Below are positions 1 through 64,000 of a DNA stretch of 64,000 nt, piece after piece; positions within the stretch are counted from its first letter, which is position 1; every line of letters starts with the position of its first letter. This stretch comes from Bacteroidota bacterium (lineage in GTDB: Bacteria > Bacteroidota > Ignavibacteria > UBA10030 > UBA6906). The stretch is from the NCBI GenBank assembly GCA_030835135.1, contig JAUQWO010000003.1:62001-126000 (forward strand). Direction: 5' to 3'. The notes beneath the pieces are model-generated. The model worked only from the letters and a program-made list of their open reading frames with translations, was not told the DNA's origin and ran no database searches. A program made the translations under genes and the position numbers.

Positions 1-555
1 GGACTCAGCGACAAGATCCTGGCCGTATCGCGCGCCGAAGTTGTCGGGGGCGCTCCGGGGACGCCGACGGGACCAGCAGGCACCCGTGGCACGGCCGCAG
101 GTCACGAGGCACCGACGAGTCAGGTGGATTCGCTCGTCCTGGAGTGGCATGCCTCGTTGCAGAAAGCCTTCTGGCGCGCACTCATGAAGGAATTCACCGA
201 CCAGGAGATCCAGGTCACCCCATTTGCCGACGCCCCGGGATTCTCCGCGTCGATCCGGACATACGTGCAGGAGCTCCAGACGAGTACGGCGGATCCTCGC
301 GCATTCGTGGAGGATGTCTGGAAAGCACGCATCGACCGGGAATGGAAGGCCGCGCTCACGCGTGAAAGCATGCTCGGTACGGAAGAGTACGCTGCCCTCG
401 ACTCGCTGGTGAACGGATTGACCCCGCCCGCCATGGACACGCGCTATCTGTTCTACGTCGGGATCATCGCCGCGGTCGCTGCGGTCCTCTGGTGGCTGCT
501 TGCACGGAAGCGCCGCCCGGCCGGCCCGCCGCCAGCCGCTCCGCCTGCTGCCTGA
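1..555 (+). CDS. C-terminal part of an unknown membrane-anchored protein (5' end outside window)
   Basis: The reading frame is open from the first base and ends at the TGA at 553-555, so about 184 codons are visible and the true start lies upstream. I do not recognise the family. The first ~40 residues are rich in Gly, Ala, Pro and Thr and look like a linker. A helical, Trp- and charge-rich segment of about 100 residues follows. Near the C-terminus is one membrane segment (LFYVGIIAAVAAVLWWLLA), then a basic stop-transfer stretch (RKRRP) and a Pro/Ala tail. The expected topology is an extracytoplasmic domain anchored by a C-terminal helix. A GTG at 124 could start a shorter version, but the frame and composition continue upstream. 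A hairpin at 569-618 separates it from the next gene. Confidence 0.6.
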   Translation, partial: GLSDKILAVSRAEVVGGAPGTPTGPAGTRGTAAGHEAPTSQVDSLVLEWHASLQKAFWRALMKEFTDQEIQVTPFADAPGFSASIRTYVQELQTSTADPRAFVEDVWKARIDREWKAALTRESMLGTEEYAALDSLVNGLTPPAMDTRYLFYVGIIAAVAAVLWWLLARKRRPAGPPPAAPPAA

Positions 556-568
556 GTCTGCCACCATG

Positions 569-618
569 CTGCCGTCATCCCCTCACGTCCACCGTCGGGC
601 GCGAGGGGATGACGGCAG
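569..618. terminator. Long hairpin between two co-oriented genes
   Basis: A 16-bp perfect inverted repeat (CTGCCGTCATCCCCTC at 569-584 and its complement at 603-618) encloses an 18-nt loop. It lies 14 nt after the stop of the upstream gene and 34 nt before the deacetylase start. There is no T-run, so it may be a factor-assisted terminator or an mRNA processing/stability hairpin. Confidence 0.5.
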
Positions 619-651
619 TGCCATACCGGGACCATCACGGAAGATCGACGT

Positions 652-3141
652 ATGAGACGACCGCTGTTCTTCATCGTGTCGGTGGTGTGCGCAACCCTCT
701 TCCTCTCCCCTGTTGCCCGCCCGCAATATGCAAAGGCGCGCACATCTTCCGAGATCCGCCTCGCACTCGACCATCTCCAGGTCGTGGGCTCCGTCCTCTA
801 TATCGCCGCACATCCGGATGACGAGAACACGGCGTTCCTCGCGGCCATGGCCCGCGGCCGCGGCATGCGCACGGCGTACCTCTCCATCACCCGTGGCGAA
901 GGCGGACAGAATCTGATCGGCCCCGAACAGGGCGCCGCCCTCGGGGTGATCCGGACCCAGGAGCTGCTCGCCGCCCGTTCCGTCGACGGTGCCCAGCAGT
1001 TCTTCACACGGGCCGTGGACTTCGGGTACTCCAAGACCACCGAAGAGACCATGCGCTTCTGGAACCACGACTCCACACTCGCCGACGTCGTCCGCGTCGT
1101 CAGGATGTTCCAGCCGGATGTGATCGTCACACGCTTCACGCCAGCACTGGGCGGACATGGCAACCATACGGCGTCGGCGGTGCTGGCCATGGAGGCATTC
1201 GAGGCAGCGGCGGACCCCACGCGCTTTCCCGAGCAATTGCAGACACTGCAGCCGTGGAAGACCCGACGCCTGTTCTGGAATGTGTTCCGGCCGGACTCGG
1301 TGCTCCCGGCGGGCACCGTCCGGGTCGATCTTGGCACCTATGCGCCACTCATCGGCCGGTCGTTCGCGGAGCTGGCAGGGCTCGGGCGAAGCATGCATAA
1401 GAGCCAGGGCTTCGGAGCGTCACAGAACCGCGGCGAGGCAGTGAACCGCTTCCAGATCGTCCTCGGCGACACGGCAACGAGTGACCTCTTCGATGGGATC
1501 GTCACGACCTGGCAACGCTACGGCACCGGTGCCACGTGTGCGGCACTCGCCGCACGTGCTCGCGCGGCGTTTACCATCGACAATCCCGCTGCGTGCATCC
1601 CCGATCTCATCCGTCTTGGTGAAGCGCTCGCAACCATGCCTGATGGGCCGGCGGTGCGTTACGCACGAGCCCAGACGGCTGCGCTCATTCAATCGTCCGC
1701 GGGTGCCTGGGTGGAATTCACGACATCAGCGCAGCAGATGCCCCCCGGTGCCGCCGTCCCCGGCACCATCCTCGTTGTCAACCGCTCACCGGAGCCGTTC
1801 CGCGTGAAGAGCGTCCGGCTGCCGTTCTCGGACCGGGATAGCATCCTGAACCTGCCCCTCATCCCGAACAAGCCTGTGCGCATTCCGGCGGACATCGTCA
1901 TACCCGCCTCGCAGCCCCCATCGCAACAGTACTGGCTCCGGCAGCCGCAGACGGCAGGGTTCTATCGTACCGGGCCGGGCGATCCCGTGGGCCTCGCTCT
2001 CGGACCCGAACCATGCATCGCCCATGTGGAACTCGGGCATTCCGCCGGTACGATCATGCTCGAGGTGCCACTCATGACCCGCACGGTCGATCCCGTCGAA
2101 GGCGAGATCTACGACCCGTTCACGATCGTGCCGCCGGCAAGCATCTCCCCGGCAGAGGAGATCCTGCTCTTCCCCTCGCTGGAGGAACGTTCGCTGCACG
2201 TTGCCGTGCACCCCGGGAGCACCATCGTGCAGGGGACTCTGCGCGTCGTGCTCCCCCCCGCATGGCGTGCAACACCACCAGCCATTCCCCTCGTCCTGGG
2301 TCCCGGCGCAGCGGACACCACCGTTGTGTTCAGGATCGTTCCCGGCGCACCTGCGAGCAGTGGAGAGCTGAGCGTGGTCCTTGACCTTCAAGGGACGACG
2401 GTGACGTCGGACATCACCACGATCAGCTATCGTCACATCCCCCGTCAGGTCATCCTCACACCTGCACGGGTGAAACTCGTGCGCTCTCCCATAGTCAGCG
2501 CCGGCGGACGTGCCGCGTATATCATGGGTGCGGGCGACGATATGCCCCGCGCGATCGGACAACTCGGGTACACCGTGACGTTGCTCTCCGACGAACAGAT
2601 CATGAACGCCGACCTGAGCGAGTATGATGTCATCGTTGCCGGCATCCGCGCATACAATACCCGCCCCGCACTCCGCCGCCACCATGCCCGTCTCATCCGG
2701 TACGCCGAACAGGGAGGGACGTACGTTGTGCAATACGTGACCCCGCAACGAGGGGAAGCGGACAACATCGGACCGTACCCTCTCACGGTCTCGCGCGACC
2801 GCGTCTCCGAGGAGGATGCGCAGGTCACATTCCTCGCCCCACGCCATCCGATCCTCACGACCCCGAACGCGATCGATCGCGCCGACTTCAACGGGTGGGT
2901 GCAGGAGCGGGGACTGTCCTTTGCCGGAACATGGGATGCCCGGTATGACAGCATCCTGGCCGCCCACGACCAGGGAGAACCACAACGCAATGGGAGTCTG
3001 CTTGTGGCACCCATCGGCACAGGGTACTACGTGTACACCGGGATCGCGTTCTTCCGGCAGCTCCCCGCGGGGGTCGAGGGAGCGTACAGACTGTTCGCCA
3101 ACATCCTTTCGCTCCGCCGTGGCCGCGTCCAGGCACACTGA
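652..3141 (+). CDS. Secreted PIG-L family deacetylase, large form
   Basis: 829 residues. An N-terminal signal peptide (about residues 1-24, LFFIVSVVCATLFLS) is followed by a PIG-L/LmbE-like zinc deacetylase domain with the AHPDDE metal and catalytic motif at residues 53-58 and the second metal-site histidines in GGHGNH at about 169-172. Family members remove N-acetyl groups from GlcNAc-type sugars or related substrates. The remaining ~550 residues contain beta-rich regions and, near residues 620-810, a segment like the glutamine-amidotransferase-fold domain found in long Bacteroidota PIG-L proteins (for example VIVAGIRAYNTRP, GGTYVVQYVTP). The substrate is unknown. The next reading frame overlaps its last 23 bases, and the symporter gene follows, so hydrolysis and uptake of a released product could be linked. 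Confidence 0.85.
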   Translation: MRRPLFFIVSVVCATLFLSPVARPQYAKARTSSEIRLALDHLQVVGSVLYIAAHPDDENTAFLAAMARGRGMRTAYLSITRGEGGQNLIGPEQGAALGVIRTQELLAARSVDGAQQFFTRAVDFGYSKTTEETMRFWNHDSTLADVVRVVRMFQPDVIVTRFTPALGGHGNHTASAVLAMEAFEAAADPTRFPEQLQTLQPWKTRRLFWNVFRPDSVLPAGTVRVDLGTYAPLIGRSFAELAGLGRSMHKSQGFGASQNRGEAVNRFQIVLGDTATSDLFDGIVTTWQRYGTGATCAALAARARAAFTIDNPAACIPDLIRLGEALATMPDGPAVRYARAQTAALIQSSAGAWVEFTTSAQQMPPGAAVPGTILVVNRSPEPFRVKSVRLPFSDRDSILNLPLIPNKPVRIPADIVIPASQPPSQQYWLRQPQTAGFYRTGPGDPVGLALGPEPCIAHVELGHSAGTIMLEVPLMTRTVDPVEGEIYDPFTIVPPASISPAEEILLFPSLEERSLHVAVHPGSTIVQGTLRVVLPPAWRATPPAIPLVLGPGAADTTVVFRIVPGAPASSGELSVVLDLQGTTVTSDITTISYRHIPRQVILTPARVKLVRSPIVSAGGRAAYIMGAGDDMPRAIGQLGYTVTLLSDEQIMNADLSEYDVIVAGIRAYNTRPALRRHHARLIRYAEQGGTYVVQYVTPQRGEADNIGPYPLTVSRDRVSEEDAQVTFLAPRHPILTTPNAIDRADFNGWVQERGLSFAGTWDARYDSILAAHDQGEPQRNGSLLVAPIGTGYYVYTGIAFFRQLPAGVEGAYRLFANILSLRRGRVQAH

Positions 3142-3259
3142 CACCGGAGAGACACGGCCGCCGATCGGCGGCTCCTGGCCCCGGCTCTATGCGGCGGTCA
3201 TCGCCATCCTCGCCGCCGTGATCCTCGGATCGTGGCTGTTCTCCCGGGCATTCTCATGA
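3119..3259 (+). CDS. Small single-helix membrane protein coupled to the symporter
   Basis: A 46-residue frame starts at GTG 3119, inside the end of the deacetylase gene, and ends at TGA 3257-3259. That stop overlaps the symporter ATG at 3256 (ATGA), a classic translational-coupling arrangement. The product has a polar, Pro/Gly-containing N-terminus (PPIGGSWPRLY) and one membrane helix (AAVIAILAAVILGSWLFSRAF). Small proteins with a GSW.RLY-type N-terminus and a single helix occur directly upstream of sodium:solute symporter genes in Bacteroidota, and I recall this pattern from memory only. The role is probably as an accessory subunit or stabiliser of the symporter. The start codon is the least certain part because no Shine-Dalgarno is visible. 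Confidence 0.55.
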   Translation: MAASRHTDTGETRPPIGGSWPRLYAAVIAILAAVILGSWLFSRAFS

Positions 3260-4950
3260 CCACGACCGACTGGGCCGTCCTCGGAGCGACATTGTCCGCC
3301 CTCGCTGCCTACGGTTACTGGCGCGGGCGCGGCAGCACGTCCATCAAGGAATTCCTGCTCGCCGACCGATCGCTGGGATGGGTCACCGTCGCACTCTCGA
3401 TCATGGCAACGCAGGCGAGCGCGATCACATTCACCTCCACGCCCGGACAGGCGTTCGTGGATGGGATGCGCTTCCTGCAGTTCTACTTCGGCCTGCCCCT
3501 GGCGATGGTCATCCTCTCCATCACGGCGGTCCCCCGCTTCCATCGTCTCGGCGTGTACAGCGCGTACGAGTACCTCGAACACCGGTTCGACGCGCGCATG
3601 CGGGTCACCGGCACGCTGCTCTTCCTTCTCTCGCGCGGACTCGCCGCCGGCATGACCATCTATGCCCCGTCTCTCGTCCTCTCCGTGATGCTGGGTCTTG
3701 ATATCCGCATCACCTCCGGCATCATCGGCGGGATCATCATCCTGGTTGCCGCCACGGGTGGTGTGAAGGCCATCAACCATACCCATGTGGTGCAACTCCT
3801 CGTCATTATGGGTGGCATGCTGGCCGCGGCGTGGATGGTCGTAAAGCTCCTCCCACCCGAAATCGGCGTCGGGGATGCACTCCGTGTGGCCGGAGCGGCG
3901 GGCCGGCTGAACACCGTCGACCTCTCGTTCGACCTCACGAACCGGTACAACCTCTGGTCCGGGCTCATCGGAGGGATGTTCGTGGCCCTTGCGTACTTCG
4001 GGACGGATCAGTCACAGGTGCAGCGCTACCTGACCGGGCGCAGCATCACGCAGAGCCGTCTTGCCCTCCTGTTCAACGGGATCGCCAAGATCCCGATGCA
4101 GTTCTTCATGCTCCTCCTCGGGGTCATGGTCTACGTGTTCTTCGTGTTCGCGGAACCACCCCTCTTCTTCCACCCTGCTGCAGCGGCATCCGCACGATCG
4201 GGAGAGGCCGGGGAGATGTACCGGAAACTTGAACAGGACCACGCAGCAGCGGCGGCGGCCCGACGAACGGCCGCGCACGACTTCGTGGATGCATCGCATG
4301 CACACCCGACGGACGCGCGGAGTTCTGCCCGGGCACGGATCCTGGCAGCGCAGGATTCCATCGACGCCATCCGCGCCACCGCGGCAGGGCTGGTCCGGAA
4401 GCACGTTCCCGGCTCCGACGGGTCGGACACGAACTACATCTTCCTCCACTTCGTTCTCACCTATCTGCCCGCCGGGCTGGTCGGGCTCGTTTTCGCGTGC
4501 ATCTTTGCGGCATCACTGTCATCGTCATCGGGGGAATTGAGCGCACTGGCGACCATTTCGATCATCGACCTGTACCGACGGTTCTTCCGTCGGACAATGC
4601 CGGAGGCGCACTACCTGACGGCATCGCGACTGTTCATGGTGCTCTGGGGGGTCTACGGGATCGTCTTCGCGCAGTATGCGAGCGCACTCGGATCGCTCAT
4701 CGAAGCGGTGAACATCCTCGGCTCCCTCTTCTACGGCACGATGCTCGGGATCTTTCTTCTGGCGTTCTATGCGAAGAGGGTCGGAGGAACAGGGACATTC
4801 TGGGGGGCTGTCGCCGGCGAAGCGGTGGTCGTCGGGTGCTTCGTGTGGACGGACATTGCGTGGCTGTGGTACAACGTCATCGGGTGCGCGATGGTGGTCG
4901 GCGTGGCGTACGTCATTTCGGCATTCGAACGGAATCACGCTTCGGCATAA
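3256..4950 (+). CDS. Sodium:solute symporter (SSS family)
   Basis: 564 residues from ATG 3256. An in-frame GTG at 3232 would add eight residues, but the ATGA overlap with the preceding small gene favours 3256. The protein has around 13 hydrophobic segments typical of the SSS/SLC5 family, and the motif SLSSSSGELSALATISIIDL, resembling the family's sodium-site region, lies near residue 420. A long Ala- and charge-rich loop (about residues 312-390, with QDHAAAAAARR and SSARARILAAQ) separates the N-terminal core from the last helices, as in many Bacteroidota members. Substrate cannot be read from sequence; sugars, sialic acid or other organic anions are possible. It is probably co-expressed with the deacetylase gene. 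Confidence 0.88.
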   Translation: MTTTDWAVLGATLSALAAYGYWRGRGSTSIKEFLLADRSLGWVTVALSIMATQASAITFTSTPGQAFVDGMRFLQFYFGLPLAMVILSITAVPRFHRLGVYSAYEYLEHRFDARMRVTGTLLFLLSRGLAAGMTIYAPSLVLSVMLGLDIRITSGIIGGIIILVAATGGVKAINHTHVVQLLVIMGGMLAAAWMVVKLLPPEIGVGDALRVAGAAGRLNTVDLSFDLTNRYNLWSGLIGGMFVALAYFGTDQSQVQRYLTGRSITQSRLALLFNGIAKIPMQFFMLLLGVMVYVFFVFAEPPLFFHPAAAASARSGEAGEMYRKLEQDHAAAAAARRTAAHDFVDASHAHPTDARSSARARILAAQDSIDAIRATAAGLVRKHVPGSDGSDTNYIFLHFVLTYLPAGLVGLVFACIFAASLSSSSGELSALATISIIDLYRRFFRRTMPEAHYLTASRLFMVLWGVYGIVFAQYASALGSLIEAVNILGSLFYGTMLGIFLLAFYAKRVGGTGTFWGAVAGEAVVVGCFVWTDIAWLWYNVIGCAMVVGVAYVISAFERNHASA

Positions 4951-4979
4951 AAAAAGGCACCGCCCAACGGCAGTGCCTT
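4951..4979 (-). terminator. Rho-independent terminator of the rhaA-DUF2911 run
   Basis: A 7-bp stem (AAGGCAC at 4954-4960 with GTGCCTT at 4973-4979) is extended by GC pairs near the loop. Read on the minus strand it is followed by seven T residues, so it should terminate transcription coming from the DUF2911 gene. It may also act weakly on the convergent symporter transcript. Confidence 0.8.
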
Positions 4980-4986
4980 CAATGCT

Positions 4987-5017
4987 GAATTCAGATATCA
5001 GAGATCAGATACCTGAA
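4987..5017. repeat. Dispersed palindromic repeat, copy A
   Basis: A 31-bp segment beginning GAATTCAGATATC and ending CAGATACCTGAA matches copy B at 45196-45226 at 28 of 31 positions. It is an imperfect inverted repeat. It sits between convergent genes next to a terminator, as copy B does. Confidence 0.65.
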
Positions 5018-5021
5018 CGTG

Positions 5022-5846
5022 TCATTTGCCAGACCAGCCCTTCACGAGCGTCTCCAGCTGTGACGTGTTCGCGTTCGCATCTTTCGCTTTCGCCATCTTG
5101 ATCGCTTCCTGGCCCAGGGCAATGGCATCCGCAGTCTTGCCGGCCTTGGCCAGGAGTTCCGCCTTCACCTGCAGATTGCGGGGGTTGCGGTCCAGCGCAA
5201 TGGACCGGTCCGCCCAACCCATGGCATCGTTGAGGTACAGGTTGTTGTCCACGGCGTACCGGGCCGCATTGGCAAGCAACTGCCAGGTACCGAGCGAACC
5301 CTGGATCTTCGCCAGCGTGTTGACCTCGATCGGGATCATCAGCCGGACCTTCTCCCACGTAAGCGCGAGCTGCACGGTGTTGGCCGTCGGATCCTCGAAA
5401 CTGAATGTCATCCACTCGGTCATCGGCACCGTCCCGGGCTTCACGGCGAGCTTCAGCGTGTCGTACTTCGCTTCGTAGATGCTCCCCCAGTTCTTCACCT
5501 CGCTGTTGAAGACGACCGTCCAGTCACCCCGCTCCGCCGGGAACACGATCAGGCGGTACGTCCCTGCAGCGAGCTTCTTCCCGCCGATCGTCACCTCGTC
5601 ACTGAACGTCACGAGCGTCGGCTCGTTTGCGCCGGCACGCCACGGCTCACCATACTTCACGACATTCCCCCAGATCGCACGGCCCTTGACCCCGGGGCGA
5701 TGGTAGGTGACCGTCACATCGCTCAGCCCCACGATCTGCTTCACCATCGCACCCTGACTCGGCCGCGGCACACGTGGCGTGGTCTGCGCATCCACCAGAC
5801 CCACCATGAACACCGCAAGAAGCACGACTCCGATCATTCTGTTCAT
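5022..5846 (-). CDS. DUF2911 domain protein with C-terminal TPR-like repeats, secreted
   Basis: 274 residues with a signal peptide (MIGVVLLAVFMVGLVDA). The DUF2911 domain covers roughly residues 25-175, with recognisable stretches such as VTYHRPGVKGRAIWG, PWRAGANEPT and AAGTYRLIVFP. The last ~80 residues form helix pairs that look like a TPR unit (MGWADRSIALDRNPRNLQVK). DUF2911 proteins are common in Bacteroidota and their relatives and have no established function. The gene starts 9 nt after the M64 peptidase stop and is the last of the run, followed by a strong terminator. Confidence 0.85.
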   Translation of the reverse strand: MNRMIGVVLLAVFMVGLVDAQTTPRVPRPSQGAMVKQIVGLSDVTVTYHRPGVKGRAIWGNVVKYGEPWRAGANEPTLVTFSDEVTIGGKKLAAGTYRLIVFPAERGDWTVVFNSEVKNWGSIYEAKYDTLKLAVKPGTVPMTEWMTFSFEDPTANTVQLALTWEKVRLMIPIEVNTLAKIQGSLGTWQLLANAARYAVDNNLYLNDAMGWADRSIALDRNPRNLQVKAELLAKAGKTADAIALGQEAIKMAKAKDANANTSQLETLVKGWSGK

Positions 5847-5855
5847 ACATCCCTC

Positions 5856-7280
5856 CTATCGTGAATACAGATCGATCATGCGCTCGATCGCCGCACTGCA
5901 GACGGGATCGAAATCGATGACCTTGAGTGAGAACATCCGGCAATCGATCGCCGGGCGGTACAATCCTGTGAACGCATAGCCCGACCCTTCGAACGCCCCG
6001 ACTTTCCCGACGAACCTGGATGTCCGCAGGATCTCGGTGGACGCCCGGTAGAGCGGCTCCCGCTTCTCATAGTAGTCCGCGGCCAGCCGGTCCAGCTTGG
6101 CCCGCAGGGTCTCCACACTGTCGAACACGGCCTTCTCCCACGGCGTGGGGACCGGTGTTCCCGGGGTGACGAGCGCCTTCCATTTCACGTTGGCCGGATC
6201 GCGCAAGGCGGTGACATTCGGTTCCCAGGGTTCGACACCAGCGGGATAGAACTCCGTGTAGGCGACCGAGGAATTGTAGTACTCGTCACCCAGTCCACCG
6301 AACGAATGCCCGAACTCATGGACGAACACGTAATCCATCTGCCACTGCTGCGAGGCGGTCTTCTCATCGGTGTAACATGTGGCATAGAGGTTGAAGATCC
6401 CTCCTCCGCCATACCGCGACTCGTTGACCAGGATGCAGATGAAGTCATATGGGGCGGCAGCTGCGATGTCCCGGAGCACGCGGTTGTCGGTGGTCAGACA
6501 GTACCGTGCCGAACCAAACGTATTGTACATCGTCCCGAGCGGGTTCCGTTTCCAGACATTCTGATCCGGGATATCGACACCCGATTCTTCGGCGATGACC
6601 TCCATCGTCCACACATTGAAGTCATTGCGTCTGCCGGCGAACGGTTTCGTCGAGAACAGCCCTTCCGAGTAATGCGCGGCATCCTTGCGGAATTTTTCGA
6701 GATCGCCCTTCGCATAGCCATCACCCAGGATCAGGATATCCACCTTCTTCGCCGGGTCACCGTTCTGCATCAACGGACGGACGGCGTACGGGGTGGTGCG
6801 TTTCTCGCGGTGCACCTGGGTCGGATCCTTCGGATCGACGATCGTCGTGAAGATCTCGTGGAACACCATCCGTCGGTCGCGCCGCGAGACCGAGACCTGC
6901 ACCGCGGAGCGCGGATACGGCAGTCGAATGCTCTCCTCGAAGGTACGATAGGCGCCGGCCACGGCTTCATCCGTGGTCTGCCACTCATTGAAGATGGTGG
7001 AGTAGCCGCGTGAGTAGATCAGCATGTTCGTGGCCCTGTCGAACACCCGCACGAAATACTCGCCCAGGTTCAATGTGTCCAGCAGCTGGGTCTGCGATCC
7101 CGGCCATGCGCCCTCCTCATAGACCTGATCGAGCGCCAACCGCTCCTCGCCCTTCGTACCCGTGTGATGCAGGTCGATACGCATCGTCGATCCCGTGAAG
7201 AACCGCGCGTACAGGTCGGCAGCGTCCGCCGAAGTCATCCCCAGCAACGCCAACGCCGTCAGTAGCAGGGAAAACCGCAT
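5856..7280 (-). CDS. M64-family (IgA peptidase-type) secreted metallopeptidase
   Basis: 474 residues from ATG 7280, chosen because AGGAGG lies at ideal spacing before it and a signal peptide (MRFSLLLTALALLG) follows directly. The N-terminal ~150 residues are the M64 N-terminal beta domain. The catalytic domain carries the zinc motif HEFGHSFGGLGDEYY, with two His ligands and the catalytic Glu, near residues 320-335, and SRYGGGGIFNLYA just before it. It probably degrades extracellular or periplasmic protein. It lies between a secreted esterase and a DUF2911 protein, all co-oriented with short gaps. Confidence 0.88.
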   Translation of the reverse strand: MRFSLLLTALALLGMTSADAADLYARFFTGSTMRIDLHHTGTKGEERLALDQVYEEGAWPGSQTQLLDTLNLGEYFVRVFDRATNMLIYSRGYSTIFNEWQTTDEAVAGAYRTFEESIRLPYPRSAVQVSVSRRDRRMVFHEIFTTIVDPKDPTQVHREKRTTPYAVRPLMQNGDPAKKVDILILGDGYAKGDLEKFRKDAAHYSEGLFSTKPFAGRRNDFNVWTMEVIAEESGVDIPDQNVWKRNPLGTMYNTFGSARYCLTTDNRVLRDIAAAAPYDFICILVNESRYGGGGIFNLYATCYTDEKTASQQWQMDYVFVHEFGHSFGGLGDEYYNSSVAYTEFYPAGVEPWEPNVTALRDPANVKWKALVTPGTPVPTPWEKAVFDSVETLRAKLDRLAADYYEKREPLYRASTEILRTSRFVGKVGAFEGSGYAFTGLYRPAIDCRMFSLKVIDFDPVCSAAIERMIDLYSR

Positions 7281-7297
7281 ACAGTACCTCCTGAGTA

Positions 7298-8467
7298 TTA
7301 GAGTGGCTTGAAAAGGAAACGCAGGATATCGGGTACGCGTTCCCGCCAGGCCGGCCATTCATGGCCATCGCTGGTTTCCACGTACCGGTGCTGGATGCCG
7401 GCCTGGGCAAGACGCGCCGCAAACCGGCGGTTCTCCTGCAGGAACTGGTGCTCATCGGTCACGATGTCAAATCGTCCCACCTGCTGATACACGCGGGTCC
7501 GGGTCGCCAATGACTGGTGCAGCAGACGGTGCTCGAGGCGGTCGAGAAGATCCTTATCGATGGTCGAAGACTGACCCGCACACGACCCGAACACATCCCC
7601 GCGGAGGAGCGGCGCCAGCAGGGCACCGTGCCCGCCGTCGGAGATACCCAGGCATGCCCGGCGAAAGCGGTCCCGTGCCGTCCCGTACCGTCGCTCGATG
7701 AGAGGGACCAGTTCATCCGCGAGGGCATTCACGAACCGGACCTCCTTGTCGCCGCGGTATTCCTGAACACGCTGGCCGGGAGGAACGAACACCGCGATGA
7801 AGGGCGGGACCTCTCCCGCCGCGATCATATTGTCCGCGATGGTTGTCAGGCCGAGGAAGCGCAGCGCGGTCTCCCCGTCATGGACGACGGCCAGCGGGTA
7901 GCCGCCGTCGGGCGCCGATGCGTGCGGACGGTAGACGAAGATCCGCCGCGGAGCCAGGCCGGTGTCGTCCGGTACGAACTCGAGCGTGTCGATCATGCCA
8001 CGCGGCACCCCGGCCTTCACCGTAGCCCATGGCGTGGCGCGGAATCCGGGCATCACGGCCTGGGAGTTCGTGAAATCACCTCCCGGCGTGGTGCGGACAT
8101 TGCCGGGATCGAGCATGTATCTCCCGTCGACGACCAGCTGATATTCCAGGGCTGCATCGGAGGGGACGACATAGCTCCGGAAGAAGAGTGCCGAGTCTCC
8201 CCCGCACGCAACGCGCTCCAGCTTCTCAGGACGCCGCCATCCGCTCTGGAGGGACCCGTTCACCAGGACACTGTCCGCACGCCCGAACCACACGAAGACC
8301 AGGACGGAATCGTTTTCGATGATGGGGCGACGTTGCGAGCCGAGATAGTCGTGGACCACGGCATTGCGGGCGGATGGGGGGAGAGCATGGACACGCGCAA
8401 GGAGCGCCTCAAACCCGGATCCGGGAGGAAGGATCATGCCGCATAGCAGGGTCAGAAGCACGAACAT
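7298..8467 (-). CDS. Secreted alpha/beta-hydrolase esterase (esterase D / Fes-like)
   Basis: 389 residues from ATG 8467, chosen for the AAAGGAG upstream and the hydrophobic leader (MFVLLTLLCGMI). Residues ~40-150 form an N-terminal beta-sandwich like the immunoglobulin/CBM48-type domain of enterochelin-esterase-like proteins. The hydrolase domain follows, with the nucleophile elbow CLGISDGGHGA (GxSxG) and a likely catalytic His in TSDGHEWPAW near the C-terminus. Substrate could be a siderophore, acylated sugar or other ester. The stop lies 17 nt before the M64 peptidase start, so the two are probably co-transcribed. Confidence 0.8.
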   Translation of the reverse strand: MFVLLTLLCGMILPPGSGFEALLARVHALPPSARNAVVHDYLGSQRRPIIENDSVLVFVWFGRADSVLVNGSLQSGWRRPEKLERVACGGDSALFFRSYVVPSDAALEYQLVVDGRYMLDPGNVRTTPGGDFTNSQAVMPGFRATPWATVKAGVPRGMIDTLEFVPDDTGLAPRRIFVYRPHASAPDGGYPLAVVHDGETALRFLGLTTIADNMIAAGEVPPFIAVFVPPGQRVQEYRGDKEVRFVNALADELVPLIERRYGTARDRFRRACLGISDGGHGALLAPLLRGDVFGSCAGQSSTIDKDLLDRLEHRLLHQSLATRTRVYQQVGRFDIVTDEHQFLQENRRFAARLAQAGIQHRYVETSDGHEWPAWRERVPDILRFLFKPL

Positions 8468-8507
8468 CGGGAGGGTTCTCCTTTCGGGCGGTGGATCGCA
8501 CCGCGGA

Positions 8508-9140
8508 TCAATCGAACGATGCAGGCCGCAGCGGATCGGCGAGATGGGCCTGAACCTCCACAAGGTGCCGGTGCTCGGTGCGCGTTCCGGAGAGCGGTGG
8601 AATGTTATCGAACGCAAAGTACCGGGCATCCAATGTCTCGTCACCCCCGTGCGGTTCGCCGCCGAGCAGCTCACAGAGGAACACGATCTTGTACGCGTGA
8701 TAGAACGCGCGGGGCTGACCGATGCGATTCGCATCGAAGACGCCCACGATCTTGTGCGGGCGGACGATGAGACCGCTCTCCTCCGCAACTTCGCGTACAA
8801 CCATGTCCGTGGGATACTCATCGACGTCGGCCCACCCACCCGGCATGCACCACTTCCCATCAGCCTTCTCGTGCACGAGAAGGATCTTGCCGTCCTGCAC
8901 AATGGCACCGCGCACATCGACCTTCGGTGTCGCATAGCCCGGTTGAGCCAGGAAGTCCTGGTGGAGTTCCTCCTGGTCGGCCCCGAGGTGGTCCGCCGTG
9001 ATCTCCGCGGCAAGTTCCATCAGCCGGCGGTACCGCACGAGGTCGTATTCCCCCGTCGCGAACGTCAGCCCGGTCTGCGCGATCGCCTGGATCTCCCTGG
9101 CCCACGCGAGCCACCGGGGTTCGATCCGTTGCTTACCCAC
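8508..9140 (-). CDS. NUDIX hydrolase with N-terminal NUDIX_N domain
   Basis: 210 residues from GTG 9140, whose first bases overlap the rhaA stop (GTGGGTAA). This gives the usual length of the family and excludes a long unlikely upstream extension. Residues ~8-65 match the helical NUDIX_N dimerisation domain (WLAWAREIQAIAQTGL), followed by the Nudix fold with the box GWADVDEYPTDMVVREVAEE, in which the REVAEE glutamates bind metal. Related proteins hydrolyse ADP-ribose or similar nucleoside diphosphate derivatives. It is translationally coupled to rhaA. Confidence 0.85.
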   Translation of the reverse strand: MGKQRIEPRWLAWAREIQAIAQTGLTFATGEYDLVRYRRLMELAAEITADHLGADQEELHQDFLAQPGYATPKVDVRGAIVQDGKILLVHEKADGKWCMPGGWADVDEYPTDMVVREVAEESGLIVRPHKIVGVFDANRIGQPRAFYHAYKIVFLCELLGGEPHGGDETLDARYFAFDNIPPLSGTRTEHRHLVEVQAHLADPLRPASFD

Positions 9141-10404
9141 GGGCGGCCAGCACCGTCCGTTCGTACTCCATGATGGCCGTCCGGAGCGCTTCGCCGGTCG
9201 GGACCCCGGCATGCGCGCAGAAGGCATCCCACACCGCACCGAACGGCATGGCTTTGAGGTCCTCCAGGAGCGACATGCGCGCGAAGAAGTTGCCCTCTTC
9301 CTCATAAGCGGCGAGCTTTGCCCGGGGCTCGAGCAATGCGCGGAGGAGGGCCTTCTGCGTCGCGCGTGAACCGAGGACCCACGCACCGATACGATTCATG
9401 CTGGCATCGAAGAAGTCGAGCGCGATGCGCATACGGCTCAGCGCGTCGGCACGCACGATCTCTTCCATGAGCGACGTCGTATCATCGTTCAGGGTCACGA
9501 CATGATCGCTGTCCCACCGCACGCCGCGGCTCACATGCAGGAGCAACTCATCATTGAAGAGCAGCATCGATGAGATCTTGTCCGCGAGCGACTCGGTCGG
9601 ATGGAAGTGCCCCATGTCCAGACAGATCAGCAGCTTCCGGGTGATGGCATACCCCATGTAGAATTCATGCGACCCGACGACGAACGACTCGCTGCCGATG
9701 CCGAACAGCTTGCTTTCCACCGCGTCGCGGCAATCGTCGGCATCGTACTTCTTCGCATAGATCGTATCGAGCGCATCCCGCAGCAACGTGCGGTGCAGCG
9801 AGCGGCGCACGGTCGTGTCTTTCGCGCCGTCCGGGATCCACAGATTGTGCACGCAGGGAGTGCCGAGGGTCTTGCCGATCACGGCACTGATCTCACGGCA
9901 GCGGCGGACGTGTTCGATCCAGAACGCGCGGATCGCCGGATCGGTGCTGCTCAGCGTGTAGCCACTGTCGGCGTGCGGGTGGCCGAAGCAGGTCGAATTG
10001 AAGTCCAAGCCCATCTTCTGGTCACGGCACCAGTCCATCCAGCTCTTGAAATGGACCGGCTCGATGGCATCGCGGTCGACGGCCTTCGCGCCGAAGTCGC
10101 CATACATGGCATGCAGATTCAGGCGGTGCGAACCGGGAATGAGGGATGCGGCTTTCGCGACATCCGCGCGGAGCTCCGCGATCGTTCGTGCCGCGCCGCG
10201 ATACCCGCCGGTCACCTGGATCCCGCCGGACGATGCCGCGTCGGCGTGCCGCTCGAACCCGCGCACATCGTCGCCCTGCCAGCAGTGGAGGGAGAGCGAG
10301 ACGGAACGGAGGGTCTTCAGGGTCTGGTCCACATCAACACCCAGCGCAGCATACTGTTCGCGGGCGATGGCAAAGGCGGCAGAGGTCGACGGCGTGGCGG
10401 TCAT
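9133..10404 (-). CDS. rhaA: L-rhamnose isomerase
   Basis: 423 residues from ATG 10404, close to the 419 of the E. coli enzyme. It converts L-rhamnose to L-rhamnulose in the cytoplasm. Long stretches follow the classical RhaA type, including SLHCWQGDDVRGFE, LDFNSTCFGHPHADSGYTLS, ESKLFGIGSESF, DMGHFHPTE, HVSRGVRWDSDHVV and LDFFDASMNRI, with the metal-binding Glu, Asp and His residues retained. No rhamnulokinase, aldolase, transporter or RhaR/S-type regulator is nearby; the downstream partners are NUDIX, esterase and peptidase genes. No clear Shine-Dalgarno precedes the ATG, so a start a few codons upstream is possible. Confidence 0.92.
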   Translation of the reverse strand: MTATPSTSAAFAIAREQYAALGVDVDQTLKTLRSVSLSLHCWQGDDVRGFERHADAASSGGIQVTGGYRGAARTIAELRADVAKAASLIPGSHRLNLHAMYGDFGAKAVDRDAIEPVHFKSWMDWCRDQKMGLDFNSTCFGHPHADSGYTLSSTDPAIRAFWIEHVRRCREISAVIGKTLGTPCVHNLWIPDGAKDTTVRRSLHRTLLRDALDTIYAKKYDADDCRDAVESKLFGIGSESFVVGSHEFYMGYAITRKLLICLDMGHFHPTESLADKISSMLLFNDELLLHVSRGVRWDSDHVVTLNDDTTSLMEEIVRADALSRMRIALDFFDASMNRIGAWVLGSRATQKALLRALLEPRAKLAAYEEEGNFFARMSLLEDLKAMPFGAVWDAFCAHAGVPTGEALRTAIMEYERTVLAARG

Positions 10405-10479
10405 GGTCAGTACCGGATTGGTGGTTCGGGAATGGATCGGAGTGTAAGGTAGCAAGGGAGGGCGACAATTGCAAAGGAA

Positions 10480-10508
10480 GTTCCGGCAGTTGCTTCTCCT
10501 GCCGGAAC
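10480..10508. promoter_or_regulatory. Perfect 10-bp inverted repeat overlapping a promoter
   Basis: GTTCCGGCAG (10480-10489) and CTGCCGGAAC (10499-10508) flank a 9-nt spacer. The element covers the predicted -35 and part of the spacer of the promoter for the gene at 10551. It may be an operator, or alternatively a terminator-like structure in the divergent intergenic region. Confidence 0.45.
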
Positions 10509-10518
10509 TCCGTACCAT
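10490..10518 (+). promoter_or_regulatory. Candidate promoter for the chalcone isomerase-like gene
   Basis: TTGCTT (10490-10495), a 17-nt spacer and TACCAT (10513-10518) put a transcription start near 10525, about 25 nt before the ATG and before the AGGAG ribosome-binding site. The spacing matches four other candidate promoters in this window. Confidence 0.4.
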
Positions 10519-10550
10519 GACGCTCGCCACCCATCATATCAGGAGACCCC

Positions 10551-11165
10551 ATGAAGTCCACCCTCACTGCCCTTCTCGCCCTGCTGCTGGTCGCCGCCAT
10601 GCCGCATCGCACCGTTGCACAGGACCGTGTGCAGGAATCCTCCACCGGGAAGTACTTCCCCACGCAGGTCACCGTTACGTACGAGGGGAAGAACTACAGT
10701 CTGGCTCTCACAGGGACCGCCGTGCGGAAGAAGGTGGTCTTCAAGGTCTATGGGATCGGTCACTATGCCGAGAACCCGCCGGCCGGGTCCGCGGAGGACG
10801 TGCTCGCCGCGCTCCTCACCGATGGGAAAGCGAAGCAGATCACCATGGAGTTCGTGCGCGATGTGGACGTGGAGAAGATCCAGGGTGCGTACCGCGATGG
10901 GTTCAAAGAGAACCTGTCCGAAGCGGATGCCACGTCGCTCGCTCCGCTCGTGGAGCAGTTCCTGGGCTACTTCAAGAAGGAAGTGAAAGAGAACGACCGG
11001 TTCGTCCTGCAGTGGCTCCCCGGGGGTGTCGTGATCGCGCAGACACAGGGGACGACCCACCCACCCGTCAAAAGCGTTGCGTTCGCGAAGGCACTCTGGT
11101 CCATCTGGCTCGGCGAGGATTCGATCGTCGACCGCGAGGACCTGGTCGCCCGCACGGCGAAGTGA
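10551..11165 (+). CDS. Secreted chalcone isomerase-like protein
   Basis: 204 residues, ATG preceded by AGGAGACCCC. A signal peptide (LTALLALLLVAAMPHRTVAQ) is followed by a chalcone isomerase-like fold of the bacterial Chalcone_3 type, with the typical segments GKNYSLALTGTAVRKKVVFKVYG-like beta strand (only partly quoted here), EFVRDVDVEKIQ and ALWSIWLGEDSI. Bacterial members are periplasmic and are not known to isomerise chalcones; fatty-acid or lipid binding has been suggested for the fold. It is monocistronic and converges on the ABC ATPase gene. Confidence 0.8.
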   Translation: MKSTLTALLALLLVAAMPHRTVAQDRVQESSTGKYFPTQVTVTYEGKNYSLALTGTAVRKKVVFKVYGIGHYAENPPAGSAEDVLAALLTDGKAKQITMEFVRDVDVEKIQGAYRDGFKENLSEADATSLAPLVEQFLGYFKKEVKENDRFVLQWLPGGVVIAQTQGTTHPPVKSVAFAKALWSIWLGEDSIVDREDLVARTAK

Positions 11166-11189
11166 TCGTTCCGGTATGTCCGGAAGGGG

Positions 11190-11873
11190 TCAGAAGGTGA
11201 TCCCTTCCGGATCCGCGGTATCCCGTACTACCCTTCCCCTCTCAAGCTGCACGAACCGCGTACAACACCAGCGCGCAAATTCCAGGTCATGGGTCGCCAT
11301 CAGCATCGCCCCCGGACGCCCGCGCAACAATGCCGCCAGCGACCTGCGCCCCGGCGGGTCCAATGCACCCGATGGTTCATCCAACAACAGCAGCGGTGGT
11401 TCGTGGATGAGAACCCCGGCGAGCGCGGCCCTCAGTTTCTGTCCGTGCGACAGCTCGTACGGCGATCCCTCCGCGAGTGCTGCAATGCCCATGACCTCCA
11501 TCATCGCACCCGCACGCCGCCGCACGTCCTCGCCGCTCACGCCATCGCGTACCAATGCGTATTCAACGTCATCCCTGATCCGTGGGAACAACAACTGATC
11601 CTCCGGGTTCGAGAACAGGAATCCGATCCGGCCGCGCACGGCATCGATGGAGGTCCGGCTCAGAACGACGCCATCCACCGCGATCGATCCTTCGAACGGC
11701 ACGAGACCCGCGATCGCCAGCAACAGACTGGTCTTTCCTGATCCGTTCAGACCAAGAAGCGCAACACGCTCGCCCGGCGCCACGGTAAGCGAGCATGCAT
11801 CGAGGACAGCGCGTGACGAACTCGGATAGCGCATCGAGACGCGTTCGACGCTGAGGGCGGGTGCACCGGGCAT
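11190..11873 (-). CDS. ECF transporter ATP-binding subunit (CbiO/EcfA-like)
   Basis: 227 residues from ATG 11873, which overlaps the stop of the CbiQ-like gene (TGATG). Hallmarks of an ABC ATPase are present: Walker A GLNGSGKTSLL near residue 43, Q-loop FLFSNPEDQLLFP typical of CbiO/EcfA, signature LSHGQKLRAALA, Walker B LLLLDEPSGALD and switch MATHDLE. It powers the ECF transporter formed with the adjacent T and S subunits. Only one ATPase is encoded here, so it probably forms a homodimer. It is the last gene of the nikR operon and converges on the chalcone isomerase-like gene. Confidence 0.88.
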   Translation of the reverse strand: MPGAPALSVERVSMRYPSSSRAVLDACSLTVAPGERVALLGLNGSGKTSLLLAIAGLVPFEGSIAVDGVVLSRTSIDAVRGRIGFLFSNPEDQLLFPRIRDDVEYALVRDGVSGEDVRRRAGAMMEVMGIAALAEGSPYELSHGQKLRAALAGVLIHEPPLLLLDEPSGALDPPGRRSLAALLRGRPGAMLMATHDLEFARWCCTRFVQLERGRVVRDTADPEGITF

Positions 11874-12550
11874 CACGCACCCCTCCAATGAGAGGACCAG
11901 ACTGCAAGGACGGAGAGGACCACCGAACACACGAGCACGCACGCGGTGCCCCTGGTCCATCCGATGGCAGCGACGGAGGGCAGACGATGACCGTAGCCAC
12001 GGACGGTCATCGCGAGCGCCACCCGTTCCGCACGAAAAGCGATACGCGGCAACCATGTTGCCGGAAGGGCCCGGCCGAAGGCCATGATGCCCCGGAACCC
12101 ATGCACGCCGCCGCGGACCGCGATCGCCCGGTGGATCGCGCGCGTCTCGCGCCCGAGCACGCCGGTCTGATGGAGCACCTGGAGCAGAAGGAACCGCAGG
12201 AAGGTGGGAAGCGGGAGCCGCACCACAACGTCCGATGTCTCCTGTACCGCGAGCGCTGTTGCCGGACCCATCAGTGTCAGAGCGGCCGCCAGCCCCTTGA
12301 TGACGATCCCGGGGGAACTCCAGAGCAGCGCCGGCAGATACATGACCGTTCCGGCCGTCACGAGCCCGAGCAGGCGCAAGTGATGGCGGCGGTGGAGGAG
12401 GAGCGCAACACCGGCCAGCCCGCCTGCCGCGATCATCCCGTACGGGTGCGAGGTGTCCGTGAACAGAACCCCTGCACAGAGAACCGTGCCGCACATCATG
12501 CGGACGGCCGGATCGAGTTCCAGTATCGGGAGCGCGCTCACGCCGTCCAC
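11873..12550 (-). CDS. ECF transporter transmembrane T component (CbiQ/EcfT-like)
   Basis: 225 residues with four to six hydrophobic segments. The cytoplasmic coupling region has the two family motifs in the form AIAVRGG and TVRGYGHR, the short helices that dock onto the ATPase. The product assembles with the CbiO-like ATPase and the S component encoded upstream. The gene overlaps the methyltransferase gene by 13 nt and the ATPase start by 1 nt, so translation is coupled. Confidence 0.85.
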   Translation of the reverse strand: MDGVSALPILELDPAVRMMCGTVLCAGVLFTDTSHPYGMIAAGGLAGVALLLHRRHHLRLLGLVTAGTVMYLPALLWSSPGIVIKGLAAALTLMGPATALAVQETSDVVVRLPLPTFLRFLLLQVLHQTGVLGRETRAIHRAIAVRGGVHGFRGIMAFGRALPATWLPRIAFRAERVALAMTVRGYGHRLPSVAAIGWTRGTACVLVCSVVLSVLAVWSSHWRGA

Positions 12551-13137
12551 CGTCCACTCACGCGGTATGTGTCCTGCGTATCGATCTGTTCGATGACAAC
12601 GTACCCCGCACGCTCCAGCAGGTGACCCATATCGGCTGCAGGAGGGAGGAGGTCATGCCGTATCGCACCGCCGACACCCGTATGGATCGCGTTGATCTTG
12701 TCCCTCCCATCGATGTGCAGCACATGGAGCTGGCCGCCGGGCCGCAGCACCCGCCCGAGTTCCTTCGCCACACGTTCCGGCGCAGGGAAATGCGGCCATG
12801 CGCTGAAGCAGATCACCCGGTCGACACTGCGCCCGGGTAGCGGCAACGACGCCGCGTCAGCGACGAGCCAACGCACGCGGGGATCCGGGAGCCGCCGCTG
12901 TGCCATGGTGATCATCGCCGGAGCGAGATCGACGGCAGTGATGCGGGCAGCGTCACCCAGCGCCGCGCACAGGACATGCGTGAGGTTGCCGGTACCACAC
13001 CCCAGGTCGACGACGTGCTCGTCCGTCCGCAGACCATACCCGCGCACGACCCCCGCCAGTGTGCCCTGCACCTTCGCACCATCGGTGAATGAGTCCCAGC
13101 GGGCAGCAAGATCGTCAAAATACGCGCGGCGGTCCAT
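12538..13137 (-). CDS. Class I SAM-dependent methyltransferase
   Basis: 199 residues from ATG 13137, one base after the S-component stop (TGACATG). Motif I is clear (VVDLGCGTGNLTHVL near residue 45), with ITAVDLAPAMI as motif II region and a late VLRPGGQLHVLHIDG strand. The closest general match is the UbiE/COG2226-like group. A methyltransferase placed between the S and T components of an ECF transporter under NikR is unusual. It could modify the transported ligand or a metal-chelating compound, but the substrate is not readable. Confidence 0.8.
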   Translation of the reverse strand: MDRRAYFDDLAARWDSFTDGAKVQGTLAGVVRGYGLRTDEHVVDLGCGTGNLTHVLCAALGDAARITAVDLAPAMITMAQRRLPDPRVRWLVADAASLPLPGRSVDRVICFSAWPHFPAPERVAKELGRVLRPGGQLHVLHIDGRDKINAIHTGVGGAIRHDLLPPAADMGHLLERAGYVVIEQIDTQDTYRVSGRWTA

Positions 13138-13138
13138 G

Positions 13139-13681
13139 TCAGATGCTCCTTCGTGCTTCAATGGAACGGCGGACGCGTGCAACCATCGGGAGGACGACGA
13201 TCATGAGCACAACACCGGGCCATCCCGAGATGAACGAGATCCCCGCGACGAATGCCGCGGGGAGGGAGAGCATCGCGGAAGTAGCGAAGAGCAGGACCGT
13301 ATTGAGGATCCGGCCCGCGAGCAGAACGGGGACCACATGGCCCACCACCGGGAATGCGGGATATCGTCTGCGCAGGAGCGCAAGCGATCCGGCCATGAGT
13401 CCGATCTCAACGGCCATCACCAGCGCCACGGGCGGGAACAACGGCGGCATGCCGGTCAGGACCGAGGACAGCATGGGGATGAGGAGGCCGACGATCCCCG
13501 CGACACGGGACCCCGCAAAAAACGGCAAGGTCATGAGAGGGATATACATCGGCATGAGGAAATGCCCGAGGTGCAGCAAGTGGAACAGCGACGGCAGCGC
13601 GAGTGCGGCAGCACCGAAGAGCCCGCCGTACGCGAGCTCGCGCGCCGGGCGATCATCCGGAGGAACAAAGGAGCCGGCCAT
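13139..13681 (-). CDS. ECF transporter substrate-binding S component
   Basis: 180 residues from ATG 13681, overlapping the stop of the TonB receptor frame (TGATG). It is very hydrophobic, about six membrane helices, with the S-component-like segments FLMPMYIPLMTLPFFAG and LLIPMLSSVLTGMPPLF. The latter resembles the PMHIPV...P.LS..LTGMPP pattern of a widespread uncharacterised S-component family. It lacks the N-terminal MHIPDG of NikM/CbiM, so it is not a standard nickel/cobalt S subunit even though nikR heads the operon. The ligand is unknown. Confidence 0.75.
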   Translation of the reverse strand: MAGSFVPPDDRPARELAYGGLFGAAALALPSLFHLLHLGHFLMPMYIPLMTLPFFAGSRVAGIVGLLIPMLSSVLTGMPPLFPPVALVMAVEIGLMAGSLALLRRRYPAFPVVGHVVPVLLAGRILNTVLLFATSAMLSLPAAFVAGISFISGWPGVVLMIVVLPMVARVRRSIEARRSI

Positions 13682-14748
13682 CAGCGTGTCTCCCATCGCA
13701 CGCCCACCTGGACCGTCCGTCCGGGCATCGGATAGTCCCACATCGTCTGATACGTCACGCCGGTGAGATTCTCTCCGGAGATATGGACATCGATCCCATC
13801 CGCCAGGCCAAACGTGACGCGAGCAGCAAGCGTCGTGTAGTCGGGCAATGCCCGCGTCGCGTTGTCCGCTCCATAGAGGCCGGCGATCGAACGGACAGAG
13901 AGATTTGCGATCCATGGCCCGTTGGTGTACCGGAGTTCCGCGAACACCTTATGGCGCGGACTCGCCATCGTCTGGGCGCCGGCATCGAGGTATCCATACG
14001 TGGCATCCATGGTCAGGTCCCAGGGCAGACGCCAGGCGGCCGCAACCTCGACGCCGCGGTCGACGAATTTGCCCGAGTTCGTGAGCTTGAGATTCGGAAA
14101 ACGTCCCTCGGTCCGGATCATGTTCGTCCCTTCAGAGACGAACGCCGTCACCTCCACCGAGTTGAACGGCCCGAATGACCGGAGGAAGCTCAGTTCGTAG
14201 TTCCACATGGATTCGGGTTCAAGCAACGGATTGGGAGCCGGGAAGAGGAACATTTCGCGGATGGTGGGACTCCGGAACCCACGACCGGCTGACCCTTTGA
14301 GGATGGTCGCTCCATCGAGACGATAGGCGATACCCGCCTGGGGCATCAGGACATCGCCGTACATGCTCCCATGATTCAATCGGAGACCGCCATTGAGCGT
14401 GAACCGGTCCAGGAGTGTCTGCTGCACGAGCGCATAGACGCCATACTCGCTCACAACGTGCTCGCCGTAGGACAGATTCGTCTTCCGGTTCTTCGCCTCG
14501 CCTCCATACCGTTTGTAGTCCACACCGCCGGTGATCTGCGTTCCGCCAGCCAGCGTGATCCCCTGATAGGCCAGCACGCCGATGCCGTTGTCAGTGGAAT
14601 GGAACCCATCATAGATGTCGTGCCTGCCAAAATTGAAGTAGGCCTTCACAGCGCCGGCGATCTGTCCGGACCGGTTCTCGAGCGCGAACCCGGAACTGCC
14701 GCGGGTGATGTCCACCCAGTTGTCGACTCGTGGGAGGGAGCTGGTCAT
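13681..14748 (-). pseudogene. TonB-dependent receptor, C-terminal beta-barrel only
   Basis: 355 codons start at ATG 14748, one base after the nikR stop (TAGCATG). The product corresponds to the C-terminal two-thirds of a BtuB-like barrel (KGSAGRGFRSPTIREMFLFP, NPLLEPESMWNYEL, the final strand TVQVGVRW). A complete receptor is about 600-700 residues with a signal peptide, TonB box and plug; all of these are missing and the upstream DNA is entirely nikR. The remaining frame has no stops or frameshifts, and its stop is coupled to the next gene. A recent deletion, a misassembly or, less likely, a functional barrel-only product are possible. Its original role was probably outer-membrane uptake of a metal complex. 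Confidence 0.75.
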
Positions 14749-14749
14749 G

Positions 14750-15169
14750 CTACAGTTCTCTCGTGGTCGTCAGATTGAGACTGCTGTGCTTCACGCCCTT
14801 GAAGCTTGCGAGCGCGGCACCGATGTCACGGATCTCGCCTGCACTGCCCTTGAGCAAGATGACCTCGAGGCAGTTGTGATGGTCCAGATGGACATGCGTG
14901 GTCGAGATGATCTGTTCATGGTGGTCGTGTTGCAGGCCTGTCAGGTGATCTTCCAGTTCGCGCTGATGATGATCATACACGAGGGAGAGCACGCCGGTCG
15001 CTGCGGCCTTGGGATCCTGGATGCCCTCCTCCACCAGTTTTGCACGGATGAGGTCCCGGAGGGCTTCCGAACGCGTGCCGTAACCGGCGCGGCCGATGTA
15101 CCTGTCGAATTTGTTGATCAGATCATGCTCGATGGAGACGCCGAAGCGCACCAGAGAGTGTCGGGACAT
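14750..15169 (-). CDS. nikR: Nickel-responsive transcriptional regulator NikR
   Basis: 139 residues. The N-terminal ribbon-helix-helix DNA-binding domain (VRFGVSIEHDLINKFDRYI, RSEALRDLIR) is followed by the ACT-like nickel domain. The nickel ligands of E. coli NikR are conserved: the His of GLQHDHHEQ, the two His of THVHLDHH and the Cys of NCLEV. With Ni bound it represses nickel uptake genes. Here it heads a six-gene operon with 1-nt gaps or overlaps throughout, so it probably autoregulates; a NikR-like half-site overlaps its predicted -10. Confidence 0.93.
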   Translation of the reverse strand: MSRHSLVRFGVSIEHDLINKFDRYIGRAGYGTRSEALRDLIRAKLVEEGIQDPKAAATGVLSLVYDHHQRELEDHLTGLQHDHHEQIISTTHVHLDHHNCLEVILLKGSAGEIRDIGAALASFKGVKHSSLNLTTTREL

Positions 15170-15187
15170 GGTAGCACCTTTTTCAGA

Positions 15188-15216
15188 AATGTAACACGCC
15201 GCTGCAACAGATGCAA
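15188..15216 (-). promoter_or_regulatory. Candidate nikR-operon promoter with NikR-like half-site
   Basis: On the minus strand TTGCAT (15216-15211), a 17-nt spacer and TACATT (15193-15188) lie 19 nt before the nikR ATG. The heptamer GTGTTAC (complement of 15191-15197), the half-site known from several NikR regulons, overlaps the -10. On the plus strand GTAGCAC (15171-15177) lies 13 nt from GTAACAC, but in direct rather than inverted orientation. Confidence 0.4.
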
Positions 15217-15231
15217 GCCCCTCGCTCCCCT

Positions 15232-15260
15232 TTGCGTCTCCCGGCCCATTTCGGTATATT
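15232..15260 (+). promoter_or_regulatory. Candidate promoter of the MFS gene giving a nearly leaderless mRNA
   Basis: TTGCGT (15232-15237), 17 nt and TATATT (15255-15260) predict a transcription start about 15266-15268, immediately before the ATG at 15269. No Shine-Dalgarno precedes that ATG. Confidence 0.45.
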
Positions 15261-15268
15261 GATGAAAT

Positions 15269-16504
15269 ATGGAACCGTGGCGCAAGAACCTGTACACCCT
15301 CTGGGGAACACAATTCCTGGCAATGCTCGGGATGAACCTTGTGGTCCCCTTCCTCCCGTTCTATATCCGGCATCTTGGCGTCACCGAGCCCGACGAACTC
15401 GCCCGGTGGAGCGGTCTCGTATTCTCCGGACCATTCATCCTGTCGCTCCTGGCCACGCCCCTCTGGGGTACACTGGGCGACCGGTACGGACGGAAGCCGA
15501 TGGTGGTGCGTGCGCTCTTCGGCCTCGCGATCTCCCAACTCCTGATCGGATTCTCCCAGAACGTCTACCATCTGCTCGCCTTCCGCATCGTCCAGGGAGC
15601 CATCAGCGGCTTCATCGCATCCTCCCTCGCCCTGGTGTCGGCGAACACCCCGAAGGAACGCATGGGGTATGCGATGGGCTTCCTCCAATCATCCACGGCA
15701 GGCGGGATGGTCCTCGGCCCGTTCATCGGGGGACTCCTTGCCGATCTCATTGGTTTCCGGGCCACCTTCTTCGTTACCGCAAGTCTCTGTGCCATCGCCG
15801 GGGTCATCGTCATGTTCCTGGTCACCGAATTGCACAAGGTGCACCCCCACGCGCGCACGTTCACGGTGTTCGATAACCTCCGGTTGATGTGGACCGATCA
15901 CCGGCTCCGCATCATCGCCATCACCCTCATCGCCTCCCAGCTCTCGGTCCTCATGGCCGAACCGATCTTCGCCCTCTTCATCGAAGGGTTCAAGACCGGC
16001 GGACAATACATCTCCACGATCGCCGGGGGGATCTTCTCCATCGCCGGACTTTTCATGGTGATCTCCGCGCCCTGGTGGGGCAGGCGGACGGACCGGACTG
16101 GGTACCGGTTGAACCTGACGATCGCGATCGGGGTCGTTGCCCTCTGTTACGTCGGCCACCTGGTGGTCACCTCACTGTACGTCCTTGTGATCCTCCGCGC
16201 GTTTCTGGGCTTTGCCCGCGGTGCCATCCTCCCCTCGCTGTATGCCCTCACCAGCGTGTGGGCGCCACCCGAACGCCAGGGCGGCATGATGGCGATAGCC
16301 TCGAGCATGACCATCTTCGGCAACCTCATCGGCCCATCCATCGGAGGCGTCATCGCGGGCGACTTCGGCGTCACCGCGCCCTTCGCCGTGAATAGTATCC
16401 TTCTCTTCGTCGTTGCGTATGTCGTCTGGAAGTTCCTCAGAGACCCGGTGCGTCCGGCGGTAAACACCACCGGGATGCCGGAACAGGTCTCACCCACAGA
16501 ATAG
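15269..16504 (+). CDS. MFS transporter, drug-exporter type
   Basis: 411 residues with about 12 membrane helices. The MFS motif A is seen as GTLGDRYGRKPM between helices 2 and 3, and GRRTDRTGYR marks the equivalent loop in the second half. Helix 5 carries the antiporter-type stretch GGMVLGPFIGGLLAD (motif C region). This pattern fits the 12-TM drug:H+ antiporter group (TetA-like), though the substrate is not determinable. It is divergent from nikR with a 99-bp shared promoter region and is followed 18 nt later by polA. Confidence 0.87.
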   Translation: MEPWRKNLYTLWGTQFLAMLGMNLVVPFLPFYIRHLGVTEPDELARWSGLVFSGPFILSLLATPLWGTLGDRYGRKPMVVRALFGLAISQLLIGFSQNVYHLLAFRIVQGAISGFIASSLALVSANTPKERMGYAMGFLQSSTAGGMVLGPFIGGLLADLIGFRATFFVTASLCAIAGVIVMFLVTELHKVHPHARTFTVFDNLRLMWTDHRLRIIAITLIASQLSVLMAEPIFALFIEGFKTGGQYISTIAGGIFSIAGLFMVISAPWWGRRTDRTGYRLNLTIAIGVVALCYVGHLVVTSLYVLVILRAFLGFARGAILPSLYALTSVWAPPERQGGMMAIASSMTIFGNLIGPSIGGVIAGDFGVTAPFAVNSILLFVVAYVVWKFLRDPVRPAVNTTGMPEQVSPTE

Positions 16505-16522
16505 TCTGGGAAGAACGATCAC

Positions 16523-19360
16523 ATGAAGCAGACCGAACGCCTCTTCCTGCTCGACGGGATGGGGCTTGTCTACCGCGCCTACTATTCCTTCGCAGGCCGC
16601 CCCCTGCGCAACAGCAAGGGGGAGAATACCAGCGCCGCGTACGGATTCGCCAGCACGCTCATGAAGATCCTGGATGACGAACGCCCGGACCACGTGGCCG
16701 TGGTATTCGACACCAAGGAACCCACCTTCCGGCACGAACTCTTCCCCGAGTACAAGGCCACGCGTGATGCGATGCCCGAGGACATGGTGCCGCAGCTCGG
16801 CTGGATCAAGGACATCGTGCGCGCCCTCCAGGCTCCGCTTCTGGAACTCCCGGGATTCGAGGCGGACGACATCATTGGCACCCTCGCCCGTGCCGCGGAG
16901 CGGGAGGGCATTCAAACGTACATCGTCACCGCCGACAAGGACATGATGCAACTGGTGTCGCCGACGATCACGATGCTCCGTCCTTCCAAGGTGGCAACGG
17001 AGCTGGAGATCGTGCAGGCAGAGGGTGTGCGGGAGAAATTCGGCGTGACCCCGGAGCAGGTCATCGATGTGCTCGCGTTGACCGGTGATGCATCGGACAA
17101 CGTGCCCGGTGTGAAGGGCGTCGGGGAGAAGACGGCGATCCCGCTCATCCAGCAGTGGGGATCGCTCGAGAACCTCTACGATCATGTTCAGGAGGTCCCC
17201 CAGAAGGGCGTCCGTGAGAAGCTCATCGCCCACAGGGAGACCGCCTTCCTGTCGAAGCGTCTTGTGACCATCGACACCGCCGTGCCTATCGCACTCGGCG
17301 TGCACGACCTCCGCGCGCAGCAACCCGACATCGACCGCCTGCGTTCGATCTTCACGCGGCTTGAGTTCAAGGCACTCCTTGGCCGGATCGGCGGCACGGT
17401 TACACAGGCGGTGACGGACGCACCCGCGCCGGCCCCCGCAGGAACCGCCACGGCGCCTGCCCCCGCGGAGGACCTCTCTCCCGTCACCACGATCAGTGAG
17501 GATCAGCATACCTACCATTGCGTCACATCAACGGCGGCGCTCAAGGACCTCTGTGCCCGATTGAAGAAAGCGTCCTCGTTCGCCTTCGACACTGAGACCA
17601 CCTCAACGGACGCGATGCAGGCAGCGCTGGTCGGATGCTCATTCTGCATCGAACCGCGGGAAGCGTGGTACATCCCCGTGCTCCAGACAACCCCCTCTCG
17701 GTCCGCGACGGACCTGTTCGGAACAACGCAGCCGTCCGGAACCCCGGCATCGCCCGGTCCGGGACTCCCCCTGGACCAGGTCATCACGGCACTCCGCCCG
17801 ATCCTCGAAGACCCGAACAAGCAGATCGTTGGACAGAACGCCAAATACGACATGCTGGTGATGCGGAACCATGGGATCACGATGCATCCGCCTTCATTCG
17901 ATACCATGGTCGCCGGGTATCTCCTCCGGGCGGATGGCCAGCATTCGCTCGACAGTCTCGCGCTGGAGACCTTCCGGTACCGGATGGTCTCATTCGATGA
18001 CCTGACCGGAACCGGAAAGAACCGCATCGCCATCACCGAGGTGCCCGTTGCACAGCTCGCGGACTATGCGGCGGAGGATGCGGATTTCACGCGCCGTTTA
18101 CGAGACGCACAGGAGCCCCGCCTGAAGCAGGAGGAACTCCTCACCCTTGCCACGACGATCGAGTTCCCGCTGATCGCCGTCCTCGCCTCGATGGAATTCG
18201 AGGGGGTCCGGCTCAACGTGGACCACCTCGCCGCAATGAGCCGCGATATCGAGAAGCAGGTCACTGCGCTCGTTGCCACGATCCACGGACACGCGGGAGC
18301 GCCGTTCAATATCAACTCCACCCAGCAGCTGGGTGAGGTGTTGTTCCAGCAGCTCAAGCTCCCGGCCGTGAAGAAGACCAAGACCGGCTACTCGACCGAT
18401 GTGAGCGTGCTGGAGGGTTTGCAGGGACAGCATCCGATCATCGATGCGCTGCTCGAATACCGGCAGCTCACCAAACTCAAGTCGACGTATGTGGATGCAC
18501 TCCCTGCCCTGCTGCATCCCCGGACCGGGCGCCTCCACACCTCTTTCAACCAGGCCGTGGCAGCAACGGGCCGGCTTTCCTCGAGCGACCCGAATCTGCA
18601 GAACATCCCGGTGCGCACCGACCTCGGGCGCGAGATCCGGCGCGCTTTCATCCCCCGCGAGGACGGGTGGAGCATCCTTGCCGCGGATTATTCGCAGATC
18701 GAACTGCGCGTGATGGCCCACATCTCCGGCGACCCCGGGCTGCGCGAGGCATTCATCAACGACGAGGACATTCATGCGACCACCGCGGCGCGGGTCTTCG
18801 GTGTGGCAGCGAAGGATGTGTCACGCGACATGCGGCGCAAGGCCAAGGAGGTGAACTTCGGGATCATGTACGGCATCGGGCCGTTCGGACTTGCGAACCG
18901 TATCGGCATCACGCAGACCGAAGCAAAGGAGATCATCGCCCGGTACTTCGACCGCTTTCCCGGGGTGAAGCAGTACATCCAGGACACGCTCGAGCAGGCG
19001 CGGACGCGCGGGTTCGTGCAGACCCTCCATGGCCGCAGGCGCTATCTTCCGGAGATCACGAGCAAGAATCAGAACATCCGAGGGAACGCGGAACGGCAGG
19101 CGATCAACATGCCCATCCAGGGGACCGCGGCGGACATGATCAAGATCGCGATGGTCAACCTGCACGCCGCGCTCGTGGCAGGGGGCCATGCGACCCGGCT
19201 CCTCCTCCAGGTGCATGACGAACTGATCTGTGAAGTGCCCGCACGGGAAACGGCGGTGATGAAGACGATGGTCCCGGACGTCATGGCGAAGGCGATGCCT
19301 CTTGCCGTACCGGTGAAAGTTGATGCGGGGATCGGGCCGAACTGGCTCGAAGCGAAGTAA
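16523..19360 (+). CDS. polA: DNA polymerase I
   Basis: 945 residues, close to the 928 of E. coli. It has the 5'-3' exonuclease domain (about 1-300, including TGDASDNVPGVKGVGEKTA), a Pro/Ala-rich linker, the 3'-5' exonuclease domain and the polymerase domain. The proofreading residues appear intact: D356 and E358 in FDTETT, the Asp of NAKYD and of EDADF, so unlike several other bacterial Pol I enzymes this one should proofread. Polymerase motif A DYSQIEL (D722), motif B RRKAKEVNFGIMYG and motif C VHDEL (D899) are present. It acts in Okazaki fragment maturation and repair. It converges on the DUF5668 gene. Confidence 0.97.
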   Translation: MKQTERLFLLDGMGLVYRAYYSFAGRPLRNSKGENTSAAYGFASTLMKILDDERPDHVAVVFDTKEPTFRHELFPEYKATRDAMPEDMVPQLGWIKDIVRALQAPLLELPGFEADDIIGTLARAAEREGIQTYIVTADKDMMQLVSPTITMLRPSKVATELEIVQAEGVREKFGVTPEQVIDVLALTGDASDNVPGVKGVGEKTAIPLIQQWGSLENLYDHVQEVPQKGVREKLIAHRETAFLSKRLVTIDTAVPIALGVHDLRAQQPDIDRLRSIFTRLEFKALLGRIGGTVTQAVTDAPAPAPAGTATAPAPAEDLSPVTTISEDQHTYHCVTSTAALKDLCARLKKASSFAFDTETTSTDAMQAALVGCSFCIEPREAWYIPVLQTTPSRSATDLFGTTQPSGTPASPGPGLPLDQVITALRPILEDPNKQIVGQNAKYDMLVMRNHGITMHPPSFDTMVAGYLLRADGQHSLDSLALETFRYRMVSFDDLTGTGKNRIAITEVPVAQLADYAAEDADFTRRLRDAQEPRLKQEELLTLATTIEFPLIAVLASMEFEGVRLNVDHLAAMSRDIEKQVTALVATIHGHAGAPFNINSTQQLGEVLFQQLKLPAVKKTKTGYSTDVSVLEGLQGQHPIIDALLEYRQLTKLKSTYVDALPALLHPRTGRLHTSFNQAVAATGRLSSSDPNLQNIPVRTDLGREIRRAFIPREDGWSILAADYSQIELRVMAHISGDPGLREAFINDEDIHATTAARVFGVAAKDVSRDMRRKAKEVNFGIMYGIGPFGLANRIGITQTEAKEIIARYFDRFPGVKQYIQDTLEQARTRGFVQTLHGRRRYLPEITSKNQNIRGNAERQAINMPIQGTAADMIKIAMVNLHAALVAGGHATRLLLQVHDELICEVPARETAVMKTMVPDVMAKAMPLAVPVKVDAGIGPNWLEAK

Positions 19361-19373
19361 GGGCATCACGTGT

Positions 19374-19398
19374 CGGCCCCGTGGGTGAGACGGGGCCG
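19374..19398. terminator. GC-rich hairpin between convergent polA and DUF5668 genes
   Basis: CGGCCCCG (19374-19381) pairs with CGGGGCCG (19391-19398) across a 9-nt loop, 14 nt after the polA stop. There is no T-run on either strand. Confidence 0.4.
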
Positions 19399-19403
19399 GA
19401 CGG

Positions 19404-19907
19404 TCAGGACCGCGATGCCAGGAGTGCCCCACCGTACGCGATGATGGCGAGCGGCCAGTAGTCGCTGATCGCGCTGCGGACCACATCATACTCGACCGTC
19501 CCCATCTCCGCGAGGAGCATCGCCGTCCCCGCGCCGATGAGGCACAGGGCCGGCACGGCCATGTGCCACGCTTTCGGACGGGCGACCACCATCACGACGA
19601 ACGCAAGGCCCGCGAGGATGAGCATCAACGGGAAGCCGTACCATACGGGCACGTCCACCCACCCGGTCGTGCGCGCGAACTTATAGAGTGCGAAGCCGAA
19701 GAGCATCACCCACCAGAACGTCCCATCCTTCTTCTCCTTCACCCGGCGGATGATCACCAGCAGCGACGCGATGGCGATCGCCCCCCAGACGGCTTCCCAC
19801 CAGCCGAACGGCAGGACATCGAGGCGATGCAGCAACAGGAGCGCGCCGATCACGATCAGCACGCTCCCCCAGATCACCGGCGGACGCCGGAAGTCGATAC
19901 GGGTCAT
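19404..19907 (-). CDS. Small multi-helix membrane protein (DUF5668/LiaF-TM-like)
   Basis: 167 residues with about five membrane segments. The N-terminus (PPVIWGSVLIVIGALLLLHR) matches the repeated GxxLIxxGxxxLL pattern of LiaF-TM/DUF5668 proteins, which occur with PspC-domain proteins in envelope-stress gene sets. It lies 11 nt downstream of the double-PspC gene and is probably co-transcribed with it. Function beyond envelope association is unknown. Confidence 0.7.
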   Translation of the reverse strand: MTRIDFRRPPVIWGSVLIVIGALLLLHRLDVLPFGWWEAVWGAIAIASLLVIIRRVKEKKDGTFWWVMLFGFALYKFARTTGWVDVPVWYGFPLMLILAGLAFVVMVVARPKAWHMAVPALCLIGAGTAMLLAEMGTVEYDVVRSAISDYWPLAIIAYGGALLASRS

Positions 19908-19918
19908 GAATGGTATCC

Positions 19919-20668
19919 TTATGAAACGGTGACCGCCGGTGACACCGGCGCTTCTGCTTCAACGGGTAGTGCGATCGCGAGCAGGAGATAGATCAGGAGC
20001 ATGAAGCCGAACGATGCGACCCCTGCCATCACGAATGCCAGACGGATGAACACCGGGTCGATGCGCAGCCAGAGCGCCAGTCCGCCACATACGCCGGCGA
20101 TCTTCTTTTCCGTGCGCGACCGTGTCAGGCGGGCCTGCGCCGTCGCGGACGCCGGCGGCGCATCGGACACGGGAGTACCATCCGGCGCAGGCGTTGTCCC
20201 GGGTACGGCATCGGCCACCGGGGCGGCAGAAGCCGGCGCGGCGCTCACATAGTCCCTTCCGCCGAACAGGAACGCAACGCCGGCGAGGATCAGCATCACC
20301 GGCACCACAGTGCCGAACGACAGCCACCACCAGTTGTGCCAGAAATGGAGGTCCAGATTGCCCATCATCCAGAACCCGCCGATCACGATCAGGATGATCC
20401 CCCAGAAGCGCGTATTACTGCGGGCGCTCCCGGGTACCGGAGGGTCCGGCGTTGCCGCCGCCTCCACCACAGGAGCCTTCGGCATGAGGATCATCGCCGC
20501 GATATAGAGGATGATACCGGAGCCACCCAGGAGCGTGATGAGCACCCAGGCGACGCGCACGAGGGTTGGATCGATGCCAAAGTAGGCGGCCACGCCTCCG
20601 CACACGCCGTCGATCATCCGGTCGGTACGGCTCTTGGTGAGCCTGCGGTACTCCTGTCCAGTCGTCAT
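19919..20668 (-). CDS. Membrane protein with two PspC domains
   Basis: 249 residues from ATG 20668, preceded by AAGGAG. An N-terminal PspC domain (RMIDGVCGGVAAYFGIDPTL, residues ~15-70) and a second one at the C-terminus (KKIAGVCGGLALWLRIDPVF, ~185-240) flank a central region with two helices resembling LiaF-TM (WGIILIVIGGFWMMGNL) and a Pro/Ala-rich linker. PspC proteins sense or relay envelope stress. Two PspC domains in one chain may give an intramolecular dimer. It forms a two-gene unit with the DUF5668 gene. Confidence 0.82.
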   Translation of the reverse strand: MTTGQEYRRLTKSRTDRMIDGVCGGVAAYFGIDPTLVRVAWVLITLLGGSGIILYIAAMILMPKAPVVEAAATPDPPVPGSARSNTRFWGIILIVIGGFWMMGNLDLHFWHNWWWLSFGTVVPVMLILAGVAFLFGGRDYVSAAPASAAPVADAVPGTTPAPDGTPVSDAPPASATAQARLTRSRTEKKIAGVCGGLALWLRIDPVFIRLAFVMAGVASFGFMLLIYLLLAIALPVEAEAPVSPAVTVS

Positions 20669-20753
20669 CGCGATCTCCTTCGAGAAAGTGGGCTTCCTGA
20701 TAGAATGTACGCACTGCCGGCGGAGAGGTTGCGGCACCCGGGCCTGAAAACAG

Positions 20754-20785
20754 AACAGCCAGCCCCGCGCGCGGGACCGGCTGTT
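20754..20785 (-). terminator. Terminator after frr
   Basis: On the minus strand AACAGCC (20785-20779) pairs with GGCTGTT (20760-20754) around a GC-rich core (CCCGCGCGCGGG), followed by CTGTTTTC. It lies 24 nt after the frr stop and closes the ribosomal/translation operon. Confidence 0.6.
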
Positions 20786-20808
20786 GTACCATCAGGATCA
20801 CGGGAGGG

Positions 20809-21366
20809 TCAGACCTCCATGATCTCCTTCTCCTTCTGGGTAAGCAGCGCATCGATGTCCTTGATACCCTTGTCCGTCATCTTCTGCACTTCCGCTTCAC
20901 CCCGCTTCCGCTCGTCCTCGGAGAAATGCTCCGCCTTCTCCGACTTCTTCAGATGCTCGATCACGTCGCGGCGGATGTTCCGGATGGCGATCTTCCCCTC
21001 TTCGCCGAACTTCTTGGTCAGCTTCACGAGTTCGCGCCGCCGCTCTTCGTTCAGGGGTGGGATCGGCACGCGGATGACATCGGCGTCCTTGATCGGGTTC
21101 AGGCCAAGGTTCGCGGCCTGGATACCCTTCATGATCGGGTCCAGCGCGCCCTTGTCGAACGGTTGCACCGTCAGGGAGTGGATATCCGAAACACCCACGT
21201 TCGCGACGTGCGACAGCGCCATCGCGGATCCATAGTACTCCACTTTCACGCCGTCCAGCAACGCCGTGGTCGCTTTGCCGGTCCGGATCTTGGCGAGTTC
21301 CTGCCGCACCACCTCGCTCGCCTTGTGCATCCGGTCTTCCGCATCTTTCAGAATCGTCTTGATCAT
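20809..21366 (-). CDS. frr: Ribosome recycling factor
   Basis: 185 residues, the standard length. With EF-G it splits the post-termination ribosome. Characteristic segments are RTGKATTALLDGVKVEYYG, DPIMKGIQAANLGLNP and VRIPIPPLNEERR-like text around residue 85 (here RVPIPPLNEERRRELVK). It is the last gene of the rplM-to-frr cluster, 19 nt after pyrH. Confidence 0.97.
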   Translation of the reverse strand: MIKTILKDAEDRMHKASEVVRQELAKIRTGKATTALLDGVKVEYYGSAMALSHVANVGVSDIHSLTVQPFDKGALDPIMKGIQAANLGLNPIKDADVIRVPIPPLNEERRRELVKLTKKFGEEGKIAIRNIRRDVIEHLKKSEKAEHFSEDERKRGEAEVQKMTDKGIKDIDALLTQKEKEIMEV

Positions 21367-21385
21367 AGGAGTCCTCGTTCGTGAG

Positions 21386-22120
21386 CTATGCGCCGGCCTG
21401 GATGGTCTCTGTGACGCGTGTGCCGACGTGTTCGCCGAGGATGAGACGCTTGAAGTTCCCCGGCGTGTTCATATTGAACACCAGAATGGGGAGATGATTC
21501 TCACGGCAGAGGGTGATGGCGGTCATATCCATCACCTTCAGGTCCTTCTTCAGAACATCGAGGAAGGTGATCTGCTCGAACCGGAACGCATCCGGGTTGC
21601 GCTCGGGATCGGAATCATAGACGCCATCCACGCGGGTCCCCTTGATCACCACATCGGCCTCGATCTCCACGCCCCGGAGGACCGCTGCCGTGTCGGTGGT
21701 GAAGTACGGACTGCCCGTGCCCGCCCCGAAGATCACGATCCGGCCCTTCTCCAGGTGCCGCACGGCCCGCCGGCGGATGAACGGCTCGGCCATGGAGTCC
21801 ATGCGGACCGCCGACATCAGGCGTGTCGTCAGTCCGATGTTCTCCAGCGTCGCCTGCAGCGCCATCGCGTTGATCATGGTCGCCAGCATGCCCATGTGAT
21901 CGCCGGTGGCCTTGTGGATCCCGCTGGTGGAATTCGACACGCCGCGGAAGATGTTCCCGCCGCCGATCACGATGCCGACCTGCACACCGAGTTCCTTCAC
22001 GGTCCGGATCTCCTCCGCGTACTGCCGGAGCATTGCCGGATCGATGCCGAACTGCTGCTGCCCCATCAGGGCTTCGCCGCTCAGCTTGAGCAGGACCCTC
22101 GCGTATGCCGGTTTGGCCAT
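21386..22120 (-). CDS. pyrH: UMP kinase
   Basis: 244 residues of the bacterial amino-acid-kinase fold: [13 protein letters not shown] at the N-terminus, the GGGNIFRG glycine loop, and [16 protein letters not shown] for substrate and ATP binding. It phosphorylates UMP to UDP in pyrimidine nucleotide synthesis. It starts 4 nt after the tsf stop and precedes frr, the common tsf-pyrH-frr order. Confidence 0.97.
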
Positions 22121-22124
22121 GGTC

Positions 22125-22985
22125 TTACTTCACCTCTTCACCGAGGTGGAAGCGGACGAAGCGGCGGACGGTCACGGTCTTGCCCGACGACTTCGAGAGA
22201 TCGGCCAGCACATCCTTGATCGTCTTTCCCGGGTCCTTGATGAAGGTCTGGTCCAGGAGACACACTTCCTGGTAGTACTTCTCGAGACGGCCGGAGGCGA
22301 TGCGCTCGACGATCTGGTCCTTCTTCCCTTCGTTCTTCGCCTGCGTGCGGTAGATGTCCAGCTCGCGCTCGATGGCATCCTTGCTCACTTCATCACGGCT
22401 CACGCACATCGGGTTCATCGCGGCGACCTGCATGGCCACGTCGCGGCCGGTCTGGGCACCGGAGGCATCCATCCCGCCGAACTCCACGAGCACACCGATC
22501 TTGCTGCCGAGGTGCGTGTAGGAACTCACACTGCCGTCGGCGGAGGCGAGGATCTGGAACCGGCGCACCTCGATCTTCTCGCCGACCTTGGCGAGCAGGT
22601 CATTGAGCAATTCGGCGACGGTCTTCCCGGCCGGGGCCTTCAGGCCCGCAAGGGCCTCGACGCTGGCCGGACGGTCGCGGAGGATCGTCTCGACCACGTT
22701 CGTCGCGAACCCGGTGAAGTCGTCGCTGCGGCCGACGAAATCGGTCTCGCAGTTCACTTCCACGGCGACACCCACCGTACCATCGGCGGACACGCGGGTC
22801 GCGATGACGCCTTCCTTGGCGGCGCGTTCGGCGCGCTTGGCACCGGTGGCCGCACCCTTCTTGCGAAGGAAGTCGATCGCCGCTTCCATGTCCCCGTTCG
22901 ATGCTTCGAGGGCACGCTTACAATCCATCATGCCTGCGCCGGTCTTGTCGCGCAGCTTCTTGATCACGTCACTGGTGATATCCAT
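22125..22985 (-). CDS. tsf: Elongation factor Ts
   Basis: 286 residues. The N-terminal UBA-like domain ([20 protein letters not shown]) is followed by the EF-Tu-contact motif with [14 protein letters not shown] and the core dimerisation subdomains. It recycles EF-Tu-GDP. It lies 24 nt after rpsB, the conserved rpsB-tsf pair. Confidence 0.97.
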
Positions 22986-23009
22986 GAGATACGTTCTTTC
23001 GTCTGATCG

Positions 23010-23774
23010 TTAGCGGGACGATTTCTCGTCCGCATCCTTGTCCTTGCCTCTGTTGTCATGCTCGGCCATGGCTTCCGCATGGTGCTGGGCCGCGCGCTGT
23101 TTGCCTTCGGCGATCGCATCGCCGACCACTTTGCAGATCACCTGCACCGACTTGATCGCGTCGTCGTTGGCCGGGATCACATAGTCGATACCATCGGGGT
23201 CGCAGTTGGTGTCGACGATCGCGAACACCGGGATGCCGAGGCGGCGGGCTTCCTTCACCGCGATGGCTTCCTTCTTGACGTCGACGACGAAGAGGGCGCC
23301 GGGCAGGCGGGTCATTTCCACCACGCCGGAGAGGATATCGTTCAGCTTCTCCTTCTCGCGCGTGAGGAAGAGCGCTTCCTTCTTCGTGATCTTGTCGAAC
23401 GTCCCGTCGCTCTCCATCTTCTCGATGTTGGTGAGGCGCTTGACGCTCTTGCGGATGGTGGTGAAGTTCGTGAGGCAGCCGCCGAGCCAGCGTTCGCTGA
23501 CATAGAACTCGCCGGTGCGCACGGCTTCCTGCTTGATGATGTCCTTGGCCTGCTTCTTGGTGCCGACGAACAGGATGCGTTTCCCGTCAGCAACGATGTT
23601 CGAGAGCGCGTTGGACGCGTCGTCGAGGAGCTGACGGGACTTCATGAGATCGATGATGTGGATACCGTTGCGCTCCATGAAGATGTAGGGGCGCATCTTG
23701 GGGTTCCAGCGGCGGGTAAGGTGACCAAAATGGCAGCCGGCTGCCAGGAGCTCGGCGACTTCGACGCGAGACAT
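23010..23774 (-). CDS. rpsB: 30S ribosomal protein S2
   Basis: 254 residues with [20 protein letters not shown] near the N-terminus and [20 protein letters not shown] and [16 protein letters not shown] late. AAGGAG precedes the ATG by 7 nt. A 128-nt structured leader separates it from rpsI, which may allow S2 autoregulation as in other bacteria. The C-terminal ~30 residues are charged ([15 protein letters not shown]), a common variable extension. Confidence 0.97.
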
Positions 23775-23819
23775 GGGTGTACTCCTTGGTTATAGGGTCT
23801 TCTACTCTCTTCATTTCCC

Positions 23820-23855
23820 GCCGGAGTCCCGCGCTGAGCGCGGGACACCACCGGC
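23820..23855 (-). promoter_or_regulatory. Structured element in the rpsI-rpsB gap (candidate rpsB leader)
   Basis: A perfect 10-bp repeat (GTCCCGCGCT at 23826-23835 with AGCGCGGGAC at 23837-23846) is nested inside an outer pair (GCCGG 23820-23824 with CCGGC 23851-23855). It lies 46 nt upstream of the rpsB ATG on its transcript. No T-run follows on the minus strand, so a leader or attenuator element for rpsB-tsf is preferred over a terminator of rpsI. Confidence 0.45.
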
Positions 23856-23902
23856 AGGATCCAAGAGTATGCTTTTTTTGTACTACACCATTTCCCGGGC
23901 GC

Positions 23903-24295
23903 TTAGCGCTTCGAGAACTGGAATCTCTTGCGGGCTTTTTTCTGTCCGTACTTCTTACGCTCGACCATACGCGGGTCGCGCGTCAACAGTCCGGCCTGAC
24001 GCAACGGCGACTTGTTGTCTTCGCTCAGCGAGACGAGCGCACGCGCGATGCCGAGCATGATCGCTCCGGCCTGTCCCGTGCTGCCGCCACCTTCAACGTT
24101 GACGCGGATGTCGTACTTGCCGGAGGCCTGTGCAACCTCAAGGGGCTTCAGGACGTGTGCCCGCAGAGTCTCCAGCGGGAAGAACGTCTCAAGCGCACGG
24201 CGGTTGACGGTGATCTTGCCGGTGCCCGGCGCCAGGATGACGCGTGCAACGGATGTTTTGCGGCGGCCGACTGCTGTGGTCGTGTGTGTGTGCAT
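23903..24295 (-). CDS. rpsI: 30S ribosomal protein S9
   Basis: 130 residues, normal length. [19 protein letters not shown] at the N-terminus and the basic C-terminal tail ([19 protein letters not shown]), which reaches the P-site tRNA, are diagnostic. It lies 27 nt after rplM in the universal rplM-rpsI pair. Confidence 0.97.
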
Positions 24296-24322
24296 ACTGC
24301 GATCAGACTCCTGTCAGATTGA

Positions 24323-24760
24323 TCATGACACCGGATGGGGCTGCGGCTGCTGGGCAGAGTGCGGATGCGCTGCGCCCGAGTACACCTTCAGCTTCTTGAA
24401 GATCTGGCGGCCAAGACGGTTGTGCGGCAACATGCCTTTGATCGCATGTTCGATCACGCGCTCCGGATGCTTCGCCAGCACGTCCTGGAACTTCTCCCAG
24501 GTCCCGCCACCGGGATATCCCGTGTAGTGGAAATACTGCTTCAACTCTGTGCGCCGGCCGGTGACCTTCACCTTCGATGCGTTCACGACGATGACAAAAT
24601 CACCCGTATCCGCGTTCGGCGTGAATTCCGGCTTGTGCTTGCCCCGAAGCAAACGGGCGATCTCGGTCGCCACGCGACCCAGGGTCTTCCCCTCGGCATC
24701 GATCAGATGCCACTTCCGCTCCGTGTCCTTCTCGGTAAAAAAGCGTGTTGCCTTGTCCAC
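24323..24760 (-). CDS. rplM: 50S ribosomal protein L13
   Basis: 145 residues from GTG 24760. This start is supported by GGAG nine bases upstream and by the family length (about 142-150); an upstream ATG would add 27 residues unlike L13. Diagnostic segments are [38 protein letters not shown] and [12 protein letters not shown]. The C-terminus is His/Pro/Gln-rich ([12 protein letters not shown]). First gene of the operon, with a good promoter just upstream. Confidence 0.95.
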
Positions 24761-24812
24761 GAATGATGCTCCTGCAGTGTGATAAAGCGTAGAGATATTC
24801 AATGAGCTAAAA

Positions 24813-24841
24813 AAGGTACGCAAAACCCCAATGAATGTCAA
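24813..24841 (-). promoter_or_regulatory. Candidate rplM-operon promoter
   Basis: On the minus strand a consensus TTGACA (24841-24836), 17 nt and TACCTT (24818-24813) lie 53 nt before the rplM GTG. It is in the short gap after lipA, so the ribosomal operon is likely transcribed independently of the upstream dehydrogenase genes. Confidence 0.55.
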
Positions 24842-24849
24842 TATTCAGG

Positions 24850-25752
24850 TCAGGAAATGTGCATCGCAGCGTGGTATGAGCTCCGCACCAGCGGCCCCGA
24901 CTCCACATGCCGGAAACCCATCGAAATGCCCCGTTCCTTCAACATTCTGAACTCGTCCGGATGCACGTACCGATGCACCGGCAGGTGCTCGCGCGACGGC
25001 TGAAGATACTGCCCCAGCGTGAGGATGTCACAGGAAACTGCGCGCAGATCGCTCATCACCTCAACGATCTCTTCCGTTGTCTCCCCCAACCCCAGCATCA
25101 GCCCGCTCTTGGTGACCATGCCCCACTGCTTCCCGCGCTCCAACAATTCGAGACTCCGCGTGTACTTCGCCTGCGGCCGCACCGTGGCGTACAGCCGCGG
25201 GACGGTCTCGGTATTGTGATTCAGGATGTCGGGCCTCGCATCGACAAGGACCCGCAAGGCATGCTCGTCACCCCGGAAGTCCGGGATCAACACCTCCACG
25301 GTGATCCCGGGACGCGCCTCCCGCGCCAACCGGATCGTCTCCGCGAAGATCCCCGCTCCGCCATCCCCGAGTTCGTCGCGGTTCACCGACGTGATCACCG
25401 CATGCTTCACCGCCATGGTCCGTATCGCTTCCGCCACCCGCCGCGGCTCATCTGTGTCCAGGTACTCCGGACGCCCGGTCTTCACGTTGCAGAACCCGCA
25501 CGATCGTGTGCACACGTCGCCCAGGATCATGAACGTCGCCGTCCCCGCATTCCAGCACTCACCCATGTTCGGGCACCGCGCTTCTTCGCACACGGTGTGC
25601 AGCTTGTGTCCCGTGACCAACCCCTTCACGCGCGCATAGTTGTCCCCCGACGCCAGCCGCACCTTCAGCCACTCCGGCCGCGCCAACCGCGTCGGAGCGT
25701 CGCCGCCGGCCGCCTTCTCTCCCGTCATCGTCGCCTTCAATTCAATGCTCAT
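24850..25752 (-). CDS. lipA: Lipoyl synthase
   Basis: 300 residues from ATG 25752, preferred over the GTG four codons upstream because GGAGG lies 5 nt before it. A radical-SAM enzyme that inserts two sulfurs into octanoylated lipoyl domains. The auxiliary cluster cysteines are in [12 protein letters not shown] (55, 60, 66), the radical-SAM cluster in CTRSCGFC (81, 85, 88), and the conserved C-terminal serine in VRSSYHA. It follows the E2 gene by about 100 nt and completes the set with lipB for making active lipoylated E2. Confidence 0.96.
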
Positions 25753-25849
25753 CACCGCCTCCACCTCCCCATGCCCCGCTGTTCATGCTTCCCTCTTCGC
25801 TCTGCATTCGTCTCTGCTATTGTCCCCTGTGCCAGCTCGCACGGCCCTT

Positions 25850-27136
25850 CTACTTTATTTCCCCTTCCACATCACACCCCTCCAGATTCTTCACCACCGC
25901 ATCCAGGAACATCCCTCCCAGCAGACCATCCACCACGCGGTGATCGAACGACATCGTGAAATACGCCATGGAACGGATCGCGATCGCATCATCGATGATC
26001 ACCGGACGCTTCACGATGGCACCGGTCCCCAGGATCGCGATCTGCGGCTGGTTGATGATCGGTGTGCCGATGATCGTGCCGAACACGCCATAGTTCGAGA
26101 TCGTGAACGTACCGCCGGTAATATCATCCGCGGTCAGCTTCTTCGTCCGCGTGCGGGTTGCCAGATCGTGCACCGCACGCGCGATGCCGAGCAGGCTCTT
26201 CTCTTCCGCATGCTTGATCACCGGAACGATGAGACCATTCTCCGACGCAACGGCCATGCCGATGTTGATGGCGTGCTTCCGGACGATCGTGGTCGCGTCC
26301 ACGGACGAGTTGATCAATGGATATTTCTTGATCGCGCGAACAACGGCGTCGATGATGTACGGTGTGTACGTGAGCTTGAATCCTTCCGCCCTCTCGAAGG
26401 ATGCCGCATGCGCCGTGCGGTGCCGGACGACCGCGGTCATATCCACTTCATGCACGGCGGCAACGTGTGGCGAGGTCTGCACGCTCGCCACCATATGGGC
26501 CGCCATCTTCTGCTGGACATTGGTCATGGCGATGCGTTCGTCGGCCGCGCCCGGCGTGAACGCCGTGGAACCGCCCGCGGCAGGGGCCACGGGGGTCCGT
26601 GCAGCCAGCGCCACGGGCGGTGTCCCGCTCTTGCGTGCCTGCACATACGCCAGGATGTCCTTCTTCGTGACCCGTCCGCCCTCACCGGTACCGGGGATGC
26701 CTTCCAGTTCCTCCATCGCAACCCCCTCGCTCCCGGCGATGGAAAGCACCAGCGGTGAGTAGAACCGCCCCTTCGCGGGTGGAGCCGCGGGTGCAGCCTG
26801 CTGCGCCGGCCGGGGCGCAGGAGCTGCTGCCGGTGACGCGGCCGCCGGCTTCGGCGCGCTTGCGGCCGCGGGTTTCACATCCACCGCGACGCTCGCATCC
26901 GTCTCCAGGTAGGCGACGACGGTGCCAACAACCACCGTCGTCTGCTCTGCCACCACGATCTCAGCGAGCATGCCGGCGGCGGGTGAGGGGATCTCGGAGT
27001 CGACCTTGTCGGTGCTGATCTCGAGCAGCGTTTCGTCCTTCTTCACCTGGTCGCCGATCTTCTTGTGCCACTTGACGATCGTCCCCTCCGCGATGCTCTC
27101 GCCCATCTGCGGCATCACCACTTCGATACGTGCCAT
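25850..27136 (-). CDS. 2-oxoacid dehydrogenase E2, dihydrolipoamide acyltransferase
   Basis: 428 residues. A single N-terminal lipoyl domain (residues 1-80) has the modified lysine K44 in ISTDKVDSEI. An Ala/Pro-rich linker, a peripheral-subunit-binding domain (FYSPLVLSIAGSEGVAME, ~128-165), a second linker and the catalytic acyltransferase domain with FDHRVVDG (HxxxDG) follow. The sequence style is that of E2 proteins of pyruvate or branched-chain oxoacid complexes, and I cannot decide which. It is the only E2 in the window and probably serves both E1 enzymes encoded upstream. Confidence 0.92.
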   Translation of the reverse strand: MARIEVVMPQMGESIAEGTIVKWHKKIGDQVKKDETLLEISTDKVDSEIPSPAAGMLAEIVVAEQTTVVVGTVVAYLETDASVAVDVKPAAASAPKPAAASPAAAPAPRPAQQAAPAAPPAKGRFYSPLVLSIAGSEGVAMEELEGIPGTGEGGRVTKKDILAYVQARKSGTPPVALAARTPVAPAAGGSTAFTPGAADERIAMTNVQQKMAAHMVASVQTSPHVAAVHEVDMTAVVRHRTAHAASFERAEGFKLTYTPYIIDAVVRAIKKYPLINSSVDATTIVRKHAINIGMAVASENGLIVPVIKHAEEKSLLGIARAVHDLATRTRTKKLTADDITGGTFTISNYGVFGTIIGTPIINQPQIAILGTGAIVKRPVIIDDAIAIRSMAYFTMSFDHRVVDGLLGGMFLDAVVKNLEGCDVEGEIK

Positions 27137-27154
27137 CGGATCATCCTGTATGAG

Positions 27155-28132
27155 TTAATAACGTGCAAGCTCTTTCATGGCCGCCAGGATCTTTGCGGTA
27201 TCCGGCAGAACGGCCTCTTCGAGGGTCGGGGCGAACGGCACCGGCACATCGGCAGCCCCCACGCGGCGCACCGGGGCATCCAGATCATGGAACGATTCAT
27301 CGGCGATCGTCGCGGCGATCTCCGCCCCCACACCGCCGGTTACCGCATCCTCATGCACCACGAGCACCTTCCCCGTCTGCCGCACGGCCTCCAGCACACG
27401 GTCCTTGTCCCAGGGCATCAGCGACCGCAGGTCCAGGACCGCCGCCTCCATGCCGTCATCGGCCGCCAGCTGGCGGGCGGCATCGAGGGCGAACCCTGTC
27501 GTGGTGCCATACGTGACCACCGTCAGATCGCCGCCCTGCCGCCGGAGTTCCGCCGTGCCGATCGGCACGATGTAGTCGGTCTCGGGCACCTCACCCTTCA
27601 ACCGCCGGTACAGATACTTGAACTCGAGCACGATCACCGGGTTGTTGTCCCGGATCGCCGCTTTCATCAGCCCCTTCGCATCGTAGGGGGTGGAGGGCGC
27701 CACGATCTTCACGCCGGGCACATGGAAGAACCACGATTCCGGACTCGTGGAGTGATACGGTCCGCCGTGTATGTAGCCGCCTGTTGGCAGCCGCAACACC
27801 ATGGGCACCGGCAGGTGCCAGCGGTAGTGCGTCTTCGCCGCATTCACCACCATCTGATTGAATCCGCACGTGACGAAATCCGCGAACTGCATCTCCGCCA
27901 CCGGCCGCATCCCCAGCAGCGCAGCCCCGACGGAAGCGCCGACGATCGCGGCTTCGGAAAGAGGAGCGTCGATCACTCTCTCTTCGCCGAAATGCGCCTG
28001 AAACCCCTTCGTCGCCTTGAATGCGCCGCCATACGCACCAATGTCCTCACCGATCAGGAACACGGACGGATCGCGTTCCATTTCTTCCCACATGCCCCGT
28101 GCGAGCGCGTCGATGTACGTCATGGTCGCCAT
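27155..28132 (-). CDS. 2-oxoacid dehydrogenase E1 beta subunit (separate)
   Basis: 325 residues from ATG 28132, overlapping the E1 alpha stop (TGATG). Transketolase-type pyrimidine-binding domain (GEDIGAYGGAFKATKGF, DAPLSEAAIVGASVG, EMQFADFVTCGFNQM) and C-terminal domain (VLDLRSLMPWDKD, LVVHEDAVTGGVGAEIAA). It pairs with the separate alpha subunit to form the thiamine-diphosphate E1 heterotetramer, of pyruvate or acetoin/branched-chain type. Confidence 0.92.
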   Translation of the reverse strand: MATMTYIDALARGMWEEMERDPSVFLIGEDIGAYGGAFKATKGFQAHFGEERVIDAPLSEAAIVGASVGAALLGMRPVAEMQFADFVTCGFNQMVVNAAKTHYRWHLPVPMVLRLPTGGYIHGGPYHSTSPESWFFHVPGVKIVAPSTPYDAKGLMKAAIRDNNPVIVLEFKYLYRRLKGEVPETDYIVPIGTAELRRQGGDLTVVTYGTTTGFALDAARQLAADDGMEAAVLDLRSLMPWDKDRVLEAVRQTGKVLVVHEDAVTGGVGAEIAATIADESFHDLDAPVRRVGAADVPVPFAPTLEEAVLPDTAKILAAMKELARY

Positions 28133-29112
28133 CAGGGAGCGAACACTCCTTCCCGCACCTGCCCCGCATCCGGCGAAGCATCCTCCAGCGCCACCTGCAC
28201 GGCATGGGCGATCCCGTCTTCGATGCGCGATGCGATCCCGGCCTGTATGCTGGCGGACAGGATGCCCGCGGCACCCAGGGTCTGCTCGAAGCGCAGGATC
28301 GGGTCCTTCGCCTTCCACTCCTCCAGGAGCGCGGCCGGCACATACGAAGCATCGTCCGATGCGGAGTGGCCCTGCATGCGCATCGTCACGGACTCGATGA
28401 GGGTCGGCCCCTCACCACGTCGCGCACGCTCCACCGCCGAGCGGGTGGCCTCATAGACGGCCAGGATATCGGTCCCATCGATCGTGACACCCGGGATCCC
28501 GTATCCTGCCGCGCGGTCCGAGATCCTCTCCGCCGCGTGCTGCTTCGCCACCGGCGTGGAGTATGCGAACTGGTTGTTCTCCACGATCAGCACGAACGGC
28601 AGGCGCATGACGGCCGCCATGTTCAGGCCTTCATGGAAATCGCCGACATTGCATCCGCCATCGCCGATATAGTTCAGGACGACGGCATGCTCGCGTTTCA
28701 TGCGGGATGCGAGTGCGACCCCCGCGGCAACGGGGATCATGGCCGCAAGATGGCTCACATTCCCGTAGATGCGCCGTGCGGGATCCGCATAATGACCGGT
28801 GCCATCCCTGCCCCCCGTCAGGCTTCCTGCCCGCCCGAGCTGTTGCAGGAAGATCATTGCCAGCGTCTGTCCGCGGACGAGATGCGCGCCCAGGTCGCGG
28901 TGCATCGGGAAAAGATAATCCTGGGGTTGCAGTGCATAGGCACTCCCCACCGCCGTGGCCTCGTTGCCGGTACCGGCATACGCCCCCCCGACCATTTTCC
29001 CCTGCCTGTACAGCCGGAGAATGGCATCATCGCACGACCGTGCGAGGCGGAGATAATAATAGAGATCGAGCAATTGCTCGTGAGACAAACCGTGGGACGT
29101 CATCATTCTCAT
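28132..29112 (-). CDS. 2-oxoacid dehydrogenase E1 alpha subunit (separate)
   Basis: 326 residues. The thiamine-diphosphate motif is IGDGGCNVGDFHEGLNMA, with VENNQFAYSTP after it; GRDGTGHYAD lies in the active-site region. ATG codons at 29112, 29106 and 29103 are all possible starts, differing by up to three residues. It is translationally coupled to the E1 beta gene and follows the fused E1 gene by 37 nt, so two complete E1 enzymes lie in tandem. Confidence 0.92.
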   Translation of the reverse strand: MRMMTSHGLSHEQLLDLYYYLRLARSCDDAILRLYRQGKMVGGAYAGTGNEATAVGSAYALQPQDYLFPMHRDLGAHLVRGQTLAMIFLQQLGRAGSLTGGRDGTGHYADPARRIYGNVSHLAAMIPVAAGVALASRMKREHAVVLNYIGDGGCNVGDFHEGLNMAAVMRLPFVLIVENNQFAYSTPVAKQHAAERISDRAAGYGIPGVTIDGTDILAVYEATRSAVERARRGEGPTLIESVTMRMQGHSASDDASYVPAALLEEWKAKDPILRFEQTLGAAGILSASIQAGIASRIEDGIAHAVQVALEDASPDAGQVREGVFAP

Positions 29113-29149
29113 TCGCTGCGCGGCAGACCATTCCGCCGCGCTCAGTATC

Positions 29150-31159
29150 CTAGAACCTCAACAGCCGCTCCATGGCCCTCAACAGATCGGTTTCCTGTGG
29201 CAGCATCGCGTTCTCGAGGGACGGCGCGTACGGCACCGGGGCATCCTTTGCCGCGACGCGGACCACCGGCGCGTCGAGCCGGTCGAAGGCCTCCTGGGCA
29301 ATGATCGCCGCGATCTCTGCACCGAATCCGCCCGTCAGGGTGTCTTCATGTGCCACGATCACCTTTCCGGTCTTGCGCACGGACGTCAGGATGGTGTCGC
29401 GGTCCAGCGGGTTCAGCGTGCGCAGGTCGATGACCTCCACCGATGCCCCGAGCCGTTCTTCGATCTTGCGTGCTGCCTCGAGGGAGCGTTGCACGAGCAT
29501 CCCCCACGTGATCACCGTGAGGTCTTCACCGGGCCGCTTGATGGAGGCGACGCCGAACGGAACAAGATGATCCGCCGCGGGCTCGGGCGACGCCGCGAAA
29601 CTCTGACGGTACAGCCCCTTGTGTTCAAGGAAGAGGACCGGGTCATCGCACCGGCATGCGGTCTTCAGCAATCCCTTCGCATCCGCGGCGCATGAGGGGA
29701 AGACCACCCGCAGTCCGGGGATGTGTGTAAAGAACCCTTCAATGGATTGGCTATGGTACAGTCCGCCGTGTATGTACCCGCCCACTGCGACCCGGATCAC
29801 CATCGGACAGCTCCAATGGTTGTTCGACCGGTAGCGCAGCATCGCCACTTCGTTCCGGATCTGCATGAACGCCGGCCAGATATAGTCGCCGAACTGGATC
29901 TCGACCACCGGTTTGAACGTCCCCCGCACGCTCAGTCCGAGGGCGGTACCGATGATCGATGCCTCGGCCAACTGCGAATTGAACACGCGCGCATCACCGA
30001 ACTTCGCCGCGAGCCCGCGCGTCGCCGTGAACACGCCGCCCTTTCCCCCACCGACATCCTCGCCATACACGAGCATCGACGGGTTCCGCTCGAGTTCTTC
30101 GGCGAGCGCGTGATTGATCGCATCCACCAGCACGATGCGCGCACCACCCTCGGGTGCAGGCACCGGCTCCACCGGCTGCTCCGCCGGCGGGGGGGCATAC
30201 ACATAGCGTTCGACATCGGCAGCATCGGGCAAGGGGAGCAGTTCCGTCTCCACCGCAGCCCGGTCGATCCGCTCCTGCATTGCCGTACGGATCGCCGCGG
30301 CGTCGGCGGCGGTCAGGACCCCCTGCTCGATCAGGTAGTTCTCCATGAGCGGGATCGGGTCACGCGCCGCATCCTCGGCAAGATCATCAGCAGGGCGGTA
30401 CTTCCGCTGGTCGTCCGACGATGAATGGGGGAGAAGGCGCACCGTGCGGGCTTCGATGAGCACCGGACCCTTCCGGCTCCGGGCAAGGGCGACCGCCTCC
30501 GATGTGACGCGGAGGATCTCCGGAAAATCGCTTCCGTCCACCTCGAAACGCTGCAATCCCTCGTAGCCCGCGGTCATCTTGAACACCGATCCGCCCGCCA
30601 CCTGATCCTCGACCGGGACGGAGATCGCATAGCCATTGTTCTGGATCAGGAAGATCACCGGCAGTCGCTCACGCGATGCCCAGTTGAGTGCTTCGTGGAA
30701 TTCCCCCTCGCTGGTCGCCCCCTCGCCGGACGACACGTACACGACCTCGTCGGTCCCTTCACGGACCGCCCCCATCGCGGTGCCGACGGCCTGGAGGTAT
30801 TGCGTGCCGGTCGGGCTCGACTGTGCGACCATGCGCAGGTCGCGGTCGCCGTAGTGGAACGGCATCGCAAACCCACCGCTGCTGATGCCCGCGGCACGGT
30901 GCATCGCATCGCGCATCACTTCCTCTACCGTCGTACCGTAGTGCAGCGCGAACCCCATATCGCGATAGTACGGATACGCCCAGTCCTTGCCGGGCTGCAT
31001 CGCGAGCGCCATGCCGACCTGGATGCCCTCATGTCCCGATCCGCCGATATGGAAGAAGATCTTTCCCTGCTTGAGCAGGATGAGGATCTTCGCATCCATC
31101 ATGCGCGCGGCCACCGCATTGGTGTAGGCTCGGCGCAGCTGTTCCGGAGAATGCGTCAC
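29150..31159 (-). CDS. Fused 2-oxoacid dehydrogenase E1 alpha-beta (branched-chain type likely)
   Basis: 669 residues from GTG 31159, one base after the lipB stop. Residues 1 to ~330 are an E1 alpha domain with the ThDP motif SSGEGATSEGEFHEALNWA; residues ~345-669 are an E1 beta domain (YGEDVGGGKGGVFTATRGL, EIQFGDYIWPAFMQI, AHEDTLTGGFGAEIAAI). Fused E1 chains of this kind occur in Bacteroidota and relatives and are usually assigned to 2-oxoisovalerate dehydrogenase. It would decarboxylate branched-chain 2-oxoacids and pass the acyl group to the lipoyl E2. Confidence 0.88.
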   Translation of the reverse strand: MTHSPEQLRRAYTNAVAARMMDAKILILLKQGKIFFHIGGSGHEGIQVGMALAMQPGKDWAYPYYRDMGFALHYGTTVEEVMRDAMHRAAGISSGGFAMPFHYGDRDLRMVAQSSPTGTQYLQAVGTAMGAVREGTDEVVYVSSGEGATSEGEFHEALNWASRERLPVIFLIQNNGYAISVPVEDQVAGGSVFKMTAGYEGLQRFEVDGSDFPEILRVTSEAVALARSRKGPVLIEARTVRLLPHSSSDDQRKYRPADDLAEDAARDPIPLMENYLIEQGVLTAADAAAIRTAMQERIDRAAVETELLPLPDAADVERYVYAPPPAEQPVEPVPAPEGGARIVLVDAINHALAEELERNPSMLVYGEDVGGGKGGVFTATRGLAAKFGDARVFNSQLAEASIIGTALGLSVRGTFKPVVEIQFGDYIWPAFMQIRNEVAMLRYRSNNHWSCPMVIRVAVGGYIHGGLYHSQSIEGFFTHIPGLRVVFPSCAADAKGLLKTACRCDDPVLFLEHKGLYRQSFAASPEPAADHLVPFGVASIKRPGEDLTVITWGMLVQRSLEAARKIEERLGASVEVIDLRTLNPLDRDTILTSVRKTGKVIVAHEDTLTGGFGAEIAAIIAQEAFDRLDAPVVRVAAKDAPVPYAPSLENAMLPQETDLLRAMERLLRF

Positions 31160-31160
31160 C

Positions 31161-31847
31161 CTATCGTCCTTCCATTGATTCGCGAACCTGCGGCGTGACG
31201 GCGCCGAAGACCGTGCAGAATTCTTCGATGAAGAGATCCTCGATCATGGGGAGCGGGAACGTCTCGCCCGTGATCTCGCGGAGCGATGTCACCCCGCGCT
31301 CGAAGATGCCGCAGGGAATGATCCCCCCGAAATATGAAAGGTCCGTCGCCACGTTCAGCGCCAGACCGTGCATCGTGACCCATCGGCTCGCCTTGATCCC
31401 GATCGCACAGACCTTCTCACCGGCGACCCAGACCCCGGTATAGCCGGGCAGCCTGCCGCCGGCAACATCCAGCCGGGCCAGGAGCCGTAGCACGACCTCT
31501 TCGAGCGAGCGCAGGTACTGCGCGACATCCCTGCCGTGGTGTTCGAGGTCCAGGATCGGATATGCCACGAGCTGACCCGGACCGTGATACGTGATGTCGC
31601 CGCCGCGGTCCACCTCAACCACATCCACGCCACGCGCTTCGAGGTCCACGGCACCCGCCAGCAGATGGTCCATATGCGCGTTCCTGCCGAGCGTATACAC
31701 GTGCTCGTGCTCGGTAAGGATCAGGGTATCCGGTGCCTGCCCCGCAAGCCGTCGGGCAAAATGGTCCTGTTGCATCTGCCAGCACGCGCGATACCGTGTG
31801 CGGCCGGCACGTAGCACATCCAGGTCAGATACTGATGGCTTCGCCAT
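31161..31847 (-). CDS. lipB: Octanoyltransferase (lipoate biosynthesis)
   Basis: 228 residues from ATG 31847, which overlaps the end of lpdA by 23 nt. It moves octanoate from acyl carrier protein to lipoyl domains before LipA acts. Motifs are VDRGGDITYHGPGQLVAYPI, the conserved Lys region EKVCAIGIKASRWVTMHG, and the catalytic Cys in IIPCGIFERG. Its place between lpdA and the E1 genes ties lipoylation to dehydrogenase production. Confidence 0.95.
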   Translation of the reverse strand: MAKPSVSDLDVLRAGRTRYRACWQMQQDHFARRLAGQAPDTLILTEHEHVYTLGRNAHMDHLLAGAVDLEARGVDVVEVDRGGDITYHGPGQLVAYPILDLEHHGRDVAQYLRSLEEVVLRLLARLDVAGGRLPGYTGVWVAGEKVCAIGIKASRWVTMHGLALNVATDLSYFGGIIPCGIFERGVTSLREITGETFPLPMIEDLFIEEFCTVFGAVTPQVRESMEGR

Positions 31848-33222
31848 AGGCAGCTGCTGCCGCTTCCATGACCGCTTCACTCAATGTGGGGTGCGCATGC
31901 ATCGTATGGAACAGGTCGGGCCCGGTGAGTTCCATTCGTTTCGCGAGGACGAGTTCCGCGATGAGCTCGGTGGCATCGGTCCCGAGGATATGCGCGCCCA
32001 GGATCTCACCGTACTTCGCATCGAAGATCAGTTTCACCATTCCTTCGGTCTCCCCGATCGCCATCGCCTTGCCCAACGGCCGGTACGGGAAACGGCCGAC
32101 CTTCACTTCATAGCCCTCCGCTTTCGCGGATTCTTCGGTCAGCCCGACGCTCGCGAGTTGGGGCGAGCAATACGTGCACCCCGGCACACATGTGTAGTCC
32201 ACCGGGTGGGGCTCTTTCCCTGCGATCGCTTCAACGCAGCATATCCCTTCGGCGCTGGCCACATGCGCAAGCCATGGCGGACCGATGACGTCGCCGATCG
32301 CATAGATGCCCGGCGTGGTCGTCCGGTACCGTGTGTCCACTGCGATGTGGCCGCGCTCCACGCGGACGCCCAGGGCTTCCAGTCCGAGATGCTCGACATT
32401 CCCCTGTACGCCGATGGCCACCAGAGCAACGTCCGCCGTGAGTGTGCGCGATTCACCCCCCTGCTGCACCGAGACGCTCACGCCGGTATTCCCCGCCTGT
32501 GCTCCTTCAACACGCGCGCCCGTAAGAAGTTCCACACCCCGGCGTGTCAGGCTGGTCGCGAGAAGTTTTGTCAGTTCCGCATCCTCGATCGGCAGGATCG
32601 ACGGCATCATCTCCACGACCGTCACCTTCGTGCCGAGCGCATTGTAGAACGTAGCGAACTCGATCCCGATGGCCCCGGCCCCGATGATGATCATCGATTC
32701 GGGCCGGGCGGGCAGGGTCATCGCTTCGCTGCTGGTGATGATCCGCTTCCTGTCGATGGTCACATTCGGGATCGAACGCGGTCGTGCGCCGGTAGCGAGG
32801 ACGATGTGCGGTGCGGTGATCGTGGCCGTTGCTTTCCCTTCGGCCCGGATCTCGAGGGTATCGGCAGCAGTGAGGCGCGCCGTCCCGGTGTGTACCGTGA
32901 TGGCGTTCTTCTTCATCAGGTATTCCACGCCCTTGGAGATGCGTTCGGCGACGCCGCGGCTGCGCTTGATGATACGGGGGAAATCGAACGAGATGTCCTT
33001 TGCCGTGATCCCCCACTCATCGGCGTGGAGAAGCGTGGCATAGATCTCTGCGTTGCGGAGCAGGGCTTTTGTGGGAATACAGCCCCAGTTGAGGCACACG
33101 CCCCCGAGGCGGTCCCGCTCCACAAGGGCCGCCTTCATCCCGAGCTGGGATGCGCGGATCGCAGCGGTGTAGCCGCCGGGCCCCCCGCCCACGATCACGA
33201 TGTCGTACTGGGTGTGTGGCAT
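31825..33222 (-). CDS. lpdA: Dihydrolipoamide dehydrogenase (E3)
   Basis: 465 residues. The FAD-binding GGGPGGYTAA near the N-terminus is followed by the redox disulfide in GGVCLNWGCIPTKA (C43, C48), an NAD-binding IIGAGAIGIEFATF, and the catalytic His-Glu region MHAHPTLSEAV at the C-terminus. It reoxidises dihydrolipoyl groups of the E2 with NAD+. It is the first gene of the lipoate/2-oxoacid dehydrogenase run and has a good promoter. Confidence 0.96.
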   Translation of the reverse strand: MPHTQYDIVIVGGGPGGYTAAIRASQLGMKAALVERDRLGGVCLNWGCIPTKALLRNAEIYATLLHADEWGITAKDISFDFPRIIKRSRGVAERISKGVEYLMKKNAITVHTGTARLTAADTLEIRAEGKATATITAPHIVLATGARPRSIPNVTIDRKRIITSSEAMTLPARPESMIIIGAGAIGIEFATFYNALGTKVTVVEMMPSILPIEDAELTKLLATSLTRRGVELLTGARVEGAQAGNTGVSVSVQQGGESRTLTADVALVAIGVQGNVEHLGLEALGVRVERGHIAVDTRYRTTTPGIYAIGDVIGPPWLAHVASAEGICCVEAIAGKEPHPVDYTCVPGCTYCSPQLASVGLTEESAKAEGYEVKVGRFPYRPLGKAMAIGETEGMVKLIFDAKYGEILGAHILGTDATELIAELVLAKRMELTGPDLFHTMHAHPTLSEAVMEAAAAAYGEAISI

Positions 33223-33262
33223 GGACTCCTCGCAAAGAACGGAAAGCGCGTGAAAGTTTTAC

Positions 33263-33291
33263 AAAATACGCAAAGGGGCTCAGAAAGTCAA
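33263..33291 (-). promoter_or_regulatory. Candidate promoter of the lpdA run
   Basis: On the minus strand TTGACT (33291-33286), exactly 17 nt and TATTTT (33268-33263) lie 41 nt before the lpdA ATG, with GAGGAG before the start codon. Confidence 0.55.
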
Positions 33292-33332
33292 CGAAGCCGC
33301 CGCGTCCGCCCTCCGGGAGTCCGGGAGCGGGG

Positions 33333-34679
33333 TCAGGCCTCCCGCTTGAGGTTGTACTTCTCGATCTTATGATAGAGCGTAACGCGGTCGATGTCCAGGA
33401 TGGTTGCACTCCGACTCACGTTCCAGCCGGTTTCGCGCAGGATCTGGTCGATATGCCGTTTTTCCACGTCCTCCATGCGCTTCCCTTCGCTCGGGGAGGG
33501 CAGATCGGTATGCAGGATCAGATGGTCGCGGTTGATCATGTTCCCCGGCGAAATCACCATCGCGCGTTCGATCACATTCTCCAGCTCCCGCACATTGCCG
33601 GGCCAATCATACGCCTTCAACGCGAGCATGGCATCCGGTGAGAACCCGTGCATCTTCCGGTTCATCGCGCGGGCATACTTCACGAGGAAGAAGTGCGCAA
33701 GCTTGGCAACGTCGCCCCGGCGCGCCCGCAACGGCGGCAGCGCGATCTCGAAGACGGTCAGCCGGTAGAAGAGATCCTGCCGGAACTTCCCGTCCTTGAC
33801 GGCCTGCTCGAGGTCCATGCCCGACGCACAGATGAGCCGGTATCCCGTGCGCACCGGGTCCGCACCGCCGAGCCGCGTGATCTGTTCCGCTTCCAGCGCC
33901 GAGAGCAATTCGCCCTGCAACTTGAGATCAAGATTTCCGATCTCATCGAGGAACAGCGTGCCACCTTCCGCCATCTCCATCTTCCCCTTCCGCATCTGCA
34001 AGGCGCCGGGGAACGCATCCTTCTCATGGCCGAAGAGTTCATCGGCGAGCATCGCGTCGGCCACCGCACCGCAATTCACGGTGACGAACGGCATGTACCG
34101 GCGACTCCCGGCCTGATGGATCGCCCGTGCGACGAGTTCTTTCCCGGTCCCGACCTCGCCCTTGACGAGGACGATCGTGCTGGTCTGGCCCACGGTCTGC
34201 ACCAGCTCCATCACCCTGTGCATCTCCGGAGACTCGCCGATCAGTTCGACGCCGGAGGTGAGTTCGCTCACGGTATCGCGGAGGCGCTGGTTCTCCAGGT
34301 TCAGCAGCTGTTGCTCGAGGGCATTCACCACGATATGGTTCAGATAATCGGGATCGATGGGTTTGGTGATGTAATCATACGCTCCTTCTTTCAGCGCCCG
34401 GACGGCGGTCTCGACCGTCGCAAACGCGGTCACGACGATCACCACGACTTGCCGGTCGATCTTCTTGATGCGCTGGAGAAGCTCCAGACCGTCCATACCC
34501 GGCATACGGATGTCCACGAGGACCAGATTCCAGTGCTCACTCTGCAGGATCTTCAATGCGCTGGCACCGTCCGGCGCTGCGCCCACGCGGAAGCCATCCT
34601 CACGGAACCACTTCGTGAGGGATTCCCTGACGATCAATTCATCATCGACGACGAGAATGCCGAGATCACTCTTTTTCAT
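33333..34679 (-). CDS. NtrC-type response regulator with altered sigma-54 contact loop
   Basis: 448 residues: receiver (1-120, phospho-acceptor D56 in LVDIRMPGMDG), AAA+ domain (~145-375) and a Fis-type helix-turn-helix (WNVSRSATILDIDRVTLYHK). Walker A GEVGTGKE and Walker B GTLFLDEIGNLD are intact, and the arginine-finger region VFEIALPPLRARRGDV is present. The GAFTGA loop that contacts sigma-54, however, reads DAFPGA at residues 221-226 after FGHEK. The gene follows the heme-domain kinase by 12 nt and is presumably its partner. Likely target is the divergent ferredoxin/NrfD/cytochrome operon. Whether it activates sigma-54 polymerase is doubtful. Confidence 0.88.
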   Translation of the reverse strand: MKKSDLGILVVDDELIVRESLTKWFREDGFRVGAAPDGASALKILQSEHWNLVLVDIRMPGMDGLELLQRIKKIDRQVVVIVVTAFATVETAVRALKEGAYDYITKPIDPDYLNHIVVNALEQQLLNLENQRLRDTVSELTSGVELIGESPEMHRVMELVQTVGQTSTIVLVKGEVGTGKELVARAIHQAGSRRYMPFVTVNCGAVADAMLADELFGHEKDAFPGALQMRKGKMEMAEGGTLFLDEIGNLDLKLQGELLSALEAEQITRLGGADPVRTGYRLICASGMDLEQAVKDGKFRQDLFYRLTVFEIALPPLRARRGDVAKLAHFFLVKYARAMNRKMHGFSPDAMLALKAYDWPGNVRELENVIERAMVISPGNMINRDHLILHTDLPSPSEGKRMEDVEKRHIDQILRETGWNVSRSATILDIDRVTLYHKIEKYNLKREA

Positions 34680-34691
34680 GAGGCAAGCCCT

Positions 34692-36386
34692 TTAGGAAAC
34701 CGCAGAGAGGTCAGTAGGGATAGTGGCGGACTGCCGCCGCGGGAGCAGCACGGTGAACGTGCTGCCGGTCCCGGGTGCGGTATCCACCTCGATGGTCCCG
34801 TGATGGCGTCCGATGATGCCGTACGCGATCGCGAGGCCGAGGCCGACACCACGTCCGTCGGCTTTCGTGGTAAAGAACGGTTCAAAGATCCTGGCACGGA
34901 CGTCGTCGGTCATGCCGATGCCGGTATCCGCCACCCGGATGCGCATCATATCGCCATCAGGGTCGGGCCGGGCCTCAACGCTGATGAGTGCGCTGGCCGG
35001 CCGGGGCGAAGCGAGCGCGATCGCTTCGATGCCGTTGATCATCAGCACCATGAGCACCTGCTGGATCTGTCCGGGATCGCACACCAGCGCATCATCCTTC
35101 GAGGTGGCGACAGCGATCTCGACGTTGTGCATCTCGGCATAGTGTTGCACAAGCATCCGGCACCGCTCGAGGATCGTGCCAAGGGCAACGGGCTCCAGCG
35201 TTGCGCGCTGGGGCCGGGCGAACACGAGCATGTTCTTGACGATCGAACCGCAGCGCTGGGCCTCGTCGGCGACGAGCTGCAGGTCACCGATCAGTCCCTC
35301 CACCTGCTCCCGCGGCAGATCGAGCCGCTGCAGCCGCTTGATGGAGAGCTTCGCGAATGTCAGAATGCCTTCCAGCGGATTGTTGATCTCATGCGCCACG
35401 CTGGCGGCGAGGTTCCCGAGCGACGCCATCTTCTCGACGCTGAGCATGCTGCGATGGATCCGCTCGAGGTCCGCGGTCTTTTCACGGATCTTTGCCTCCA
35501 GCGTCCCGGACCATTCCGTGATCTCCTGACGGGCACGGGCAAGCTCCTCCGTCATGGCGTTGAACGCACCCGCGAGCTGGCCGAGTTCGTCAGCGCTATG
35601 GATCGGCAGCCGCTTGTCGAGATTCCCGGCGGTCACGGTCTCCATGCCGTCGATGAGGGTGCGTACCGGCCGGCGGACGAACCACCACAGGAACCCGCCC
35701 GAGACGAACGCGATGGCGAGCACGGCGGCAACAGAGAGCGCGATGAACTGATTGCGGCTTTCGGCCAGACTCGCATCCATGTCACTCATCGACATGCGGA
35801 CGTCCAGGATGCCGAGCACGCGCGTCCCCTCTGCATGGGCATGGCACGCCGCGGTCCAGCACGATGCGTCATTCATGATCGGGGTGACCAGCGTCAGGAT
35901 GCGCTCGCCGTCTGCCCGCGTCACGATATCGTAGTCGTCCCGGTGATCATACGGGCCAGGACGGACGGTCGTGCCCTCGTGACAGGTCCGGCACACCTTG
36001 TCGCCCATGGGCACGGTCGAATGCAACTCGGTGGTATCGGCCGCGAAGACCACGCGCCCTTCCTTGTTCATGATCCGCAGGCCATGGATGCCGGGCTCAT
36101 CTCCGATCGCACGGAGGATCTCCTGCATCTCGCCCTTGTCGTTCTTCAGCATGCTGTGCGTGGTCGAGCGGACCATCAGATCGCTGATGCGCACGGCGCT
36201 CACCAGCACATTCTCACGTAAATGCGAGCTATGGATCGATATGGTGGCAAGAGCGAGGGCCACCATGACGATCATCTGGATCCCTCCTATGAGAAGGAAG
36301 AGTCGGAAGGCCAGGGTTCGGGAGATATGACGTGCACCGAGGATCATGGGCCGGATTGGGGTTATCAGCAGAATTTCACAAATCAT
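34692..36386 (-). CDS. Sensor histidine kinase with c-type-heme-like extracytoplasmic domain
   Basis: 564 residues (an internal ATG at 36347 is an alternative start). A membrane helix near residues 26-49, an extracytoplasmic domain of about 165 residues, a second helix (~218-240), HAMP, HisKA with H332 in [11 protein letters not shown], and HATPase ([21 protein letters not shown]). The sensor domain contains CRTCH (132-136), a CxxCH heme-binding motif, and CWTAACHAH (176-184), a CX4CH motif, suggesting one or two covalently bound hemes. The same layout is found in the kinase at 39924. It probably senses redox state or a small ligand at the periplasmic face and signals to the adjacent NtrC-like regulator. 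Confidence 0.88.
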
Positions 36387-36426
36387 GCCACCAGAATCCG
36401 CTAAATTAGCCCCGAACAGCCATGAG

Positions 36427-36446
36427 GATTCCCACTTGTGGGAATC
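36427..36446. promoter_or_regulatory. 20-bp perfect palindrome, candidate operator
   Basis: GATTCCCAC-TT-GTGGGAATC, a 9+2+9 palindrome in the 207-bp gap between the divergent kinase and ferredoxin genes, about 150 nt before the ferredoxin ATG. It is suited to a dimeric regulator such as the neighbouring Fis-type protein. Confidence 0.55.
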
Positions 36447-36456
36447 GAAACTGAGG

Positions 36457-36476
36457 TTTTCCCTAATTTAGGAAAA
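36457..36476. promoter_or_regulatory. Second AT-rich near-palindrome, candidate operator
   Basis: TTTTCC (36457-36462) and GGAAAA (36471-36476) flank CTAATTTA, which is itself nearly symmetric. Its centre lies about 30 bp (three helical turns) from that of the first palindrome. Confidence 0.4.
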
Positions 36477-36486
36477 ATTCGAGGAA

Positions 36487-36514
36487 TTGGAGCTTCTCCG
36501 GTGCCTTTTATGCA
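36487..36514 (+). promoter_or_regulatory. Candidate promoter of the ferredoxin/NrfD/cytochrome operon
   Basis: Two overlapping readings exist. GG at 36500-36501 and GC at 36512-36513 are separated by 10 nt, the spacing of a sigma-54 -24/-12 promoter (GGTGC and ATGCA elements). Alternatively TTGGAG (36487-36492), 16 nt and TATGCA (36509-36514) form a housekeeping-type promoter. Either gives a start near 36520-36525. Confidence 0.3.
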
Positions 36515-36593
36515 AGAAAATTCAACACCAGAGAGTGGCGCATTTATTGAGACACAGGCAGAGATGAGATACAAATCCCTCCAAGGAAACCCC

Positions 36594-37490
36594 ATGAAAG
36601 CACAAGACCGCCGATCGTTCCTCAAAACAGCCGCCGCTGTCGGCACAGCGGCCGTGGGTATGGGAACTGCAACGGCTGCCGCCGGGCCGAAGAACATCCT
36701 CTCACCAGACCGTATGGGCGTGCTGGTCGATACGACCGTCTGCGTTGGCTGCAGGAATTGCGAGCATGCCTGCAAGACCGCGCACGACCTTCCGACCGAA
36801 CCGCTGAGTTCCTATGGAGACCGGTCGGTCTTCGAACAGATGCGCCGCCCGGATGACACCGCGCTCTGCGTGGTGAACGAGTACGAGAACCCGAAGAACG
36901 CCGACCTCCCCTACGACGTGAAGGTGCAGTGCATGCACTGCGACCATCCCGCATGCCTGTCGGCGTGCATCGTCGGCGCATTCTCCAAGGAGGAGAACGG
37001 TGCGGTGGTCTGGGACACGGACAAATGCATCGGCTGCCGCTACTGCATGGCCGCATGCCCGTTCCAGATCCCGGCATTCGAATATCACAAGGCGCTCGAT
37101 CCGCAGATCCGCAAATGCGACTTCTGCATCGAGCGGACCACGAAGGGCGAGTTGCCCGCCTGCGTGAACATCTGTCCGGTGGAAGCGCTGACGTACGGCC
37201 CGCGCGATGAGGTCATCCGTATCGCGAAGCAGCGCATCAGGACATACGGCGACCGCTACGTGGACCATATCTACGGCGAGCACGAGGTTGGTGGGACTTC
37301 ATGGATGTATATGGCCGGCCGCGATTTCAAGGACCTGGGATTTCCCAAGCTCGGACAGAACACGGCCCCGGGTGTGTCGGAGGCGATCCAGCACGGTATC
37401 TTCGCGTACTTCATGCCTCCGGTCGCGCTGTATGCCCTCCTCGGCGCGATCATGTGGATGACCAAAACCCGGAAAGAAGAAGGCCTCTAG
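36594..37490 (+). CDS. Tat-type periplasmic four-cluster ferredoxin subunit (HmcB/NrfC/HybA-like)
   Basis: 298 residues from ATG 36594, chosen for the AAGGA just upstream and the Tat signal that follows (DRRSFLKTAAAVGTAAVG). Four [4Fe-4S] motifs are visible: CVGCRNCEHAC, CMHCDHPACLSAC, CIGCRYCMAACP and CDFCIERTTKGELPACVNIC (split by a 12-residue loop). A C-terminal membrane helix (YFMPPVALYALLGAIMWM) would anchor the protein, as in HmcB. It should carry electrons between the NrfD-like subunit and the multiheme cytochrome on the periplasmic side. First gene of the respiratory/signalling operon. Confidence 0.93.
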   Translation: MKAQDRRSFLKTAAAVGTAAVGMGTATAAAGPKNILSPDRMGVLVDTTVCVGCRNCEHACKTAHDLPTEPLSSYGDRSVFEQMRRPDDTALCVVNEYENPKNADLPYDVKVQCMHCDHPACLSACIVGAFSKEENGAVVWDTDKCIGCRYCMAACPFQIPAFEYHKALDPQIRKCDFCIERTTKGELPACVNICPVEALTYGPRDEVIRIAKQRIRTYGDRYVDHIYGEHEVGGTSWMYMAGRDFKDLGFPKLGQNTAPGVSEAIQHGIFAYFMPPVALYALLGAIMWMTKTRKEEGL

Positions 37491-37502
37491 GAGATCGTTC
37501 CC

Positions 37503-38744
37503 ATGCATGCTCACATGAAACCTGCGCCCATGAAGGGGAAGTTCTTCACGCCGGGCGTCATCATTCTCACGCTCATCGCCCTGAACGGATTGGTGTTCCT
37601 TGCCGGCCGGTTCTTCTTCGGGATCGGGTCGGTGACGAACCTGAACAACCAGTATCCCTGGGGATTATGGATCGCTGTCGACGTTGCCGCGGGCGTTGCC
37701 CTCGCCGCCGGCGGGTTCACCACGGCCGCCCTCGGCCATGTGATGCACCGCGAGGAGTATCACGTGATCCTCCGTCCCGCCCTGCTCACCGCCATGCTCG
37801 GCTATACGTTCGTCGCCACCGCCGTGTTCATCGACATTGGCCGCTGGTACTTCATCTGGCACCCCCTGATCATGTGGAACGGCTCGTCCGCCCTGTTCGA
37901 GGTCGGCATCTGCGTCATGATCTACATGTCCGTGCTCTACATCGAGTTCCTCCCGATGGTCACCGAACGCTTCATCGGTCACGTGACCCTGCCGGGTGTG
38001 CTGAGCCGACTCAACGCACCCCTGGACCGTCTGCTGCGCTTCCTGGACCGCACCCTCGAGCGTTCCATGTTCATCTTCATCATCGCCGGCGTCGTGCTCT
38101 CCACGCTCCACCAGTCGTCCCTCGGCACCCTGATGGTGATCGCCGGATCGAAGATGCATCCGCTCTGGCAGACCCCCGTGCTGCCGTTGCTGTTCCTGCT
38201 CTCCGCGATCTCGGTCGGCTTCCCGATGGTGATCTTTGAATCCATGATCGCCTCCCGCGCATTCAAACAGAAGATCGAGATCGATGTGCTGTCGCGCCTC
38301 GGCGGACTCGTGGCACCGATACTCGGGATCTACCTGGCGTTCAAGCTGGGCGATATGTTCATCCGCGAGACGTTCGTGTATCTGCAGGAATTCAGTGTCG
38401 AGAGCGTGATGTGGACCCTCGAGGTCGTGCTGGGCATCGTGATCCCGCTGCGGATGTTCCTCTCCCGCGCCGTGCTCAAGTCGCCCCTCCTCCTGTTCAT
38501 CGCTTCGTCGCTCGTGATCCTCGGGGTGGCGCTCAACCGCATCAACAACTTTGTCGTGGCCTATACGCCCCCCTACGCCTTCGGCTCGTACTTCCCGTCC
38601 ATCGGTGAGATCTCGGTCACGGTGGGCTTCATCGCCCTCCTCGTCCTGATCTACCGCGTGTATGTCATGATCTTCCCGGTGATCAGCGTGCCGGAGGGAC
38701 CCGCAACACCCCAGACCAAGTATGCGATCAGAGGTAAGCAATGA
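37503..38744 (+). CDS. NrfD/HmcC-like integral membrane subunit
   Basis: 413 residues from ATG 37503, with AGGAG eight bases upstream. About nine or ten membrane helices, of the NrfD/PsrC family (NNQYPWGLWIAVDVAAGVAL, GRWYFIWHPLIMWNGSS, STLHQSSLGTLMVIAGSK). Family members bind quinone without cofactors and exchange electrons with an adjacent ferredoxin subunit. The LHQSSLG region is typical of the Hmc/Dms-type menaquinol members. The stop overlaps the cytochrome start (ATGA), so the three subunits are made together. Confidence 0.92.
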   Translation: MHAHMKPAPMKGKFFTPGVIILTLIALNGLVFLAGRFFFGIGSVTNLNNQYPWGLWIAVDVAAGVALAAGGFTTAALGHVMHREEYHVILRPALLTAMLGYTFVATAVFIDIGRWYFIWHPLIMWNGSSALFEVGICVMIYMSVLYIEFLPMVTERFIGHVTLPGVLSRLNAPLDRLLRFLDRTLERSMFIFIIAGVVLSTLHQSSLGTLMVIAGSKMHPLWQTPVLPLLFLLSAISVGFPMVIFESMIASRAFKQKIEIDVLSRLGGLVAPILGIYLAFKLGDMFIRETFVYLQEFSVESVMWTLEVVLGIVIPLRMFLSRAVLKSPLLLFIASSLVILGVALNRINNFVVAYTPPYAFGSYFPSIGEISVTVGFIALLVLIYRVYVMIFPVISVPEGPATPQTKYAIRGKQ

Positions 38745-39922
38745 GAACTCGTGTCCTGTCGTTGGTGACCATCGTCGCGTTGCTATGGGCCTCGCCCGTG
38801 TTCGGGCAGGGGTCCAAATGGGACAAGCATGCTCCCCCGAAAAAGGCCGACATCTCCTGTCAGACGTGCCATGCGGGTTCCGCGCCGACCAGGACCAATC
38901 CGGCACTCCTCCCCTGCCCCCGGTCACGGATCCTTCCGGGCTTCCACCCGGATCAGTCGGGACCCGAAGTGCTCATCATGAGCAAGGTGTCCAAAGAGTA
39001 CGGACCGGTCGTGTTCTCGCATAAGCTGCACGCGGACATGTCCACGATGTCCGGCGGATGCTACGGGTGCCACCATTATAACAGCACATCGATGGCGATC
39101 CTGTCGTGCCGCGAGTGCCACCCGGCCAACCGGGCACGGACGGACATCAGCATGCCGGACCTGAAGGGGGCGTATCACCGTCAGTGCATGGACTGTCACC
39201 GTCAATGGAGCAAGGCAACGGACTGCCAGAGCTGTCACTTGAAACGGGACGCCCGACAGAGCACGGAAGAAGCGCTCCAGGCCGCCCGGCTCAAAGGGAA
39301 GTCCCATCCTGAACTCGCGGTCCCGAAGCGTGTCGTCTATGAGACCCGCAGCCAGCGCGGCTCCTTCGTGACCTTCTTCCATAACGATCACGCCGAACGG
39401 TTCAGCCTCGAATGCTCGGACTGCCACAAGAGCGAAAGCTGCGTCCGCTGCCATGAGCGCACGCCGGGCGGCAAGGCGTCGCCGGACCCGCTCTCACGCA
39501 CGGTGAAGACCCAGCGCACGATGGAGGCACTGCACGCACCCTGCTTCTCCTGTCACGGTCAGGACAAGTGCGAAGAATGTCACGTCGATCAGCCACGGGA
39601 AGCGTTCGATCACGCGAAGAGCGCCGGATGGGCCCTCAACAGGTTCCACCGTGCCCTCTCGTGCCAGAAGTGCCACGGACAGTCCAAGCGCTTCACGAAG
39701 GTCGATACCAAATGCGTCACGTGCCACAAGGGATGGACACCGGGAACGTTCAGGCACGAGATCACGTCGCTGAAACTCGACCCGGCGCACCGCGAACTCG
39801 ATTGCGAATCGTGCCACATCGATGGCAACTTCGCGAACCCGCCGTCATGCGCGGGCTGCCACGACGACAAAGCATACCCGGCCCAGAAACCCGGCACCAC
39901 GGTGAAAGCCGCGGCGAAATGA
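38741..39922 (+). CDS. Periplasmic 13-heme cytochrome c
   Basis: 393 residues with a signal peptide (LSLVTIVALLWASPVFGQ). Thirteen CxxCH motifs are present: CQTCH, CYGCH, CRECH, CMDCH, CQSCH, CSDCH, CVRCH, CFSCH, CEECH, CQKCH, CVTCH, CESCH and CAGCH, with extra His residues for bis-His ligation (for example FSHKLH, FFHNDH). The spacing resembles class III (cytochrome c3/HmcA-like) multiheme proteins. As the third subunit it would accept electrons from, or donate them to, the ferredoxin/NrfD pair and pass them to periplasmic or outer-membrane partners. Followed after one base by the second heme-domain kinase. Confidence 0.95.
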   Translation: MRTRVLSLVTIVALLWASPVFGQGSKWDKHAPPKKADISCQTCHAGSAPTRTNPALLPCPRSRILPGFHPDQSGPEVLIMSKVSKEYGPVVFSHKLHADMSTMSGGCYGCHHYNSTSMAILSCRECHPANRARTDISMPDLKGAYHRQCMDCHRQWSKATDCQSCHLKRDARQSTEEALQAARLKGKSHPELAVPKRVVYETRSQRGSFVTFFHNDHAERFSLECSDCHKSESCVRCHERTPGGKASPDPLSRTVKTQRTMEALHAPCFSCHGQDKCEECHVDQPREAFDHAKSAGWALNRFHRALSCQKCHGQSKRFTKVDTKCVTCHKGWTPGTFRHEITSLKLDPAHRELDCESCHIDGNFANPPSCAGCHDDKAYPAQKPGTTVKAAAK

Positions 39923-39923
39923 C

Positions 39924-41798
39924 ATGGCATTCCTTCAGGACATAGGCCTGAAACTGATCCTGGTGGCGGGACTCACCGCCATCCTGATCATCGGCGTGTT
40001 CGCGTACTTCAACATCCAGTCGCTGGACGCGAGTCTGCAGGCGGAAGTGGAACGGCACGCGAACCAGCTGAGCGAGACGGTCAAGTACAGCACGCGGCAG
40101 GACATGCTCGTGAATCAGCGGGACCGGATCCACCAGGTGATCAACGAGGTCGGGCGACAGCCCTCGATCAGCAGGGTCCGGGTCCTGAATAAGACCGGTG
40201 AGATCATCTACTCGTCGCTGGAGGAGGAGATCGGCACGACGGTGGACAAGAAGGCAGAGAGCTGCTACGCCTGCCATCAGGCGGACCAGCCGATCGAGCG
40301 CCTCCCCATCGCCGACCGGACGCGGGTCTTCCAGGTGCACCCGGATTCGTCACGCATGCTCGGGATCATCAATCCGATCTTCAACGAGAAGGCCTGCTGG
40401 TCCGCGGCGTGCCATGTGCATCCCGAGCAGCAGACCGTTCTTGGTGTCCTGGATGTCACACTGCCGCTTGCCGAAGTGGACCGCACGATCCAGAAGAGCC
40501 GCATGGAAATGCTGATCTTCGCGGTCATCGCGTTCCTGGCGATCAGCGTGATCATCGGCTACTTCGTGGAACGGTGGGTCGATACCCCCGTCAAGTCGCT
40601 CCTGAAGGCAACGCAACAGGTGGCCGATGGCAACCTCGGCTACCGGATCGATATCCGGAGGAACGACGAGATCGGCAAGCTGGCCCGCTCCTTCAACAAC
40701 ATGACGGACAAGCTCTCCGAAGCGCGGATGCAGTTGTTCCAGTCGGATAAGCTGGCCTCCCTCGGCAGGCTCGCGGCAGGTGTCGCCCATGAGATCAACA
40801 ATCCGCTGACCGGGGTGCTGACCTACAGCAGCTTCCTGATGAAGCGCACGCAGAACCAGCCCGAGATCCAGGAAGACCTGAAGGTGATCGTCCGCGAAAC
40901 ACTCCGCTCGCGGGATATCGTCAAGAGTCTCCTGGACTTTGCGCGCCAGTCGATCCCGAAGAAGAACGAGGCGGACCTGCACGAGATCATCGACCGCGCG
41001 ATCTCGGTGGTCCACAACCAGATCACGCTCGGACATGTGACCCTGGTGAAGAACCTGGACCCGGTCCTGCCGCGACTGACACTGGATGCCAATCAGATCC
41101 AGCAGGTGTTCATCAACCTTATCGTCAATGGCATCGACGCCATGAGCGGCACCGGCGGCACGATCACCATCGGCACGTCGGTCCAGAAACTGTCGCCGGT
41201 GGGCATGGCGCAGATCAAGAAAGCCACCTGTCCGAAGCGCCACAGTCTCATCGATGGTGCCGTGAAGATCGAAGGCCTCCCTTCCGCCCGGGTGAAGATC
41301 CGTGCGACCGGCGAGGAGGGGTTCCTGTACATCGACCCGTTATACGGACGGCACCGCGATCAGACCAGCTGGCCGATCGCGGCCGGACAGCTCCGCCAGG
41401 TGCAGTGCCCGGAGTGCGCCACCAGTCTGATCGAGCAGGATGTGACCTGTCCGCTGTGCGGCGCGCCGGCCTACTGGATGGAGATCCCGACGCTCGGCAA
41501 GTGGGAAGCGTGCACGCGGCAGGGGTGCGATTGGCAGCGCTGGGACTCCATGGACACGGGGGGGTTACGCGACTATGCGGAGATCACCGTCAGCGATACG
41601 GGATCCGGCATCCCGGCCGATGCCCTCCCGCGGATCTTCGAACCGTTCTTCTCGACCAAAGGACAGAAGGGCACCGGGCTTGGCCTGTCGGTCATCTGGG
41701 GGATCATCGACAATCACAACGGCACCATCAAGGTCGAGAGTGAGCTGAACAAAGGCACCACGTTCCGCATCCGTCTCCCCTTCGAGCAGCCACGGTGA
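39924..41798 (+). CDS. Sensor histidine kinase with heme-type sensor domain and zinc-ribbon insertion
   Basis: 624 residues. Helix 1 (LILVAGLTAILIIGVFAY), an extracytoplasmic domain with CYACH (114-118) and CWSAACHVH (158-166), helix 2 (~193-213), HAMP, HisKA with H289 in [11 protein letters not shown], then a split HATPase. The N-box Asn is N402 (INLIVNGIDAM), but the G1 box DTGSGIP begins at D558, a gap about 120 residues longer than usual. The insertion contains CPKRHSLIDG (C436), CPEC (495, 498), CPLCG (509, 512) and C530/C535, a zinc-ribbon-like set. The G2 region GTGLGLSVIWG is intact. It is co-transcribed with the cytochrome gene (1-nt gap) and with two response regulators. Confidence 0.9.
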   Translation: MAFLQDIGLKLILVAGLTAILIIGVFAYFNIQSLDASLQAEVERHANQLSETVKYSTRQDMLVNQRDRIHQVINEVGRQPSISRVRVLNKTGEIIYSSLEEEIGTTVDKKAESCYACHQADQPIERLPIADRTRVFQVHPDSSRMLGIINPIFNEKACWSAACHVHPEQQTVLGVLDVTLPLAEVDRTIQKSRMEMLIFAVIAFLAISVIIGYFVERWVDTPVKSLLKATQQVADGNLGYRIDIRRNDEIGKLARSFNNMTDKLSEARMQLFQSDKLASLGRLAAGVAHEINNPLTGVLTYSSFLMKRTQNQPEIQEDLKVIVRETLRSRDIVKSLLDFARQSIPKKNEADLHEIIDRAISVVHNQITLGHVTLVKNLDPVLPRLTLDANQIQQVFINLIVNGIDAMSGTGGTITIGTSVQKLSPVGMAQIKKATCPKRHSLIDGAVKIEGLPSARVKIRATGEEGFLYIDPLYGRHRDQTSWPIAAGQLRQVQCPECATSLIEQDVTCPLCGAPAYWMEIPTLGKWEACTRQGCDWQRWDSMDTGGLRDYAEITVSDTGSGIPADALPRIFEPFFSTKGQKGTGLGLSVIWGIIDNHNGTIKVESELNKGTTFRIRLPFEQPR

Positions 41799-41802
41799 GA
41801 GC

Positions 41803-42606
41803 ATGGGATACACGGCCGACATACTGGTGGTGGATGACGAGAGCGTGATCCTGGATGCGGTGACCAAGATCTGTACACTCGAGGGATACCGCGTGACGCA
41901 GGCCGCCGAGGCGTCCACCGCGGCGCACGTGCTGAGCGGCGGAACGTATGGTCTCATGCTCTGCGACATCATGATGCCGCAGATGGATGGCTTCCAGTTG
42001 CTGGAGATCGCGCGGAAGCGCGCACCGGGCATGCCGGTGATCATGGCCACGGGGTATTCCACCGTGGAGAACGCGGTGCGGTCGCTCCGTGAAGGCGCGA
42101 TCGATTTCGTGCCGAAACCGTTCACCAGCGATGAATTGCTCTCGGCGGTCGGCCGTGCGGTCCGCTACCGCCGGCTCGCGGAAGCGATCGCGGCGGCCGG
42201 GCAGGGGCCTGTGGACCCCTCCCTGCTGATCGTTCCCTGCCCTCCCAGGTACCAGCGGCTCGGGTATGCGAGCTGGGTGGTCCTCGAGGACGGCGGGACC
42301 GCGTTGATCGGATTGACGCACCTGTTCCTGCGCATCCTCGAACGCATCGACGGGCTTGAATTGCAGCCGGTGAATGCCGAGATCGCCCAGGGTACCGCAT
42401 GCGCGCAGGCGAGAACACCGGATGGATTGCTGCATTCCGTGCTCGCACCCGTGAGCGGCAGGATCGTCGAAGTGAACCCGGCAGCCACGCCGGATGCGAT
42501 CGAGAAGGACCCGTACTTTGCCGGTTGGTTGTACCGGTGCATTCCCTCGGATGTCGATTACGAAATGCCCCAGCTGACGCCGTTCAGCGCCGGCACCCTG
42601 TTCTGA
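41803..42606 (+). CDS. Response regulator with GcvH-like output domain lacking the lipoyl lysine
   Basis: 267 residues, 4 nt after the kinase stop. Receiver domain residues 1-125 with acidic pocket DD (11-12), phospho-acceptor D55 (LCDIMMP), Thr in MATGYST and Lys in VPKPF. From about residue 140 the sequence resembles glycine-cleavage H protein (YASWVVLEDGGTALIGLTHL, SVLAPVSGRIVEVNP, DPYFAGWLYRCIP). The lysine that carries lipoate in GcvH is absent; the matching region reads QARTPDGLLHS. There is no DNA-binding domain. The output is probably protein-protein interaction or ligand binding. Confidence 0.85.
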   Translation: MGYTADILVVDDESVILDAVTKICTLEGYRVTQAAEASTAAHVLSGGTYGLMLCDIMMPQMDGFQLLEIARKRAPGMPVIMATGYSTVENAVRSLREGAIDFVPKPFTSDELLSAVGRAVRYRRLAEAIAAAGQGPVDPSLLIVPCPPRYQRLGYASWVVLEDGGTALIGLTHLFLRILERIDGLELQPVNAEIAQGTACAQARTPDGLLHSVLAPVSGRIVEVNPAATPDAIEKDPYFAGWLYRCIPSDVDYEMPQLTPFSAGTLF

Positions 42607-42626
42607 TCATTCAAGGAGACACGTAT

Positions 42627-43790
42627 ATGTTCCCGTTCGTCATAGCAGTCATTCTGTTCGTCATCGCCGACGTCCTGATCCGGGTCTTTTCCCGCCGCTT
42701 GCAGGAGAAGAAACTCCGGAAGGAACGCGAATCCGCCCTGGCGGAAAGCCTGAACCTCGACTTCACCCGCGAGGCGGCGACCCTCCGGCGCGCCGAGGTC
42801 GAACACGCCAAGGCCCGCATCCTCTGCGTCGACGATGAGCAGGTGATCCTGGATAGCTTCCGGAAGATCCTGGTCCTGGATGGCTATTCCGTGGACACGG
42901 TGCAGACCGGTCAGGAAGCCCTCGGGCTGCTGCAGACCCATCACTACGATTTCGTGTTCACGGACCTGAAGATGCCCGCCATGAGCGGCGTGGATGTCAC
43001 GAAATCGGTGAAGCACCTCCGCCCCGACATCGACGTGGTGATCATCACCGGGTATGCCACGGTCGAGACCGCAGTGGAATGCATGAAGTACGGTGCGATG
43101 GATTATGTCCAGAAACCCTTCACCGAGGACGAGTTGCTGGCGTTCGTGAAGAAGGCGCTCATCAAGCGGCAGGACCGCATCCAGAAGCAGCTCAAACCCA
43201 AGGTGCATATCACCCACATGTCGGCGGTCGGCCATACGGGGGCCGACGAGTTCGCCATCCCCGGCGGCGTCTTCATCGGTGCGGGACATACCTGGGTAGC
43301 GATGTTCGAGGACGGGACGGTGCGTGTCGGGCTCGACGACTTCGCCCGCAAATTACTCGGGACCGTCGACGGCATCGACTTCCCGAACCTCGGCATGACG
43401 GTCGCGGCCGGTCAGCCGCTGTTCACCGTGACGCAGGGGACACGTCGCGTTTCGTTCCTCTCCCCCGTGAGCGGAAAGGTCCTGGAGAACAATGCCGGGC
43501 TCGGCAAACACCTGGACGCGCTGGAGACGACGCCGTATGGTGAGAACTGGATCTGCGTGATCGATGCGGACAGACTGGACGCGGAGATCAAGGACCTGAA
43601 GATCGGCAACGGAGCGGTCGCCTTCTATCAGGAAGAGCTCGACCGCTTCAAGGAGATGACCAAGTCCATGTCGCGCCGGACACCCGACGGCTCGACTGCG
43701 CCCGCGGGCGAGGAGATGTATACGGGTGAGATGCAGGACCTTGACGACCGGGATCATGAGGCACTCGTCGGCGCGTTCTTCCGTCGATGA
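42627..43790 (+). CDS. Membrane-anchored response regulator with GcvH-like domain
   Basis: 387 residues from ATG 42627, chosen for AAGGAG upstream. An N-terminal membrane helix (MFPFVIAVILFVIADVLI) and a charged coiled stretch (~22-60) precede a receiver (65-185; DD 69-70, D113 in FTDLKMP, Thr in ITGYAT, Lys in VQKPF). A GcvH-like domain follows (~205-335: AGHTWVAMFEDGTVRVGLDD, FLSPVSGKVLENN, TPYGENWICVID), again without the lipoyl lysine (TQGTRRVSF at that site). A charged tail ends the protein. A receiver tethered to the membrane beside a respiratory complex suggests direct protein control rather than transcription. Confidence 0.85.
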   Translation: MFPFVIAVILFVIADVLIRVFSRRLQEKKLRKERESALAESLNLDFTREAATLRRAEVEHAKARILCVDDEQVILDSFRKILVLDGYSVDTVQTGQEALGLLQTHHYDFVFTDLKMPAMSGVDVTKSVKHLRPDIDVVIITGYATVETAVECMKYGAMDYVQKPFTEDELLAFVKKALIKRQDRIQKQLKPKVHITHMSAVGHTGADEFAIPGGVFIGAGHTWVAMFEDGTVRVGLDDFARKLLGTVDGIDFPNLGMTVAAGQPLFTVTQGTRRVSFLSPVSGKVLENNAGLGKHLDALETTPYGENWICVIDADRLDAEIKDLKIGNGAVAFYQEELDRFKEMTKSMSRRTPDGSTAPAGEEMYTGEMQDLDDRDHEALVGAFFRR

Positions 43791-43850
43791 GATCCGGGCC
43801 GGCGGCCCTAAGGTAACCAACGAATCGAACAACTGCATCAGAGGTCGTTT

Positions 43851-45191
43851 ATGTCAGAATACGTGAATGCCTTGATCTCTCAGGTCAAGGCCAAGAACCC
43901 CAGCGAACCGGAATTCCATCAGGCCGTCGAAGAGGTGGCACAATCGCTCGAACTCGTGCTCCAGCGCCATCCGGAGTACCGCAGCGCAAGGATCCTCGAG
44001 CGCATGGTGGAACCGGAACGGGTCGTCATGTTCCGCGTCCCGTGGATGGACGACCAGGGGGACATCCACATCAACCGTGGGTTCCGCATCCAGATGAACA
44101 GCGCGATCGGACCGTACAAAGGAGGCCTCCGCTTCCACCCGTCCGTGACCCTCGGCATCCTGAAGTTCCTTGCCTTCGAGCAGGTCTTCAAGAACAGCCT
44201 CACCTCCCTCCCGATGGGCGGCGGCAAGGGCGGTTCGGATTTCGATCCCAAGGGCAAGAGCGACAATGAAGTGATGCGCTTCTGCCAGAGCTTCATGACC
44301 GAACTGTTCCGGCATATCGGGCCGGATACCGATGTACCGGCGGGCGACATCGGGGTGGGCACCCGCGAGATCGGATTCCTCTTCGGCCAGTACAAGCGGC
44401 TGACCCGCGAGTTCTCCGGAGTTCTTACCGGCAAGGGACTCAACTGGGGCGGGTCGCTGGTGCGACCGGAAGCCACCGGCTACGGCGTAGTGTATTTTGC
44501 CGAAGAGATGCTCAAGTCGAAGGGCACGTCGTTCCAGGGCAAGACCGTCGCGGTGTCCGGATTCGGCAACGTGGCATGGGGTGCCGTGGACAAAGTGACA
44601 CAGCTCGGCGGCAAGGTGGTCACGATCTCCGGGCCCGATGGATTCGTGCACGACAAGGATGGCATTCAGGGCGAGAAGATCCAGTACATGCTCGAGATGC
44701 GGGCCAGCTCGCGCGACCGGGTGCAGGACTACGCCGAGAAGTTCGGGGTGCCCTTCTATGCCGGGAAACGTCCGTGGAGCGTGAAGGTGGATGTGGCACT
44801 CCCCTGCGCCACACAGAACGAACTGCACAAGGAAGATGCGGAAGAGCTCCTGAAGAACGGCTGTATGTGCGTGTGCGAAGGCGCGAACATGCCGACGACC
44901 CTCGACGGCGTGAAGGTGTTCCTCGATGCGAAGGTCCTGTATTCACCGGGCAAGGCGTCGAACGCGGGTGGCGTGGCGACGTCCGGACTCGAGATGAGCC
45001 AGAACAGCATGCGTCTCCCGTGGCCGAAGGAAGAAGTGGACCACCGGCTCCATCAGATCATGAAGAGCATTCACAAAACCTGCCTCGAGACGGCCGAGAA
45101 GTACGGCACGCCGGGCAATTATGTGAACGGCGCCAACATCGCCGGCTTCCTGAAGGTCGCCGACGCAATGATGGATCAGGGACTGGTCTAA
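43851..45191 (+). CDS. gdhA: Glutamate dehydrogenase, NADP-type hexameric
   Basis: 446 residues, the length of the bacterial NADP(H) enzyme. It aminates 2-oxoglutarate to glutamate. Conserved parts include IGPYKGGLRFHPSVTLGILK, SLPMGGGKGGSDFDPKGKS with the catalytic Lys region, DVPAGDIGVGTREIGFLFGQ, RPEATGYGVVYF and the coenzyme fold SGFGNVAWG. AGAGGT precedes the ATG. It begins 60 nt after the response-regulator gene and is likely a separate transcription unit, ending in a strong hairpin. Confidence 0.96.
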   Translation: MSEYVNALISQVKAKNPSEPEFHQAVEEVAQSLELVLQRHPEYRSARILERMVEPERVVMFRVPWMDDQGDIHINRGFRIQMNSAIGPYKGGLRFHPSVTLGILKFLAFEQVFKNSLTSLPMGGGKGGSDFDPKGKSDNEVMRFCQSFMTELFRHIGPDTDVPAGDIGVGTREIGFLFGQYKRLTREFSGVLTGKGLNWGGSLVRPEATGYGVVYFAEEMLKSKGTSFQGKTVAVSGFGNVAWGAVDKVTQLGGKVVTISGPDGFVHDKDGIQGEKIQYMLEMRASSRDRVQDYAEKFGVPFYAGKRPWSVKVDVALPCATQNELHKEDAEELLKNGCMCVCEGANMPTTLDGVKVFLDAKVLYSPGKASNAGGVATSGLEMSQNSMRLPWPKEEVDHRLHQIMKSIHKTCLETAEKYGTPGNYVNGANIAGFLKVADAMMDQGLV

Positions 45192-45195
45192 TTCA

Positions 45196-45226
45196 GAATT
45201 CAGATATCGGATATCAGATATCTGAA
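45196..45226. repeat. Dispersed palindromic repeat, copy B
   Basis: 31 bp, 28 identical to copy A at 4987-5017. The surrounding sequence forms a perfect 12-bp inverted repeat, AATTCAGATATC (45197-45208) and GATATCTGAATT (45217-45228) with an 8-nt loop. Confidence 0.65.
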
Positions 45227-45253
45227 TTGCATTGACAGTTGGTACCTGCTAAT

Positions 45254-45287
45254 GAAGAACGGGTCTCGCGATCGGGACCCGTTCTTC
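45254..45287. terminator. Bidirectional hairpin between gdhA and convergent oxidoreductase
   Basis: GAAGAACGGGTC (45254-45265) pairs perfectly with GACCCGTTCTTC (45276-45287) across a 10-nt loop. The T-rich 3' arm continues into ATTTC on the plus strand. Confidence 0.65.
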
Positions 45288-45312
45288 ATTTCACACCTAT
45301 CAAGCCGCACGA

Positions 45313-46569
45313 TCACCGCAAACTTTCTCCCGCGAAGTGCGTGTAGCCAACGCCGGAGACCTCTCTCCCCGTCATCCCCGCCGCCCAGGGCAGGCCCAGA
45401 TCGCTGAAGAACGCATCTTCCTGCGCGGCCACGACCATCGCGGGGTCAATATCGCGGACCCGGCGGAACAGACCCTTCGTATTCGGCGGGAACATCTCCC
45501 AATCCTCCGCTTCCGTGATGAATGCCGGGTCGATCGTGCGTATCACCGGACAACTGTCGTGCATGAGGTTGACGGCGAGGGTCTGCGCGCGGGCAAGCTC
45601 CGGCGGACAGAGGACGGGTGCGGTGCCGCGGATCGCCTCGACGAAATTCTTGAACCCATCATACCGCCACTTGTCGTGCAACCGGTTGTCGAAGGTCTCC
45701 ACCGTCCCGTCCGCGTACCGCACGATCGTGAACCCCTCGTCGGTCTGCCAGTATGCCGTCCCCCTGTCCCCGGAGAAGACCATCCGGGGTCCGTGCGGAG
45801 CAGCATTGGCATGCGTCAGGATCACATGCATGCGTACGTGTTCATCGGTGACCATCTTCAACTGCACCGTATCGGTGCTCTCCAGAGGATTCGCGCGGTA
45901 CAGATGTGCCGCCAGCGATCTGATGGATGCCGCGCCTGCTGTCTGTGACCCGGCGTAGAGGATGTTCAGAAGATAATGTGCATTCGCATTGTTCGCCGGA
46001 CTGTCGAGTATCCAGTCCGTACCGATGCGCAGTTTCCCCGTCCATTCGTTGCGCGTGAAGTACTGCTTGCTGCGCGGCCAGCCGCAGAACAGCGTCGCAC
46101 GCGTGAGCGTTCCGAGCCGGCCACTCTGGATCCGCGCTTTGAGCTGACGCAGGGAATTGCTGTAGACGTGCTGAAAGCCGATCGCGCAGTGACGGCCCGT
46201 CCTGTCCCGGGCCGCTATCAACTGGTCCACCTCCTGCACCGTCCCTGCCACAGGCTTCTCGCAATAGACATGCAGACCCGCTTCCATGGCGGCGACACTC
46301 ACCGGGACGTGTTGATGGATCCCGATCGGGACGGTGAGGACATCCGTGGTCCCGGGCCCGGAGGACATGAACTGTTCCACGGATTCATAGAGCGTCACCC
46401 CTTCCTGCTGGAGGGAGGTGACCATCTCCGGCCGCGCCGCACGATCGACCGGAAGCGCCACCACACCGGTCAACCGGGCCAGCCCCTGGCGAGCGAGCCA
46501 GCGGACAGCATCAATGTGGACGAGGCCGTAACCGCCGAGCCCGATGACGACAAAGCGAATGGGTTCCAT
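45313..46569 (-). CDS. Gfo/Idh/MocA family NAD(P)-dependent oxidoreductase
   Basis: 418 residues. The N-terminal Rossmann fold has VIGLGGYGLVHID, and YCEKPVAG carries the family Lys-Pro dyad (EKP). The C-terminal alpha/beta domain includes STDTVQLKMVTDEH and RMVFSGDRGTAYWQTDEGF. Members oxidise or reduce sugars and related polyols; the specific substrate is unknown. No signal peptide. It is divergent from the DUF2721 gene and converges on gdhA, so it appears monocistronic. Confidence 0.88.
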   Translation of the reverse strand: MEPIRFVVIGLGGYGLVHIDAVRWLARQGLARLTGVVALPVDRAARPEMVTSLQQEGVTLYESVEQFMSSGPGTTDVLTVPIGIHQHVPVSVAAMEAGLHVYCEKPVAGTVQEVDQLIAARDRTGRHCAIGFQHVYSNSLRQLKARIQSGRLGTLTRATLFCGWPRSKQYFTRNEWTGKLRIGTDWILDSPANNANAHYLLNILYAGSQTAGAASIRSLAAHLYRANPLESTDTVQLKMVTDEHVRMHVILTHANAAPHGPRMVFSGDRGTAYWQTDEGFTIVRYADGTVETFDNRLHDKWRYDGFKNFVEAIRGTAPVLCPPELARAQTLAVNLMHDSCPVIRTIDPAFITEAEDWEMFPPNTKGLFRRVRDIDPAMVVAAQEDAFFSDLGLPWAAGMTGREVSGVGYTHFAGESLR

Positions 46570-46715
46570 AGGGGATTCAGATCTTATGATTGATCGAAGG
46601 GGTGCCGGTGGATCGCCGTTCCGGGGGTGTCGCCCGTCGGACGGGAAGCAGAGCGGAAGAAGAAGGAAAATATCCGTATCTTACAGATGTACTGACAGTC
46701 ACTGCGCGTGGACCT

Positions 46716-47201
46716 ATGAATGACCTACCGTTGAACCCGCTCGTTGCGATCCAGGGCATGCTTGCGCCCGCCCTGGGTATCTCTGCGGTCGGACTGTTAC
46801 TGCTCGGCCTCAATAACCGGTACTCGATCCTCGTGAACCGCCTGCGGCTGTTGCATGAGGAGCGGAGGAAGTACCTGCGACACCTGCAGCAACATGATCA
46901 CCTGGAATATGCGGACAACATCCGGTTCATGAGCATCAGCAGCCAGAGCGGCGAGTTGCTCATCCGCAGCCGGCTGGTCCGCAACGCGATCCTGTCCATG
47001 CAGACCGCTATCGCACTGTTCGTGCTCACCTCGGTGATGATCGGGGTGAATCTGCTGGTGGCCGCGGACATCATGAAGGTGGTCCCGCTGGCGATCTTCG
47101 TCGGCGGCATGCTGAGCGTGCTGACGGGGATCCTCTTCGCCGGACGCGAAGTGCACCGCTCGTACCGGATCGTGCTGCTGGAGGCAAAGGCGGACGACTG
47201 A
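46716..47201 (+). CDS. DUF2721 family membrane protein
   Basis: 161 residues from ATG 46716, preferred over a longer frame from 46590 because the DUF2721 family starts here with a hydrophobic segment (MLAPALGISAVGLLLLGLNN). A soluble stretch (RYSILVNRLRLLHEERRKY, the most conserved part of the family) is followed by two further helices (~100-145). Function unknown. It converges on the pyrophosphatase gene with only a 3-nt gap. Confidence 0.8.
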   Translation: MNDLPLNPLVAIQGMLAPALGISAVGLLLLGLNNRYSILVNRLRLLHEERRKYLRHLQQHDHLEYADNIRFMSISSQSGELLIRSRLVRNAILSMQTAIALFVLTSVMIGVNLLVAADIMKVVPLAIFVGGMLSVLTGILFAGREVHRSYRIVLLEAKADD

Positions 47202-47204
47202 GCG

Positions 47205-47819
47205 TCATCCGCCATACACCTCTTCGTAATCCTGGATGGCGGCCTGAACCACCTGGAATGCGTGGTCGGCACCGTACACCTTCTCGATGGCAACATGGAC
47301 CGTCGGGTCGCCGGGGATCAGCTTGTACGTCGCAAAGTAGTGCCGCAGACGCTCGATCAGGATCTCGGGGAGGTCCTTGATGTCGCGCACTTCACTCCAG
47401 AAGGAATCGTTGTCCAGGATCGCAATGATCTTGTCGTCCGCCTCTCCCCGGTCCACCATCAGGATCCCACCAACGACACGCGCGTTCATGATGACCTCCG
47501 CGCGGCTGATCGGACGCTCACTGAGCACGCAGATATCCAGCGGGTCACCATCGCCATGCCTCCCGCTGCCGGAGATCGCACCAACACGGCTCGCACAATA
47601 CGTCCGCGGGATGAAACCGTACAGCGACGGCGGCAGCGATGAACTCCGTTGCGGACGATCGACGCGGAGATAGCCCGTCGCCTTGTCCACCTCGTACTTG
47701 ATGAGGTCGAACGGGGTGATCTCGATGAACGCATGGACCAGGGAGGGGGGCTTCGGGCCGACCTCCAGGCCGTGCCACGGATGCGGGCGCCAGCGGTAGA
47801 ATGGGCGCGGGAATGTCAT
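47205..47819 (-). CDS. ppa: Inorganic pyrophosphatase, family I
   Basis: 204 residues. It hydrolyses diphosphate in the cytoplasm. The metal-binding signature reads [20 protein letters not shown] is the upstream conserved strand, [11 protein letters not shown] carries the conserved Lys and Arg, and [10 protein letters not shown] matches the later Asp-Lys motif. Slightly longer than the 175-residue E. coli enzyme, in the manner of Bacteroidota homologues. Confidence 0.93.
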
Positions 47820-47835
47820 ACGTCTGGGTCTCCGG

Positions 47836-48495
47836 TCAGCTCGTCACGCCGGCATTCTTCATCGATGCCAGCTTGCCGAGGTCGATGGAACGGGCGGCTT
47901 CCTTCAGGGCGGACATGTCGACGTCACTCCCCTCGATGGATACGACGAAACGCTTCTCAACGAGGATGTTGAGTTCGCCGCTGCGCCCCTGGTTGTCATA
48001 TTTTTCAAATGCCTTGTGACCGTCAAAGGTCGTGGTCTTCTCGTAGCCGGCGTCAGACTCCTTATCCACCTCGGCGAATGCCCAGGCCATGGTCGCCATG
48101 CCGACGAGTCCGCTGACATTCCCCATGTCGCTGATCGTGACGGTGATGCGCGCGCCGTCCGTCGATGTGTAGTTCGCATGGGCCTGGGACACATGTACGC
48201 CCATGGCGGCGACCTTCTCTCCCTCTGCTCCTTCGCGGGCGATCGCCCCGATCTTCTCGGGCAGCAGAGCTTTCAGCTCACGAAAATCAACCGGCTCGAC
48301 CTTCGCTCCGGTGTTCGCCGCATCGCTCAACCCCTTCAGGGCCTCCGTCATGCCCTGCGCCCCCTGCTGCAGCGCCTTGCCGGCTTCACCGGCCTGCTGC
48401 GCCATCTCCTCCATCTTCTTCTGCTCTGCGGATTTCCCGCAGCCGACGAGGAACAACCCTGTCGCCAGGGCGGCAACGATCAGTATCCTGCTCAT
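47836..48495 (-). CDS. Putative lipoprotein of unknown function
   Basis: 219 residues from ATG 48495. A lipoprotein signal ([19 protein letters not shown], lipobox LVGC) is followed by a helical Lys/Glu/Gln-rich segment ([20 protein letters not shown]). The rest is a mixed domain with [15 protein letters not shown]-like and [19 protein letters not shown]-like stretches (family not recognised). It is probably anchored to the inner leaflet of the outer membrane or the inner membrane. The stop is 16 nt before the pyrophosphatase start, so the two may be co-transcribed. A run of 11 C on its coding strand lies about 110 nt upstream. Confidence 0.72.
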
Positions 48496-48602
48496 GGAGC
48501 GGTCTCCCGGGTATGGGATGGTCATGTGGGAATGTCTGCCGTGGAACACTGAGCCAAGGTAAGCATTGACGGCGACACAAACAAGAGTGCCGCCGTCACC
48601 TC

Positions 48603-48613
48603 GGGGGGGGGGG
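48603..48613. repeat. Homopolymeric G11 tract
   Basis: Eleven consecutive G on the plus strand, between the hybrid kinase-like gene (stop at 48629) and the lipoprotein gene (start at 48495), both on the minus strand. Such tracts are prone to slippage and to sequencing error. Confidence 0.9.
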
Positions 48614-48628
48614 AACACTACGCGGGGT

Positions 48629-50713
48629 TCAACGCCGCCAGCGAGTCAGCAACAGATGCACGATATCCAGACTCAGAGGCTTCTCGATCGTGTCGTCCAT
48701 GCCGGCAGAGATGCATCGCCGCTGGTCAGATTCCTGCATGTCAGCGCTCATGGCAATGATCCGGAGGCCGTACGCCGCACTCCCCATTGCCCGGATCGCG
48801 GCGGCCGTGGCGAACCCATCCAGACCCGGCATCCGGACGTCAAGAAAGGTCAGGTCATACTGGACCGCCCGGACCGCCTCGACGGCTTCGAACCCGTCCC
48901 GGGCAATGTCCACAGTGCAGCCAAGGCTTTCGAGCATCCTCCGGGCCACCGCCCGGTTGATCTCTTCATCATCGGCGACGAGGACGCGCATGCCCGCTCC
49001 GGGCAGGACGATGGGGGCCACCACACTGCCGTCTGCCTGGACCGCCGCCGGTTCCGCCGCCTGGATGGGTGCCGGAGGCATGACGATGCGCAAGGACTGA
49101 CCGGAGGTCGCGGCAACACACGGGATCCGGCACCGGAAGATGCTCCCCCTGCCGGGTTCACTCTCGACCGCAATGGATCCCCCCATGCTTTCGATCACCT
49201 GCTTGCAGAACTTGAGCCCGACCCCGCGCGGAGAATCCGTGCGCAGGAACACGGGGTCGTCGGTCCCACCGTTCTGAAAGAGCGTGGGGATCCTCGCCGG
49301 GGCGATCCCTTCGCCGGTGTCCGTAACATCACTCCGCAGTACCACCGCTCCGTTCGCACCGCGTTCCACGTGCACCGACACGATCACCTCGCCTTGATGG
49401 GTGAAGCGCAGGGCATTGCCGACGAGTTCGGTCAGGATCTCCGTCCACCGATCGGCATCCAACCGGAGCACCGGAGGGACATCCGTATCCACGCGCATGG
49501 ACAGCGCCAGCCCGCGTTCGCGCGCGATCCGCGCAAACCGGTCCACGAGTGAGAGAACAGTCTCCCGCACATCGGTATCACGCGGCCTGACCACGAACGG
49601 ACGATCATCGGGGTCCTCCATGGCACCTTCATCATGGGTCTCGCCCGGTTCAAGGTCCTGCAGCGCGGTCCGCAGATCATCAACAAAACGCCGTTGACGG
49701 TCAGATAAGCCGGACTCGAGGAGCAGTGCCGTTATCCCACGCACCGTGGCCAGCGGTCCGCGTGCCGAGTACGCTGCATCGATGCGCGCCTCCTGCGTTC
49801 CTGGTGCGCCCTCCTGGGCCTTTTCGCGCAGGACGACAAGTTCGCGGTGCTTGGCACGCACAACGCGCAACGCCTCCTCGGCCTCCGCGCGTGCGTCGAA
49901 GATCTCGTCAGCGAGCCGCGCATTCTCTTCCTCTGCAGCGCGCAGCGCGGTGAGGTCTTTCATGAACAGCATCATGACGCGGTCGCCATTCTGCCGTACG
50001 TTGGCCACTGTCATATCCACCGTCAGTACCCCACCCGCTTTGTTCTGCACATGGAGGCGCACCGGATTCCCCGGGATCGCACCCGCGGGAGCGGTGAGCA
50101 CGGACAGAAGAACGTTGACCGAATCGGGTGCGACGAACTGCGCTATGTCGTTCTGGAGAAGCTCATCGGGATGGTAGCCCAACGCACTGATGGCCGACGC
50201 ACTGGCGTTGAGGATCTTACGTTCCCGGACAACGAACACCAGGTCGGAGGTATGGGACATGAGGCGACGGTAGCGGTCCTCGACCTCGTTCACCTGCCGT
50301 TCCATCGAGCGCTTGAAGAGGGTCATGGCGATGGCAGAGCGCATCTGGTCATCGTCGTACGGCTTGTTGATCAGGCCGAAGGGCTCGGTGACCTGGGCCC
50401 GCTGGAGCGTGGCCGGATCAGCATGGGCAGTGGCGTAGATCACCGGGATGTTGGTGCGCGCACGGATGCGTCGCGCAGCCTCCACGCCATCCATCGTCCC
50501 CTTCAGCTTGATGTCCATCAGCATGAGGTCCGGACGGGCGGTCTCGGCTGTATGGATCGCTTCTTCACCGGAAGCGACGACGGCCCCGACACGGTACCCC
50601 CACGATTCCAGCCGGCGCCTGACATCCTCGGCCGCGATACGCTCGTCCTCAACGATGACGATGGTCTTGCCAGCGGGTTGGTGGGCTGCACCCTTGGGGC
50701 CGATCGTTAGCAT
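48629..50713 (-). CDS. Hybrid kinase-like protein: receiver, PAS, HATPase, receiver; no phospho-acceptor histidine
   Basis: 694 residues. Receiver 1 (~16-130, MDIKLKG; order like PAS-linked CheY-type regulators), PAS (~140-255), a coiled-coil (~255-305), a degenerate dimerisation helix pair, HATPase (~380-525: ELVGNALRFTHQG N-box, VTDTGEGIA G1, GVGLKFCK G2) and receiver 2 (~565-690, FLDVRMPGLDG). At the H-box, where family members read SHEIRTP, this protein has AYSARGPLATV and lacks the histidine. It may control partners by ATP-dependent conformational change or phosphatase activity. It is divergent from the large hybrid kinase at 51328, and the two may form one pathway. Confidence 0.85.
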   Translation of the reverse strand: MLTIGPKGAAHQPAGKTIVIVEDERIAAEDVRRRLESWGYRVGAVVASGEEAIHTAETARPDLMLMDIKLKGTMDGVEAARRIRARTNIPVIYATAHADPATLQRAQVTEPFGLINKPYDDDQMRSAIAMTLFKRSMERQVNEVEDRYRRLMSHTSDLVFVVRERKILNASASAISALGYHPDELLQNDIAQFVAPDSVNVLLSVLTAPAGAIPGNPVRLHVQNKAGGVLTVDMTVANVRQNGDRVMMLFMKDLTALRAAEEENARLADEIFDARAEAEEALRVVRAKHRELVVLREKAQEGAPGTQEARIDAAYSARGPLATVRGITALLLESGLSDRQRRFVDDLRTALQDLEPGETHDEGAMEDPDDRPFVVRPRDTDVRETVLSLVDRFARIARERGLALSMRVDTDVPPVLRLDADRWTEILTELVGNALRFTHQGEVIVSVHVERGANGAVVLRSDVTDTGEGIAPARIPTLFQNGGTDDPVFLRTDSPRGVGLKFCKQVIESMGGSIAVESEPGRGSIFRCRIPCVAATSGQSLRIVMPPAPIQAAEPAAVQADGSVVAPIVLPGAGMRVLVADDEEINRAVARRMLESLGCTVDIARDGFEAVEAVRAVQYDLTFLDVRMPGLDGFATAAAIRAMGSAAYGLRIIAMSADMQESDQRRCISAGMDDTIEKPLSLDIVHLLLTRWRR

Positions 50714-51327
50714 TGATGTATGCCTGGCTGTGGAAGATATTCGTGATGACGCCTATCCGCAACTCTTTACGACATTTCAAGTGCAGGAAACGGTTCCAGT
50801 CCTGTTCATCAGAAATCTACCCGCCCTCCCTTTCCGGCAAGAACGTCCATCTGTTGATTGCTTGATTCAACCAACCTTTCCTGAGTTTTCGTGGAACTGA
50901 ATCATTTCAGGGGTGATCCGTGGAGAAAGGCCGACCTTGCGAGAGAAATTGGGAAAGAGCGATATAATTGAATCCGCAATATATTACGAAATGCCGTGGC
51001 CTTTGTCAAGGGGAAATATCGTCCAACGCTGATCCTGCGCCGGGTCTCCCACGAGCGGTTGCGAGTCACCGTTGAGCGTGCATATCTATCCTGACCCCAC
51101 AGGAGGAACAAGTCACGCGTGCGCCCTCCTCCGCTTTCCGCGGGACTCTCTCCATTGCCGGAGGAGGATATTTCACTACCCTCTTGGCTGATATTCGCCA
51201 GCTCTGCCTCTCCCTGACCCCCGGATATGCTGCTTTCAAGACCCATGGGCTATATCGGGTGGCATGATTCATGCCAAATCCTTCATGTATTCCCATGTGC
51301 GTTCGCATACCGGACACTGAGGTTTGC
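50714..51327. other. 614-bp intergenic region between divergent signalling genes
   Basis: No convincing gene. The part 50714-51000 is visibly richer in A and T than the flanks, consistent with regulatory DNA. TATAAT occurs at 50963-50968 with TTGCGA at 50937-50942, a 20-nt spacer that is too long for a standard promoter. Short frames on either strand have no ribosome-binding site and no recognisable sequence. Confidence 0.5.
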
Positions 51328-54652
<3,325 letters not shown>

Positions 54653-54678
<26 letters not shown>

Positions 54679-55249
54679 GTGCAGCAATCCTCCGGAGGAG
54701 AGGTGACCGGGCAATGTCCGCCGGCGACGTGAAGCTGTCGCTGATCCCTTTCGTCAGATCGCGGCCGATCGCATTGTAGACGGCAGCAACGTACAGCGAG
54801 CAGAAGAGCTTCCGTTCCCTGCGTAGGGTATCCCTGCGATCGATGCCGGCCCCCAGCAGGCGCCGAATGCCGAGCAGCACCGCCTTCCACGTTGCATATT
54901 CCTTGCCCAGCTCCTTCTGCGCCGCCTCCACCAGCCGCAGCCGCTCATCGGGTGTGATCTCTTCAGTGCTGGCGAACCACTCCACGTCGCCGTGGTAGCC
55001 ACGCACATTTGTCGAGAGCGGGGTGACCACGACGCCCTTCCCCACAGCTTCGAGGACCATCAAACGCCCATTCCACCATACGGCAAGTCCGGCATGCGAG
55101 TACGGGGACCCCGTAACCCACCGGATGACGCGGGAAGCGAGCGAGAGCCCCCGGTACAAGAGCACGTCGCCATTCTGGATCTGTACCCTGGCGTCGTCGT
55201 ACGCCATACGTTCGGGTGTGGTATGTTTGAATCGGGTTCGGGACCGCAT
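54653..55249 (-). CDS. YiiX/YaeF-like permuted NlpC/P60 cysteine hydrolase
   Basis: 198 residues from ATG 55249, preceded by AGGAG. The fold markers of the permuted papain-like YiiX family are present: [19 protein letters not shown], the catalytic His in [12 protein letters not shown] and the Cys in [16 protein letters not shown]. No signal peptide is evident. Members are predicted to cleave amide or lipid-linked bonds in the envelope; the substrate is unknown. The C-terminal coding end overlaps the end of the hybrid kinase gene on the other strand. Confidence 0.8.
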
Positions 55250-55418
55250 GGGAGACTCCTGATTGGTGGACCGGTGGCATAAGGTGCGAAAACGGCAGAA
55301 AGAATGCAATCAGGGCCGGTTGCATCTCTCACAGAAGTTCAGTATCTACGATGGTGTTCCTTGCGGGCGCAGCATATACCCCCGCTGATCTTCCCCACCT
55401 GCGCACGATCTCGACACT

Positions 55419-56396
55419 ATGGAGAATCGTATGACCGGCCCCGGCTTCAGAGACCTGCCTGCAGCGGTAAAGGCGGTCCTGATCCTGTTCATCGCCAAAG
55501 CAACGCTGGCATTCCTCGAGTACGTCGTCCCCTTTGTTGCACCTCCCATGCCCTTGCCGTTCGCCAGGGGGATCTTCTCGTTCGCGATACCTGCCGTCTT
55601 CATTCCGCTCGTCCTGTACTGGACCTTCCGCCGCTCACCGGCGACGGGATACTGGGGAACCATCGCCTACGTTCCTCTCAGTGTCCTCGCGAATGCGATC
55701 CTGGTGTTCACACCGTATTTTCTCGTCCGTCCGCTCGACATCCCGAACCCCGACCCCTATGCCCTGGCACGGAACCTGGAACTCTGGGGCCGGGCGATCA
55801 CCACGGCCGTTTCGTTGCTCCTCCTCGCGATGGTCCTCCGGCGGACGGTCCGGCGCTGGGTCAACCAGAGGGAAGAGCTCATTCTCAGCCAGCGGTATCC
55901 CTCCCGGCGAAGTCCATCCCTCGCGGAGCGCGGGGCATGGGTGTTGCCTATCATTTTCGGGGTGATCACACCCACGCTTGTCTGGCTCGCGGTCAATGTC
56001 GTCGTCGGGGGAACTCCCCCCGCCGATGCACTCATGGACACGCTCCTGGAACATCTGAAGGGCCGGGGGTTCCTGTTGGATGTGTTCAGTCTCCTGCCGT
56101 TCGTCGCTCTCGCGATCATCAGCCACTATAACGCGGGCCGCGTCCCCGGCATCACGCTCTGGAGCGTCACCATCGGTGGGATCATCGGCATCCTCGCCCT
56201 GCTCATTCCGGCATACTGGGTGGCCTGGGATACGATCTACAATGACGTCGCCGGCGACGAGAAGACCACCGGCGCACTCGTCTTCTTCTTCACACCGCTG
56301 TATTGTCTTGCCACCATGCTCGGTGGCATGCTGCTCGGATGGGTCATGGCGCGCATCATGCGACGCGGGGTCGACGATATCGTCGACGACATCTGA
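55419..56396 (+). CDS. Polytopic membrane protein of unknown function
   Basis: 325 residues (ATG 55431, four codons later, is an alternative start). Six to seven membrane helices, including AVLILFIAKATLAFLEYVV, FAIPAVFIPLVLYWTF, TIAYVPLSVLANAILVF, VLPIIFGVITPTLVWLAVN and TLWSVTIGGIIGILALLIP, with a basic cytoplasmic loop after helix 4 (RRTVRRWVNQREE). I do not recognise a family. It lies 37 nt upstream of the S9B peptidase gene and may be co-transcribed with it. Confidence 0.6.
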   Translation: MENRMTGPGFRDLPAAVKAVLILFIAKATLAFLEYVVPFVAPPMPLPFARGIFSFAIPAVFIPLVLYWTFRRSPATGYWGTIAYVPLSVLANAILVFTPYFLVRPLDIPNPDPYALARNLELWGRAITTAVSLLLLAMVLRRTVRRWVNQREELILSQRYPSRRSPSLAERGAWVLPIIFGVITPTLVWLAVNVVVGGTPPADALMDTLLEHLKGRGFLLDVFSLLPFVALAIISHYNAGRVPGITLWSVTIGGIIGILALLIPAYWVAWDTIYNDVAGDEKTTGALVFFFTPLYCLATMLGGMLLGWVMARIMRRGVDDIVDDI

Positions 56397-56432
56397 GCCG
56401 ATCACCGTTCCACAGTCAAACCGGGTACTCGT

Positions 56433-58679
56433 ATGAATCGGAACGTCACCCTGCGGCGCACAGGAATGGTCCTCTGCGCCCTTCTCTCCCTTGCGCCTGC
56501 CGTGATCGGAGAATCCCCACGGGAACGCCCATCCTTCGCGCAGATCTTCAAGAACGCAGAACCACGCCTCACCCGCCCGGTACCGAACGTGACCGGCTGG
56601 GCGGATGACGCCCGCTACATCGAGAGCCGCCGGTCACCCGGCGTGCCCCGCCCCGCCACCATCCTCGTCGATGCGGCGTCCGGCAAGGAACAACCTGGTC
56701 CCGATCTTCAGGAATTCGCGGATCTGCTCGGCACCGATATCGACCCGGCATCCTCCGTGACCTCGGCACTCTCCGCGGGTATCTATATCTACAATGCCTC
56801 GCATGATCTCATGTGCCTCGGCACCCGGGGGCACCGCGCCATGAAGCTCACCTCGGGGCCGGAGGAAGAGCATACGCCCGTCATTTCCCCCGACGGCAAG
56901 CATGTCGCCTTCACGCGGGAACATGACCTCTACAGCGTGGAGATCGCGACCGGAAAAGAGACCCGGTATACCACCGACGGCGCAGCGCTCATCTATAACG
57001 GTTGGGCTGCCTGGCTGTACTACGAAGAGATCCTGGGCCGCGCAAGCCAATACAGGGCGTTCTGGTGGTCACCCGACAGCCGTTCGATCGCCTTCTATCG
57101 GTTCGATGAGACTGGCGTACCGGAGTTCCCCATCTTCGTCGCCGACGGCGTACACGGAAGCACGGAGCGCACTCGCTACCCGAAAGCCGGGGACCCGAAT
57201 CCGCGCGTGCGCTTCGGGATCGTTCCGGTCGGCACGCCGTTGGTCACATGGGCCGGCTTCGACGAAACCGTGGATCAGTATTTCGGGCCGGTATTCTGGA
57301 CGCCCAACAGCAAAGCCGTGTTCGTGCAATGGATGAACCGCGGTCAGGATTCACTGGTGCTCTATGGCGTGACCCCCGGGACCGGCAAAGCCGAACGGGT
57401 CCTTCTCGAACATCAGGCTTCCTGGGTCGACTGGTTCGAGTCCATCCACTTCCTCCAGGACAATTCCGGGTTCATCGTTCTGAGCGACCGCAACGGTTGG
57501 CCCCACCTGTATCTGCACAGCATGTCGGGCGCGCTGCGCGCGCAGCTGACCGATGGCCCCTGGGCAGTCACGGGTGTTGAGGCGATCCATGACGCGGATC
57601 GGACATTGTTCTTCACCGCCCGCAAGGAAGCGTCGACCAGGACCGATCTCTACAGCGTCCGGCTCGATGGCAAGAAGATGCGCCGTCTGACCTTTGGCGA
57701 GTACACCCACACGGTGAAGGTTTCCCCGCATGGTGCCTACTTCACCACCCAGTATTCCTCCGTCAGCGAACCGCCGCGTCTCGCGTTACTCCGGGGTGAT
57801 GGCAAGATCATCCGCGAACTCGGCACAAGCAAGACCGAGGCATTTGACAGCTATGAACTCGCGCTCCCCTCGATGCTGACCATACCGACGCCGGACGGGT
57901 ACGCGCTGCCGGCGGTGATCACACGGCCATTCGATTTCGACCCCACCACCCGCTATCCGGTTCTGATCAGCGTCTATGGCGGCCCGAATGCCGGCTCGGT
58001 GTACGATGGATGGAAGTCGCTGGGCGGACAATGGCTCGCGCGCGAAGGCGTGATCCAGATGTCGGTCGACCACCGTGGCTCCGGCCACTTCGGCAAGACC
58101 GGGGCGGCCATGATGCACAGGAAGCTCGGGACCTGGGAGATGAAGGACTATATCGCGGTGGTCCAATGGTTGCGTGCACAGTCGTGGGTGGACAGCACCC
58201 GCGTCTGCATCACCGGCGGAAGCTATGGTGGGTATGTGACCGCCCTCGCCCTCACGGCCGGAGCAGGCTTTTTCACGCATGGGATCGCGGAGTACTCGGT
58301 CACCGACTGGAAGCTCTACGACTCGCATTACACAGAGCGTTTCATGGACAGCCCGGCGGAGAACCCCGAAGGATACCACGAAGCATCCGTGCTCACCCAT
58401 GCGCACACGTATCACGGATCACTGCGCCTCGTGCATGGGACCTCGGATGACAACGTGCACATGCAGAACACGATCCAGTTGGTGGACACCCTCGAGGACT
58501 TGAACAAGCAGTTCGAATTGATGCTCTACCCCGGTGGCCGACACGGATGGGGCGGTCCCAAGGCGGTCCATCTCCGCACCGACACCTACCGGTACTATTA
58601 CGAACATCTGATCCGCAAACCGTTCCCGGAAGAGCTCTTCAAGACGCTGGATGTGTCTTCGATGCGCCGGCGGCCGTAG
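56433..58679 (+). CDS. Secreted prolyl oligopeptidase family S9B (DPP-IV-like) peptidase
   Basis: 748 residues, an ordinary length for DPP-IV. An N-terminal signal segment (GMVLCALLSLAPAVIG), a beta-propeller domain of about 420 residues (EHTPVISPDGKHVAFTREHD, WWSPDSRSIAFYRFDE) and an alpha/beta-hydrolase domain. The propeller DPP-IV-type Glu region is seen as WLYYEEILGRA. Catalytic triad: S597 in GGSYGGY, D672 in HGTSDDNVH and H704 in GGRHGWGG. It should remove X-Pro or X-Ala dipeptides from peptides outside the cytoplasm. It ends 127 nt before the convergent ilvC stop. Confidence 0.93.
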   Translation: MNRNVTLRRTGMVLCALLSLAPAVIGESPRERPSFAQIFKNAEPRLTRPVPNVTGWADDARYIESRRSPGVPRPATILVDAASGKEQPGPDLQEFADLLGTDIDPASSVTSALSAGIYIYNASHDLMCLGTRGHRAMKLTSGPEEEHTPVISPDGKHVAFTREHDLYSVEIATGKETRYTTDGAALIYNGWAAWLYYEEILGRASQYRAFWWSPDSRSIAFYRFDETGVPEFPIFVADGVHGSTERTRYPKAGDPNPRVRFGIVPVGTPLVTWAGFDETVDQYFGPVFWTPNSKAVFVQWMNRGQDSLVLYGVTPGTGKAERVLLEHQASWVDWFESIHFLQDNSGFIVLSDRNGWPHLYLHSMSGALRAQLTDGPWAVTGVEAIHDADRTLFFTARKEASTRTDLYSVRLDGKKMRRLTFGEYTHTVKVSPHGAYFTTQYSSVSEPPRLALLRGDGKIIRELGTSKTEAFDSYELALPSMLTIPTPDGYALPAVITRPFDFDPTTRYPVLISVYGGPNAGSVYDGWKSLGGQWLAREGVIQMSVDHRGSGHFGKTGAAMMHRKLGTWEMKDYIAVVQWLRAQSWVDSTRVCITGGSYGGYVTALALTAGAGFFTHGIAEYSVTDWKLYDSHYTERFMDSPAENPEGYHEASVLTHAHTYHGSLRLVHGTSDDNVHMQNTIQLVDTLEDLNKQFELMLYPGGRHGWGGPKAVHLRTDTYRYYYEHLIRKPFPEELFKTLDVSSMRRRP

Positions 58680-58743
58680 CAGACGTGGAGGATGAGGCCG
58701 ACACCGGCGAGGCAACGGACAGATCATGTGGGACAACAACAGC

Positions 58744-58774
58744 AGCGGGGATGAGAGAAGCTCTCATCCCCGCT
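58744..58774. terminator. Strong hairpin between convergent S9B peptidase and ilvC genes
   Basis: AGCGGGGATGAGAG (58744-58757) pairs perfectly with CTCTCATCCCCGCT (58761-58774) around a 3-nt loop. The 14-bp stem lies midway between the two stops and can serve both transcripts; there is no T-run. Confidence 0.65.
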
Positions 58775-58806
58775 GTGCACCGTGAACCGCTGCGTCACCC
58801 GTTCGA

Positions 58807-59982
58807 TCAGCGCTTCCCCTTCTTTTTCGCCGGTCTCTTCGCGCGCTTCGGAGCGGCCTTTTTCTTTGCTGCCGTCTTCTTCGCGCTTTTCTTCGCTGCC
58901 TTCCGGGCGGGGGCCTTGCCTGCCTTCGCCCCTGCCCAGTTCTCCGGTCTCAACGAACGGACCGTGGCTCCGGCCTTCCACATCTCCATCGTCCGCCACA
59001 CGTCCAGTTCCCCTTCCAGCCTTTCGCGATAGTCCGGTGCACCGCAGGTGTCCAGCGTCCGTTGCGCCTCGGCGCCGGTCCTGACGCTCCGGTACAATTC
59101 TTCCATGACCGGTTTCGTCGCCGCTTCGAACTTCTTTGCCCAATCCAGAGCACCCCGTTGCGCGGTGGTACTGCACGCGCCGATCATCCAGTCCACGCCG
59201 TTCTTTCCCATCAACGGGTAGAGACTCTGTGTCGATTCCTCGACGGTCTCGTTGAACGCTTCACTCGGGGAATGCCCCATGGCACGCAGGACATCGTATT
59301 GTGCCTTCATCATGCCGGCGATCGCGCCGAGCAGGACACCCCGTTCACCGGTCAGGTCGCTATACACTTCGTTCTCGAACGTTGTCGGGAACAGATACCC
59401 GGAGCCGATCGCGATGCCGAGGGCGATGACCCGTTCACGGGCACGGCCGGTGGCATCCTGATGCACCGCGAAGCTGGAATTGATCCCGCTGCCGGCAAGG
59501 AAGTTCGCACGCACGGTGCGCCCGGCGCCTTTCGGGGCGACCAGGATCACATCCACCGAGGGGGGCGGCACCACGCCTGTCCGGTCACGAAAAACGACGG
59601 AGAACCCATGGGAAAAGCTGAGCGCCTGTCCAGCCCGCAGGCATGACGCAAGCTTCGGCCATTGCTCCTTTTGCCCCGCGTCCGACAGCAGGAATTCGAT
59701 AATGGTCGCCCGCGCAACGACCTCCTCGATCGTCTGGAACAGATTCTTCCCTTCCACCCATCCGTCTGCGATCGCATCCTTCCAGCCCCGGCCGCCCTTC
59801 CGCTGTCCGATGATCACCTTGATCCCGTTATCGCGCAGGTTCATGCCTTGACCCTGGCCCTGCGGACCGTACCCGAGGATGCCCACCACCTCGTTCTTCA
59901 GAATTTGCCGCGCGCGCGGCAGGGGCATCTCCTCCCGCGTGACCACTTCTTCCTGGACGCCGCCGAAGTCCATGATTGCCAT
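58807..59982 (-). CDS. ilvC: Ketol-acid reductoisomerase with histone-like Lys/Ala tail
   Basis: 391 residues; AAGGAG precedes the ATG. It makes 2,3-dihydroxy-isovalerate or -methylvalerate for valine, isoleucine and leucine synthesis. The N-terminal Rossmann domain has GILGYGPQGQGQGMNLRDNG, and the knotted C-terminal domain has SDLTGERGVLLGAIAGM and ETVEESTQSLYPLMGKNG, with the metal-binding Asp and Glu. The type matches IlvC of Bacteroidota, usually about 347 residues. The extra length is a tail (354-391) of Lys, Arg, Ala and Pro only, apart from single Ser and Thr and three Gly (19 of 38 residues basic). It lies 57 nt after leuB. Confidence 0.95.
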   Translation of the reverse strand: MAIMDFGGVQEEVVTREEMPLPRARQILKNEVVGILGYGPQGQGQGMNLRDNGIKVIIGQRKGGRGWKDAIADGWVEGKNLFQTIEEVVARATIIEFLLSDAGQKEQWPKLASCLRAGQALSFSHGFSVVFRDRTGVVPPPSVDVILVAPKGAGRTVRANFLAGSGINSSFAVHQDATGRARERVIALGIAIGSGYLFPTTFENEVYSDLTGERGVLLGAIAGMMKAQYDVLRAMGHSPSEAFNETVEESTQSLYPLMGKNGVDWMIGACSTTAQRGALDWAKKFEAATKPVMEELYRSVRTGAEAQRTLDTCGAPDYRERLEGELDVWRTMEMWKAGATVRSLRPENWAGAKAGKAPARKAAKKSAKKTAAKKKAAPKRAKRPAKKKGKR

Positions 59983-60039
59983 TGCTGTAACTCCTTGTGA
60001 TGGTGAAAGGGGAAACGCTCTCCGGCCCGCAGGCCGTTG

Positions 60040-61119
60040 TCACACCTGTGCTACACTCTTCTGGATCGCTGCGAGGATACTGTCCGCCACATCGCGCGTC
60101 GTCGCCTTGCCGCCAAGGTCCGGGGTGAGAATCCCCTCATCCAGAGTGACGTGGACGGCATCTTCAATGCACCCGGCCTCTGCTTCGAGTCCCAACGAAT
60201 GGCGCAGTAACAATGCCGCGCTCAGGATCGTGCCGACCGGATTGGCGATGCCTTTCCCCGCGATGTCGGGGGCCGATCCGTGGATCGGCTCATACAGACC
60301 CGGTCCGCCCGCACCGATGGATGCCGAGGGCAGCAACCCGAGGGAGCCCGCGATGACGGCCGCCTCGTCCGTCAGGATGTCGCCGAACATGTTCTCGGTG
60401 ACCACGACATCGAAGGAGGCCGGCGAAGTGACGAGGCGCATCGCCGTAGAGTCGACAAGCATGTTCTCGAATGCCACATCGGGGAATTCCAGCGCGACCT
60501 GTCCGGCAACCTTCCGCCAGAGCCGCGAGCTCTCCAGCACATTGGCTTTGTCCACCGATGTCACCTTCCGCTTCCGGTTCCGTGCAAGCGTGAACGCAAG
60601 CCGGACCACGCGTTCGACCTCGGGGGCGGAGTATGCAAGGGTATCCACGGCATGTTCGACCCCCTTCACCATGCGCGTCTCCTTCGGCTTGCCGAAGTAG
60701 AGTCCTCCGGTCAATTCGCGCACGACCAGCATGTCCACGCCGGCGAGCAGTTCCGATTTGAGGGGCGACGCCTCGGTCAGCGAGGGATGCGGTGCCACGG
60801 GGCGGAGGTTTGCGAAGACACCGAGGTGCTTACGGAGCGCAAGAAGACCGGTCTCCGCCCGGATCTCGGGTTTCACATTGTCCCATTTCGGACCTCCCAC
60901 CGCGCCCAGGAGCACGGCCGATGACGAGGCACACGCCTTCAGCATCTCATCGGTCGCAGGAACGCCATAGGCATCGATGGACGCCCCGCCGAATGCATAC
61001 TCCGTGAATGTGAACGTGTGGCCATAGAGCGCTGCGATGGTGTTGAGCACCTTCACGGCCTCGCGGGTGATCTCGGGACCGATGCCGTCGCCCGGCAGCA
61101 CAACGATGTGAGCCTTCAT
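60040..61119 (-). CDS. leuB: 3-isopropylmalate dehydrogenase
   Basis: 359 residues. Oxidative decarboxylation of 3-isopropylmalate with NAD+, third step of leucine synthesis. Diagnostic parts are [48 protein letters not shown] region near residue 140, and the late [20 protein letters not shown] and [17 protein letters not shown]. Its ATG overlaps the leuD stop (ATGA), so translation is coupled through leuC-leuD-leuB. Confidence 0.97.
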
Positions 61120-61739
61120 GCCTTTCCTCCTGCTGCCGCACGCGCCTGCTCGAACGCGGTGATGGCCGGTTCGTGTTTGAGTATGTATCCGAGTTCATCG
61201 ACCCCCTGCAGCAGACAGGTCCGCGCGAACGGATCGATCCGGAATTGTGCGGAGCCACCCGGCCAGGTGATCGTCTCCGCTGCGAGGTCGACCGTGACCT
61301 GCGTATCGCTGTTCCCGAGCGCATGCAGGGCAGCGCAGTCCGCCGCACCCAGCACAACGGGAATGATGCCGTTCTTCAGCGCATTGCCGCGGAAGATATC
61401 GGCGAACGATGTGCTCACCACCGCACGGATCCCGGCCCCTTTGAGTGCCCACGGCGCGTGCTCACGCGAGGAACCACAGCCGAAATTGTCGCCGGCGATC
61501 AGGATGGCAGCCCCGGTACGGTCCGGCCTGTTCAACGCAAAATCCGCGCGCGGTGACCCATCCGGGTTCCTCCGAAAATCCTCGAAGGCGTGTTCGCCGA
61601 GCCCTGCGCTGTCCGTGATCTTCAGGAACCGCGCGGGGACGATCTGGTCCGTATCGATATTGGCCGCAGGCACGGACGCCACGATCGATGTGATCGGACG
61701 GAACCCTCCGGCCGGTACGGTGTGTGCGGGGGTGCTCAT
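61116..61739 (-). CDS. leuD: 3-isopropylmalate dehydratase small subunit
   Basis: 207 residues, normal length. It forms the swivel domain of isopropylmalate isomerase with LeuC. Typical segments are [34 protein letters not shown] and [19 protein letters not shown]. The ATG overlaps the leuC stop and the stop overlaps the leuB start, both ATGA. Confidence 0.97.
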
Positions 61740-63139
61740 GCCAAGCTCCTTACATCGGTCAATGTTCCTGTGACGGCGGATGCAGCGGCGGTGAGAGGCG
61801 ACGCAAGAAAGGTCCTGCTCCCCCGGCCCTGCCGTCCCTCAAAATTCCGGTTGCTCGTGCTGACGGCATAGTCCCCCGCCGCCACCTCATCACCATTCAT
61901 CGCGATGCACATGGAGCACCCCGGTTCACGCCACTCCGCGCCGGATTCCAGGAAGATGCGGTCCAGCCCTTCGGCCTCCGCCTGGCGTTTGACAGCCCGC
62001 GAACCCGGTACCACGAGCACCCGGACGCCCTTTGCCACAGACCGCCCCTTGAACACGGACGCTGCTGCGCGGAGATCCGAGATACGGCCATTCGTGCAGC
62101 TTCCGATGAAGACCACCTGAATGGGCTGCCCTTGCACCGCCTGGCCGGGCGTCAGTCCCATGTACTGGAGTGCATTCTTTAGCGTGCTCTTGCCCGCCGG
62201 TTCACTCACGTGCTCGGGATCGGGGATACGCCCCGTCACCTGCACCCCCATGCCGGGATTGGTGCCAAAGGTGACCATGGGTGCCAGGTCGCTGACCTCC
62301 AGCGTGATCGTATGATCATACCGTGCTCCCGGATCGGTGCGCAGGGTGTGCCAGATCTTCACGCTTGCATCGAGTTCTGTCTTGTCGATGCCCCGTTCGG
62401 CAAGATATGCGAACGTGACATCATCGGGAGCGACCATCCCGGCCCGCGCTCCGCCCTCGATCGACATGTTGCAGAGGGTCATCCGCTCCTCCATGGTGAA
62501 GTTGCGGACGGTCGATCCGGTATATTCGAACACATACCCGGTCCCACCACCGACGCCGATCTTCGCCAGGAGGGCGAGGATCACATCCTTTGCGGTGACG
62601 CCTTTCTGCAGCGTCCCTTCGATCCGCACCTCCGCCGTTTTCGGTCGCTGCTGCAGCAGACACTGCGTCGCGAGCACGTGTTCCACCTCGCTCGTGCCGA
62701 TACCGAATGCCAGCGCACCGAACGCACCGTGGGTCGAGGTGTGACTATCGCCACACACGATCGTCATCCCGGGCCGTGTGAATCCCTGCTCCGGCCCCAG
62801 AACGTGCACGACGCCCTGGTCATGGCTCTTCGTGCCGAACAGCCGTATGCCCGCATCGGTCGCATTCTTCTCCAGCGTGGCGATCTGGGCCGCAGCGAGC
62901 GCATCCGGCACCGCCGTTGCCAGCGTAGGGATGCTGTGGTCCACCGTCGCCACGGTCCGGTCCGGCCGGCGCACGCTCAGTCCGCGCCTCCGGAGACCCG
63001 AAAACGCCTGCGGCGAGGTCACTTCATGGACCAACTGCAGATCGATATACAACAACGTCGGGGCGCCGGGTTCCGACGCAACGACATGACTGTCCCAGAT
63101 CTTTTCGAACAAGGTTCGTGGTGCTGTGGCAGTACTCAC
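61736..63139 (-). CDS. leuC: 3-isopropylmalate dehydratase large subunit
   Basis: 467 residues from GTG 63139, overlapping the leuA stop (GTGA). An aconitase-family enzyme whose [4Fe-4S] ligands are visible in [15 protein letters not shown] and [13 protein letters not shown]. Other markers are [36 protein letters not shown] and [16 protein letters not shown]. It isomerises 2- to 3-isopropylmalate. Confidence 0.97.
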
Positions 63140-64000
63140 GCAGTGACCTCCATCTCGACTTTTGCCTGTTCCTTTTTCCTTGTCAGCGATGCCTGCGACC
63201 GGTTGAGCGCTTCGATGTACGCTTTCACGCTGCCGGTGATGACGTCCGTGCTCACGGCGCGCCCGTTGAACAACACGCCGTCGAATTCCACGCGGACGAA
63301 CGCCTCTCCGACCGTATCATGGCCATAGCTGACGGATTTCACCGAGTATTCGGTGAGCGTGCCCGCGATGCCGGTCACCCGCTCGATCGCCCGGTAGGCC
63401 GCGTCCACCGGACCATCGCCCGTTGCGGAATCGACCAGACGCGTCTCACCCCGGCGGAGTTCCACCGTGGCCGTGGGGCGCACACCGGTGCCGCTGCTCA
63501 CGTGCAGATTCTCCAGGTGAAAATATGAATCGAGCTCCACCGGACGCTCATCGAGGATCGCGACCAGCTCCTCATCGAAGACCTCCTTCTTCTGGTCCGC
63601 GATCGCGGTGAATTCCTTGTACGCCCGCTCCAGTTCTTCCGGCGCCAGCGTGTAGCCGAGATCGGCGTACCGCTGTTTCAGGGCATGCCTGCCCGAGTGT
63701 TTGCCGAGCACGAGAGTGCTGTGCTTGATCCCCACCGACTGCGGGGTCATGATCTCATAGGTGATCGCGCTCTTCAGCATGCCATCCTGATGGATGCCGG
63801 CCTCATGGGCGAACGCATTCGCGCCGACGATCGCCTTGTTCCGCTGCACCATCATGCCGGTCAGACTGCTGAGCAGGCGGCTGGAACGGAGCAATTCCTC
63901 GCTCACCACATCCGACTGCACGCCGAGGTATTCTCCCCGGGTCTTCAGCGCCATCACGATCTCCTCGAGCGCAGCGTTGCCCGCCCGCTCGCCGATACCG
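63136..64000 (-). CDS. leuA: 2-isopropylmalate synthase, C-terminal part (5' end outside window)
   Basis: The frame is open to the window edge, so only the last ~288 codons are seen. The visible part includes the end of the TIM barrel ([20 protein letters not shown]), the linker [12 protein letters not shown] with the zinc-site His, the [17 protein letters not shown] region and the C-terminal LeuA allosteric domain ([37 protein letters not shown]). The complete regulatory domain suggests leucine feedback inhibition. It heads the leuA-leuC-leuD-leuB order; a citramalate synthase is less likely given the partners. Confidence 0.93.

Follow-up and report, generated by a model that had tools for sequence, protein, structure and literature searches.

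RR1 and RR2, the two response regulators encoded at the end of a six-gene respiratory operon, may be phospho-switchable subunits that carry the fold of the glycine cleavage H-protein (GcvH) without its lipoyl lysine, and that directly gate membrane quinone:cytochrome complexes of the NrfD/HmcB type. We regard this proposition, in which docking and gating are the parts that we infer, as evenly balanced. It is supported by a near-constant operon, conserved receivers, an H fold, the absence of a lipoyl lysine, receiver-less homologues adjacent to such complexes, and the likeness of RR2 to those homologues in phylogeny, membrane helix and C-terminal tail. The finding is stronger than the preliminary description of this DNA stated, owing to the conserved operon of complex, kinase and regulators which was overlooked there; also missed was a wider set of H-like proteins, anchored in the membrane and without receivers, that are encoded next to other NrfD complexes. 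Coordinates (Table 1) refer to the window, the whole stretch of 64,000 nucleotides that was analysed.

Table 1. Genes of the operon and their divergent neighbours in the window
Feature	Coordinates	Strand	Domains and motifs
Sigma-54 enhancer-binding response regulator, beside the second kinase	33333-34679	-	Pfam Response_reg, Sigma54_activat, HTH_8
Divergent second heme-c histidine kinase	34692-36386	-	Pfam HAMP, HisKA, HATPase, weak Mcp40H-20_sensor
HmcB-like periplasmic 4Fe-4S subunit	36594-37490	+	Pfam Fer4_11; twin-arginine-like signal RRSFLK
NrfD/HybB/HmcC-like membrane quinone subunit	37503-38744	+	Pfam NrfD, 1.3e-18
Multiheme cytochrome c	38741-39922	+	Pfam Cytochrom_CIII, Cytochrome_C7
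Sensor histidine kinase (diheme)	39924-41798	+	Pfam; two periplasmic heme-c motifs (CYACH, CWSAACH), HAMP, HisKA
RR1	41803-42606	+	267 aa; soluble receiver (D55), non-lipoyl H-like domain (residues about 140-267)
RR2	42627-43790	+	387 aa; membrane helix, receiver, non-lipoyl H-like domain, C-terminal tail helix

Pfam matches to Response_reg and GCV_H lie above the gathering cut-offs in both RR1 (4.5e-28 and 1.8e-12) and RR2 (4.2e-31 and 6.5e-16). Among the receivers of 51 RR1 and 52 RR2 relatives, the acidic pair, the phospho-acceptor aspartate and the lysine are invariant; the threonine is present in all 52 RR2 relatives, and the corresponding residue in the RR1 relatives is Thr in 47 and Ser in 4. 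This invariance makes it likely that phosphorylation is under selection, and both receivers, described from the outset as complete with acceptors D55 and D113, are expected from these residues to be phosphorylatable. RR2 is composed of a helix (residues about 2-22), the receiver (65-179), the H-like domain (about 209-345) and a conserved tail helix (374-384). That the helix at its N-terminus is membrane-spanning, as first proposed, is borne out by hydropathy (family median of the maximal 19-residue value 2.86, all >1.8), and it bears a conserved acidic residue, D15; the pattern FxxxDxxxR occurs in 77 of 84 sequences, and the remaining ones also have an acidic residue. Hydropathy indicates no membrane helix in RR1. 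Tails resembling W..EFF, a loose pattern, were found in 77/94 RR2, 19/46 stand-alone H-like and 7/85 RR1 sequences. Pfam detects no DNA-binding domain in either protein, in keeping with the argument against DNA binding originally drawn from the RR2 helix. The ATG at 42627 appears to be the best start for RR2, since a possible ribosome-binding site precedes it and relatives align from there; a longer frame from 42399 overlaps RR1 and was rejected as an overlap artefact.

The H-like domains share with GcvH (PF01597) both fold and sequence family, including the HxW strand, the end of the PVSG hairpin and the PYxxGW strand; they differ in that the lipoyl lysine is absent or not conserved, a receiver and (in RR2) a membrane helix have been added, and the genes lie in a respiratory operon rather than among gcv genes. 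AlphaFold2 models were obtained for RR1 (51 sequences; pLDDT 92.3, pTM 0.89) and for RR2 (52 sequences; pLDDT 81.7, with a pTM of 0.50 that makes domain placement uncertain). Foldseek searches with both models returned glycine cleavage H-proteins at or near the top, alongside receiver structures: RR2 matched the E. coli H-protein 3a8i E at 3.7e-11 (TM-score on target 0.87) and RR1 matched 3a7a at 6.9e-10 (0.84), the best matches spanning 0.87-0.90 for RR2 and 0.84-0.85 for RR1. A profile of the RR2 family likewise matched solved H-proteins (3hgb, 5e-18), so that Pfam, profile and model comparisons concur on the GcvH-like fold recognized earlier.

The position of the lipoyl lysine is occupied by G208 in RR1 and T272 in RR2, confirming the loss previously reported; the canonical GcvH encoded in this genome (contig C45) retains the lysine, in IEAVKAVSD. 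No relative of RR1 (n=73) or RR2 (n=80) has a lysine in a proper lipoyl motif. That the family is nonetheless a hidden lipoyl carrier, with the lysine of a minority of RR2 relatives modified, is scarcely credible: a lysine does occupy the hairpin position in 11 of the 80 RR2 relatives, but it is never conserved, its surroundings are always basic and QGKK-like rather than the E-x-x-K-A of GcvH, and it is absent from the window's RR2, from the other 69 RR2 relatives and from all 73 RR1 relatives. It is also very improbable, if less so, that lipoyl-domain or lipoate-processing proteins are partners of the H-like domain, which would thereby link redox signalling to lipoyl enzymes. The domain does retain the fold and a number of H-protein residues, and lipoyl genes do occur in the window; against this, the lipoyl site is lost, and the window's E1, E2, lipoamide dehydrogenase and LipB match nothing in the 80 related loci listed. 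The presence of these four genes in the window therefore looks incidental, and the connection to lipoyl metabolism raised in the preliminary description finds no support.

Other features of the domain distinguish the two regulators. C146 and H211, the latter within the former lipoyl hairpin, are nearly invariant in the RR1 H-like domain. Mean hairpin charge is +2.5 in RR2 (residues 267-278), +1.5 in stand-alone relatives, -1 in GcvH and -0.7 in RR1, and the opposite charges of RR1 and RR2 might reflect a heterodimer or an acidic partner.

RR1 and RR2 follow, in order, genes for an HmcB-like FeS protein (for which the ATG preceding the RRSFLK signal was chosen as the start), an NrfD protein, a multiheme cytochrome c whose relatives mostly have 13 CxxCH motifs, and a diheme histidine kinase. 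Against curated NCBIfam models, the HmcB-like subunit scores 323 bits for HmcB (cut-off 420) and the NrfD-like subunit 356 bits for the Ni/Fe-hydrogenase cytochrome b subunit (cut-off 450), and the HmcC model gives 267.5 bits (cut-off 550), which places the operon outside the Hmc equivalogs; PF03916 (68.1 bits, cut-off 25.8), together with PF13247 for the 4Fe-4S subunit, identifies a quinone module of the NrfD type. The second heme-c kinase and the sigma-54 regulator (33333-36386, minus strand) are transcribed divergently from the operon.

A scan of GTDB species genomes gave 174 relatives, and the matches listed cover 80 loci. By the labels of what are mostly metagenome-assembled records, the loci listed belong mainly to Ignavibacteria, and also to Elusimicrobia, Gemmatimonadetes, KSB1, a Kiritimatiellaeota-labelled genome and gammaproteobacterial genomes. 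Of the 54 listed loci whose upstream flank reaches 7 kb or more, 53 encode HmcB, NrfD and the kinase next to RR1/RR2 and on their strand. The exception, from Elusimicrobia (L121, 5866-12549), reads kinase-RR1-RR2-RR2, with no HmcB or NrfD within the flanks covered, and in five loci (L098, L114, L116, L125 and L136) an additional RR2-like protein and a 5-heme cytochrome are encoded ahead of the set. Among 296 sampled Bacteroidota genomes, RR1 was found in 18, all of the window's class, with an adjacent RR2 also listed at a strict threshold in 12 of these. In loci of the Melioribacter/Stygiobacter type (L117, 11232-17820, and similar), large multiheme cytochromes follow RR2, and a heme-free, probably exported protein of 420 aa lies between them; this gene content suggests an extracellular electron-transfer conduit.

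Linkage in an operon is no proof of physical contact with the complex, and the pair could instead signal to another partner, such as a transcription factor, the neighbouring sigma-54 regulator or a soluble enzyme, and be merely co-expressed with the complex. We consider this distinctly unlikely. The divergent heme kinase and sigma-54 regulator do adjoin the operon in the window, and L121 has no complex nearby; yet the operon has no conserved sigma-54 site upstream (7 of 51 loci have one, against 5.35 expected from shuffles), and the anchor of RR2 resembles that of receiver-less proteins associated with such complexes. A candidate sigma-54 promoter in the window, a weak GG-N10-GC 96 bases upstream of HmcB, is not conserved and was rejected.

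The kinase gene lies directly upstream of RR1, the arrangement of a linked cognate kinase. Both heme-c motifs (CxxCH and CX4CH) and the histidine of HEINNP are present in all 69 aligned kinases, consistent with a heme-c sensor of redox state or of a ligand, the thing sensed being our inference. The ATPase domain contains a Cys-rich, zinc-ribbon-like insertion (residues about 430-540), unusual for a histidine kinase, in which C436, C495, C498, C509, C512 and C530 are kept in 67-68 of 69 sequences; this insertion is possibly a second, cytoplasmic input for a metal or redox signal.

H-like proteins also occur without receivers. The genome has six GCV_H matches, namely the true GcvH, RR1, RR2, a lipoyl E2 and two further degenerate proteins, of which one (contig C11) adjoins NrfD and the other (contig C49) adjoins a multiheme cytochrome and a molybdopterin oxidoreductase-like gene. 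The former, membrane-anchored and with a Cys motif, is encoded directly downstream of NrfD (L007, 11983-14481); the latter is Cys-rich and stands in a row with its two neighbours (L008, 8134-11816). Homologues of both loci occur together in one Qrc-like gene cluster (L059). In related genomes, 20 neighbourhoods, picked by H-domain matches and hence no measure of the frequency of NrfD complexes without such proteins, encode H-like proteins that are membrane-anchored or bear a Cys motif; these frequently come in twos or threes and adjoin HmcB/NrfD, joined by genes for a heme kinase and a sigma-54 regulator where the contig extends far enough. Three stand-alone H-like proteins score well above the GCV_H cut-off in Pfam, and among those with a readable hairpin none has a lysine at the lipoyl position except the C11 protein, where it is isolated and replaced by N in the closest relative. 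The operon also offers a likely context for this family, which profiles call glycine cleavage H-proteins and which lacks the lipoyl lysine. One stand-alone subtype has a conserved N-terminal C-W-M...C...C..C motif (L051, 7549-8400; L091, 12729-13481; L107, 13943-14827), possibly a metal or FeS site.

In a tree of 113 H-domains, with support values from a quick method on few columns, all H-like proteins stand apart from true GcvH (99), RR1 forms a clade of its own (99), and RR2 joins a clade whose members are membrane-anchored and have no receiver (97); L133, the row labelled 'gTM' inside RR2, is a frame-split RR2. The separate branch, together with the canonical GcvH encoded elsewhere in the genome, makes a part in glycine cleavage less likely. 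Members of this sister clade for which a helix is shown have an acidic residue at the matching place, and their C-terminal tails are similar to those of RR2. A single clade of RR1 and RR2 is not rejected, although the tree separates them (AU p 0.39). These sequences are most simply read as an existing protein that gained a receiver between its helix and its H-domain. The earlier idea of a non-lipoylated H fold serving as an output module stands as regards the fold and its junction to an intact receiver; given the HmcB/NrfD/heme-kinase operon and the receiver-less family, a module of respiratory complexes to which receivers were added is a better description of the H-like domain than a generic output.

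The same homologues lend themselves to another account, in which the H-like domains have a constitutive role in the structure or assembly of the complex, the receivers serve mainly for feedback on the kinase or as a phosphate sink, and electron flow is ungated. The receiver-less proteins beside HmcB/NrfD have no phospho-switch, and one kinase with two receivers fits the layout of a sink. We nevertheless think this account rather unlikely: conservation of the receiver residues equals or exceeds that of the H-like domain, and the two receivers persist across phyla.

The closest precedent for a redeployed GcvH is LbpA, the lipoate-binding protein of the sHdr sulfur-oxidation pathway, which resembles the present family in being a GcvH-like protein tied to an electron-transfer system outside glycine cleavage, and which carries lipoate (PMC6067878), whereas the H-like family described here has lost the lipoyl site and is mostly membrane-anchored. 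With Hmc, Qrc and other quinone complexes of the NrfD type (NCBIfam HmcB, HmcC; PMC8076601), in which NrfD is described as an ion-translocating subunit (PMC8076601), the operon has in common the set of FeS protein, NrfD and multiheme cytochrome; it differs in its scores below the curated HmcB/HmcC cut-offs and in the addition of H-like proteins, heme kinase and receivers. In Melioribacter roseus, of the same bacterial group, the FeS/NrfD pair of the NrfCD cluster Mros1571-1572 was put forward as a probable quinol:cytochrome module that supplies electrons for Fe(III) reduction, quinol electrons being proposed to pass to multiheme cytochromes; no response regulator or glycine cleavage protein is mentioned in that paper (PMC3534657). 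The cluster is probably of the same operon type as that of the window. Similar clusters have been described in MBNT15, where response regulators are likewise not mentioned (PMC9386147). CheY and DivK, which act by protein-protein contact, share with RR1 and RR2 an intact receiver and the lack of a DNA-binding output, and differ from them in that RR1 and RR2 have an H-fold output, an operon link to a respiratory complex and, in RR2, a membrane anchor. No description of receiver-GcvH fusions was found in the open-access literature searched, in keeping with the preliminary description, to which such a regulator type was not known, and GcvH-type outputs are not mentioned in the reviews consulted.

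Under the gating mechanism that we favor, the H-like domain would lie at the cytoplasmic face and dock on NrfD or a neighbouring subunit, with HmcB, given its twin-arginine-like signal, and the cytochrome presumably on the periplasmic side. The receiver and H-domain of RR2 are placed in the cytoplasm because basic residues follow the helix and because the receiver must meet the kinase there. The redox or ligand state of the periplasmic hemes would direct the kinase to phosphorylate RR1 and RR2; phosphorylation of the RR2 receiver, lying between helix and H-like domain, would alter docking; and altered docking would gate the complex directly, in its activity or its assembly, and not by way of transcription. 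RR1 may have a different role, being devoid of a membrane helix and, in most sequences, of the tail helix. Somewhat more tentatively, at a little short of an even chance, we propose that a diheme kinase which phosphorylates a membrane-bound and a soluble regulator, whose lysine-less H-domains are subunits of the NrfD complex, constitutes a post-translational switch present in several phyla.

Two-component systems are normally taken to control respiration via transcription, and the organisms concerned have been linked to iron reduction and to electron transfer outside the cell. If the mechanism is true, these regulators would provide a direct phospho-switch on quinone:cytochrome electron flow, tied to the complex itself.
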